A stretch of 30,702 nucleotides of DNA, taken from the IMG/VR virus record IMGVR_UViG_3300035670_000936, positions 1 through 30,702 of that record. One strand, written 5' to 3'. Source of the DNA: a virus. The translations under genes and the position numbers were made by a program. Below are positions 1 through 30,702 of this stretch, piece after piece. The notes under the pieces were generated by a model that worked only from the letters and a program-made list of their open reading frames with translations, did no database searches and had not been told where the DNA came from. Numbering within the stretch: position 1 is the first letter of the stretch; each line of letters opens with the position of its first letter.

Positions 1-1
1 G

Positions 2-100
2 CAGCAAGAGGCGAACCTCTTAATGCAACTTGATGAAGTCCGTGTACTGATTCAGGCCTACGAGAATACAATCAACAAAGATGACAAAGGAGTCGGCTGA
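2..100 (+). CDS. C-terminal end of an unidentified protein (5' truncated)
   Basis: An open frame enters from the left edge and ends in TGA, giving 32 residues and no start. The visible part is polar and helical, with a segment LLMQLDEVRVLIQAYENT that could be a coiled coil. It overlaps the next small membrane gene by 20 bases, so it belongs to the same operon. If the genome is circular, this could lie downstream of the truncated gene at the right edge of the window. Function is not recognisable. Confidence 0.5.
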   Translation, partial: QQEANLLMQLDEVRVLIQAYENTINKDDKGVG

Positions 101-254
101 TTCAGTTATCACCTCTTGGTCTTTAACGGGAGCAGGACTCCTTGTCGGGTACGTTCATCAGGTATTGGGCTTGGCGGTGCTTTTGGCATCGCTTGCCTAC
201 ACCTTGTGGAAGTGGCGCAGAGATTGGCTAAAGGAAAAAAACAATGTTGATTGA
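81..254 (+). CDS. Small membrane protein, candidate holin-like lysis protein
   Basis: This encodes 57 residues beginning MTKESADS. A hydrophobic stretch at about residues 15-43 could form one long or two short membrane segments. The basic tail KWRRDWLKEK follows the positive-inside rule. It starts inside the preceding frame and its stop overlaps the next start by 11 bases. A small membrane protein two genes ahead of an endolysin and spanin fits a holin or antiholin. Small size and hydrophobicity are seen; the holin role is inferred from position only. Confidence 0.5.
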   Translation: MTKESADSVITSWSLTGAGLLVGYVHQVLGLAVLLASLAYTLWKWRRDWLKEKNNVD

Positions 255-432
255 GCGTATTTGGAAAGACCCAAAGACAACAGTATTAGGCCTGCTTATA
301 GTGGGCCTTTGCTTTGTCTTGGTGTTTTTTGAGAAAGCTACCCTGACGGAGGTATCGGCATTCCTGATGGGTGCCTTCGCCCTGTTGTTCCTTAAAGATC
401 CTAAAGATGGCAAAGAGTCCGGTAGCAAGTAG
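244..432 (+). CDS. Small two-segment membrane protein, candidate holin
   Basis: This 62-residue protein has two clear hydrophobic segments, about residues 14-30 (LGLLIVGLCFVLVFF) and 36-51 (EVSAFLMGAFALLFL). A short charged loop separates them and the tail is charged and lysine-rich. That is the layout of a class II holin with both ends on the same side of the membrane. It sits between another small membrane gene and a basic protein gene, just ahead of the M15 endolysin. Alternatively it could be a structural or superinfection-exclusion membrane protein. No holin family is recognised by sequence. Confidence 0.6.
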   Translation: MLIERIWKDPKTTVLGLLIVGLCFVLVFFEKATLTEVSAFLMGAFALLFLKDPKDGKESGSK

Positions 433-535
433 TCATGTGAGCAAAAGCAAGAAGCGCAGAAAGCATAGCAAGAGCGCATCGAGCAACAAGCGGAGCAAGA
501 ATTACAAAAAGCCCTACGCAGGTCAGGGCCGTTAA
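407..535 (+). CDS. Very basic 42-residue protein
   Basis: An ATG inside the end of the preceding membrane gene opens a 42-residue frame. It is dominated by Lys, Arg and Ser, with the block SKSKKRRKHSKSASSNKRSK, and ends in YKKPYAGQGR. I recall similar short basic proteins with a YKKP-Y-GQG ending in other Bacteroidota phages, from memory only. The charge suggests nucleic-acid or membrane-surface binding. The 26-base overlap with the upstream gene and the distinct composition argue for a real gene rather than chance, but no function is known to me. Confidence 0.55.
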   Translation: MAKSPVASSHVSKSKKRRKHSKSASSNKRSKNYKKPYAGQGR

Positions 536-548
536 ATTTTGTAGGCTA

Positions 549-567
549 ATTCGGATTGTGTCCGAAT
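549..567. other. Perfect 7-bp inverted repeat in the gap before the endolysin
   Basis: ATTCGGA, a 5-base loop TTGTG, and TCCGAAT. No T-run follows, so it is not a standard intrinsic terminator. It could be an operator or an mRNA hairpin. The remaining bases up to 686 hold short AT-rich repeats such as GCAATnnGCAAT but no gene. Confidence 0.35.
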
Positions 568-686
568 AAAGGAACAAATCGTATCACTTTTGTGCAGTAT
601 AATGCACGTTACGCATAATACTTGATCCGTAATATCGCAGATCGCAATCCGCAATATTTGCATGAAATTTGACAAAAACTCATTCA

Positions 687-1112
687 ATGACCAAGAACTT
701 TACGCTCGCTGAACTGACCAAAACGAATACAGGCCTTCCTAATGCTTTACCGAAGCATCTGGAGGGCAACCTTCGTGCGTTGGCAGAAAACGTCTTACAA
801 CCTGCTCGTGACAGTTTAGGGTCAATAAAAGTCACGAGTGCGTATCGTTCACCTGCGGTAAACAAAGCCGTAGGCGGAAGCAAGACCTCGCAGCACGTCC
901 AAGCGCAAGCGGCAGATTTGAAGTTTCACGGAGGCAATGGGGTATTGTTCCGGTGGATCGTGGAGAATGTGGAATACGATCAGATCATCTGGGAATTTGG
1001 AGATGAGGAACACCCGGCATGGGTTCATGTTAGTTACGTAGCGGGCAAGAACCGAATGCAGAAACTGAAAGCAGTAAAACGAAATGGCAGAACCAAGTAC
1101 CTTGAATTTTGA
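687..1112 (+). CDS. Endolysin: M15-family zinc peptidase
   Basis: This protein likely cleaves peptide stems of host peptidoglycan at the end of infection. It is 141 residues, a usual length for single-domain Peptidase_M15_3 enzymes. The zinc ligands are visible: the SQHVQAQAADL motif supplies His70 and Asp77, and AWVHVSY supplies His114. The usual Gly of the SxHxxGxAxD motif is replaced by Ala. A TTG start at 669 is possible, but MTKNFTLAEL at 687 matches the typical start of this family. No signal peptide is evident, so it would need a holin; two candidate membrane genes lie just upstream. A probable spanin follows, overlapping by one base. Confidence 0.85.
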   Translation: MTKNFTLAELTKTNTGLPNALPKHLEGNLRALAENVLQPARDSLGSIKVTSAYRSPAVNKAVGGSKTSQHVQAQAADLKFHGGNGVLFRWIVENVEYDQIIWEFGDEEHPAWVHVSYVAGKNRMQKLKAVKRNGRTKYLEF

Positions 1113-1534
1113 TGACTGGCTTAATGAATTGGAAAAACAAGAGACTCCAGAGGTCTGCAATGTGGATGATCCTACTTGCGACTCTTGCGGTAGTTAATTC
1201 GTGCAGTACTGCGAAACCCATCCTCGACTCTGTGATTGTCAGGGACACGCTCGTTGTAACGGAAACAAAGTACCTGATCGACACGCTGGAGGTAATGAAG
1301 GACACGACCATCTATCAGGACAAGGTACGAGTCCAACTTCAGTACGTAGACCGCAAGGTCGTGGTCGAGGCGGTCTGTGAGCCGGATACCATCCGGATAA
1401 CCCAAACGAAGATCCTGACAAAACAGGAGCCAAAGACCAACAAGTGGACTCTTGAGAGCTACATCGGCATGTTGGCTTTCATCCTGACATTTGCCTACCT
1501 GATCAAACGCTGGGTAGACAAGTTGACGGAATAA
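1112..1534 (+). CDS. Probable unimolecular spanin (lipoprotein with C-terminal membrane anchor)
   Basis: This 140-residue protein begins with a basic stretch and a hydrophobic signal (about residues 17-28) ending at VVNSC, a plausible lipobox with Cys31. The middle, about residues 35-105, is rich in alternating Val, Thr and charged residues and looks beta-rich or periplasmic. A second hydrophobic segment, about residues 116-132 (SYIGMLAFILTFAYLI), is followed by the basic KRWVDK. A lipid anchor at one end and an inner-membrane anchor at the other is the design of u-spanins such as T1 gp11, which fuse outer and inner membranes in Gram-negative lysis. Its start overlaps the endolysin stop (TGATG). 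The topology is seen; the spanin role is inferred. Confidence 0.65.
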   Translation: MTGLMNWKNKRLQRSAMWMILLATLAVVNSCSTAKPILDSVIVRDTLVVTETKYLIDTLEVMKDTTIYQDKVRVQLQYVDRKVVVEAVCEPDTIRITQTKILTKQEPKTNKWTLESYIGMLAFILTFAYLIKRWVDKLTE

Positions 1535-1583
1535 GGCCGTAGATGGCATTTATATTCGATTACATATACTTTCTGCCTAAAGT

Positions 1584-1617
1584 GGGGTGAGTATATGGTT
1601 GAGCATATAAAAGCCCC
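1584..1617 (+). other. RNA hairpin with purine internal loop after the spanin gene
   Basis: GGGGT pairs with GCCCC (last pair T-G), and TATATG pairs with CATATA around a GTTGAG loop. A 3x3 purine internal loop (GAG opposite AAA) lies between the two helices. No T-tract follows, so it is not a normal intrinsic terminator. It may protect the 3' end of the late mRNA. Confidence 0.3.
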
Positions 1618-1796
1618 GCAAATCGAAGATTTTGCTAATTGGTCAACTTATAGCTTTACTACTTAACTTAATAATTAAACTTATAAGTTGACTTACTTAA
1701 CTACTTAAGTTAACTAACTTATAAAAAAGTAAAAAAACTTTACATAGTCAAATACCTGTGTAAAGATTTTACAAAAAACTTTCTATGAGCGACTAC

Positions 1797-1842
1797 TTTT
1801 TCATTTACTGGGATGATTTACCTTTGAGCAAACCATCAGAAA
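1797..1842 (+). promoter_or_regulatory. Early promoter with variant leader motif
   Basis: The -7 box TACCTTTG (1819-1826) matches the Bacteroidota consensus TAnnTTTG exactly. A T-run at 1797-1800 sits about 19 bases upstream in the -33 position. The leader then reads AAACCATCAGAAA directly before the ATG at 1843, a one-base-shorter variant of the ACCAATC leader seen at other early genes. This would start transcription of the whole early region. Confidence 0.6.
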
Positions 1843-2094
1843 ATGAGAAAGACCCCAAAGTATTACCTCGGGAAGTACAAACAGATCGAGGCTCTGGACG
1901 TGGTGCTTGACTTTCAGGAATCAAACTACAATCTGGGAACGGCACTAACCTACATCATGCGAGCTGGCAAGAAGCCAAACAACCCGATGAGTCAGGACAT
2001 CATGAAGGCAATCGTGCATCTTCAGGCAGAGTACGAGCATCAAGTCCGGAAAGAGGCAAACAAACCGGAGGTAGTGTATGTACCCACACCCTAA
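1843..2094 (+). CDS. DUF3310-family protein
   Basis: This 83-residue protein matches the small phage DUF3310 family: a start rich in Tyr (PKYYLGKYKQIEALDV), then YNLGTALTYIMRAGKK at residues 29-44, then a helix KAIVHLQAEYEH. The NLGnAxxYxxRAGKK core is the family signature. These proteins are common in phage early operons and are sometimes annotated as nucleotide kinase-like, but the biochemical role is not firmly established. It is the first gene behind the early promoter at 1819-1826 and overlaps the RusA-like gene by 17 bases. Confidence 0.75.
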   Translation: MRKTPKYYLGKYKQIEALDVVLDFQESNYNLGTALTYIMRAGKKPNNPMSQDIMKAIVHLQAEYEHQVRKEANKPEVVYVPTP

Positions 2095-2449
2095 CTCCAA
2101 GACCTACCATGTGGTGGTGGGTAAGGTGCCGAGTCTAAACCAATTCTATGCTTCGAAGCATTGGACGTATCGGAGTACGGCAAAGAATAAGCACTGCAAT
2201 GAGGTGTTGCAGCAGTTGCAAGAGTTGGATTGTGTACCCATTCAGCACGTCTACATCCGGTGCAAGGTGAATTACAAGTACGACATTGACAATTCGATCA
2301 TGGCAGTAAAGTTTGCCCTTGATGCGTTCCGGAAGTGGGGAGGGGTAAAGGATGACTCGAGGGCGTATGTCCGCAAGTTGACGATGGAGCATGATCCAGA
2401 GATTCACCCGAATACGGCAGAGATTTACTTCACGGGCTTGGTGGTTTAG
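2078..2449 (+). CDS. rusA: RusA-like Holliday junction resolvase
   Basis: RusA enzymes are small dimeric nucleases that cut four-way DNA junctions during recombination and before packaging. This 123-residue protein has the family layout: PSLNQFYASKHWTYR near the N-terminus (Asn21), then YDIDN with Asp69, Asp71 and Asn72, followed by Lys78 and Asp82, and KDD at 91-93. The acidic residues are those expected to bind the metal. It overlaps DUF3310 and sits in the early operon with a helicase and an SSB-like gene. Confidence 0.8.
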   Translation: MYPHPNSKTYHVVVGKVPSLNQFYASKHWTYRSTAKNKHCNEVLQQLQELDCVPIQHVYIRCKVNYKYDIDNSIMAVKFALDAFRKWGGVKDDSRAYVRKLTMEHDPEIHPNTAEIYFTGLVV

Positions 2450-2490
2450 ATCTGGTTTAGTATTTTTGAAGAGTTAAAAAACCAATCATC
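2438..2490 (+). promoter_or_regulatory. Promoter and ACCAATC leader for the small coiled-coil and SSB-like genes
   Basis: TTG (2438-2440), a spacer of 20 bases, then TATTTTTG (2461-2468), an exact TAnnTTTG box. The leader AAAAAACCAATCATC follows and runs directly into the ATG at 2491. The -33 element lies inside the end of the RusA-like gene. Confidence 0.6.
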
Positions 2491-2637
2491 ATGACACTAT
2501 CGCTATCACAGGATACTTATTCCCAAACAATCATTGCTCAAGGTGCCCAGATCAAAGCTCTTCAGGAGCGAGTTCAGGAGCTGGAGGCTAAACTCGAAGT
2601 GCTGCAACGTAGCGTAGATACTTCTCTCTTTATTTAA
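2491..2637 (+). CDS. 48-residue coiled-coil protein
   Basis: This short frame directly follows a promoter and an ACCAATC leader, so its start is well supported. The protein begins MTLSLSQDTYSQT. Residues 16-41 form a heptad-like amphipathic helix (AQIKALQERVQELEAKLEVL) resembling a leucine zipper, so it probably dimerises. There is no recognisable DNA-binding part. It may be a small regulator or a partner of the SSB-like protein encoded 19 bases downstream. Function unknown. Confidence 0.65.
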   Translation: MTLSLSQDTYSQTIIAQGAQIKALQERVQELEAKLEVLQRSVDTSLFI

Positions 2638-2656
2638 TTTCTAAAACCAATCAACA

Positions 2657-3088
2657 ATGGCTAAAATTATTTCAATCACCCCGAAGGGTCAATGGCAGGA
2701 GTTCTACAAGTTAGAGATCCGTTTTGACAATGGAGACTTTGGTACTGCATTTGCTAAATCACCTACCCCGTCTTACGGAGTAGGAGATGAGGTAGAGTAC
2801 TCAAAGAATGAGAAGGGCACAATCAAGATCCAACGACCTAACGGATTTGGTGGAGGTTCTGGAGGCAGCTTTGCCACCGCTTCGAAATCGGCAGGCGATG
2901 ACCGCTCCGCCTCCATCATCCGTCAGGTTGCTCTGAAAGCAGCAGTCGAATATGCATGCGCTGCTAAACACGATGTGCCTACCATTCTGGAGAATGCAGA
3001 GGCGTTTAACCGGTGGATGCTCGGCCAATCAGAGGCTCCGGTTTCGCATGTAGACCATTTCGCAAACCGCAACGATAGTCCGTTCTGA
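2657..3088 (+). CDS. Probable single-stranded DNA-binding protein
   Basis: This 143-residue protein has a compact beta-rich N-terminal half (about 1-60) with VGDEVEYSKNEKGTIKIQRP, consistent with a small OB-like fold. A Gly/Ser-rich linker (GFGGGSGGSF) and a helical segment RSASIIRQVALKAAVEYACA follow. The tail ends NRNDSPF. An acidic or polar tail ending in Pro-Phe is the hallmark by which SSB proteins recruit partners. It sits between a resolvase and a replicative helicase. It could instead be a strand-annealing partner for the RecE-like exonuclease. An ACCAATC leader precedes the ATG and a strong terminator follows. Confidence 0.55.
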   Translation: MAKIISITPKGQWQEFYKLEIRFDNGDFGTAFAKSPTPSYGVGDEVEYSKNEKGTIKIQRPNGFGGGSGGSFATASKSAGDDRSASIIRQVALKAAVEYACAAKHDVPTILENAEAFNRWMLGQSEAPVSHVDHFANRNDSPF

Positions 3089-3178
3089 TTGGTTTCTTCG
3101 GACGTTGCGTAAAGGCCCCACTTCGGTGGGGCTTTTTTATTCCCGAAGGCCTGTATATATTCGTGCTACCAATCAGAA
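3083..3178 (+). repeat. 11-bp inverted repeat bracketing the terminator
   Basis: TTCTGATTGGT (3083-3093, spanning the SSB-like stop codon) is the exact reverse complement of ACCAATCAGAA (3168-3178), the leader of the helicase gene. The pair encloses the intrinsic terminator and the promoter. In a read-through RNA the two arms could pair and bury the leader. Confidence 0.5.
3111..3138 (+). terminator. Strong intrinsic terminator after the SSB-like gene
   Basis: GCCCCAC, a TTCG tetraloop and GTGGGGC form a perfect 7-bp stem. Flanking AAA and TTT pairs extend it, and it runs into six T. Confidence 0.9.
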
Positions 3179-3182
3179 ATAA
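3133..3182 (+). promoter_or_regulatory. Promoter and leader for the helicase operon
   Basis: TATATTCG (3156-3163) resembles TAnnTTTG with one change. The T-run of the terminator (3133-3138) occupies the -33 position about 20 bases upstream. The ACCAATC leader follows at 3168-3174, nine bases before the ATG at 3183. The same TATATTCG octamer occurs at 1551-1558. Confidence 0.45.
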
Positions 3183-4112
3183 ATGAAACACCCAGACTTA
3201 TTACCAAGAGAGGAATCTCTACCCTACCTGCAAAGAGCATTAAAGGGAAAATACTTTGACACCGGGAAACTTGGGATCGAAGAGATCGACCAATACCTTC
3301 GGTTCAAGGACGGAGAGTTTGTAGTCGTAACAGGGCATGCCAATGTGGGGAAGACCCACACGCTGGTTTACTTGATGTTGCTACAAAGTATAAACTTCGG
3401 AAAGAAATGGCTGATCTACTCATCAGAGAACGAGGTCGCATCCCTGAAGCGAAAGCTGATTGAGTTTATGATCTGCAAGCCAATCCAAGCGATCACGGAA
3501 CTCCAGATGCATACCAAATTAGATTGGATCGATGAGCATTTTCAGTTCATTGACGGCAACAGGCTATTTAATGCCTTCGCTCTTCTGGAGACCATGGATA
3601 GCATCAAACAGGAATGGGACTACACGGGAGCATTGATTGATCCGTATAACTCACTCACCACGGATCAGAAGAAACTCGGAAAGACAGGGATGCACGAATA
3701 CCACTACGAGGTGGCAAGTGCCATCCGGGTCTTTGCCCACAAGAATCAGGTTACCACAATAGTCAACACCCACCCTGTTACTGAGGCGATGCGGAAGGTG
3801 CATCATGGGAACCATCCGTACGCAGGGATGCCCATGCCCCCGATGACCTCGGATATTGAAGGAGGCGGAAAGTGGGGAAACAGGGCTGATGCCGTAGTAA
3901 TTATACACCGGTACGCCCAACATCCGGAGGATTGGGTTTACACACATATTCATGTGCGTAAGGTCAAAGAGATGGAAACAGGGGGCCGTGTTACTCCTCT
4001 GGAGCAGCCCATCACCATGCGGTCGATTGTGGGGAATGTTGGTTTCTCGATCAACAATCGTAATTTGCTACAGCAATCAGAACCAATTACCTATACCAAT
4101 GAGCCATTTTGA
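3183..4112 (+). CDS. DnaB-type replicative helicase (RecA-like ATPase domain only)
   Basis: This 309-residue ATPase likely unwinds DNA at the phage fork. Walker A is GHANVGKT at 51-58. A DnaB-like SSEN follows at 80-83, Walker B is LIDPYNSL at 151-158, and NTHP at 195-198 is the sensor-like motif typical of DnaB and Twinkle helicases. It lacks the N-terminal DnaB domain and any primase or zinc-finger domain, so priming must come from elsewhere. The start has its own promoter and leader. The end overlaps the next gene by 14 bases. A RadA/KaiC-like recombination ATPase is a less likely alternative. Confidence 0.8.
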   Translation: MKHPDLLPREESLPYLQRALKGKYFDTGKLGIEEIDQYLRFKDGEFVVVTGHANVGKTHTLVYLMLLQSINFGKKWLIYSSENEVASLKRKLIEFMICKPIQAITELQMHTKLDWIDEHFQFIDGNRLFNAFALLETMDSIKQEWDYTGALIDPYNSLTTDQKKLGKTGMHEYHYEVASAIRVFAHKNQVTTIVNTHPVTEAMRKVHHGNHPYAGMPMPPMTSDIEGGGKWGNRADAVVIIHRYAQHPEDWVYTHIHVRKVKEMETGGRVTPLEQPITMRSIVGNVGFSINNRNLLQQSEPITYTNEPF

Positions 4113-4410
4113 TGAGTCGCATGACATGTATATCAGGGAGAAGCAATTGCTCCTTGCTGGTACGGCTATCTGGATCGCCAAGATGGCATCGGAACAGAGC
4201 AAGAATCGAGAGATTCAGGATGACCTGCTCGCCCACATGTACAACTGCCACTATGCCGATCTGCTCTTGCAGCAGTATATCGACTATCGAGAGTATACGA
4301 ACATGGTGGTGAACAAAGTCCGGTTAAAGAATGCCAAGCTCCGGGTGGAGAACGAAGAGATGATTCAGGAGGTCAAACGCCTGCAAGGAATAATCGAGGA
4401 CAACCTGTGA
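4099..4410 (+). CDS. Coiled-coil protein of unknown function
   Basis: 103 residues from MSHFDESHDMYI. The sequence is almost entirely helical and highly charged, and the last third (RLKNAKLRVENEEMIQEVKR) is a strong coiled coil. No catalytic motif is visible. A longer frame from 3952 would lie inside the helicase gene with atypical composition, so the ATG at 4099 is preferred. The position next to the helicase suggests a helicase loader or other replication accessory, but that is only inference. Confidence 0.6.
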   Translation: MSHFDESHDMYIREKQLLLAGTAIWIAKMASEQSKNREIQDDLLAHMYNCHYADLLLQQYIDYREYTNMVVNKVRLKNAKLRVENEEMIQEVKRLQGIIEDNL

Positions 4411-4637
4411 AACAGATATTCTCGCCATTCCAGAAGTACGAGTGCTTTCAAGTGGATGGAGTTGACTACATCTGCTTGGACTATCAGATCATCCAAGACT
4501 CGGAAGACAAACTTGTGGAGTGGTGTTCGTGGTTTAAGTTCAAGAGACTATCAGATCACAAGCACTACCTACTACCAATTACCAAAATTTTAGAAACCAA
4601 AAATGAGGGCAGAGCAAAACTCTGCAAATGCAAATGA
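4407..4637 (+). CDS. Small protein of unknown function
   Basis: 76 residues, starting with GTG at a 4-base GTGA overlap with the coiled-coil gene and ending in an ATGA overlap with the next gene, which strongly suggests translational coupling. It contains YECFQVDGVDYICLDYQI, an alternating hydrophobic pattern consistent with a small beta sheet, and ends Cys-Lys-rich (KLCKCK). No family recognised. Confidence 0.55.
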   Translation: MKQIFSPFQKYECFQVDGVDYICLDYQIIQDSEDKLVEWCSWFKFKRLSDHKHYLLPITKILETKNEGRAKLCKCK

Positions 4638-4867
4638 AAACAGCAATGCAAGAAATGTTGGAATGGGTTAGAACAACCCTGCCAATGGATTTAGAAACAC
4701 CAATGCTCATTGAGAAGAAAATTGAATCTTTACTTCAGAAAGAGAAGGAGCAGATGATTGAATTTGCAAGGAATATAATTATAGATGCCGTTTGTAGCGT
4801 TGAAGGTTATGTTACGACTGAAAAAGATATTGAAGAATACTACAACGAAACCTACAACAAGCAATGA
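4634..4867 (+). CDS. Small phage protein, paralogue of the gene at 9314
   Basis: 77 residues. The start at 4634 is chosen over an ATG six bases upstream for two reasons: it forms an ATGA overlap with the previous stop, and its N-terminus MKTAMQEM aligns with the paralogue's MKTPMQEL. The shared core is LLQKEKEQMIE. The C-terminus reads EEYYNETYNK, a pattern I associate from memory with a small family common in Bacteroidota phages. It is helical and acidic. Function unknown. Confidence 0.6.
   Translation: MKTAMQEMLEWVRTTLPMDLETPMLIEKKIESLLQKEKEQMIEFARNIIIDAVCSVEGYVTTEKDIEEYYNETYNKQ
4731..4761 (+). repeat. Direct repeat copy 1 (with 9411-9441)
   Basis: These 31 bases match 9411-9441 at 30 positions; the core is GAGAAGGAGCAGATGATTGA. 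Both copies code for the KEKEQMI motif of two paralogous small genes. That level of nucleotide identity points to a fairly recent duplication or gene conversion. Confidence 0.6.
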
Positions 4868-5277
4868 GAGCATTTGAAGTTCAAAGAATCAAACAAGCCA
4901 AGAATCTGTACTACGCAACTCTGGGCATGAAGGAGAAAGATGATAGGAGCAGAAACCAAGCTCTTGCTCGTTCTGCTTTCCTCAATGCCTTCAGGCCTTA
5001 TGCCACTCTGGAGGAGATGGGTAAGATCCTGTGCCGAGACCATAGCACGATGACCTATGCCCTGAAAGAGCATAACTATCGGCTGAACCATGATGACTAT
5101 CGGCACATGTACAATATCGCCTGCATGGTCAGGGACAAGACCGACCTTGACCCTATGGAGGTTTATGACATCCACGGATTGCAGGATGAGATAAAAAGAC
5201 TCAACGAGATTATTACCGAGTTAATTCAGTACAAGGAAATATACTTGAAACTGAAAACAACATTCGATGAGTTTTAA
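4864..5277 (+). CDS. DnaA domain IV-like DNA-binding protein
   Basis: 137 residues starting at an ATGA overlap. Residues 35-70 read like the DNA-binding domain IV of DnaA: a helix, then ATLEEMGKILCRDHSTMTYA, where RDHST at 58-62 is the DnaA signature loop and helix that contacts the DnaA box. There is no AAA+ ATPase domain. The C-terminal third (DEIKRLNEIITELIQYKEIY) is a coiled coil, likely for dimerisation. It may mark the phage origin, compete with host DnaA, or act as a regulator. It follows the helicase by three small genes. The domain match is seen by eye; the role is inferred. Confidence 0.7.
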   Translation: MRAFEVQRIKQAKNLYYATLGMKEKDDRSRNQALARSAFLNAFRPYATLEEMGKILCRDHSTMTYALKEHNYRLNHDDYRHMYNIACMVRDKTDLDPMEVYDIHGLQDEIKRLNEIITELIQYKEIYLKLKTTFDEF

Positions 5278-5416
5278 CGTAACTTTATGGCCTATCTATG
5301 GTCTGCTGCTCGGAGTTAACTATGCCACCACCACTATTCTCGAAGAGGACTGCACGGAGCATGAGCTGCAAATCGCTCTCTTTATTATTATTCTGGAGAT
5401 CAGTTGGGAATCTTAA
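5267..5416 (+). CDS. 49-residue membrane-associated small protein
   Basis: This frame begins in the last codons of the DnaA-like gene and ends inside the sigma-like gene, filling what would otherwise be a 126-base gap. The protein reads MSFNVTLWPIYGLLLGVNYA, then an acidic stretch EEDCTEHEL, then a hydrophobic helix IALFIIILEI. I recall a small phage family with an LWP-YG-LLGVNY start followed by an acidic and a hydrophobic part, from memory. Function unknown; membrane association is inferred from hydrophobicity. Confidence 0.6.
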   Translation: MSFNVTLWPIYGLLLGVNYATTTILEEDCTEHELQIALFIIILEISWES

Positions 5417-5940
5417 CAATCCTCGCAAATAGGCATACGGACTGGATCCGGATGGCAAAAAGTTTTGGCGCAAGCCAAGAACTTGCGGAGGATTTAGTGC
5501 AGGAGATGTACGTGAGGTTGCACAAATATGTGGATGACCCACAGAAGATCATGTACTCGGAGACAGAGGTAAACACGTTCTTTGTCTACGTCAGTTTGAG
5601 GAATATGTACAACTCACTAATGAAGGCTAAGAGCCGCTTTGAGTTTGTGGACGTATCTACTCTGGAGGACCAATTGATCTTCGAAGAGGTCAACGAAGAG
5701 GCCGAGGTGAACATGATGCAGTTATACGAAGAGATCTGGGAGACCACGGATGACTGGCATTGGTATGACAAAAAGATCTTTGCCCTGTATCACAATACGG
5801 ACATGAGCATCCGGACGTTGGCCGGAGAAACTAAAATATCAGCACGTTCAATTTTCAACACTTTAAAAAATGCAAGAGAACGAATCAAAGATGAGTGCAG
5901 AGATGCCTACGAAGCGTGGAAGGAAGCCAAAGAAGAGTGA
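5404..5940 (+). CDS. Phage RNA polymerase sigma factor, ECF-like
   Basis: 178 residues with two sigma-70-like parts. Region 2 is at about 11-75 with AEDLVQEMYVRL (28-39), the classic core-binding helix. Region 4 is at about 132-165, with MSIRTLAGETKISARSIF as the helix-turn-helix for the -35 element. An acidic linker (about 85-115) separates them. The TTG start at 5404 is preferred over the ATG at 5452 because region 2 needs HTDWIRMAKSFGA in front of it. It probably directs host RNA polymerase to late phage promoters. Such factors are divergent, so specificity cannot be read from sequence. Confidence 0.75.
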   Translation: MGILTILANRHTDWIRMAKSFGASQELAEDLVQEMYVRLHKYVDDPQKIMYSETEVNTFFVYVSLRNMYNSLMKAKSRFEFVDVSTLEDQLIFEEVNEEAEVNMMQLYEEIWETTDDWHWYDKKIFALYHNTDMSIRTLAGETKISARSIFNTLKNARERIKDECRDAYEAWKEAKEE

Positions 5941-6283
5941 GGGGCTGGGAGACACGATCGAGAAAATTACTACCGCCACAGGAATCAAAGCTGCGGTTGA
6001 CTGGTTCAGCGAAGCAACAGGCGTGGATTGCGGATGCGATGCCCGAAAGGAGAAGCTAAACCAGATCTGGAGATACCGGAAGCCGGAGTGCTTAACACAA
6101 CCGGAGTACGAGTTTATCGGAAAGATGAAGGGACGGAATGTAGTTACTGCTTTTGAACAGGTGGAACTGAATAAGATCTACAATCGGGTATTCCGGGACA
6201 ATGTTCAGGGAACGAACTGCGGGTCTTGTTTGAGAGGCCGTCTTCAGGAATTGGAAACCCTTTACAACGCTTATGAAGTATAG
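5891..6283 (+). CDS. Cysteine-containing phage protein of unknown function
   Basis: 130 residues from MSAEMPTKRGRKPKK; ATGs at 5870 and 5903 are alternatives. The lysine-rich start is followed by GLGDTIEKITTATGIKAAVD, then DCGCDARKEKLNQIW, and a second cysteine pair NCGSCLRGRLQEL. I recall the GLGD-IEK-T-ATGIK and CGCD-RK-KLN segments from other Bacteroidota phage proteins. The four cysteines could form a metal site. It overlaps the sigma-like gene and may be coupled to it. Function not known. Confidence 0.6.
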   Translation: MSAEMPTKRGRKPKKSEGLGDTIEKITTATGIKAAVDWFSEATGVDCGCDARKEKLNQIWRYRKPECLTQPEYEFIGKMKGRNVVTAFEQVELNKIYNRVFRDNVQGTNCGSCLRGRLQELETLYNAYEV

Positions 6284-6734
6284 TGCAAGGAAGTTCGTGC
6301 AGGAGTCCTATGATCGCAATGATGAATGGGGCAAGAGCATCGTGCTTCGTTGGCTATCAACATACAAGGATAAATTCAAGGTAATCCAGAAGGAAGGAGA
6401 GGATTACGGGGTTGACATACAGGTTACCCATGGGAAGAACATCATCAGCTTCGAGGTAGAGGTAAAACACGGATACCCGTTTACAAGTGCCGATACGTTT
6501 CCCTTTGGCTCGGTTAGTTTTTTAGGACGCAAGCGCAAGTTCGGGAAGTTCTGGTACGTGGTGGTTTGTGCGGAAACGGAAGCCATTTGCCTCTGCCATA
6601 GCGATGAGATCTATCAGGAGAAGTACAGGCAGATCAAAACGATAGCAACATCCGAACGTAATGGGCTGGATGAGTTCTACCGAGTACCAAAAGAAAAATG
6701 CAGTTTTTATGCCGATACCAAAACCAAGAAGTGA
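6273..6734 (+). CDS. PD-(D/E)XK nuclease-like protein
   Basis: 153 residues. The segment DYGVDIQV, followed after a short strand by SFEVEVKHG, supplies Asp48, Glu63 and Lys65 in the D...ExK arrangement of the restriction-endonuclease fold. The end (KEKCSFYADT) gives no further clue. It overlaps the preceding gene by 11 bases. It could degrade host DNA, process recombination intermediates, or act as a decoy without activity. No specific family is recognised. Confidence 0.55.
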   Translation: MKYSARKFVQESYDRNDEWGKSIVLRWLSTYKDKFKVIQKEGEDYGVDIQVTHGKNIISFEVEVKHGYPFTSADTFPFGSVSFLGRKRKFGKFWYVVVCAETEAICLCHSDEIYQEKYRQIKTIATSERNGLDEFYRVPKEKCSFYADTKTKK

Positions 6735-6843
6735 AGAGAAGCAATCGGACTTTGTGTTCCGGTGTGCTGCAGAGATAGGGGATGAATACCCCAGAGATCA
6801 AGCGATAGCGATCTGCTATCAGGCGTGGCGAGATAAGGAATAG
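6709..6843 (+). CDS. 44-residue phage protein (PxPxxxE...DFxxRC...W type)
   Basis: Starts at ATG 6709, inside the end of the nuclease-like gene, because MPIPKPRSEEKQSDFVFRC matches the beginning of a short domain seen in many phage proteins: a Pro-rich start, then a Cys, then EYP, then AIAICYQAW. The same module often sits at the end of larger phage head proteins. Here it is free-standing. Its role is not known. A terminator hairpin follows 26 bases later. Confidence 0.6.
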   Translation: MPIPKPRSEEKQSDFVFRCAAEIGDEYPRDQAIAICYQAWRDKE

Positions 6844-6869
6844 GTCAAAGTATCTCAATTTTTAGGAAA

Positions 6870-6918
6870 CCTGACTGACGTACAGGCATTTAGCTTGTGG
6901 CGTCCGGTCGGGCTTTTT
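6870..6918 (+). terminator. Long-stem intrinsic terminator
   Basis: CCTGACTGACG (6870-6880) pairs with CGTCCGGTCGGG (6901-6912) with one bulged C. The inner ACAGGC (6882-6887) pairs with GCTTGT (6893-6898) around ATTTA. CTTTTT follows. The promoter for the next gene overlaps its 3' end. Confidence 0.75.
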
Positions 6919-6952
6919 AGTTTTGGGTATGTTTAAAAAGAAACCAATCAAA
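6895..6952 (+). promoter_or_regulatory. Promoter and ACCAATC leader nested in the terminator
   Basis: TTG (6895-6897) lies in the upper stem of the terminator. After 20 bases comes TAGTTTTG (6918-6925), an exact TAnnTTTG box. The leader AAACCAATCAAA runs into the ATG at 6953. The upstream TTG at 6923 is part of the promoter box and should not be used as a start codon. Confidence 0.65.
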
Positions 6953-7201
6953 ATGAAAGCATACTCAATCACCCAGATCACCTACCAAATTGTGGTAGAA
7001 CAGAATGCTAATATCAGCACGGAGACCATGACCTTCGAACGTCTATTTTTGAATAACATCGAAGAGGGTTACGACTTCGAATTTGTCTACGCTCTGGCTG
7101 ACATTGCAGAAGATGTTATGAAGTTAAGTGCCGGAGAGAGCATGTACTTCAAGCCCAACCGAGACGAGCCGTCAAAAGGAATCATCGCACGAATCAAATA
7201 A
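6953..7201 (+). CDS. Small protein of unknown function
   Basis: 82 residues from MKAYSITQITYQIVVEQN. The ATG at 6953 is chosen because a promoter and the ACCAATC leader occupy the bases just before it. The protein looks alpha/beta, with a helix EFVYALADIAEDVMKL and a C-terminal strand KGIIARIK. It is the first of five small genes in a row and has no recognised family. Confidence 0.6.
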   Translation: MKAYSITQITYQIVVEQNANISTETMTFERLFLNNIEEGYDFEFVYALADIAEDVMKLSAGESMYFKPNRDEPSKGIIARIK

Positions 7202-7220
7202 TTTTTAAAAACCAATCACC

Positions 7221-7553
7221 ATGTTCAACAAGTACAAATGGATCGAGGAACAAGAGCAAATGCTCCGTGAGTACATCCTCGAATCAATCAAGAACGACAA
7301 TTCAGTAGATGCCGGAGATCTTGCCGAGCAACTGAATAATGACATCGAGAATGATGTGATCTACTACAATGATTGCTGGGAGATCTGCAAAGGGATTGCT
7401 CCAAACTCCGAATGGGATAAGATGGAACTCGGACCGATCACCAGCATTCGTGAACTTGCTTTTGCTACCCTGTATGAGTTCGCTTACGAAAACATCAATC
7501 TGGACAAACTTCTTGAAGAAACCTACAAAGAGATCGAAGATGCAAAGTTTTAA
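7221..7553 (+). CDS. Acidic helical protein of unknown function
   Basis: 110 residues, strongly acidic and helical (for example DLAEQLNNDIENDVIYYNDC). An ACCAATC leader directly precedes the ATG at 7221, so the start is well supported. It overlaps the next short membrane gene by 14 bases. The acidic surface could mimic DNA, a common theme in phage anti-host proteins, but nothing specific supports that here. Confidence 0.6.
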   Translation: MFNKYKWIEEQEQMLREYILESIKNDNSVDAGDLAEQLNNDIENDVIYYNDCWEICKGIAPNSEWDKMELGPITSIRELAFATLYEFAYENINLDKLLEETYKEIEDAKF

Positions 7554-7659
7554 GGTACTCCTTGCAAAGACTGCTGCTTCAATAGCAGTCCTTGCTTTCT
7601 TTTTTCTCGTTTCTTTTATCGCCACTTTTCTCGGCAAACTAATCGACTCCCTGTTATGA
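7540..7659 (+). CDS. 39-residue single-pass membrane protein
   Basis: Begins inside the end of the previous gene and ends in an ATGA overlap with the next. The protein is a short basic start (MQSFKVLLAKTA), one long hydrophobic helix (ASIAVLAFFFLVSFIATFL) and a short tail. A longer frame from 7369 in the same phase lies inside the acidic gene and is not expected to be real. Possible roles include superinfection control or membrane attachment of early proteins; none can be shown. Confidence 0.55.
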   Translation: MQSFKVLLAKTAASIAVLAFFFLVSFIATFLGKLIDSLL

Positions 7660-7949
7660 TCTTCACCAACGATGACTTGATGTACTACCTTGAGGAAACC
7701 AACTCGTTGCCAAAGGAGTACTTCAAACTTGAAACCGATACAGAAGCTCATGCCTACCTTGCCAATTGGCTTGGCTACGAAAGCATTGATGACTACGAGC
7801 GTTTTGAATTAGACGTTGAGTTGCGTACTGACCGAGGAACTTGGGAGCGTTATGCTACTACCTCTGTCCAGAACACCCCGCCTAAATTGGCAAATGACAT
7901 TTACAATAACTTTATTAACTACTGCGTAGATCACGCTAACTGGATGTAA
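7656..7949 (+). CDS. Small acidic protein of unknown function
   Basis: 97 residues starting at an ATGA overlap. Rich in Tyr, Asp and Glu, with the segments DLMYYLEETNSLP and NDIYNNFINYCVDHANWM. Predominantly helical. One base separates it from the next gene, so the two are probably co-translated. No family recognised. Confidence 0.55.
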   Translation: MIFTNDDLMYYLEETNSLPKEYFKLETDTEAHAYLANWLGYESIDDYERFELDVELRTDRGTWERYATTSVQNTPPKLANDIYNNFINYCVDHANWM

Positions 7950-7950
7950 C

Positions 7951-8178
7951 ATGGAAAACACAACAAACGTATCTGGAGAACTTATTGACACATTAAGCTG
8001 GGCTCCAGACAAGGACAATCACTCATTCATGATGGTATTCCGGTCATGGTTGAGCAATAATGAAGGGACTACTGACCTGTTCTTGGATGTGCCGTACCAT
8101 CAGGACTTTTACGAGATATTTAGGGAATACTGCGATAATTATGAAGAACACATGCTCGAGAAATTTAAAAAGAAATGA
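7951..8178 (+). CDS. Small acidic protein of unknown function
   Basis: 75 residues with LSWAPDKDNHSFMMVFRSW and a helical acidic end (EIFREYCDNYEEHMLEKFKKK). It is the last gene of its unit: an intrinsic terminator begins eight bases after the stop. No family recognised. Confidence 0.55.
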   Translation: MENTTNVSGELIDTLSWAPDKDNHSFMMVFRSWLSNNEGTTDLFLDVPYHQDFYEIFREYCDNYEEHMLEKFKKK

Positions 8179-8185
8179 GCTAAAT

Positions 8186-8213
8186 GGCTGACTTGCAAGG
8201 GTCGGCCTTTTTT
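8186..8213 (+). terminator. Intrinsic terminator
   Basis: GGCTGAC (8186-8192) pairs with GTCGGCC (8201-8207), with one T-G pair, around an 8-base loop, followed by six T. An ATG at 8184 lies in this hairpin and is not a start codon. Confidence 0.85.
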
Positions 8214-8240
8214 ATTATCTTTAATGAAACCAATCAGAAA
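8193..8240 (+). promoter_or_regulatory. Promoter and ACCAATC leader after the terminator
   Basis: TTG (8193-8195) lies in the terminator loop. After 20 bases comes TATCTTTA (8216-8223), differing from TAnnTTTG only at the last base. The leader ACCAATCAGAAA (8229-8240) runs into the ATG at 8241. The arrangement repeats that at 6895-6952. Confidence 0.55.
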
Positions 8241-8426
8241 ATGAAACCAAAAACCCCTTTTACCGTATTCTTTGAGCTGCATCCGGAATTTCCAGATGCC
8301 ACCAAAGAGGCATTTCTACGCATCGAGCGTAATGCTATTGAGACTGCTTTCTATTTAGGGAAACTTCAGAGCGACTCCGGTAAGTCAGAACAACAATACT
8401 TCGAAGGATTTTATGAAAATAATTGA
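8241..8426 (+). CDS. Small protein of unknown function preceding the exonuclease
   Basis: 61 residues from MKPKTPFTVFFELHPEFP. The start follows the ACCAATC leader; the in-frame ATG at 8184 is inside the terminator. Mostly helical (ATKEAFLRIERNAIETAFYLG) with an acidic, aromatic end (QQYFEGFYENN). It overlaps the exonuclease gene by 14 bases, so it might be a partner of that enzyme. No family recognised. Confidence 0.6.
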   Translation: MKPKTPFTVFFELHPEFPDATKEAFLRIERNAIETAFYLGKLQSDSGKSEQQYFEGFYENN

Positions 8427-9183
8427 ACTACTTGACGGAACGACTTGGGATCTGGACACCCTGAAGACCAAGATGCATGATGATGAGTTTTACTATGGGA
8501 ACTTGTCAAAGAATGCTTTAAGCTCTACTGCTTGTAAATTATTACTTACCTCACCGAAGACCTACCATTACGTTACCAAGTATGGCAGTCAGGATTCAGA
8601 TGCTTTTGCGGTAGGTCGGTTGACTCACCTCATGGCGTTGGAACCTCATCGGGTAGAAGAGTACGAGGTGATTGAAGTCCAGAGCAAAAATGCCAAAGCA
8701 TGGCAGGAAGCAAAAGGCAAGAGGAATATCTGCACCCGGAAGGAGTATGATGAAGCACAGAGAGTGGCTGATGCCCTTTTGAGGAACGAGCATGTTCTGG
8801 ATCTTATTCAGGGATGCGACTTTGAGCAACCTGCTATCGGTATGATCGGAGGGTTGCCATTCCGGGCAAAGGCAGACATCATTGCTGATGGCTTTTTGGC
8901 GGATCTGAAAACCACTACGGATCTTCGGGCATTCCCATATTCGGCAAAGAAATATGGATACGATGTGCAGGCGTTCATCTACACCCGATTATTCGGTGTG
9001 CCGATTGATCGTTTTTACTTTATCGCCATTGACAAGGCGAGTTTAGATGTGGGGATCTATTCGGTCAGTCCGGAGTTCATTCAGGAGGGAGAGCGCAAGA
9101 CAATGGAGGCAATTGAAACCTACAAGCAGTTCTTCATCTTGGGTGAGGACTTGGACTCGTACACGATCTTCGGGGAGTTGTAA
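8413..9183 (+). CDS. RecE-like PD-(D/E)XK exonuclease (DUF3799 type)
   Basis: This 256-residue enzyme likely resects double-stranded DNA ends for phage recombination, as the C-terminal domain of RecE does. Visible motifs: AFAVGRLTHLMALEP with His72 near the start of the nuclease core, LPFRAKADIIADGFLADLKT with Asp155, Asp164 and Lys166 (the D...DxK active site), and YGYDVQAFIYTRLF, matching the conserved Tyr/Gln helix. A partner annealing protein is not obvious; the SSB-like protein at 2657 is one candidate. A 130-base gap follows. Confidence 0.8.
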   Translation: MKIIELLDGTTWDLDTLKTKMHDDEFYYGNLSKNALSSTACKLLLTSPKTYHYVTKYGSQDSDAFAVGRLTHLMALEPHRVEEYEVIEVQSKNAKAWQEAKGKRNICTRKEYDEAQRVADALLRNEHVLDLIQGCDFEQPAIGMIGGLPFRAKADIIADGFLADLKTTTDLRAFPYSAKKYGYDVQAFIYTRLFGVPIDRFYFIAIDKASLDVGIYSVSPEFIQEGERKTMEAIETYKQFFILGEDLDSYTIFGEL

Positions 9184-9313
9184 CGCCAACAACGGAAGTG
9201 AAAACCCGCCAAAAGCGGAAATGAAATAGAGTTTTGGCAAAATATAAACATTCAAAAAAATGCCAATAAATTAGAATAGTGGCACTTTTTGGAATCATAA
9301 AAACCAACGAGAA
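9184..9313 (+). promoter_or_regulatory. Gap with repeated GCCAA/TTGGC half-sites and a weak hairpin
   Basis: Half-sites related to GCCAA or TTGGC occur at about 9185, 9208, 9234-9239, 9261-9266 and 9280. CCGC-CAAAA-GCGG forms a short hairpin near 9207-9218. TGCCA (9261-9265) and TGGCA (9280-9284), followed by CTTTTT, make a weak terminator-like stem. A leader ACCAACGAGAAA precedes the ATG at 9314. No clear TAnnTTTG box is visible. Operator function is a guess. Confidence 0.35.
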
Positions 9314-9523
9314 ATGAAAACACCAATGCAAGAGTTGATTGATAAACTCAACAATGTAAAGCCAACAGAGTTCTGTTCTATTGAAACAATCAAAAGATGG
9401 GCAGAGTCACTACTTGAGAAAGAGAAGGAGCAGATGATTGATTGGTATGCTACTGGGCAGGCAGATACAGTAAATATGTATGAGCAACACCTCAACAAAA
9501 ACTCTAACACCAAAGAGGAATGA
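9314..9523 (+). CDS. Small phage protein, paralogue of the gene at 4634
   Basis: 69 residues beginning MKTPMQELIDKL, with LLEKEKEQMIDWY in the middle. The N-terminus and this core match the protein at 4634 closely, and the DNA of the core is nearly identical. The C-terminal halves differ, lacking here the EEYYNETYNK ending. The leader ACCAACGAGAAA directly precedes the ATG. Function unknown. Confidence 0.6.
   Translation: MKTPMQELIDKLNNVKPTEFCSIETIKRWAESLLEKEKEQMIDWYATGQADTVNMYEQHLNKNSNTKEE
9411..9441 (+). repeat. Direct repeat copy 2 (with 4731-4761)
   Basis: Second copy of the 31-base repeat, with one mismatch to the first (C at 4736, G at 9416). The two genes also share most of their first 24 bases. 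Confidence 0.6.
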
Positions 9524-9771
9524 AAGCAATCTTAATAGACGAACTATTAAAAGATGATTCAGTTCAAGAATCAGTATGTGTAGTGGTTGACGGTAATAAA
9601 TTGGAGGGATGGATGATTGCTAAACCTCTCAATTACGATAAGGAATACACTACACTTAAGGAAAGATTTGCAATGGCAAAGAAAGTATTGTTTGGAAAAG
9701 CAATAGCTGTACAGTTCTTTTCTGACTTAACAGAGCAAGAAAAAATTAAATACGTAAAAACTAAACTTTAA
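9520..9771 (+). CDS. Small protein of unknown function
   Basis: 83 residues starting at an ATGA overlap. N-terminal strand-helix (MKAILIDELLKDD), then SVCVVVDGNKLEGWMIAKP, then helices. The composition suggests a small alpha/beta fold. No family recognised. Its codon use is more A-rich than the neighbouring nuclease gene. Confidence 0.55.
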   Translation: MKAILIDELLKDDSVQESVCVVVDGNKLEGWMIAKPLNYDKEYTTLKERFAMAKKVLFGKAIAVQFFSDLTEQEKIKYVKTKL

Positions 9772-9783
9772 CACCAACGAGAA

Positions 9784-10014
9784 ATGAAAGCAAGACTTGA
9801 ATACAACCTACCCGAAGAACGACCCGAGTTTGAGCTGGCGGTAAACGGAGCAAAGATGCAATTAGTACTCTGGGAGATGGACCAATGGCTAAGAGTACAA
9901 TACAAGTATATGCCAGACAACGAATACTCTAAAGACAAATATGAGACCTACGAGAAATGCAGAGACAAACTTCGTGATCTTATGCTTGAGAACGGGGTCG
10001 ACATAAATTCTTAA
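9784..10014 (+). CDS. Conserved small phage protein
   Basis: 76 residues beginning MKARLEYNLPEERPEFELA. I recall this start (MKA-L-F/YNLPE-..-EF-LA), followed by W-MDQWLR and YEKCRDKLR, from many phage proteins annotated only as hypothetical. It is helical and charged. The leader ACCAACGAGAAA immediately precedes the ATG, identical to that at 9302-9313. Function unknown. Confidence 0.65.
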   Translation: MKARLEYNLPEERPEFELAVNGAKMQLVLWEMDQWLRVQYKYMPDNEYSKDKYETYEKCRDKLRDLMLENGVDINS

Positions 10015-10026
10015 AACCAAGCAAAG

Positions 10027-10308
10027 ATGCGAGAACAATTTATGCGGATCGCTATGGCACGTTTGCGTAGCACCTATCTGTTCAAGCCCCAACGTAGGGC
10101 AGTAGCTGCAAAGATGTGGGTGCAGTATCTGGAGAGGCATGCCATGAATGAATGGATGCGGACAGAGCAAGAGATCGCCCATGCAGGATACCATACCCCC
10201 TGTTCAAACCATCAGCGAGACCTTGAATGGGAAATGCGGGAAGAGGAACTAAACAAGAGGATGGACATCATCGGTCAGAACGGCAATACAGGGGAACACT
10301 ATGAGTAG
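10027..10308 (+). CDS. Small basic helical protein of unknown function
   Basis: 93 residues, Arg- and Met-rich at the start (MREQFMRIAMARLRSTYLF) and acidic toward the end (EWEMREEELNKRMD). A variant leader ACCAAGCAAAG precedes the ATG. It overlaps the first glycosyltransferase gene by eight bases. It is the last small gene before the modification island. No family recognised. Confidence 0.5.
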   Translation: MREQFMRIAMARLRSTYLFKPQRRAVAAKMWVQYLERHAMNEWMRTEQEIAHAGYHTPCSNHQRDLEWEMREEELNKRMDIIGQNGNTGEHYE

Positions 10309-11242
10309 GCCACTCGTTCTGGCGTTTCACAAGCAGAACTCCGGTGTTACATACCATCGGGTATTTGCTCCCCTGATCTGCCATCAAGAGGCGGACGTTT
10401 ACTTCATCGAGAAGATTACAGATGTAGAGCCATCCATCTGGGAAAAGGTTACCCACATATTTGCAAGCCGTGCTTTTCCGGTAGAGCCATTTGAGGACTT
10501 TGTAAAGTTGTGCCGGAAGGAGGGAATCAAACTAATAGTGGACCAAGACGACTGGTGGGTATTGCCCCCAAACCATCCACTCAAAGGATTCTTTGCGGAT
10601 CAGATGAAGACAAGGATCATTCGCTCCATGAAGGCGGCTGATGAGGTCTGGGTAACCAACAAGCACCTTGCATCAAAGGTCAGGAAATACAATAGCAATA
10701 TTCGGATTGTGCCTAATGCTATTAGCGTACCCACTTGGCAAATCAACAGAGAGCCGTCTGACAAAGTGCGGTTCGGGTATATTGGGGGGAACCATCACCA
10801 AGCGGATGTAAAGGCATCAGGAATCGATCTAACGGGCTACGAGGCCTATGTTGCTGATGTGGATGGCTACCCCCAGATGATGAAAGCAGCATACACGCTC
10901 AAAACGTTCCCACCGAACTCATACCATCGCCTGTATGACTTCTTTGACGTTAGTTTGGTTCCGTTGGTCGGATCAGAGTTTGCCAAGTGCAAATCGCATC
11001 TAAAGATGCTTGAGGCGGGCTTTAGCAAATGTGCCCTGATCGTGAGTAACACTCACCCTTATACTCCGTACATCACCAAAGAGAATTGCATCGCCATCAA
11101 CCATCCGTCAGAATGGGCAGTAGCGATCAAGAGATTAAACGATAACCCTAACCAAGTCCATGACATAGCAGAATCGCTATATGAGTTCGTACAAGACTTC
11201 ACGATGGACAAAATCAACCAACTGAGATGCTTTACATTGTAA
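10301..11242 (+). CDS. GT-B fold glycosyltransferase
   Basis: 313 residues with the two-domain look of GT4-like enzymes. The N-terminal half (about 1-150) has alternating strands and helices, including KLIVDQDDWWVLPPNHP and VWVTNKHLASKVRKY. The C-terminal half begins KVRFGYIGGNHH and includes DVSLVPLVGSEFAKCKSHLK and LEAGFSKCALIVSNT, the typical donor-nucleotide region with a glutamate near the sugar. Substrate is unknown: modified phage DNA bases or virion proteins are both possible. It overlaps a second glycosyltransferase gene by 16 bases. Confidence 0.75.
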   Translation: MSRPLVLAFHKQNSGVTYHRVFAPLICHQEADVYFIEKITDVEPSIWEKVTHIFASRAFPVEPFEDFVKLCRKEGIKLIVDQDDWWVLPPNHPLKGFFADQMKTRIIRSMKAADEVWVTNKHLASKVRKYNSNIRIVPNAISVPTWQINREPSDKVRFGYIGGNHHQADVKASGIDLTGYEAYVADVDGYPQMMKAAYTLKTFPPNSYHRLYDFFDVSLVPLVGSEFAKCKSHLKMLEAGFSKCALIVSNTHPYTPYITKENCIAINHPSEWAVAIKRLNDNPNQVHDIAESLYEFVQDFTMDKINQLRCFTL

Positions 11243-11754
11243 CCCCTTGCTCCCGACCGGAGAACCTGAAGAGAATCCGGCAGTACATTCCACCGTGGGC
11301 AACGTGGGTGGTGATGATGGACGCAAATTGCGACTTCAAGGAAGCAACAGGCGCATCGGTAACTCACTACTCCCAGAACTCCGGATTCTGGGGACACCCA
11401 CTCCGCAATGAGTTCCTTGACCTGTACCAAGATCAGTTCACGGAGAACGATTGGGTTTACTATCTGGATGATGACAACATCCTGCATCCAAAGTTCTACG
11501 AGCAATGGGATTCCCTGAACTCGCTTGACTCAAGCATCGTTACATGGGGACAGGAGGGGAGGTTACGTCCAACGACTGACCCGAAGGTCGGAAACATCGA
11601 CACGGCATGCTTTATGTTTAGACCCTATCACCTACCAACCTTGAGGTTTCAAAGCAGTTACGAGGCAGACGGGTTATTTGCTCAAGCGGCTGCTCTTCGG
11701 GGGACTCTTATCTGTGTGGACGCCTACCTTTGCTATTACAACGCTTTACGATGA
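11227..11754 (+). CDS. GT-A fold glycosyltransferase (GT2-like)
   Basis: 175 residues. It opens with MLYIVTPCSRPENLKRI, a strand and loop typical of GT-A nucleotide binding. YYLDDDNILHPKF follows, with Asp81-83 as the metal-binding DxD motif. TWGQEGR and ACFMFRP fit the acceptor side. It is short for the family, so probably a minimal catalytic domain. Lying between a GT-B gene and a methyltransferase gene with overlapping ends, it likely acts on the same substrate as its neighbours. Confidence 0.75.
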   Translation: MLYIVTPCSRPENLKRIRQYIPPWATWVVMMDANCDFKEATGASVTHYSQNSGFWGHPLRNEFLDLYQDQFTENDWVYYLDDDNILHPKFYEQWDSLNSLDSSIVTWGQEGRLRPTTDPKVGNIDTACFMFRPYHLPTLRFQSSYEADGLFAQAAALRGTLICVDAYLCYYNALR

Positions 11755-12278
11755 AAAGATACCAAGACATTGAGGGATGGTTTAACCACCAAGCAGCATA
11801 CGACTTCTTGATTAAGCAAGTTCCGGAAGGTGGCTCTTTTGTAGAACTCGGAGCATGGCTGGGCAAATCATCTGCCTATTTATGTGATAATTCCCACGAA
11901 ATAAATGTCACAATTGTGGATTCGTTCAAGGGTACGGCAGAGTACATTGACTCGTACTACAAACTTGCCAAGACCAAAGACATATACAAATTGTTTCTGG
12001 AGAACATGGGCGAGAGAAAGTTCAAGGCCATCAAAGCAACATCCAAAACGGCAGCAAAGAAGTTCGCTGACGGCTCTTTGGACGTTGTGTTTATTGACCT
12101 TGACCATTCATACGAAGCCGTAAAGGAGGACATCAAACTCTGGTTGCCGAAAGTCAAAAAGGGAGGGTACATAGCAGGAGATGACTACCATAAGAATTGG
12201 AAGGGAGTGATCCGGGCGGTAGATGAGCTATTACCGCATGCTACCTTCATTGATGACTGCTGGCTTTTCCAGAAATGA
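11751..12278 (+). CDS. Class I SAM-dependent methyltransferase (Methyltransf_24 type)
   Basis: 175 residues starting at an ATGA overlap. SAM-binding motif I is FVELGAWLGKSSAYL (30-44). DVVFIDLDHSYEAVKEDI (111-128) and KKGGYIAGDDYH (137-147) match the Methyltransf_24 family, which often methylates sugars or small molecules and is frequently found beside glycosyltransferases. No DNA methyltransferase catalytic motif (DPPY/NPPY or PC) is visible. In this context it may O-methylate a transferred sugar. It is followed by an HNH gene through another ATGA overlap. Confidence 0.75.
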   Translation: MKRYQDIEGWFNHQAAYDFLIKQVPEGGSFVELGAWLGKSSAYLCDNSHEINVTIVDSFKGTAEYIDSYYKLAKTKDIYKLFLENMGERKFKAIKATSKTAAKKFADGSLDVVFIDLDHSYEAVKEDIKLWLPKVKKGGYIAGDDYHKNWKGVIRAVDELLPHATFIDDCWLFQK

Positions 12279-12544
12279 GAAAACACACAAAGGTCTACCT
12301 TCGGGCAATGGGCTATGATGTTACGGACTTCATACCCTGCGAGATCTGTCAGAGCAAGGCGGTGGACATTCACCACATTGATGCTCGAGGGATGGGAGGA
12401 AGTAAGACCAAGGATGTGATCGAAAACCTCATGGCTCTTTGCCGATCCTGCCATGAGGAATACGGAGACAAGGTTCAACATAAGGAATGGCTCAAGGAAA
12501 CTCACTATCTTCGCTTAAACAAGAAGCAAAATGCAAAAGGTTAA
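12275..12544 (+). CDS. HNH-family endonuclease
   Basis: 89 residues. The zinc-binding pairs are CEIC (22-25) and CRSC (56-59). The catalytic region is DIHHIDARGMGG with His33-His34, followed by Asn51 and His60. This is the compact HNH fold. In many phages an HNH protein near the terminase is needed for packaging, but here it lies three genes upstream and inside the glycosyltransferase island, so a modification or defence role is also possible. Confidence 0.75.
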   Translation: MRKHTKVYLRAMGYDVTDFIPCEICQSKAVDIHHIDARGMGGSKTKDVIENLMALCRSCHEEYGDKVQHKEWLKETHYLRLNKKQNAKG

Positions 12545-13142
12545 CATCAAGGACATTAAACCAAATCCTACCAACCCGAGGATCATCCGGGACGGGAAGT
12601 TCAAAAAGTTAGTGCAGAGCATCAAGGACTTTCCACAGATGCTGGATCTGCGACCTATCGTGGTAGATGAGAACTACATCGTTCTGGGAGGCAACATGCG
12701 ATTGAAGGCTTGCATCGCTGCTGGTCTGGCGGAGGTGCCAATCCTGATCGCTGACCAACTGACAGAGCAACAGAAGGCAGAATTTATTATCAAAGACAAC
12801 GTAGGGTTTGGCGAATGGGATTGGGAAGCATTAGCGAACCAATGGGATGTAGAACTTCTTGCCGAATGGGGTATGGACGTACCCTACACAGAAGATGACA
12901 TTCAGGAGATGACCAATCCGGTGAACGATGATAGCGAGAAGCCGTTTGCGGTAGAGCTGGACACGGAGTCGAACTACCTCGTGCTTAAATTCTCAACGGA
13001 CATCGATTGGATTCAGGCAAAGACATTGTTCGGTCTGGAGAGCGTTGCTTCGAAGAGGGCTAACGGAAAACCGTGGTCTGTGGGCATCGGTCGTGTGTTG
13101 GATGGTGTGGAAGCAATAAAGCGCATACAAGGTGAAGGTTAA
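12531..13142 (+). CDS. ParB/sulfiredoxin-like nuclease domain protein
   Basis: 203 residues. Residues 1-85 form a ParB N-terminal-like domain: VNIKDIKPNPTNPR, RPIVVDENYIVLGGNMRLKA (ParB box at 53-60) and LIADQLTEQQ. A helical middle part follows. The C-terminal part (about 140-203) reads NYLVLKFSTDIDWIQAKTLF and then GIGRVLDGVEAI, which is not part of ParB. Phage ParB-like proteins often accompany DNA methylases or modification enzymes. Here it overlaps a glycosyltransferase by 11 bases. Confidence 0.75.
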   Translation: MQKVNIKDIKPNPTNPRIIRDGKFKKLVQSIKDFPQMLDLRPIVVDENYIVLGGNMRLKACIAAGLAEVPILIADQLTEQQKAEFIIKDNVGFGEWDWEALANQWDVELLAEWGMDVPYTEDDIQEMTNPVNDDSEKPFAVELDTESNYLVLKFSTDIDWIQAKTLFGLESVASKRANGKPWSVGIGRVLDGVEAIKRIQGEG

Positions 13143-13872
13143 GTTTTACGCCCCATCGTATAAGAGACCGCAGAAGGCGATCACCCAACTGAACTACCCA
13201 AACGTTACGCTGGTAGTCCGGGAGTCAGAAGCAGAGGAATACCGAAAGAATGGCAACGACATTGTGGTCTGTCCAGAATCAGCGCAGGGAAACCTGTGCC
13301 GTGTGAGAAATTGGATCCTCGACAACCTATTTGATGATGCGGACTGCATTGTGATCCTTGACGATGATTGCTCATACATCGGGAGATGGGAGGAACAGGA
13401 GAAGATCAAGTTCAACCCACAGGAACTCGAAGAGTTTGCAGAATCATGTGCCGAGTTATGCTCGGACTTTGGATTCCACTTCTGGGGAGTGAACTGCGTT
13501 ACCGACAAGGGAGCATACCGAGAGTACACGCCCTTTGGAACTCTGCAATACATCGGGGGACCTTTTCAGGCTCACCTCAAAACGAGCAGCATCCGGTATG
13601 ATGAAAACCTACCTCTCAAAGAGGACTACGACATCTCTCTGGAACACATAAGAACCTACGGAGGATGCCTACGCATCAACTATGCCCACTATGAGGTAAA
13701 GCAGGCAGAGCAAGCAGGAGGCTGTGCAACATACCGAAATCTGAAGAGAGAGAAAGAGCAGTTTTTCCTGTTACAGAAGAAATGGGGAAAGGATGTAATA
13801 ACACGGGACAAGGGGAGCAAAAGATCCTTTGACTTCAACCCGATAATCAAGGTACCCATCAAAGGAGTATGA
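13132..13872 (+). CDS. Glycosyltransferase of the TET-associated (TAGT) type
   Basis: 246 residues with a GTG start that overlaps the ParB-like gene. The N-terminus KFYAPSYKRP, then NLCRVRNWILDN (Arg59-Asn60) and IVILDDDC (Asp77-79), and FGTLQYIGGPFQ are features of GT-A enzymes, and the order fits the TET-associated glycosyltransferase family (PF20691 in my memory). Those are predicted to add sugars to oxidised pyrimidines in phage DNA. No TET/JBP oxygenase is visible in this window. A protein or cell-surface acceptor is the alternative. Confidence 0.6.
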   Translation: MKVKFYAPSYKRPQKAITQLNYPNVTLVVRESEAEEYRKNGNDIVVCPESAQGNLCRVRNWILDNLFDDADCIVILDDDCSYIGRWEEQEKIKFNPQELEEFAESCAELCSDFGFHFWGVNCVTDKGAYREYTPFGTLQYIGGPFQAHLKTSSIRYDENLPLKEDYDISLEHIRTYGGCLRINYAHYEVKQAEQAGGCATYRNLKREKEQFFLLQKKWGKDVITRDKGSKRSFDFNPIIKVPIKGV

Positions 13873-14213
13873 CAACGACTGACATTAAAAAAGGGCAGAT
13901 GATTGAAGCCCTTGAGAAATCGCTCGGGATTGTAACTACGGCTACCAAGTCCGTGGGAATATCCAGAGAGACCCACTACCGATGGCTGAAAGAGGATCCG
14001 GAGTACAAAGAGAAAGTCGATAGCATCGGAGATATGGCTCTTGACTTTGCGGAGAGCCAATTGCACAAACAGATCAGGGAGGGCAATTCTACGGCTACGA
14101 TATTTTTCCTGAAGACAAAGGGCAAGAATCGGGGATACATCGAAAGACAAGAAGTCCAGCAGACAACAGAAAACTTATTCAATGTCCGCATACTCGGAGA
14201 TTCAAACGAATAA
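13869..14213 (+). CDS. terS: Small terminase subunit
   Basis: 114 residues directly upstream of the large terminase and overlapping it by 32 bases. A helix-turn-helix is visible at about 18-42 (LGIVTTATKSVGISRETHYR), fitting the DNA-binding domain that recognises the packaging site. The middle is helical for oligomerisation. Small terminases are poorly conserved, so the call rests on the HTH and position. The start forms an ATGA overlap with the glycosyltransferase stop. Confidence 0.8.
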   Translation: MTTTDIKKGQMIEALEKSLGIVTTATKSVGISRETHYRWLKEDPEYKEKVDSIGDMALDFAESQLHKQIREGNSTATIFFLKTKGKNRGYIERQEVQQTTENLFNVRILGDSNE

Positions 14214-15348
14214 GGTATTTGCTCACCTCGAGAGATCAGAGAAACGAATCACGGTTGAGCAGGGGGGTACCCGTTCCGGGAAGACCTACAACATCCTGTT
14301 ATGGATCATCTTCAGCTATTCGGTAAAGGAGAAGAGCAAGACAATCACCATTTGCCGCAAATCATTTCCATCACTCCGGGCATCTGTGATGCGGGACTTC
14401 TTCGACATCCTACGTCAGTATAACCTCTACCGAGAGGAACATCATAACAAGTCCAACTCAGAGTACTATCTGAATGGGAACTTGATTGAGTTCATCTCAC
14501 TTGACCAGCCCCAGAAGATCAGAGGGCGAAAACGGAACCTGTTGTACATCAACGAGGCCAATGAACTCTTTTACGAGGATTGGCAGCAGTTGATATTCCG
14601 TACCGATGGCAAGGTGATCCTTGACTATAACCCGTCAGATGCGTTTCACTGGATCTACGACAAGGTGCTGACCCGTGAGGACTGCGAGTTCTATCAGACC
14701 ACCTACAAGGACAATCCGTTTCTGGATGAAACAATTATACAGGAGATCGAACGACTGAAGGGAACGGATGATGACTATTGGCGGGTCTATGGTCTGGGAG
14801 AACGTGGCATGAGTCGTGCTACGATTTTTCAGTTTGGACTCCATGACATTCCGCAAGAGGCGAGTCTGCTATCGTACGGACTTGACTTCGGTTTTACGAA
14901 TGACCCCAGCACATTGGTAGCAGTATACAAGTCCGGAGACAACCTTTATCTGGATGAGCTATTTTACCAAACAGGAATGACCAACCCAGATATTGCCAAC
15001 CGGCTGAAGGATCTGGGGCTTGACCGGAGGTCCGAGATCTTTGCCGATAGCGCAGAACCGAAGAGCATCGAGGAATTGCACAGGATGGGGTGGAATGTAA
15101 AGCCGACCCAGAAGGGCAACGATTCGATCAACGTGGGCATTGATATGCTGAAGAGACATAGACTATTCATCACCCCACGAAGCAAGAATCTGGAAAAAGA
15201 ATTGCAGAACTACAAGTGGGTCGAAGACAAGAACGGAAACCTGCTTAACAAGCCCATAGATGCGTTCAACCATGCGATTGATGCCGTCCGCTATGCGGCC
15301 TACAATAAGTTGAGCAGACCTAATTACGGCAGGTATGCCATACGTTAA
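14182..15348 (+). CDS. terL: Large terminase subunit (packaging ATPase and nuclease)
   Basis: This 388-residue motor pumps DNA into the prohead and cuts it. Walker A is GGTRSGKT (28-35) and Walker B with catalytic Glu is LLYINEAN (120-127). The nuclease domain shows YGLDFGFTNDP (Asp235), FADSAEPKSI (Asp289) and FNHAIDAVRYA (Asp367). It resembles the PBSX-like Terminase_3 family and is near its usual length (about 400). Packaging strategy cannot be read from this alone. The portal gene lies 11.6 kb away, which is unusual. Confidence 0.95.
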   Translation: MSAYSEIQTNKVFAHLERSEKRITVEQGGTRSGKTYNILLWIIFSYSVKEKSKTITICRKSFPSLRASVMRDFFDILRQYNLYREEHHNKSNSEYYLNGNLIEFISLDQPQKIRGRKRNLLYINEANELFYEDWQQLIFRTDGKVILDYNPSDAFHWIYDKVLTREDCEFYQTTYKDNPFLDETIIQEIERLKGTDDDYWRVYGLGERGMSRATIFQFGLHDIPQEASLLSYGLDFGFTNDPSTLVAVYKSGDNLYLDELFYQTGMTNPDIANRLKDLGLDRRSEIFADSAEPKSIEELHRMGWNVKPTQKGNDSINVGIDMLKRHRLFITPRSKNLEKELQNYKWVEDKNGNLLNKPIDAFNHAIDAVRYAAYNKLSRPNYGRYAIR

Positions 15349-15350
15349 AT

Positions 15351-15370
15351 TCACAAGGTTATTTTATTAG
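15351..15370 (+). promoter_or_regulatory. TTATTT-type element at the tail chaperone start
   Basis: GGTTATTTTATTAG directly abuts the ATG at 15371. Closely related sequences abut the starts at 24332 and 26602. This is a possible late promoter with a very short leader, or a translation signal. Confidence 0.35.
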
Positions 15371-16084
15371 ATGGAACTCAAGGTAATTGTACCCACCACC
15401 CTATCAGAGATCACCCTCGAGCAGTACCAAAGGTTTGCTCGCCTTGAGGGGGATGAGGAATTTCTAACCCATAAGATGCTGGAGATCTTTTGCGGTGTGC
15501 CATTGGATCAGTTGCCCAAAGTCCGGTTTGCAAGTGTTGCGAATGTGATGAGGCACATCAACGCCATGCTATCAGAGCGTCCTGCGTTGAAGCAAGAGTT
15601 CACCATTGGAGAACAGACGTTTGGGTTCATACCCAACCTCGAAGAGATGACCTTTGGCGAGTACGTGGATCTGGACAATTACATGAGTGATGTACAGAAT
15701 ATGCACATGACTATGGCGGTCTTGTACCGGCCTATAATTGAACGTGCCCATAAGAGGTATGACATAGAGCCATACGAATCAGCACACAAATACTCGGACG
15801 TAATGAAGCAGGCACCTATGGACGTTGTGATGGGGGCTACGCTTTTTTTTTATCGTTTAGGAAACGACTTACTGACCGCTACTCTGAACTATTTGGAGAA
15901 CCCCAAAACGAATACACACCAGAAGCGCAATTTGGAGCAAAGTGGGGATGGTACTCTTCATTCCATCAACTCGCTCAAGGGGATGTTACGAGATTTGAAA
16001 GAGTTGGAAAACTTGGAGTTCATGAGGCCTTCACATTTCTCGTTTTTGAAAAAGAACGATACGACATTGAGCGAAAGCAATTAG
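15371..16084 (+). CDS. Tail assembly chaperone, unshifted product (gpG-like)
   Basis: 237 residues in the zero frame. The N-terminal domain (about 1-160) reads LSEITLEQYQRFARLEGDEE, then KMLEIFCGVPLDQLPKV, then FGFIPNLEEMTFGEYVDLDN, features I recall from a conserved Bacteroidota phage family. Near codon 158 a run of nine T (15843-15851) allows a -1 shift. Without the shift the frame continues for about 77 more codons with a Lys/Ser/Leu-rich tail (SINSLKGMLRDLKELENL). It sits after the terminase and before the tail terminator gene. Tail chaperones coat the tape measure during tail assembly. The role is inferred from position and the frameshift design. Confidence 0.65.
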   Translation: MELKVIVPTTLSEITLEQYQRFARLEGDEEFLTHKMLEIFCGVPLDQLPKVRFASVANVMRHINAMLSERPALKQEFTIGEQTFGFIPNLEEMTFGEYVDLDNYMSDVQNMHMTMAVLYRPIIERAHKRYDIEPYESAHKYSDVMKQAPMDVVMGATLFFYRLGNDLLTATLNYLENPKTNTHQKRNLEQSGDGTLHSINSLKGMLRDLKELENLEFMRPSHFSFLKKNDTTLSESN

Positions 16085-16101
16085 AAAAACTAAAGAAATG
16101 A
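15371..16101 (+). CDS. Tail assembly chaperone, -1 frameshift fusion (gpGT-like)
   Basis: Joins codons 15371-15850 to the -1 frame from 15850 to TGA at 16099-16101, giving 243 residues. The shifted part has 83 stop-free codons and looks like real protein: LTDRYSELFGEPQNEY, then FGAKWGWYSSFHQLAQGDV, then FTFLVFEKERYDIERKQLEK. The W-W-x(n)-LAxGD-x(n)-LxFEK pattern is typical of frameshifted tail chaperone ends. Its stop overlaps the next gene's start as ATGA, whereas the zero-frame stop lies 14 bases earlier. The slip site is T9 (15843-15851). Slippage may occur on the ribosome or during transcription. Confidence 0.7.
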
Positions 16102-16565
16102 GGCAGTTTTACGACATCACCAAAAAGCTCAAGGATGCCCTTGCAGCGCATAGCCAAGTTAATGTGGTTACGACCGGGGACATCTTTGATGTGGACTTAA
16201 ACAAGCAGAGCATTTTCCCTTTGAGCCACATCATTGTGAACCAAGCAACATTCGATGGGCAAACAGTCCTGATGAACGTATCGCTCGTTTGCATGGATCT
16301 GGTGGATGAAACCAAAGAGGATCTGAGAGATCAGGCAGAGCCGTTTTATGGGATCAGCAACGAGCAGGATATTCTAAATACCCAACTTGCGGTGATTAAC
16401 GATGTGGTTACGGAATTGCGGAGAGGAACGCTATACTCCGACCTCTACCAATTAGAAGGTCAGGCTACGGCAGTTCCGTTCACAGAGCGTTTTGAGAACC
16501 TTCTTGCTGGATGGACGGCTACGTTTGACGTAAGACTTGCCAATACCGAAATATCTATTTGCTAA
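16098..16565 (+). CDS. Tail terminator / tail completion-like protein
   Basis: 155 residues beginning MRQFYDITKKLKDALAAHSQ, then VTTGDIFDVDLNKQSIFPLSH, then ISNEQDILNTQLAVINDVV and RFENLLAGWTATFDVRL. I recall this set of motifs from structural proteins of Flavobacterium and Cellulophaga phages. Size, the strand-rich C-terminus and position after the chaperone fit a tail-end or neck completion protein. The assignment is by pattern and context, not by a defined family. Confidence 0.6.
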   Translation: MRQFYDITKKLKDALAAHSQVNVVTTGDIFDVDLNKQSIFPLSHIIVNQATFDGQTVLMNVSLVCMDLVDETKEDLRDQAEPFYGISNEQDILNTQLAVINDVVTELRRGTLYSDLYQLEGQATAVPFTERFENLLAGWTATFDVRLANTEISIC

Positions 16566-17086
16566 TGGCACGTGAGGACTTGGTACAGGGTGTTTTAGTC
16601 CGGTTTGCTAAATATGTTATTCAGCAAGCCCGCACCAACCTCACAAAGGGGAAACACAACTTTAGCAAGGAGTTGTACAATTCCCTTGACTATTCAATCT
16701 ATGTAGACAAGGACAAATTCTCTCTGGTGTTCCGGATGGATGAGTACGGGCTTTATCAGGATGAGGGAGTAAAGGGTGCCGGTGGAACCAGAAAAACAAC
16801 GAGTCAGTTCAACAGACGGAATAACAAGGGCAAGATCTGGAAACAGAAAGCACCGAATAGCCCTTTTAAGTTCAGGGATAAAAAGCCCCCTGTATCTGCA
16901 TTCAAGCAATGGGCAACATCCAAAGGGTTAAACCCCTATGCAGTGAGAGAGGCAGTATACCGACAGGGTATTGCCCCTACAAAGTTTTTTAGCACCCCTT
17001 TTGCATTGGGTTTCAATAAGTTACCACCGGACATTCTAAAAGCATTGCAGATTACTGCTGAGGACATTAAAATATCAACGAAATGA
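16565..17086 (+). CDS. HK97 gp10-like neck/tail completion protein candidate
   Basis: 173 residues from MAREDLVQGVLVRFAKYVIQ. The ATG at 16565 overlaps the previous stop by one base. A basic middle part (RKTTSQFNRRNNKGKIWKQK) and PPVSAFKQWATSKGLNPYAV follow, then a C-terminal FFSTPFALGFNKLPP. The start as a long helix with a later basic beta region is reminiscent of gp10-like completion proteins, but the match is loose. It is coupled to the next structural gene by an ATGA overlap. Confidence 0.5.
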   Translation: MAREDLVQGVLVRFAKYVIQQARTNLTKGKHNFSKELYNSLDYSIYVDKDKFSLVFRMDEYGLYQDEGVKGAGGTRKTTSQFNRRNNKGKIWKQKAPNSPFKFRDKKPPVSAFKQWATSKGLNPYAVREAVYRQGIAPTKFFSTPFALGFNKLPPDILKALQITAEDIKISTK

Positions 17087-18297
17087 GCGTACCTGTTTTA
17101 TCTACACCGAGCAGTCTTGCGATGGCTCGTAGCCCGCAATTCATCACCGGAAAGAACAATGTCCTTGCCAACGACCGCTTAGATGAGATGACTTTGAATC
17201 TTGCTATCTACACGGGAGCCAAAGCAGCATCCGCAACCAACAACTACAACCTCGCAAAGGGCTACTCAATCAACGAGGTAATCAACTTTGAGGTGAGCGA
17301 CTTGGTACGCTCGGAGTTTTACCATGACTTCAGCATTTGGAACGACATCGGCTACACTCAGAGTCCACAGGGCGAATGCCTATGGGTACGACCACAGGGG
17401 GATTGGACATACTCAAACAACGGGGCGGCAGCCACTACTTCGGTTTGGGGTTCGGGAACCACCTACGCATACATCACTACGGATGGATGGGCAGCGATGA
17501 CAAACATCACACCCACTTCGGTAAGCCAAGCCGTTCTCGCAACATCCAGAGATCGCCAATGCCTACCGAGTAACTATGAGGTGCTTGCGATCAACAATAG
17601 CGTTGCAAATGATTTGGGTGAGATTGAGATTGCTTGGAACAATGGCGATGCTGATACATTCTACACAAGCGTATCAAGCACCACCCCACCTGACCCTACA
17701 AGCACCAACACGCAAGACCTAATAATCTACGCAGGCGTTGGTCCTGCCAACCTTCAGAACAACGCTTGGGTTGACAACCTCATCAAACCATCAAACCACG
17801 ACATCGGGGATTATTACGATGTGATTCTAAAAGATACCGGAGGCGACACGATTGCATCAGTACGCTACTACCTCGTATGTGAGCCAAAGTACACGCCATA
17901 CCAAATCGCATTCATCAACCGCTACGGAGTTGCCGACTTCATCACCTTCTTCAAGCGAAGCGATGAACGAGGCACGTTCACGCAGGACACCTACCAAAAG
18001 AGCATCTACAACGATGGCTTCACTACGCCATCTCTTGAGGTGGGTAAGTACAATTCCTTCAACGTAAACTCCAGAAACTCGCTAACGCTGAACACGGGCT
18101 TCGTGGATCAGGACTACGATGAAACCATCAAAGACATCCTCATGAGTGAGTACGTAGCAGTTCTGGATGGTAGCAATTGGGTTTCTGTCGTTCCGGATCG
18201 AGGAACTATCGAATACCAAAAGCACGTAAACCAGAAGCTGATCAATTACACGCTTACCTTCACCTACGGATTTGATGAGCGCAGTTTAGTACGATGA
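17083..18297 (+). CDS. Tail structural protein
   Basis: 404 residues, rich in Asn, Thr, Tyr and Gly and mostly beta. It includes LDEMTLNLAIYTGAKAAS near the N-terminus, a central Gly/Thr-rich region with tryptophans (TSVWGSGTTYAYITTDGW), and a C-terminal part KYNSFNVNSRNSLTLNTGFV. The last third resembles conserved proteins next to the tape measure gene in other Bacteroidota phages. It may form part of the tail tip or baseplate. Codon use resembles the following gene, and the two overlap by four bases. Confidence 0.55.
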   Translation: MSVPVLSTPSSLAMARSPQFITGKNNVLANDRLDEMTLNLAIYTGAKAASATNNYNLAKGYSINEVINFEVSDLVRSEFYHDFSIWNDIGYTQSPQGECLWVRPQGDWTYSNNGAAATTSVWGSGTTYAYITTDGWAAMTNITPTSVSQAVLATSRDRQCLPSNYEVLAINNSVANDLGEIEIAWNNGDADTFYTSVSSTTPPDPTSTNTQDLIIYAGVGPANLQNNAWVDNLIKPSNHDIGDYYDVILKDTGGDTIASVRYYLVCEPKYTPYQIAFINRYGVADFITFFKRSDERGTFTQDTYQKSIYNDGFTTPSLEVGKYNSFNVNSRNSLTLNTGFVDQDYDETIKDILMSEYVAVLDGSNWVSVVPDRGTIEYQKHVNQKLINYTLTFTYGFDERSLVR

Positions 18298-20498
18298 ACA
18301 AGGTAGACATATACGTCAATGGTTTCCGGTTGGATCTGTTCGATGATGAAGAGATCAGCATCAACCTGTCGGTGCAGAATGTGCAGGACATCAGCAAGGT
18401 CTTCACAGACTTCACGCAGGGATTCACCGTGCCTGCAAGCCCCAGAAACAACGAGATACTTCAGCACTACTACAATTGGAATATCACGGGTTCAAAAGTT
18501 ACGACTGAAACCGCAGGCAGTCCGGTCTGGAATAGCATCGGAATCAATTGGAACACGTGGACTACGGCTTGGAATGCGGGTGCATCAAGCACAAGCATAA
18601 CCAATACGTTTGATGGCCGTTTACGCCAACCAGCAAGAATCGAGATCAACTCACTTCCGTTCCGGACAGGGGTGATTGAGATTGAGAACGTGCAGCTCAA
18701 AGGCACGGAGCCGTATGCCTACACGCTGACCTTCTATGGGGAGTTGGTAAACCTGACCGACCTGTTTGGTGATGACCACTTGTACGACCTTGACTTCAGC
18801 AAGTTTGACCACGAGTACACGGATGACGAGGTACGCATTCGCTTCATTGCAGATACCGACTTTGAGTTCTTTTATCCGTTGATGAGTCCTGTCAAGAATT
18901 GGTACTACAATTCAAGCGGAGCAGACACCAACGATAACAACATCGCTGACAATGCTTCGGGCGTTCACGGCATCCATTGGTACGAATTGAAGCCTGCAAT
19001 CAAGGTCACGTCTGTGTTAGACGCTATGGAAGCGAAATACGGCATCACCTTTTCAGGGGACTTCTTGACATCCGTTCCGTTTGTTGACCTGTCGCTATGG
19101 TTACACCGAGCAGAAGGCTATCTATTTTCAAGCGGTAATGACATTGCTTGGACGTTAATTGACTTCACCCGCAACACGGGAAGCGGAACCGACTTCAACC
19201 TTGCTACCGAAACGTGGACAAGCCCTGCCGATAACGACTACCGATTTGTGGTAACAATGGGCAGTTGCACCGAGAACTACGAGCTTGGTATTTTCTTCAA
19301 TGGTCAGTTGCAGGCATCGGCTCTTGTAAATTCCCACGTCACAAGCATCCAAAGAACCTTTGACCTGTATGTGCCTTTGGGTACTGATGTTCAACTTGCC
19401 ATCCGCCCACAGGCAACCAATTCCATTACGTTCCTGCCAACTGATTATAGTTGCGACCAATTAGACCGAGAAACGAATCTACCTGTGGCAAACGAGTTCT
19501 CGGTTGACCGCACCACTTCGCAGACCATTAGCTTCAAATTGATTGTGTCTGACCTTATGCCTGAAATGCGGGTAACGGACTTTCTCTCTGGTATTATGAA
19601 GATGCACAACCTCGTATTGGTTCCGCAGAGCGATGGTAGTTTCTTGCTTCAGCCCTTGAGCGAATGGTATGCTGATGGCACAAATCAGAACTACCAAACG
19701 TACTTTGACATCACGGAGTATTCAGTAAACCGCCCGCCAATCTATCGTGAGATTGAGTTCAAATACCAACCCACCGAGCAGATACTTGGTTTCCAATATC
19801 AGCAGACCAACTCGGTAGGATTCGGTGACCTTAAAGCAACATTTATTTTTGATGCTGACAACTTCACCATTGACATTCCGTTTGAATGCCCCCTGTTTGA
19901 ACGCTTAAGCGATTTAGCCGACCCCGATACGTTGACGGGTGTACTCGTGTACAAGAGCATCACAAGCGAGACGAACGAAGATGGCACGTTCAACCCATAC
20001 TTGGGTGCGCCTGTATTGTTCTATGGGTACTTTGATACGGACTTCACGTTCTTTGATGAGCCAATTATGTGGGTGGATTCTGATGGAACGACCACACGGA
20101 CAATTACCAATTGTTGGTATGCCAACGTATCAAACCGCTACGACCAAACGCTCTTTGAGGCTAATAGTATGTGCTTCGGTGCGAACATTGACCCCTACTT
20201 CTTGCAGGTGGTTAAGAATGGATTGTACTACAACTATTGGGCTGACTACATTGCAGGGCTTTACAACAAGAGCCGCAGGCTCGTACAGGTGGATGCGGTA
20301 TTGCCACTTGGCAAGATTCTAACTCTGAACCTGCAAAACAAGGTCATTTGGAATAATAGCCGCTTCACGGTGAACTCGGTTGCGGTTAATATGACCACAG
20401 GCCGTTGCCGCTTTGAGTTGCTAAACGAAGACCAATCAACCACAACGGGAATCTACGCAACGCCATCAGAGCCGTTGTTCCCATCTGAAGTATCTTGA
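18294..20498 (+). CDS. Large tail tip / baseplate protein
   Basis: 734 residues. The N-terminus VDIYVNGFRLDLFDDEEISI, followed by VQDISKVFTDFTQGFTVPAS, is a start I recall from large tail proteins of Bacteroidota phages. The rest is beta-rich. Around residues 80-100 is a tryptophan motif (WNSIGINWNTWTTAW) that also appears in two small structural proteins. The size and position directly before the tape measure suggest a hub, distal tail or receptor-contacting component. No enzymatic motif is visible. Confidence 0.6.
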   Translation: MNKVDIYVNGFRLDLFDDEEISINLSVQNVQDISKVFTDFTQGFTVPASPRNNEILQHYYNWNITGSKVTTETAGSPVWNSIGINWNTWTTAWNAGASSTSITNTFDGRLRQPARIEINSLPFRTGVIEIENVQLKGTEPYAYTLTFYGELVNLTDLFGDDHLYDLDFSKFDHEYTDDEVRIRFIADTDFEFFYPLMSPVKNWYYNSSGADTNDNNIADNASGVHGIHWYELKPAIKVTSVLDAMEAKYGITFSGDFLTSVPFVDLSLWLHRAEGYLFSSGNDIAWTLIDFTRNTGSGTDFNLATETWTSPADNDYRFVVTMGSCTENYELGIFFNGQLQASALVNSHVTSIQRTFDLYVPLGTDVQLAIRPQATNSITFLPTDYSCDQLDRETNLPVANEFSVDRTTSQTISFKLIVSDLMPEMRVTDFLSGIMKMHNLVLVPQSDGSFLLQPLSEWYADGTNQNYQTYFDITEYSVNRPPIYREIEFKYQPTEQILGFQYQQTNSVGFGDLKATFIFDADNFTIDIPFECPLFERLSDLADPDTLTGVLVYKSITSETNEDGTFNPYLGAPVLFYGYFDTDFTFFDEPIMWVDSDGTTTRTITNCWYANVSNRYDQTLFEANSMCFGANIDPYFLQVVKNGLYYNYWADYIAGLYNKSRRLVQVDAVLPLGKILTLNLQNKVIWNNSRFTVNSVAVNMTTGRCRFELLNEDQSTTTGIYATPSEPLFPSEVS

Positions 20499-20500
20499 GT

Positions 20501-20647
20501 ATGAAGCCAAGCTATTTAGGTTATTTAATCGAATTACTGCAGGCAAGCGAGTATCGTAATGCACCGGAGACAATTGAGATTGCAAAGGGCAAGTATGCTA
20601 TTCCAAAGACATGGCAGGAGTTTCTAAAACGTAGACGATGGCCGTAG
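20501..20647 (+). CDS. 48-residue protein before the tape measure
   Basis: A frame starting two bases after the previous stop and overlapping the tape measure start by ten bases. The protein begins MKPSYLGYLIELLQASEYRN and ends in WQEFLKRRRWP. Helical and basic at its C-terminus. The tight packing and protein-like composition support a real gene. It may be a tail-tip or tape-measure accessory; no family recognised. Confidence 0.6.
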   Translation: MKPSYLGYLIELLQASEYRNAPETIEIAKGKYAIPKTWQEFLKRRRWP

Positions 20648-22515
20648 TTGAAAACATAAAGATTCAGGGAGATACTTCAGGGTTTCAGCAGCAGATTGAT
20701 GCGCTAAACAAAAAGATCGAGGAACTTGAGAAAAAACTTGGCAGTACGCAAGATGCTACTGCTGATTTAGGTAAGGAGGCCAAAAAGACAGGTACTGCCA
20801 TCAGCAAAACATTTAATGGGCTGAAAAAGGTAGTTACCGCACCTTTTGAACTTGCAAAGAAAGCAGCATCCGGATTGGGAACGCTACTAAAGGGCGGTCT
20901 TGGTCTGGGTTTAATTGTTGGTGCGGTAGACAAACTATCCGAATCATTTAATGCCAACCAAAAGGTAGTCGATGCCGTGAACAAGGTCATGACTACCCTG
21001 AGCATAATCTTCAACCAGATCACCGAAGCGATCTTCGGAGCAGTAGAAGAGCAGAGCAAACTAAATGGTGGCTTTGACGCAACGAAAAAGGTATTAGGCG
21101 GGCTTATTAGTGGCGTGCTTAACGTATTCGTTGGGATCATTCAGGGAATCAAACTTGCGGTGCAGGAGGTTCAGCTTGCATGGGAACAATCATTTTTTGG
21201 AGACAAGGATGCTACACGCATCAAGGAACTAAACAAGGAGATTGCAGTAACCCGTGAAGAGCTGAAAAAGACGGGAGAGAATCTGCTCGAATCCGGTAAG
21301 ATGGTGGTAAACAATCTTGCGGAAGCAGCAAGTGAGGTAGCCAACACGGTGGTCGCAGTCGCTACAAAGGTTGCTAAGACGGTTCAGGAACTTGATGTAA
21401 CAAAGGCCATCAATCAGGCCGAGCGTCTTGTGGAGTTGCAGAAGGCAGCGGCTCTTGCTGAGGTGCAACGGCAAAAAATACAATTAGAGTTCCAGAATAC
21501 GCAAGAGCAATTGCGGCAGTTGCGTGATGATGAGCAAAACTCTATTGCAGAACGCCAGAAGGCGAATGCTGACCTTTTAGCATCCTTGCAGCAACAGGCA
21601 GAGTTAGAGCGTGAACAAATAAAGATCAAGGTAGCAGCAATCGCTGCGGAGTATGAGATCAACAAGACCAATGAGAACCTTGTAGCCCTGAAGCAGGCGC
21701 AGTTGGAACTCACGGACTTGGATGAGCGTTTACAGGGTCAAAAGTCAGAAGCGCTTGCCAATCAGAACTCCTTGCTAAAGGAGCAATTGGAGATTGACAA
21801 GGGTATTGCCGCAACAGACCAAGAGATCTTTGAGATCCAACAGAATGCTCAACTCGAACTTCTGGACAATGAGGTAGCCGTAGCTGAGAAGCAGATCGAG
21901 ATTGCCGAAAACGTGTTCCAGAAAAAGAAAGCATTGCTGGAGGCCGAGATTGCAACATTTAAGGAGGGAACCGCCCAGAGAGCAGAAGCCGAAAATGCAC
22001 TGAAGGTATTGGAGGCAGAGAATGCAGCAGGTCGTTTGCAGTTAGAGAAAAATCTGCAAGAGGCGAAACTTGCTACCATCAAAGGTGCATTGCAAGGTGT
22101 TGCTCAACTCGTTGGGGAAAACACGGTACTCGGAAAAGCCATCGCTTTGGCACAGGTAACGATTGACACCTACACAGGTGCTACTAAAGCCCTTGCTCAG
22201 GGTGGTATATTCGGTTACATCGGTGCGGCAGGTATCATCGCATCGGGTATTGCTAATGCACGTCAGATTACGGCAACGCAGGTACCTACGGAGGCATCCG
22301 GTGCAACAGGTGGGGGATCCACCATCACCAACACTTTAAGTCAGCCAGCGCAGCCTGCTCAATTCAACATTGTGGGACAATCTGGAATCAACCAACTTGC
22401 ACAGACCATCGGCAGTCAGTTCAACCAACCTGTCAGAGCTTACGTAGTCGGTCAGGATGTAACCACCGCACAACAATTAGAACGCCAACGAGTAAAAACT
22501 GCAACATTCGGATGA
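20638..22515 (+). CDS. Tape measure protein
   Basis: 625 residues. It sets tail length and helps DNA pass into the host. The N-terminus is a coiled coil (QQIDALNKKIEELEKKLGST), followed by a hydrophobic Gly-rich segment (LKGGLGLGLIVGAV). A long Gln/Ala/Glu-rich coiled coil spans about 250-480. A second hydrophobic region is GIFGYIGAAGIIASGIANA, and the C-terminus ends VRAYVVGQDVTTAQQ, typical of Bacteroidota phages. At roughly 0.15 nm per residue, the length would predict a tail near 90 nm. This supports a siphovirus form. A contractile sheath gene is not visible. Confidence 0.85.
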   Translation: MAVVENIKIQGDTSGFQQQIDALNKKIEELEKKLGSTQDATADLGKEAKKTGTAISKTFNGLKKVVTAPFELAKKAASGLGTLLKGGLGLGLIVGAVDKLSESFNANQKVVDAVNKVMTTLSIIFNQITEAIFGAVEEQSKLNGGFDATKKVLGGLISGVLNVFVGIIQGIKLAVQEVQLAWEQSFFGDKDATRIKELNKEIAVTREELKKTGENLLESGKMVVNNLAEAASEVANTVVAVATKVAKTVQELDVTKAINQAERLVELQKAAALAEVQRQKIQLEFQNTQEQLRQLRDDEQNSIAERQKANADLLASLQQQAELEREQIKIKVAAIAAEYEINKTNENLVALKQAQLELTDLDERLQGQKSEALANQNSLLKEQLEIDKGIAATDQEIFEIQQNAQLELLDNEVAVAEKQIEIAENVFQKKKALLEAEIATFKEGTAQRAEAENALKVLEAENAAGRLQLEKNLQEAKLATIKGALQGVAQLVGENTVLGKAIALAQVTIDTYTGATKALAQGGIFGYIGAAGIIASGIANARQITATQVPTEASGATGGGSTITNTLSQPAQPAQFNIVGQSGINQLAQTIGSQFNQPVRAYVVGQDVTTAQQLERQRVKTATFG

Positions 22516-23444
22516 AACTAATCGAACTAATACTTGACGAGTCGATGGCCCTCACGGGCATTGATGCTATTTCACTTGTAGAGCATCCTGCTATCGAAGA
22601 GGACTTTATCGCTCTAAATTCTCAACGGGTGGAGTTCGCTACGCAGAACGAAGAGAAGCGAATACTTATGGGTGCTGCTCTTGTTCCGAACAAGCCCATT
22701 TACCGAGTGGATGGGGAGAGCGAATTTTACGTTTACTTCAGCGAGGGGACTATCCGGAAAGCAAGCGAATTGTTTTTCCAGAAAGCGAAGCAGAATAATG
22801 CCACCTTGGAGCATGAGGTCGGAATCAATGGCCTCACGGTTGTAGAGTCGTGGATAATTGAGGATGAAACCCACGACAAGAGTCGCAAGTACGGGTTTGA
22901 CCTTCCGGTCGGAACGTGGATGGTTTCCATGAAAGTAAACAACCCGGAGATCTGGGACGGATGGGTAAAAACAGGAAAGGTCAAGGGCTTCAGCATTGAG
23001 GGATACTTTGTAGACAAGATGAACTTCAACAATCAGGAGTTGGAACGCATCGAAGAGCAAGAGGCGGCCTTACTCCTGTCGCAGATCGTGGGGATCATCA
23101 AGAGAGACGGCAGAAAGAAATCAGGAAACCGCACAGAGTTAGAGTCATACTCTGACTACCCATCCGGAGTCCGGAATAACGCAAAGCGAGGCATTGAGCT
23201 GAATGAGAAAAACGGAAACAAGTGTGCTACCCCTGTCGGAAAGGTCAGAGCGCAGCAATTGGCTCAAGGCAAGCCCATCAGCGTAGAGACCATCAAGCGG
23301 ATGCATTCGTACCTGTCAAGAGCCGAAGAGTATTACGATGAAGGAGACACGAAAGCATGCGGCACGATCAGTTATTTACTATGGGGAGGTCTTGCAGGTA
23401 AACGCTGGGCAGCATCCAAATTGAAAGAATTAGGAGAACTATGA
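22512..23444 (+). CDS. Prohead protease, XkdF-like (S78_2), with C-terminal extension
   Basis: 310 residues. Residues 50-170 carry the protease: KPIYRVDGESEFYVYFSEGT, then NATLEHEVG (His101), then VESWIIEDE, then GTWMVSMKVNNPEIWDGW and KGFSIEGYF (Ser161), consistent with the XkdF-like head maturation protease. It would cleave the scaffold and capsid precursor. Residues 205-310 are a separate domain with YPSGVRNNAKRGIELNEKN, two widely spaced cysteines and a helical end (ISYLLWGGLAGKRWAASKL) that I recall fused to head proteins in other phages. It follows the tape measure by an ATGA overlap. Confidence 0.75.
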   Translation: MKLIELILDESMALTGIDAISLVEHPAIEEDFIALNSQRVEFATQNEEKRILMGAALVPNKPIYRVDGESEFYVYFSEGTIRKASELFFQKAKQNNATLEHEVGINGLTVVESWIIEDETHDKSRKYGFDLPVGTWMVSMKVNNPEIWDGWVKTGKVKGFSIEGYFVDKMNFNNQELERIEEQEAALLLSQIVGIIKRDGRKKSGNRTELESYSDYPSGVRNNAKRGIELNEKNGNKCATPVGKVRAQQLAQGKPISVETIKRMHSYLSRAEEYYDEGDTKACGTISYLLWGGLAGKRWAASKLKELGEL

Positions 23445-24070
23445 GTACAAGAAAGAACACGGCAATCAAGGTACAGACGGACGTTATCAGTGATGCGGAG
23501 CGTTTGACTTATGCCATTGAAGAGGGCTCAATAGTTCAAACCGAAACGGGCTATTGGATTGTGCGTTCTGGTGAATGGGTAAACCTAAATACAAGCAACG
23601 CACAAGGGCTTGGTTGGGTGCGTTGGGATGATGGTCAATATACATCAAGCAACAAGCTGACGTTCGCTGATGGAGTAGCTGCTTTGCTGCCCAACAACGG
23701 AGCAACAATCACCTCATACCTCAATACGCCTGCTGACCTGTACAACCCCACCACAGGGCGTGTGTATGGAATCGCAGAGAATGACACCTACATCGCCACC
23801 ATCGTATTCAAAGCGAGCGCAGCAAACGCCCAACAAACGTACGCAGAGCTGCGCCTTGAAGGTGGCAACGGAACGCCCTACGAGCGTTTGGCAGCAACAA
23901 TCGCATTCCCACGAGGCAACGATGTAGAGCATCCGTTTCACAACGTATTCCAATATTACGTTGATGAGGACTTTTTGACCAACGGAAACTATTGGCAGTT
24001 GACCGCAGTAGGCGGAGCAGTCCTTGTGTGGGATATTATATTTTTCATTCAGAGAACCCAATCACGATGA
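23441..24070 (+). CDS. Fibre- or decoration-like structural protein
   Basis: 209 residues, beta-rich. GWVRWDDGQYTSSNKLTFAD is followed by a region with a strand pattern ending in IAFPRGNDVEHPF, then LTNGNYWQLTAVGG and IIFFIQRTQ. I recall phage fibre domains with a jelly-roll or TNF-like fold having such an FPRG-x-H-x(n)-NG-x(n)-IxFxIxRT arrangement. It may decorate the capsid or form a head fibre, since it sits between the protease and the scaffold. The fold is inferred by pattern only. Confidence 0.5.
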   Translation: MSTRKNTAIKVQTDVISDAERLTYAIEEGSIVQTETGYWIVRSGEWVNLNTSNAQGLGWVRWDDGQYTSSNKLTFADGVAALLPNNGATITSYLNTPADLYNPTTGRVYGIAENDTYIATIVFKASAANAQQTYAELRLEGGNGTPYERLAATIAFPRGNDVEHPFHNVFQYYVDEDFLTNGNYWQLTAVGGAVLVWDIIFFIQRTQSR

Positions 24071-24291
24071 TCAGAAGACAAAGACTTCCGGTAGCATCAC
24101 CAAGAGGGGGTAACCGAGGATGCTTGTGCAAGGACAATAAGTATTCCAGAGCATGTTGCGATGGATCACTGCCTGCTCAGGGCGTTGGATCTCTGGTTGG
24201 TCAAGGGATCAGCGTCCGGATCAGAGGCGAGGAATGGCAAACCATCAACACACGATGGGAGGCCACGAACACGTTGTGGCAGGACTTGTAA
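24067..24291 (+). CDS. Small cysteine-rich structural protein with W motif
   Basis: 74 residues from the ATG at 24067, which overlaps the previous stop. The first half has RGGNRGCLCKDNKYSRACCD with four cysteines in a CxC...CC pattern, followed by GSLPAQGVGSL. I recall this CLC-YS-CC-G-QG-G motif from Bacteroidota phages. The second half has a tryptophan series, EEWQTINTRWEATNTLWQ, shared with other virion proteins here. It may bind metal or be disulfide-linked. Function unknown. Confidence 0.6.
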   Translation: MIRRQRLPVASPRGGNRGCLCKDNKYSRACCDGSLPAQGVGSLVGQGISVRIRGEEWQTINTRWEATNTLWQDL

Positions 24292-24314
24292 AAATGTAAC
24301 AAATCAACTAACCC

Positions 24315-24331
24315 TTTTTATTTACTTAGAT
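24315..24331 (+). promoter_or_regulatory. TTATTT-type element before the scaffold gene
   Basis: TTTTTATTTACTTAGAT directly abuts the ATG at 24332. Compare GGTTATTTACTTGAG at 26587-26601 and GGTTATTTTATTAG at 15357-15370. Possible late promoter or leader. Confidence 0.35.
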
Positions 24332-24931
24332 ATGAAAGCAAATAATATCCTAAACCGAATCCTTGCTGAACTCGCTTCCGTTCGTGAAGTGAAGTTTGAG
24401 CAAATGACGCTTGAGAACGGAGCCGTTCTTGAAGCTGAAGCATTTGAGTCAGGCAACGAGGTTTTTGTCATTAGTGGCGAAGATCGTGTACCTGCTCCCG
24501 TGGGTGAACACTTGCTCGGAGACGGCCGCATTCTTGTGGTTAGCGAAGAGGGAGTAATTGCCGAGATTAAAGAGGCCGGTGCTGAAGAGGAAGCAAAGGT
24601 TGAAGTAGAGGTTGAGGCCTCTGCCGAAGAGCCTGCTACCGAACTCGCAGAGGTCGAAGTAAAAGAGGAAATGCCTGCTGCTGATTTGGCTGATGCGATT
24701 GCTAAGGTGATCGAAGAGGTTGCAATGATGCGTGAGGAAATGAAAGCAATGCGTGAGGAAATGGGTGGATACGCTAAGAAAGAGGAAATGGCTGCCGTAG
24801 AGCAGAAATTCTCTTCACAGAGCGCTGCCAAGCCCATTAAACACAACCCCGAAACAAAGCAAGTCAACAAGGTAGAATTTAACCGCCCCGCAAAGGCGAT
24901 TGACCGAGTCCTTGCACGTCTTAACAACTAA
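24332..24931 (+). CDS. Probable capsid scaffolding protein
   Basis: 199 residues from MKANNILNRILAELAS. The N-terminal part (about 1-80) is a small beta domain. The middle is extremely rich in Glu, Ala and Val (KVEVEVEASAEEP). A coiled coil follows (AKVIEEVAMMREEMKAMREE), then a basic end. Acidic low-complexity helices just upstream of the major capsid gene are typical of scaffolds, which the adjacent protease would degrade. The ATG at 24332 is chosen because the upstream in-frame extension lies inside the previous gene. Confidence 0.7.
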   Translation: MKANNILNRILAELASVREVKFEQMTLENGAVLEAEAFESGNEVFVISGEDRVPAPVGEHLLGDGRILVVSEEGVIAEIKEAGAEEEAKVEVEVEASAEEPATELAEVEVKEEMPAADLADAIAKVIEEVAMMREEMKAMREEMGGYAKKEEMAAVEQKFSSQSAAKPIKHNPETKQVNKVEFNRPAKAIDRVLARLNN

Positions 24932-24943
24932 TCAATTCAGAAA

Positions 24944-25870
24944 ATGGCTACGACCACTTCAATCACTACCAACTACGCTGGTCAGTTTGCAAGCAAGTAC
25001 ATCAGTGCTGCTCTGCTTTCTGCCGACACGCTCGACAAAGGACTCGTTGAGATCCTGCCGAACGTAAACTTCAAGACTACCCTGCAGAAGGTTAACACGG
25101 ATGACATCGTAAAGGATGCAACGTGCGACTTCACTGCTACGTCTACCCTGACCCTCACCGACCGAGTTCTGGAGGTTGAGCCGTTTCAGGTTAACCTGCA
25201 ACTCTGCAAGAAGGACTACTACGATTCATGGATCGGTGGCCAGATGGGCTTCTCTGCCTACGACAGCATCCCGGCTTCGTTCGCTGACTTCTTGATCGCT
25301 CACGTTGCTGCCAAGACTGCCCAAAAGATTGAGCAGAACATTTGGAATGGCAATGCTGCTTCAGCAGGTGAGTTCAGCGGCTTCCTGTCTTTGATGACTG
25401 CTGACTCTGACGTAGTTGACGTAACCGCTACCACGGTAACGGCTGCCAACGTTATTGACGAGCTTGGCAAGGTAATGGACGCTATTCCTGCTGCCCTTTA
25501 CGGCAAGGAGGATCTGACCATCTACGTTCCGCAAAACGTTGCTAAGGCATACGTTCGTGCTTTGGGTGGTTTCGGTGCTTCAGGTCTGGGTGCTAATGGT
25601 GTTGACAACAAGGGTACCATGTGGTACGGCTCTGAGCCGTTGTTCTTTGATGGTGTTCGTGTTGCTATGGTCAACGGATTGCCTTCGAACAAGATGGTTG
25701 CTGCTCAATCGAGCAACCTGTACTTCGGCACCGGTCTGTTGAACGAGCGCAACGAGGTTCGTGTCCTTGACATGGCTGACCTCGATGGATCGGACAACAT
25801 CCGTGTGATCTTGCGTTTCTTCGCAGGTGTTCAGTACGGCATCGGTTCTGACGTAGTTCTCTACTCTTAA
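24944..25870 (+). CDS. Major capsid protein (HK97-like fold)
   Basis: 308 residues, beginning MATTTSITTNYAGQFASKYI. It lies directly after the scaffold and before a strong terminator. DLTIYVPQNVAKAYVRALGG and VRVAMVNGLPSNKMVAAQSS resemble the P- and A-domain strands of HK97-like capsids, and the C-terminus RFFAGVQYGIGSDVV is typical. Codon use is noticeably enriched in GCT, CTG, CGT and GTT compared with its neighbours, as expected for a highly expressed gene. The leader reads AATCAATTCAGAAA. Confidence 0.85.
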   Translation: MATTTSITTNYAGQFASKYISAALLSADTLDKGLVEILPNVNFKTTLQKVNTDDIVKDATCDFTATSTLTLTDRVLEVEPFQVNLQLCKKDYYDSWIGGQMGFSAYDSIPASFADFLIAHVAAKTAQKIEQNIWNGNAASAGEFSGFLSLMTADSDVVDVTATTVTAANVIDELGKVMDAIPAALYGKEDLTIYVPQNVAKAYVRALGGFGASGLGANGVDNKGTMWYGSEPLFFDGVRVAMVNGLPSNKMVAAQSSNLYFGTGLLNERNEVRVLDMADLDGSDNIRVILRFFAGVQYGIGSDVVLYS

Positions 25871-25895
25871 TCCGAGCGAATAAGTTAAACCACGA

Positions 25896-25927
25896 GGGGG
25901 TGTGGGTTCTGCCCCGCCCCCTTTTTT
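25896..25927 (+). terminator. Strong intrinsic terminator after the major capsid gene
   Basis: GGGGGTGTGGG pairs with CCCCGCCCCC (one T bulged, one T-G pair) around a short loop, followed by six T. Confidence 0.9.
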
Positions 25928-25944
25928 AATTCAAACAAAACACA

Positions 25945-26493
25945 ATGGCTTGCGATTTAACAAAAGGACGTGCGGTTCCGTGTAAAGACGTAGTAGGTGG
26001 CATCCGTGCCGTTTACTTCGTTGACTTCGGGGACTTTTCAAGCGTTACCCTCACGAACGATGAGGTAACGGACATCAGCGGAACTTTCTCTGCTTACCAA
26101 TATGTGGTAAAGGGCAATAGCTCATTCGAGCAAGCGTTCAACTCAAGCCGTGAGAATGGTACTACCTTCTTTACGCAGACGTTGAACCTGACCTTGACCA
26201 AATTGACCAAAGAGGACAACAAGGAATTGAAGTTACTCGCCTACGGACGTCCGTATGTGGTGGTCGAGGACTACAATGGCAATGCTTTCCTTATGGGCAA
26301 GAACTACGGGGCTGAGGTTACCGGAGGTACTATTGTAACGGGTGCTGCTATGGGTGATCTGTCCGGGTACACGTTGACGATGGAAGCACAGGAACAACTG
26401 CCTGCTAACTTCATCTCTGGTGCTACGTTGAACAATCCGTTTGCCGGATGTTCAAGTGCTACGGATACGATCGTTGTAGGTACGAATTCCTAA
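25945..26493 (+). CDS. Major tail tube-like protein
   Basis: 182 residues beginning MACDLTKGRAVPCKDVVGGI, a start I recall from major tail or tube proteins of Bacteroidota phages. The body is beta-rich (VTDISGTFSAYQYVVKG, then NGTTFFTQTLNLTLTKL) and includes GAEVTGGTIVTGAAMGDLSG. It lies between the capsid and portal genes and is flanked by its own terminators on both sides, consistent with high expression. The tube assignment is inferred; a capsid decoration protein is the alternative. Confidence 0.6.
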   Translation: MACDLTKGRAVPCKDVVGGIRAVYFVDFGDFSSVTLTNDEVTDISGTFSAYQYVVKGNSSFEQAFNSSRENGTTFFTQTLNLTLTKLTKEDNKELKLLAYGRPYVVVEDYNGNAFLMGKNYGAEVTGGTIVTGAAMGDLSGYTLTMEAQEQLPANFISGATLNNPFAGCSSATDTIVVGTNS

Positions 26494-26541
26494 TCGTATA
26501 TTAGTGGAAGCAAATCTTAACTGATTAGCTATTCAATTTGG

Positions 26542-26565
26542 AAGGGGGGCGTAAGCCCCCTTTTT
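26542..26565 (+). terminator. Intrinsic terminator after the tail tube-like gene
   Basis: GGGGGC, a GTAA tetraloop and GCCCCC, with extra G-T and A-T pairs at the base, followed by TTTTT. Confidence 0.9.
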
Positions 26566-26586
26566 CATTACAAAAAGTTCTGATGC

Positions 26587-26601
26587 GGTTATTTACTTGA
26601 G
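26587..26601 (+). promoter_or_regulatory. TTATTT-type element before the portal operon
   Basis: GGTTATTTACTTGAG abuts the ATG at 26602, directly after a terminator. A new transcript is needed here, which supports promoter function. Confidence 0.4.
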
Positions 26602-26937
26602 ATGCATATACTCGAGGAATCAACAGACCCACAAGACATCGTGATCATACCCCGCAGTTTTCCTGCGAGCGTTACGATTGCCCTTGTGGATGAGTCAACG
26701 AATACCACGGCTACGCCTGCCGTATCAGCCACCTCTGCGAATGGTTTTATGACCCTTACAGGGACTTTTGATCTGGTGAACAACCGATTCTATGGGCTGA
26801 AGGTTTTTAATTCGGGAAATCTAATTTACAGAGACAGGGTTTTTGTAACTTCACAAACGAATTACCCGAAGTTCACGGTAAACGCTGGAGTATACACCGA
26901 GGAAACAACATACGACAATGACTACATCATCATCTAA
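26602..26937 (+). CDS. Conserved small structural protein
   Basis: 111 residues, beta-rich: VTIALVDESTNTTATPAVSA, then GFMTLTGTFDLVNNRFYGLKV, then NLIYRDRVFVTSQTNYPKFT, ending ETTYDNDYIII. I recall this strand set from proteins found just upstream of the portal in other Bacteroidota phages. It has an immunoglobulin-like or carbohydrate-binding look and may be a head decoration or neck protein. It overlaps the portal start by 20 bases. Confidence 0.6.
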   Translation: MHILEESTDPQDIVIIPRSFPASVTIALVDESTNTTATPAVSATSANGFMTLTGTFDLVNNRFYGLKVFNSGNLIYRDRVFVTSQTNYPKFTVNAGVYTEETTYDNDYIII

Positions 26938-28792
26938 CGGAAGCAAGGTTCACGTTGTCAATCTATCCTCTTACACTACTCCGGTAGTTAAGGAGGTACA
27001 GGGCAAGGACTGGGTGGAGTACGGAGAGGACAACAATTACTTTCAATACCTGATTGACAGGTACAATGGATCACCTACCAACAACGCCCTGATCAATGGC
27101 GTGATCGACTTTATCTACGGCAAGGGTCTGGATGCTACGGATTCTGCTCGTAAACCAAGCGAGTATGCAGCGATGCGTGGTCTGTTGACCAAGGACACCG
27201 TCCGGAGAGCAGTTGCCGATTACAAGATGATGGGGCAATGTGCTTTCCAGATCATCTACTCGATGGATCACAATACGATCACGGAGGTACATCACCTTCC
27301 GGTCGAGACGTTGCGAGCAGAGCGTTGCAATGATGAGGGAGAGGTCGAAGGGTACTACTATGCCAAGTCATGGGAGGACGTTGCGAGCCGTAGAGAGCAG
27401 CCGGTGCGTATACCAGCATTTGGTACAAGCAAGGAAGGGATCGAGATCCTGTACGTAAAACCTTACCGAGCAGGATTCTATTACTACTCACCGGTCGATT
27501 ACCAAGGAGGTCTGCCTTACGCAGAATTAGAAGAGGAGATTGCCAACTACCACATCAACAATGTGCAGAATGGCCTTGCTCCGAGCATGATGATCAACTT
27601 CAACAACGGAGTACCGAGTGAAGAGGAACGCAGGCAGATCGAGATGCAGATCGCCCAGAAGTTTAGCGGATCATCTAATGCCGGAAAATTCATCCTCGCA
27701 TTCAACGACAATAAGGAGTTGGCTGCTACGATTGATCCGGTGCAGTTGTCGGATGCCCATAACCAATACCAATTCCTCTCTTCGGAGTCCACGCAGAAGC
27801 TGATGGTTGCTCACCGCATCACCTCACCGATGCTTTTGGGTATTAAGGACCAGTCAGGACTTGGAAACAATGCGGATGAGCTGAAGACGGCATCTGTCCT
27901 GTTTGACAATATCGTGATCCGACCGATGCAAGAGGTGATACTTGATGCATTGGAGAAGATCCTCTCTTACAATGACCTTCGACTGAACATCTACTTCAAG
28001 ACCTTGCAACCTCTGGAGTTCACGCAGGACATCGAAACACCGATGGATGCAGAGACCCGTGAAGAGGAAACGGGAGTGAAGCTGAGTGCGGTCAATCTCG
28101 AAGAGCCGTGCTGGGATGGCTACGAGATGATCGGCTTTAAGATGAAGGACGGAAAGAGAGTGCCTAATTGCGTTCCGGTAGAAGCATCAGAGCATGAGAT
28201 GGAAGCCATGTTTTTGGAGTTGGATGAATTGGGAGAAACGATTGATGAGGACGAGTGGGAACTCGTTGATGAGCGAGCCGTAGACTATGAGCAAGAGGAT
28301 GCCCTCGACTCGATGCTAAAACTCGCTTATGTCGCTTCTGCTAAGCCCTATGAGCGTAGTGAGCAGGATATGGGACTATACAAAGTCCGTTACTCGTATG
28401 CTCCAAACCGAGCAGGTCAGGATTCGAGAGAGTTCTGCAAGAAAATGGTAGCAGCAAACAAGGTCTACCGGAAAGAGGACATCGAGGCAATGGGTAACAA
28501 AGCGGTGAATGCTGGCTTTGGACCCTATGGCACAAATACCTACTCGATCTGGTTTTACAAGGGTGGAGCTAATTGCCACCACTTTTGGATGAGGAAAACC
28601 TACTTTAGAAAGCGGAATCCGGATGGCACGTTTAAGACGGCACCGGATAGCAATGCTCAATTCGAGAGTAACGAGAAGCAGGTCAGCGTAAACCAAGCCA
28701 AGAAGGCAGGCGTACCTCTGGAGACCAACGATCCGCTTGTGGCGAAGCGACCGATCGACATGCCAAATAATGGATACTTAAACCCACGATAA
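26918..28792 (+). CDS. Portal protein with extra C-terminal domain
   Basis: 624 residues. Residues 1-380 match a phage portal: YGEDNNYFQYLIDRYNGSPT, then GVIDFIYGKGLD, then MMGQCAFQIIYS, and later SSESTQKLMVAHRITSPMLL and QSGLGNNADELKTA, with the last typical of portal stem and crown. About residues 395-420 hold CWDGYEMIGFKMKDGKRVPN, a linker motif seen in several phage head proteins. From about 480 on is a separate domain (KVRYSYAPNRAGQDSREFC to YKGGANCHHFWMRKTY), which is not needed for the ring. Portals of about 450-500 residues are more usual. Confidence 0.85.
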   Translation: MTTSSSNGSKVHVVNLSSYTTPVVKEVQGKDWVEYGEDNNYFQYLIDRYNGSPTNNALINGVIDFIYGKGLDATDSARKPSEYAAMRGLLTKDTVRRAVADYKMMGQCAFQIIYSMDHNTITEVHHLPVETLRAERCNDEGEVEGYYYAKSWEDVASRREQPVRIPAFGTSKEGIEILYVKPYRAGFYYYSPVDYQGGLPYAELEEEIANYHINNVQNGLAPSMMINFNNGVPSEEERRQIEMQIAQKFSGSSNAGKFILAFNDNKELAATIDPVQLSDAHNQYQFLSSESTQKLMVAHRITSPMLLGIKDQSGLGNNADELKTASVLFDNIVIRPMQEVILDALEKILSYNDLRLNIYFKTLQPLEFTQDIETPMDAETREEETGVKLSAVNLEEPCWDGYEMIGFKMKDGKRVPNCVPVEASEHEMEAMFLELDELGETIDEDEWELVDERAVDYEQEDALDSMLKLAYVASAKPYERSEQDMGLYKVRYSYAPNRAGQDSREFCKKMVAANKVYRKEDIEAMGNKAVNAGFGPYGTNTYSIWFYKGGANCHHFWMRKTYFRKRNPDGTFKTAPDSNAQFESNEKQVSVNQAKKAGVPLETNDPLVAKRPIDMPNNGYLNPR

Positions 28793-28795
28793 GAG

Positions 28796-29296
28796 ATGGC
28801 AACGGCTTTATGGATCAAGCGAGAGGATCTGGTGCGTAACACCGCTATTGGCGGTAATGTCGACACAGACAAGTTTATTCAGTTTATTAAGATTGCTCAG
28901 GAGATCCACATCCAAAACTACACCGGAACCAAGTTGTACGACAAGATCAGCAATGAGATCATTGCAGGAACCCTGTCCGGTACATACTTGACTCTGGTCA
29001 ACACCTACCTTCAACCCATGCTCATACATTGGGCCATGGTGGAATATCTGCCGTTTGCGGCTTACACGATCGGCAACGGAGGGGTGTTCAAGCACAATTC
29101 GGAGAACTCTACTACGGCAGAGAAAGTAGAAGTCGACTATCTGGTGGGAAAGGCAAGAGACCTTGCTCAGTACTACACGGATCGTTTTATCACTTACATG
29201 AGTTACAACCAAGCGCAGTTTCCGGAATACTACCAGAATAGCAATTCGGATGTATTTCCAGATACTGATGCAAATTTCGCATCATGGGTACTTTAA
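28796..29296 (+). CDS. Head-tail connector-like protein (DUF6712 type)
   Basis: 166 residues, all-helical. MATALWIKREDLVRNTAIGGN is followed by DTDKFIQFIKIAQEIHIQNY, then LVNTYLQPMLIHWAMVEYLP, resembling the DUF6712 or gp6-like adaptor proteins that dock on the portal. It lies three bases after the portal gene, the expected place for an adaptor. The start is a clear ATG and the end overlaps a small basic gene by 13 bases. Confidence 0.7.
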   Translation: MATALWIKREDLVRNTAIGGNVDTDKFIQFIKIAQEIHIQNYTGTKLYDKISNEIIAGTLSGTYLTLVNTYLQPMLIHWAMVEYLPFAAYTIGNGGVFKHNSENSTTAEKVEVDYLVGKARDLAQYYTDRFITYMSYNQAQFPEYYQNSNSDVFPDTDANFASWVL

Positions 29297-29406
29297 AGAA
29301 AAAGGATACGTACAAACCGAAGCCGAGCAACATTGTCAAGCTAAAAAGTTATTTAGGAGAGAATGGGAATACAAGGCGATTGGGGACAAGGAGCAGCAAA
29401 CAATGA
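29284..29406 (+). CDS. 40-residue basic protein
   Basis: A short frame from MGTLKKKDTYKPKPSNIVKL to RRLGTRSSKQ, strongly basic. It starts inside the connector gene and ends inside the next small gene, overlapping it by 44 bases. The composition is protein-like and bridges the otherwise untranslated bases 29297-29362. It may bind DNA in the neck. Confidence is limited by its length and heavy overlap. Confidence 0.45.
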   Translation: MGTLKKKDTYKPKPSNIVKLKSYLGENGNTRRLGTRSSKQ

Positions 29407-29572
29407 CATCTATTGGGGTCAGGCTGCTGCAACGAATAGTATCTCTTGGGGGTACGTTCAGCCGTTGTCCTATGGGCATCCTACAACTAACCTCTACGGA
29501 AGTTTTGAGCAAGACGTTTGGAACAATTGGGGAGAGGTATGGCAAACGATTGGAACAACTTGGAATAGTTAA
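29363..29572 (+). CDS. Small Gly/Trp-rich structural protein
   Basis: 69 residues with a repeated pattern: GDWGQGAANNDIYWGQAAAT followed by NSISWGYVQP, then a tryptophan series DVWNNWGEVWQTIGTTW at its end. The WG-x-GA-NN-I-WG repeat is one I recall from Bacteroidota phages. It precedes the tail fibre by four bases. Alternative frames through this segment (for example from 29250) have no such regularity. It is likely a virion protein. Confidence 0.65.
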   Translation: MGIQGDWGQGAANNDIYWGQAAATNSISWGYVQPLSYGHPTTNLYGSFEQDVWNNWGEVWQTIGTTWNS

Positions 29573-29576
29573 ATAA

Positions 29577-30530
29577 ATGGGAACAACTTTAACGGGGACT
29601 ACCCCACAGGACACCTACGATAGCCTTATTAAGGTTACGGATAACGGGCCGATTGGTGCTACCGCCAAATACTTGAGCGATGGATTGGGTAATGATTCAA
29701 TTCTTGCTTTGTCAACGGCACGGGTTGGTGTCGGAACAACGGGGCCATCAGAAAACCTTCACGTTGTTGGTAATGTCTTGGCATCCGATAATTTTTATAT
29801 TGGTAATTCTAACAAAAGATTTACGCAGAACGGGGACGATATTAGGTTTTGGAATAGAACTGCCAACGATATTGAGTTTTTAACTAACGATGTACAAAGA
29901 CTTGTAGTTAAGGGCTCAGGAAACATAGGCATTGGCACGGATGCGCCTACTGATACCTTTGGATATGGCCGAGCGTTAGATATTCAGTCAGCAACGGGCG
30001 CAGCGGTTTATCTTCGTGATTCTGATGCACCTACTACCGATTATGGTTTTGTTGCATTTGATGGCGTTGATGATGGATTAAAAATCAACAACGAGGCAAG
30101 CGGTGGTTTTATCCGATTTAATACGGGCGGTAGCGAGCGAGCAAGAATCACGGCAAACGGCCTAACCTTCAACGGGGACACCGCAGCAGCCAACGCCCTT
30201 GATGACTACGAGGAGGGGACTTTTACTGCGACTATTACGGGGGGCACTTTTTCTTCTACGGATACGGGACGATACACTAAAATAGGACGGCAGGTTTATT
30301 GGTATTTAAGTCCTACAACCACTGCAATCACAGGAAGTTTAGTGATTAGCGGATTACCATTTACCAACGCTGATAGGAGTGCGTCTATTTTTGCCACCGT
30401 TCCACCTTCAGGCATTACCTATATTCCCGCTTTTCATAATTCATCATCCGCATCTTGCGATATAAATGTTAGCGGAACATATAGTGGTGGTGCAGTTTCT
30501 ACCTATTTTGCAGGTGTATATTCAGTATAA
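29577..30530 (+). CDS. Tail fibre / receptor-binding protein
   Basis: 317 residues. The N-terminus MGTTLTGTTPQDTYDSLIKV anchors to the virion. RVGVGTTGPSENLHVVGNV and NIGIGTDAPTDTF are the repeat units seen in phage fibre shafts of the S74 type. The C-terminal part has YEEGTFTATITGGTFSSTDT, then GRYTKIGRQVYWYL and SGLPFTN, a receptor-binding-like beta domain. The intramolecular chaperone typical of S74 fibres is absent, so this may be a stable trimer without self-cleavage. Confidence 0.75.
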   Translation: MGTTLTGTTPQDTYDSLIKVTDNGPIGATAKYLSDGLGNDSILALSTARVGVGTTGPSENLHVVGNVLASDNFYIGNSNKRFTQNGDDIRFWNRTANDIEFLTNDVQRLVVKGSGNIGIGTDAPTDTFGYGRALDIQSATGAAVYLRDSDAPTTDYGFVAFDGVDDGLKINNEASGGFIRFNTGGSERARITANGLTFNGDTAAANALDDYEEGTFTATITGGTFSSTDTGRYTKIGRQVYWYLSPTTTAITGSLVISGLPFTNADRSASIFATVPPSGITYIPAFHNSSSASCDINVSGTYSGGAVSTYFAGVYSV

Positions 30531-30548
30531 AAAATAAAACTAAACAAA

Positions 30549-30702
30549 ATGATTGAAGAAGTAATCTACATTTCGGCCTTCAACGTCAAACTTGACGGAA
30601 CGATTGAAGTACGCAAGACCACCGATGTAACCAAAGATGGCGCAGTTATCGCCTCATCTTATTGGCGCACGGTGCTTCAGGTAAACGACCCCGCAGCCGA
30701 TG
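30549..30702 (+). CDS. Start of a fibre-associated conserved protein (3' truncated)
   Basis: The first 51 codons are visible, from MIEEVIYISAFNVKLDGTIE. The VRKTTDVTKDGAVIASSYWR and VLQVNDP segments match a small family that follows fibre genes in other Bacteroidota phages, as far as I recall. The window ends inside the gene. An A-rich leader (AAACTAAACAAA) precedes the ATG. Function unknown. Confidence 0.55.
   Translation, partial: MIEEVIYISAFNVKLDGTIEVRKTTDVTKDGAVIASSYWRTVLQVNDPAAD

Follow-up and report, generated by a model that had tools for sequence, protein, structure and literature searches.

The ACCAATC-containing leader that recurs immediately before early genes of this phage is highly likely to be the target of a trans-acting small RNA supplied by the phage from the 3′ end of the 2491–2657 mRNA, most likely repressing early and replication genes. 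Because the leader complements the loop of a hairpin encoded by the phage itself, and because both halves have changed together in sister phages, the arrangement very probably represents a small-RNA control circuit and not a simple translation signal. The features identified in the window, which is the whole 30,702-nt stretch of DNA analyzed, are listed in Table 1.

Table 1. Features of the predicted RNA circuit in the window; genes are named by the position of their start codon.
Feature	Position	Strand	Basis or remark
TAnnTTTG −7-type box (TATTTTTG)	2461–2468	+	Likely promoter of the 2491–2657–hairpin transcript
Target leader 1, AAACCAATCA	2479–2488	+	Before gene 2491; ACCAATC at the homologous start in 73/73 relatives
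Gene 2491, small coiled-coil protein	start 2491	+	Head of operon; target
Target leader 2, AAACCAATCA	2644–2653	+	In 19-nt gap before gene 2657, without promoter box; ACCAATC at the homologous start in 75/75 relatives
Gene 2657, putative single-strand-binding-like protein	2657–3088	+	RNA at 3′ end; gene itself also a target
Putative small-RNA hairpin, stem CGCAAC + GTCCG, 16-nt loop TTCTGATTGGTTTCTT at 3083–3098	3068–3109	+	Folding, conservation
Loop seed TGATTGGTTT	3086–3095	+	Exact reverse complement of AAACCAATCA; invariant in clade A
Intrinsic terminator, AAAGGCCCCAC-TTCG-GTGGGGCTTTTTT	3111–3138	+	Ends the 2491–2657 transcript; folding, conserved with stem changes
Target leader 3, ACCAATCAGAA (11 nt)	3168–3178	+	Before helicase gene 3183; ACCAATC or ACCAATT in 80/80 relatives
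DnaB-like helicase gene	3183–4112	+	Target; PHROG 18375, E 2e-41
Target leader 4, AAGAAACCAATCA (13 nt)	6938–6950	+	Before gene 6953; loop complementarity
Target leader 5, AAACCAATCA	7209–7218	+	Before gene 7221; ACCAATC at the homologous start in 15/15 relatives
Target leader 6, GAAACCAATCAGAA (14 nt)	8226–8239	+	Before gene 8241; loop complementarity
Exonuclease VIII-like gene (DUF3799)	8413–9183	+	Target in many relatives

In the window, six early genes (2491, 2657, 3183, 6953, 7221, and 8241) carry AAACCAATC at a distance of 1–9 nt 5′ of their ATG. The AACCATTCA-type arrangement, in which AACCAATCA is followed by ATG within 6 nt, was found five times on the + strand (2491, 2657, 6953, 7221, and 8241) against 0.07 expected from shuffles; it did not occur on the opposite strand of the window, and the reversed control pattern gave no hits. 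Gene 3183 carries the variant ctACCAATCAGAAataaATG. ACCAATC itself occurs 11 times in the window versus 4.5 expected, and six of its eight + strand copies are the six leaders. An earlier note on this DNA had listed these six genes together with several others, for which membership did not hold. The copy before 1843 (AACCATCAG) falls within a small overlapping ORF that is itself conserved, and this copy has no loop match of at least 8 nt. Those before 9314, 9784, and 10027 form a separate leader family (CACCAACGAGAA) with its own distribution and without a partner hairpin, and the variant before the capsid gene was not conserved in 16 relatives. The observation in the same note that late genes lack the motif was borne out.

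Across about 200 related loci, the leader hardly varied at the corresponding genes and was nearly always found on the coding strand. Among 80 relatives, ACCAATC preceded an ATG in 341 of 466 coding-strand copies, compared with 7 of 211 opposite-strand copies. The homologues of gene 3183 had the exact ACCAATC in 68 of 80 cases, and the remaining 12 read ACCAATT, which was the sole departure observed from the core at genes 2491, 2657, 3183, and 7221 and retains G-U pairing with the loop. In front of gene 2657, the core was fixed in all 60 distinct leaders, and its distance to the ATG was variable.

Each of the six leaders is perfectly complementary to the hairpin loop across 10–14 contiguous nucleotides and lies 1–4 nt from the ATG; only one further + strand site, an intragenic one, reaches 10 nt of complementarity. 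When leader k-mers with a reverse complement in a hairpin loop were searched for blindly, this hairpin ranked top in the window, and the corresponding hairpin was recovered in two clade-C loci. The same search gave no consistent loop/leader pair in outgroup D.

The 5′ arm of the hairpin is located within the final codons of gene 2657, and its loop spans the stop codon of that gene. Folding of the hairpin plus terminator in the window and five relatives gave z = −3.1 to −6.1. The hairpin was kept in 75/75 of the first relatives, and all 43 distinct clade-A hairpins share one fold. Two-sided stem changes were observed in clade A (GTCCG/CGGAC to GCCCG/CGGGC and CGCAACG/CGTTGCG to CGTAACG/CGTTACG), amounting to modest covariation, and different stem sequences flank the loop in clades B and C. 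No Rfam 15 family matched the hairpin and terminator region at the gathering threshold, and the matches obtained were all sub-threshold; no tRNAs were found in the window or in L251. The element shows two features of a 3′-UTR-derived sRNA: it is followed by an intrinsic terminator where the mRNA ends, both hairpin and terminator being conserved, and its conserved seed is complementary to, and covaries with, several mRNA start regions. Phage antisense RNAs and 3′-UTR sRNAs are the known kinds of element closest to the predicted circuit.

The loop and the leaders are conserved within clade A and differ in the sister clades. After the same stop codon, the loops of these clades read UGUGUGUUU and UUUUAGGUGUU, and the leaders of the homologous genes differ so as to match their own loops (AAACACACA and AACACCUAAAA, respectively). 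For the head-gene leader in clade A, the longest complementarity averaged 10.3 nt with its own loop versus 5.7 and 5.8 nt with the B and C loops; in clade C, it averaged 11.2 nt with its own loop versus 4.3 and 6.0 nt with those of the other clades. Since A, B, and C were each monophyletic in the helicase tree (support 98/90, 99/99, and 99/98, respectively), the loop and leaders switched together at least twice. Clade B is represented by a small number of distinct sequences; the seed there consists of a low-complexity AC/GT repeat, and the match at the head gene extends over just 7 nt. The clade-C helicase match is weak evidence because it overlaps conserved codons (MKHP). In an exact 14-mer scan of viral contigs with the clade-C loop, most of the matches listed were in contigs otherwise unlinked to the group, and they were excluded from the evidence. 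The earlier note had held that absence of the motif from relatives at the same genes would speak against it. Clade A keeps the motif, which speaks in its favor, and where it is absent, in clades B and C, it is replaced by other sequence matching the changed hairpin. The complementarity, the start-site position, the strand, and the concerted change in sister clades can be read directly from the sequences, and the covariation strongly supports the predicted pairing of loop and leader.

The predicted RNA would derive from the 3′ end of the operon mRNA and comprise a hairpin, with about 16–22 nt in its loop, and an intrinsic terminator after it. No TAnnTTTG box is present within gene 2657 of the window, and release of the RNA would therefore probably need processing from the mRNA. 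The loop would pair across about 7–14 bases just 5′ of the AUG in several early and replication genes, namely gene 2491 at the head of its operon, gene 2657, the helicase gene, the exonuclease region, and small genes. We infer a released or stable RNA whose pairing keeps the 30S subunit from binding. The early genes would then be repressed, with negative feedback as transcripts of the operon build up. Gene 8241 overlaps exonuclease gene 8413, and in many relatives the motif directly precedes the exonuclease gene. The product of gene 2657 was predicted to have five strands, two helices, and a ...DSPF tail, and its SSB-like identity is putative; no family, PDB sequence, or fold match was found for it (best Foldseek E 0.12).

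The same RNA-RNA pairing might activate or stabilize, with the hairpin RNA opening or protecting early leaders or favoring their translation. The sign is not given by the sequence, and some start codons are predicted to be partly paired (unpaired probability 0.28 at 7221 and 0.09 at 8241). However, the duplex would cover the region immediately 5′ of the AUG where the 30S subunit sits. Most leader sites are predicted to be mainly open (0.67–0.86 at 2657, 3183, 6953, and 7221; 0.32 at 2491 and 0.47 at 8241), so that they share no inhibitory structure that pairing could melt. In Flavobacterium johnsoniae, moreover, initiation decreases when the region around the start codon is structured (PMC6847099). 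We consider activation rather unlikely.

Another reading is that a DNA-binding phage regulator recognizes AAACCAATCA as double-stranded DNA, the hairpin copy being an inverted operator and the clades differing in protein specificity. A double-stranded site is identical on both strands, and several leaders are situated 1–15 nt 3′ of a −7-type box. Against this, the inverted copy always occurs in the loop of the conserved hairpin after the same gene, the leaders have a single orientation (862 coding-strand versus 4 opposite-strand leaders in clade A), the core variation is compatible with G-U pairing, and no TAnnTTTG box precedes any of the 60 distinct leaders of gene 2657. This reading is very improbable. 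The statement in the earlier note that the motif lies downstream of TAnnTTTG boxes holds for 2491 and 6953 and approximately for 3183 (near-match TATATTCG), but not for 2657. Pairing might also occur solely in cis, the 3′ hairpin of the 2491–2657 mRNA contacting its own leaders in circularization or attenuation, and two targets indeed share the operon with the hairpin. The helicase, 6953, 7221, and 8241 leaders, however, are downstream of the terminator, and gene 6953 is preceded by its own TAnnTTTG box and gene 3183 by the near-match, leaving cis-only pairing with little likelihood.

The least probable reading, to which we give almost no credence, is a lineage-specific translation-initiation signal with an incidental hairpin match: the motif always lies just 5′ of the AUG in A-rich leaders typical of Bacteroidota (PMC6847099), but the joint change of loop and leaders across three clades contradicts it, as do the 10–14 nt of complementarity in six leaders and the lack of the motif in most of this genome's remaining genes. 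The leaders resemble Bacteroidota initiation regions in being A-rich and devoid of a Shine-Dalgarno sequence; the signal there, however, is a nucleotide preference (A at −3, −6, and about −12) with no fixed word and no complementary RNA (PMC6847099). They were not assigned to that class because a fixed ACCAATC core stands at a variable distance from the ATG and has a partner loop. A generic leader was likewise rejected, the clade-A pattern being absent from outgroup D, clade B, and clade C. Among the functions proposed in the earlier note, a regulator site in early-gene 5′ leaders was upheld. The translation enhancer and the transcript-start element both failed, because the letters are wholly different in sister phages, the motif complements the loop of a conserved phage hairpin that the note does not mention, and the motif is also present in the promoterless intra-operon gap before gene 2657. 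Part of the leader conservation could nevertheless serve initiation itself, since the leaders are A-rich as usual in Bacteroidota.

If small-RNA targeting is correct, this phage encodes an RNA regulon acting on its own early genes; it looks like a phage of Bacteroidota type, and that phylum is without Shine-Dalgarno initiation. Two scans of genome contigs for a host found no relative. The three clades with three internally matched loop/leader pairs amount to a natural compensatory-mutation experiment and make the mechanism directly testable by seed swaps. A short repeated phage leader can point to a hidden regulatory RNA, and the blind leader/loop search is applicable to other phages. Tentatively, and with limited confidence, we suggest that the clades of related freshwater Bacteroidota phages have RNA "codes" to which the others are blind: the hairpin RNA of each clade would repress no leaders but those of that clade and would so limit replication of the same phage, not of a sister, in co-infection, and this RNA-based heteroimmunity would drive repeated seed switching at all targets.

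Early phage translational repressors such as RegA and gp32 of T4 shut down early and replication genes at their start sites. These are proteins, whereas recognition here is predicted to occur by RNA base pairing. Literature searches retrieved no report of this system, which is weak evidence of novelty as they covered open-access papers only. Phage RNAs that work by pairing with RNAs of phage or host include sar of P22, OOP and PreS of lambda, and VpdS of VP882. Of these, sar and OOP are each said to act on a single phage gene, PreS on a host gene, and VpdS is given as an RNA that binds Hfq and affects the levels of phage and host mRNAs; that source describes none of them as controlling a set of the phage's own early genes at their start sites (PMC12197685). 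OppZ and CarZ of Vibrio cholerae are autoregulatory 3′-UTR-derived sRNAs that likewise arise at an operon 3′ end with a Rho-independent terminator and pair at the translation start of their own operon, giving the feedback that is predicted here (PMC7398697). OppZ is bacterial, Hfq-bound, RNase E-processed, and experimentally demonstrated (PMC7398697), whereas the RNA predicted here is phage-encoded, has its seed in a hairpin loop, and would target several separate phage transcripts. The c4 RNA of P1 and P7 is a phage antisense RNA linked to heteroimmunity, and its loops, like the loop described here, are complementary to sequence at a start site, around the ribosome binding site (PMC12197685). 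The recognized targets here are the helicase gene and the exonuclease region, and inspection short of a systematic search brought no antirepressor or immunity gene to attention. The c4 RNA acts on one antirepressor mRNA in immunity (PMC12197685), whereas the RNA predicted here would act on six early and replication start sites.

AAACCAATCA precedes the ATG of genes 2491, 2657, 6953, 7221, and 8241 (genes are named by their start coordinates) in the window, a viral contig of 30.7 kb with 46.8% GC that carries replication genes on the left and structural genes on the right. The ATG of gene 3183, encoding a DnaB-like helicase, is preceded by ctACCAATCAGAAataaATG. The AACCAATCA...ATG arrangement was observed 5 times in the window versus 0.07 times expected from its shuffles, and neither the reverse strand nor a reversed control pattern gave any occurrence. 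The earlier note had listed these six starts together with 1843, 9314, 9784, 10027, and the capsid gene; the former were retained, whereas the latter were not. The apparent motif AACCATCAG at 1843 is accounted for by a conserved small ORF (MSDYFFIYWDDLPL...), which overlaps the DUF3310 gene start and contains a TACCTTTG box, and the capsid-gene variant was not present in relatives. At 9314, 9784, and 10027, a different recurrent leader, (TTTAA)CACCAACGAGAA-ATG, was found, in a looser variant at the last site. It also lies upstream of many unrelated small ORFs in the gene-cassette region of relatives in clade A (the window and its close relatives), in which 60 of 64 ACCAACGAG copies stand before an ATG. 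No complementary hairpin was found for this second leader, which may be a linker allowing the exchange of small genes.

Among 80 IMG/VR loci first retrieved via the helicase, ACCAATC was present at the homologous starts of genes 2491 (73/73), 2657 (75/75), and 7221 (15/15), and at the gene 3183 start in 68 of 80, the remaining 12 having ACCAATT. It was also found directly upstream of the exonuclease VIII-like gene 8413 in 29 of 42 of these relatives. In the 199 clade-A loci gathered later, some of which are overlapping pieces of one contig, leader copies were on the coding strand in 862 cases and on the opposite strand in 4. The window and the other longer clade-A records, 14 in all, had 4–7 leader-strand copies before ATG per genome. 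In many relatives (e.g., L064 and L031), an inverted repeat of the GTGTCA...TGACAC type, absent from the window, surrounds the leader at gene 2491 and takes in part of the start codon.

A motif-blind search for k-mers common to at least two leaders and having a reverse complement in a hairpin loop ranked the hairpin after gene 2657 at the top in the window. Its 16-nt loop, TTCTGATTGGTTTCTT, is perfectly complementary to the six leaders over 10, 10, 11, 13, 10, and 14 nt, and all six stretches stop 1–4 nt short of the ATG. Only one other plus-strand site in the 30.7 kb, an intragenic one, reached 10 nt.

Coordinates of the hairpin region and other features in the window
Feature	Position	Remark
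TGATTGGTTT	3086-3095	exact reverse complement of the leader; starts at the gene 2657 stop codon
Hairpin	3068-3109	carries TGATTGGTTT in its loop
Intrinsic terminator	3111-3138	directly after the hairpin
Small ORF	1785-1910	conserved in relatives
Second leader	9301-9313	
Second leader	9771-9783	
Second leader	10015-10026	looser variant

The loop with the reverse-complement leader was conserved in 75 of 75 relatives in which both genes were readable, and 43 distinct hairpin versions shared one common two-hairpin fold. The stems showed paired changes (GTCCG/CGGAC to GCCCG/CGGGC and CGCAACG/CGTTGCG to CGTAACG/CGTTACG). RNAalifold detected two-sided changes at six predicted pairs in the hairpin and terminator, partly arising from the alignment of sub-clades with different stems. 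Rfam contained no family for this element.

More distant relatives were retrieved for the sister clades B (22 loci) and C (40 loci); many loci are fragments, some overlapping, and the distinct hairpin regions numbered 76, 6, and 19 in clades A, B, and C, respectively. No ACCAATC leaders were found on the coding strand in the 22 clade-B loci. After the same stop codon, clade B has the hairpin GCAGTCC-TTTTTAGTGTGTGTGTTTTTTA-GGACTGC, with AACACAC leaders at the head gene of the operon, the helicase, and other genes. Clade C has CCAGTC-CGTTTTAGGTGTTTCATAAT-GACTGG, and its leaders, AACACCTAAAA, form an 11-nt complement of TTTTAGGTGTT. The mean longest complementarity of homologous genes was highest with the loop of the phage's own clade: 10.3 nt versus 5.7 and 5.8 nt with the other loops for the clade-A head gene, 9.4 versus 6.0 and 6.3 nt for clade-A gene 2657, 10.8 versus 4.7 and 7.0 nt for the clade-A helicase, 11.2 versus 4.3 and 6.0 nt for the clade-C head gene, and 8.2 versus 4.8 and 6.6 nt for the helicase of clade B, a sample of few distinct sequences with a low-complexity seed. 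Leaders of another clade's type were absent in B and few in C; clade A had 21 distinct AACACAC leaders, including AACACACTAAAAAATG, which recurs in one sub-clade (L083, L131, and related records) having no matching loop. Since A, B, and C were each monophyletic with good support in the helicase tree, with clade D as the outgroup, loop and leaders changed jointly at least twice. The motif-blind search gave no consistent loop/leader pair in clade-D loci. In L247, L251, and L268, the clade-C hairpin is separated from the terminator by a tRNA-like insert of about 120 nt (ending in ...GGTTCGATTCCTACCCCGACTAC), just upstream of the helicase gene; ARAGORN did not call that of L251.

Watson-Crick complementarity kept at several targets at once, while both stretches change, is best explained by base pairing. 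Less probably, the leader is the site of a DNA-binding protein. The earlier note had placed it downstream of TAnnTTTG boxes where those were visible. This holds for most 2491 leaders, with a loosely matched box typically 9–15 nt upstream, and for nearly all helicase leaders, with such a box 1–4 nt upstream, so that the site would be near the 5′ end of the helicase mRNA; no box was found before gene 2657. Because of this lack, the orientation, the hairpin setting, and the G-U-compatible ACCAATT, we favor pairing at the RNA level. In clade C, the helicase ATG follows the end of a TACGTTTG box after about 4 nt (e.g., L239 near 10001), which suggests a leaderless mRNA. There, the loop of the hairpin is complementary to the start codon itself (ATGAAACACC), a match that overlaps conserved codons and is given little weight.

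Complementarity, conservation, covariation, and position are read directly from the sequences; from here we infer a separate RNA, its action in the cell, and its timing. Genes 3183, 6953, 7221, and 8241 lie beyond the terminator, and the RNA would therefore act on them in trans. The pairing region falls inside the ribosome initiation footprint, and in F. johnsoniae, a species without Shine-Dalgarno initiation, initiation is reduced by structure close to the start codon (PMC6847099); for these reasons, the RNA would repress its targets and feed back on the operon producing it. The TAnnTTTG boxes, the missing Shine-Dalgarno sequences, and the terminase, whose best annotated matches were mainly from Flavobacterium phages (41% identity), point to Bacteroidota as the host group; scans of genome contigs for a host link found no relative. 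The gene 2657 product is putatively SSB-like, judging from its position before the helicase, five predicted strands, and ...DSPF tail; database and fold searches did not confirm this identity.

In open-access papers, we found no report of a 3′-UTR small RNA that controls a set of a phage's own early genes and switches its seed across clades. The nearest kind is represented by the phage antisense RNAs c4, sar, and OOP, and c4 of P1/P7 is a precedent for an antisense RNA linked to heteroimmunity among related phages (PMC12197685). The repression with feedback proposed here would follow a logic similar to that of OppZ/CarZ (PMC7398697).

Follow-up and report, generated by a model that had tools for sequence, protein, structure and literature searches.

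A conserved run of nine Ts as the probable site of a programmed -1 frame transition with long dual coding in viruses of Bacteroidota

The gene that lies directly downstream of the large terminase gene in the virus record analysed here (the whole 30.7-kb stretch of DNA, referred to below as the window) very probably encodes two products, which are generated by a programmed -1 transition between reading frames at a run of nine Ts (T9). The T9 run, the C-terminal domain encoded in the -1 frame and the junction are conserved throughout the family, and the frame transition is therefore taken to be programmed. The C-terminal tail encoded in the zero frame is itself selected in most of the family, so that 50-88 codons would be dual coded. 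The two proposed proteins would have their first 160 residues in common. The bulk of the product presumably ends in the zero frame, as a protein of 237 aa, if the majority product can be assumed from lambda, while a minority would shift into the -1 frame at T9 and acquire a helical C-terminal domain instead, giving a protein of 243 aa. The two forms are likely to constitute a tail-assembly chaperone pair analogous to lambda G/GT, in which the shared part may bind one partner (the tape measure protein) and the -1 domain another (the tail tube). The features of the region are as follows.

14182..15348, + strand: large terminase subunit, directly upstream of the frameshift gene (phrog_2, E 1.3e-46)
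15371..15850, + strand: shared N-terminal part, 160 aa, common to both proposed products (open reading frame; conserved in the alignment; phrog_32199; predicted fold)
15843..15851, + strand: T9 slip run, with T_TTT_TTT (15844-15850) in zero-frame phase (homologues; synonymous counts at the slip codons)
15851..16084, + strand: zero-frame C-terminal tail, 77 codons and a stop (open frame in homologues; synonymous constraint on the -1 frame)
15850..16101, + strand: -1-frame C-terminal domain, 83 codons and TGA (conserved motif; AlphaFold2; start-free segment)
16098..16565, + strand: next gene, 155 aa, phrog_30964, whose ATG overlaps the -1 stop codon as ATGA
20638..22515, + strand: probable tape measure protein, four genes after the frameshift gene (phrog_1538, E 8e-7)

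The zero-frame open reading frame (15371-16084) specifies 237 aa and has its stop codon at 16082-16084, 77 sense codons after the slip, and the -1 frame, entered at 15850, runs for 83 codons without a stop to a TGA (16099-16101) which overlaps the ATG of the next gene (16098) in the form ATGA. An earlier sequence-only reading had placed the T9 run, the zero-frame stop, the 83-codon -1 frame and the ATGA overlap at these coordinates, and each of them was reproduced. The T9 run by itself is unremarkable, because about one run of this kind is expected by chance in the window, in which 15843-15851 is the only run of nine Ts or nine As. Between the frameshift gene and the probable tape measure gene lie four tail-module genes without a known function, and a Flagellimonas prophage has a gene order similar to that of the window's terminase-to-tape-measure region. 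The match of the shared N-terminal part to phrog_32199 (E 2.7e-22) extends over residues 3-173.

The family comprises hundreds of viruses of Bacteroidota, and searches of viral contigs with either the zero-frame or the -1-frame sequence lead to the same loci. In the first set of homologues that was assembled, the run consists of exactly nine Ts, in a single phase, in all 78 unique sequences. In a wider set, the shared part and the -1 domain stand in a -1 relation at 316 of 317 loci, and among the 208 distinct relatives that have both parts in the shifted relation, the run lies at the same place in every case and is T9 in 206 and T10 in 2. Three of the 206 T9 homologues (from Dysgonomonas and Prevotella) have the run in the other register, in which T_TTT_TTT is still in phase, and T9 was found in 14 further loci. 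The arrangement also occurs in a pair of isolate phages and in the genomes of cultured species. The hidden -1 frameshift that the sequence-only reading had postulated at T9 is thus borne out, and the alignment of homologues, which had been proposed as the check, finds both the T-run and the two frames to be conserved; relatives that lack the run or continuity in the -1 frame, and a sequencing error in the run, had been named as the outcomes that would speak against the frameshift, and both are excluded. Homopolymers are admittedly error prone, and one locus, L317, carries T10, but the suggestion that the run is a sequencing or assembly error, or that the gene is simply broken, has a negligible probability, given that the same run is present in 208 distinct sequences from independent metagenomes, the isolate phage pair and cultured-species genomes, and that both frames are under selection. 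Artefact and chance are both ruled out by the homologues.

L317 (positions 4518-5273; Dysgonomonas sp. 520, NZ_QVMP01000015) is the sole exception to the -1 relation among the 317 loci. It is a second copy of the gene, in which ten Ts in the DNA bring the -1-type domain into the zero frame and a fusion of 251 aa is encoded; L316, the other copy in Dysgonomonas sp. 520, has T9. The T10 of L317 reflects either natural variation in the length of the run or a mistake in assembly.

The conserved C-terminal domain, which occupies about 80-95 codons and carries the motif F..KWGWYSS...LAQGD, is always found in the -1 frame in the 208 distinct homologues. The -1 segment of the window contains no ATG, GTG or TTG codon, and the first 45 codons of the segment are without ATG in 199 of 201 homologues. 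Since it is start-free, the segment can be reached by frame transition only, and independent initiation of the -1 domain, which was considered as an alternative, is ruled out for the window by the lack of a start codon. Among the homologues whose ends are complete, all except 3 have a zero frame that continues for 50-88 codons after the run. In L275 (positions 3001-3761), a member of the wider family, the zero frame stops 19 codons after T9, which reflects either a recent loss or a sequencing error, and in L337 (Flavobacteriaceae genome G207) the T9 is in the second register and the zero tail has about 40 codons, a length between the short and long forms.

Constraint on the overlap was evaluated from synonymous change. 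In pairs of sequences that are neighbours in the tree, differing codons were counted wherever the encoded amino acid is the same, and the counts were set against those expected from the first part of the gene for the same amino acids at the same divergence. In the overlap, the -1 frame shows 0.53 of the expected synonymous change (95% interval over pairs 0.49-0.57), and past the zero-frame stop it shows 0.81 (0.73-0.89), with control values of 1.00 upstream and 1.13 in the downstream gene; for the same -1 domain past the zero-frame stop in the short-tail clade described below, the value is 1.05 (computed over all pairs, which are not independent). The zero frame shows 0.22 of the expected synonymous change in the overlap, and at the three slip codons no synonymous changes occur at all, compared to 46 expected. 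These rates and their controls imply constraint on both frames, with the stronger constraint on the -1 frame. Judged from these patterns of substitution, purifying selection is acting in both frames of the overlap, which thereby qualifies as dual coding, and the earlier proposal that some 230 bases code in two frames at once is supported.

The suppression of synonymous change in the -1 frame is equally strong (0.54, or 0.62 beyond codon 25) at codons which are unable to create a stop in the zero frame, so that what is maintained goes beyond an open frame. This result weighs against an alternative that we consider unlikely, namely that only the -1 product matters and that the zero frame is kept open for coupling to the next gene, or to avoid termination beside the slip, rather than for its amino acids. 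Such an alternative draws on the placement of the zero-frame stop (13 nt before the ATG of the next gene in the window, and 8-86 nt upstream of the -1 stop in relatives), on the faster divergence of the zero-frame sequence than of the -1 sequence, and on two points which argue against a functional long tail, that the structure past residue ~179 is predicted mostly with low confidence and that a long tail is lacking in the short-tail clade and in L275 (19 codons). The zero-frame residues L163, L167, G192 and G194, which are nearly invariant, also weigh against it, although the conservation of G192 and G194 derives in part from the WGW motif of the -1 frame. Selection on the zero-frame tail itself, in most of the family, is the preferred reading.

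The length of the open overlap also exceeds what null models of codon usage produce. When the -1 protein of the window is held fixed and synonymous codons are resampled, a zero frame open for 77 codons arises in 0.4% of draws, and in 1.4% when codons are shuffled within the sequence; when the zero-frame protein is held fixed instead, the -1 frame stays open in 0.04%. The zero frame is open for at least 50 codons in 95 of 97 representatives (less than 90% alike in the -1 part by position-by-position comparison), compared to expectations of 10.5% from codon resampling and 26.5% from the within-sequence shuffle.

The Nonlabens phages P12024L and P12024S (genus Inhavirus) and their relatives combine T9 and the -1 domain with a short, lambda-like zero tail (16-25 codons), and this clade therefore provides a natural control for the long overlap. 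The pairs P12024L_40/41 and P12024S_38/39 are true homologues, in which T9, its phase and the -1 domain are as in the window, but the zero tail has just 25 codons, without long dual coding, and the two parts are annotated as separate hypothetical genes. P12024L_41 (L158, positions 4528-4695) and its equivalent in L159, P12024S_39, most likely represent the domain that the upstream gene reaches in the -1 frame. The -1 domain is conserved in every clade, and the length of the zero tail is variable. The -1 domain would appear to be the older constraint, and the long zero tail either an overprinted extension or a feature lost by Inhavirus, an order which the data do not root.

Tandem slippage by the ribosome and slippage by RNA polymerase both fit these observations, and the choice between them is near even. 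Tandem -1 slippage of the ribosome on T_TTT_TTT, like that on the T_TTT_TTG of P2, has about an even chance of being the operative mechanism. The heptamer is in phase in both of the registers seen, and P2 uses its similar site without a downstream hairpin (PMC3091744); however, ribosomes in E. coli shift on U_UUU_UUU far less readily than on A_AAA_AAG (PMC5009743), and the phase of the heptamer does not discriminate between mechanisms, because any run of nine Ts contains an in-phase heptamer. Slippage of RNA polymerase on T9, which falls just short of an even chance, would generate transcripts that carry an additional U (or lack two) and yield the -1 product by ordinary translation. Bacterial RNA polymerase is known to slip on runs of nine As or Ts (PMC5009743), and the run is T9 or T10, and never T7 or T8, in any homologue. 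This conservation of length gives weak support to polymerase slippage, because each of the two Ts outside the heptamer is also the second base of a codon for a hydrophobic residue, and constraint on the protein could preserve them; 100% T is likewise found in 18 of 54 comparable upstream columns and in 5 of 20 in the -1 part. Transcripts shifted in the opposite direction would stop within about 3 codons, the third codon of the +1 frame being a stop in 193 of 201 homologues, but the two protein frames probably impose this early termination. Two further points favour the polymerase: a search for a downstream RNA stimulator or hairpin found none (mean z -0.06 over 78 representatives), which fits ribosomal slippage of the P2 kind as well, and the ten Ts in the DNA of L317 put the -1 domain in the zero frame. 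It is conceivable, though doubtful, that the family is an unrecognised phage assembly family in which two functional C-terminal domains are overprinted on about 60-80 codons and their ratio is set by slippage of RNA polymerase, and not of the ribosome, on an invariant T9.

The -1 domain is predicted by AlphaFold2 to be compact and all-helical (pLDDT 91.6), and the shared N-terminal part is predicted mostly at pLDDT 72-94. In the zero-frame protein a long helix is predicted across the slip, and the low-confidence tail contains one weak helix (one row from a phage record was left out of the prediction input). Sequence searches of Pfam, NCBIfam and PDB and a fold search of PDB gave no match. Seven of 73 members match phrog_166, annotated as "tail protein", but weakly (best E 3e-5), and the single annotated chaperone that was matched by fold is also a weak hit (E 0.14). 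No description of this family or its frameshift was found in open-access papers.

One protein from a different phage came to attention through its fold. A 191-aa protein of Flavobacterium phage 6H (L320, positions 10048-10927, minus strand) has fold similarity at E 2e-4 and ends in CFFYSTR at a T6 run, which is followed by about 300 unannotated bases with an open -1 stretch. It is possibly an unannotated frameshifted chaperone, although a -1 stop comes directly after T6; as a clear T9 relative it was rejected, the similarity being one of fold only.

The sequence-only reading had described the gene as a tail chaperone, compared it with the lambda type, and found that its -1 frame reads like a true chaperone end. 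The conserved C-terminal domain in the -1 frame has proved to be real, but the assignment to the chaperone class is weakened by the lack of a family match, the different gene position and the weak tail hits. A G/GT-like pair is a plausible best guess, by analogy, from the shared N-terminus, the -1 product and the place in the tail module. Like lambda gpG/gpGT, the gene combines a common N-terminus with a -1 transition to another C-terminal domain and lies in a tail module, and the joining of upstream and -1 open reading frames by a conserved slippery site, by which lambda-type systems are recognised, is seen at 316 of 317 loci. It has no detectable sequence homology to lambda-type chaperone families, however, and slips at T9 where lambda slips at G_GGA_AAG. 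A short zero tail, another lambda-type feature, is present or nearly so only in the Inhavirus clade (16-25 codons), and is absent from the window, in which the distance from slip to stop is 231 nt, compared to a measured 15 nt in lambda, roughly 17 nt in P2, counted from the slip site in its annotation, and published averages of 26 nt and 36 nt (PMC10885494), so the dual-coded stretch is as unusually long as had been claimed. The gene follows the large terminase, while its lambda counterpart lies between the major tail protein and the tape measure. The P2 E/E+E' system shares a U-rich site without a downstream hairpin (PMC3091744) and differs in the early end of its zero frame and in that E+E' abuts the tape measure gene.

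The run in Shigella mxiE/spa13 is also nine Ts long, and we know of no long conserved dual-coded domain in that system. Its transcriptional slippage on the T-run (PMC5009743) may represent a shared mechanism; the proteins are unrelated.

Frameshifts in tail chaperone genes are a classic form of programmed recoding, in which the zero frame is left almost at once. The present family, which is large and unannotated in viruses of Bacteroidota, would instead have a pair of C-terminal domains encoded by the same DNA segment. The protein is missed or divided by gene callers, and frameshift predictors whose training relied on short distances from slip to stop would probably overlook an arrangement of this kind. 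Because sister clades carry the short and the long arrangement, the cost and the function of long dual coding can be tested by comparison.
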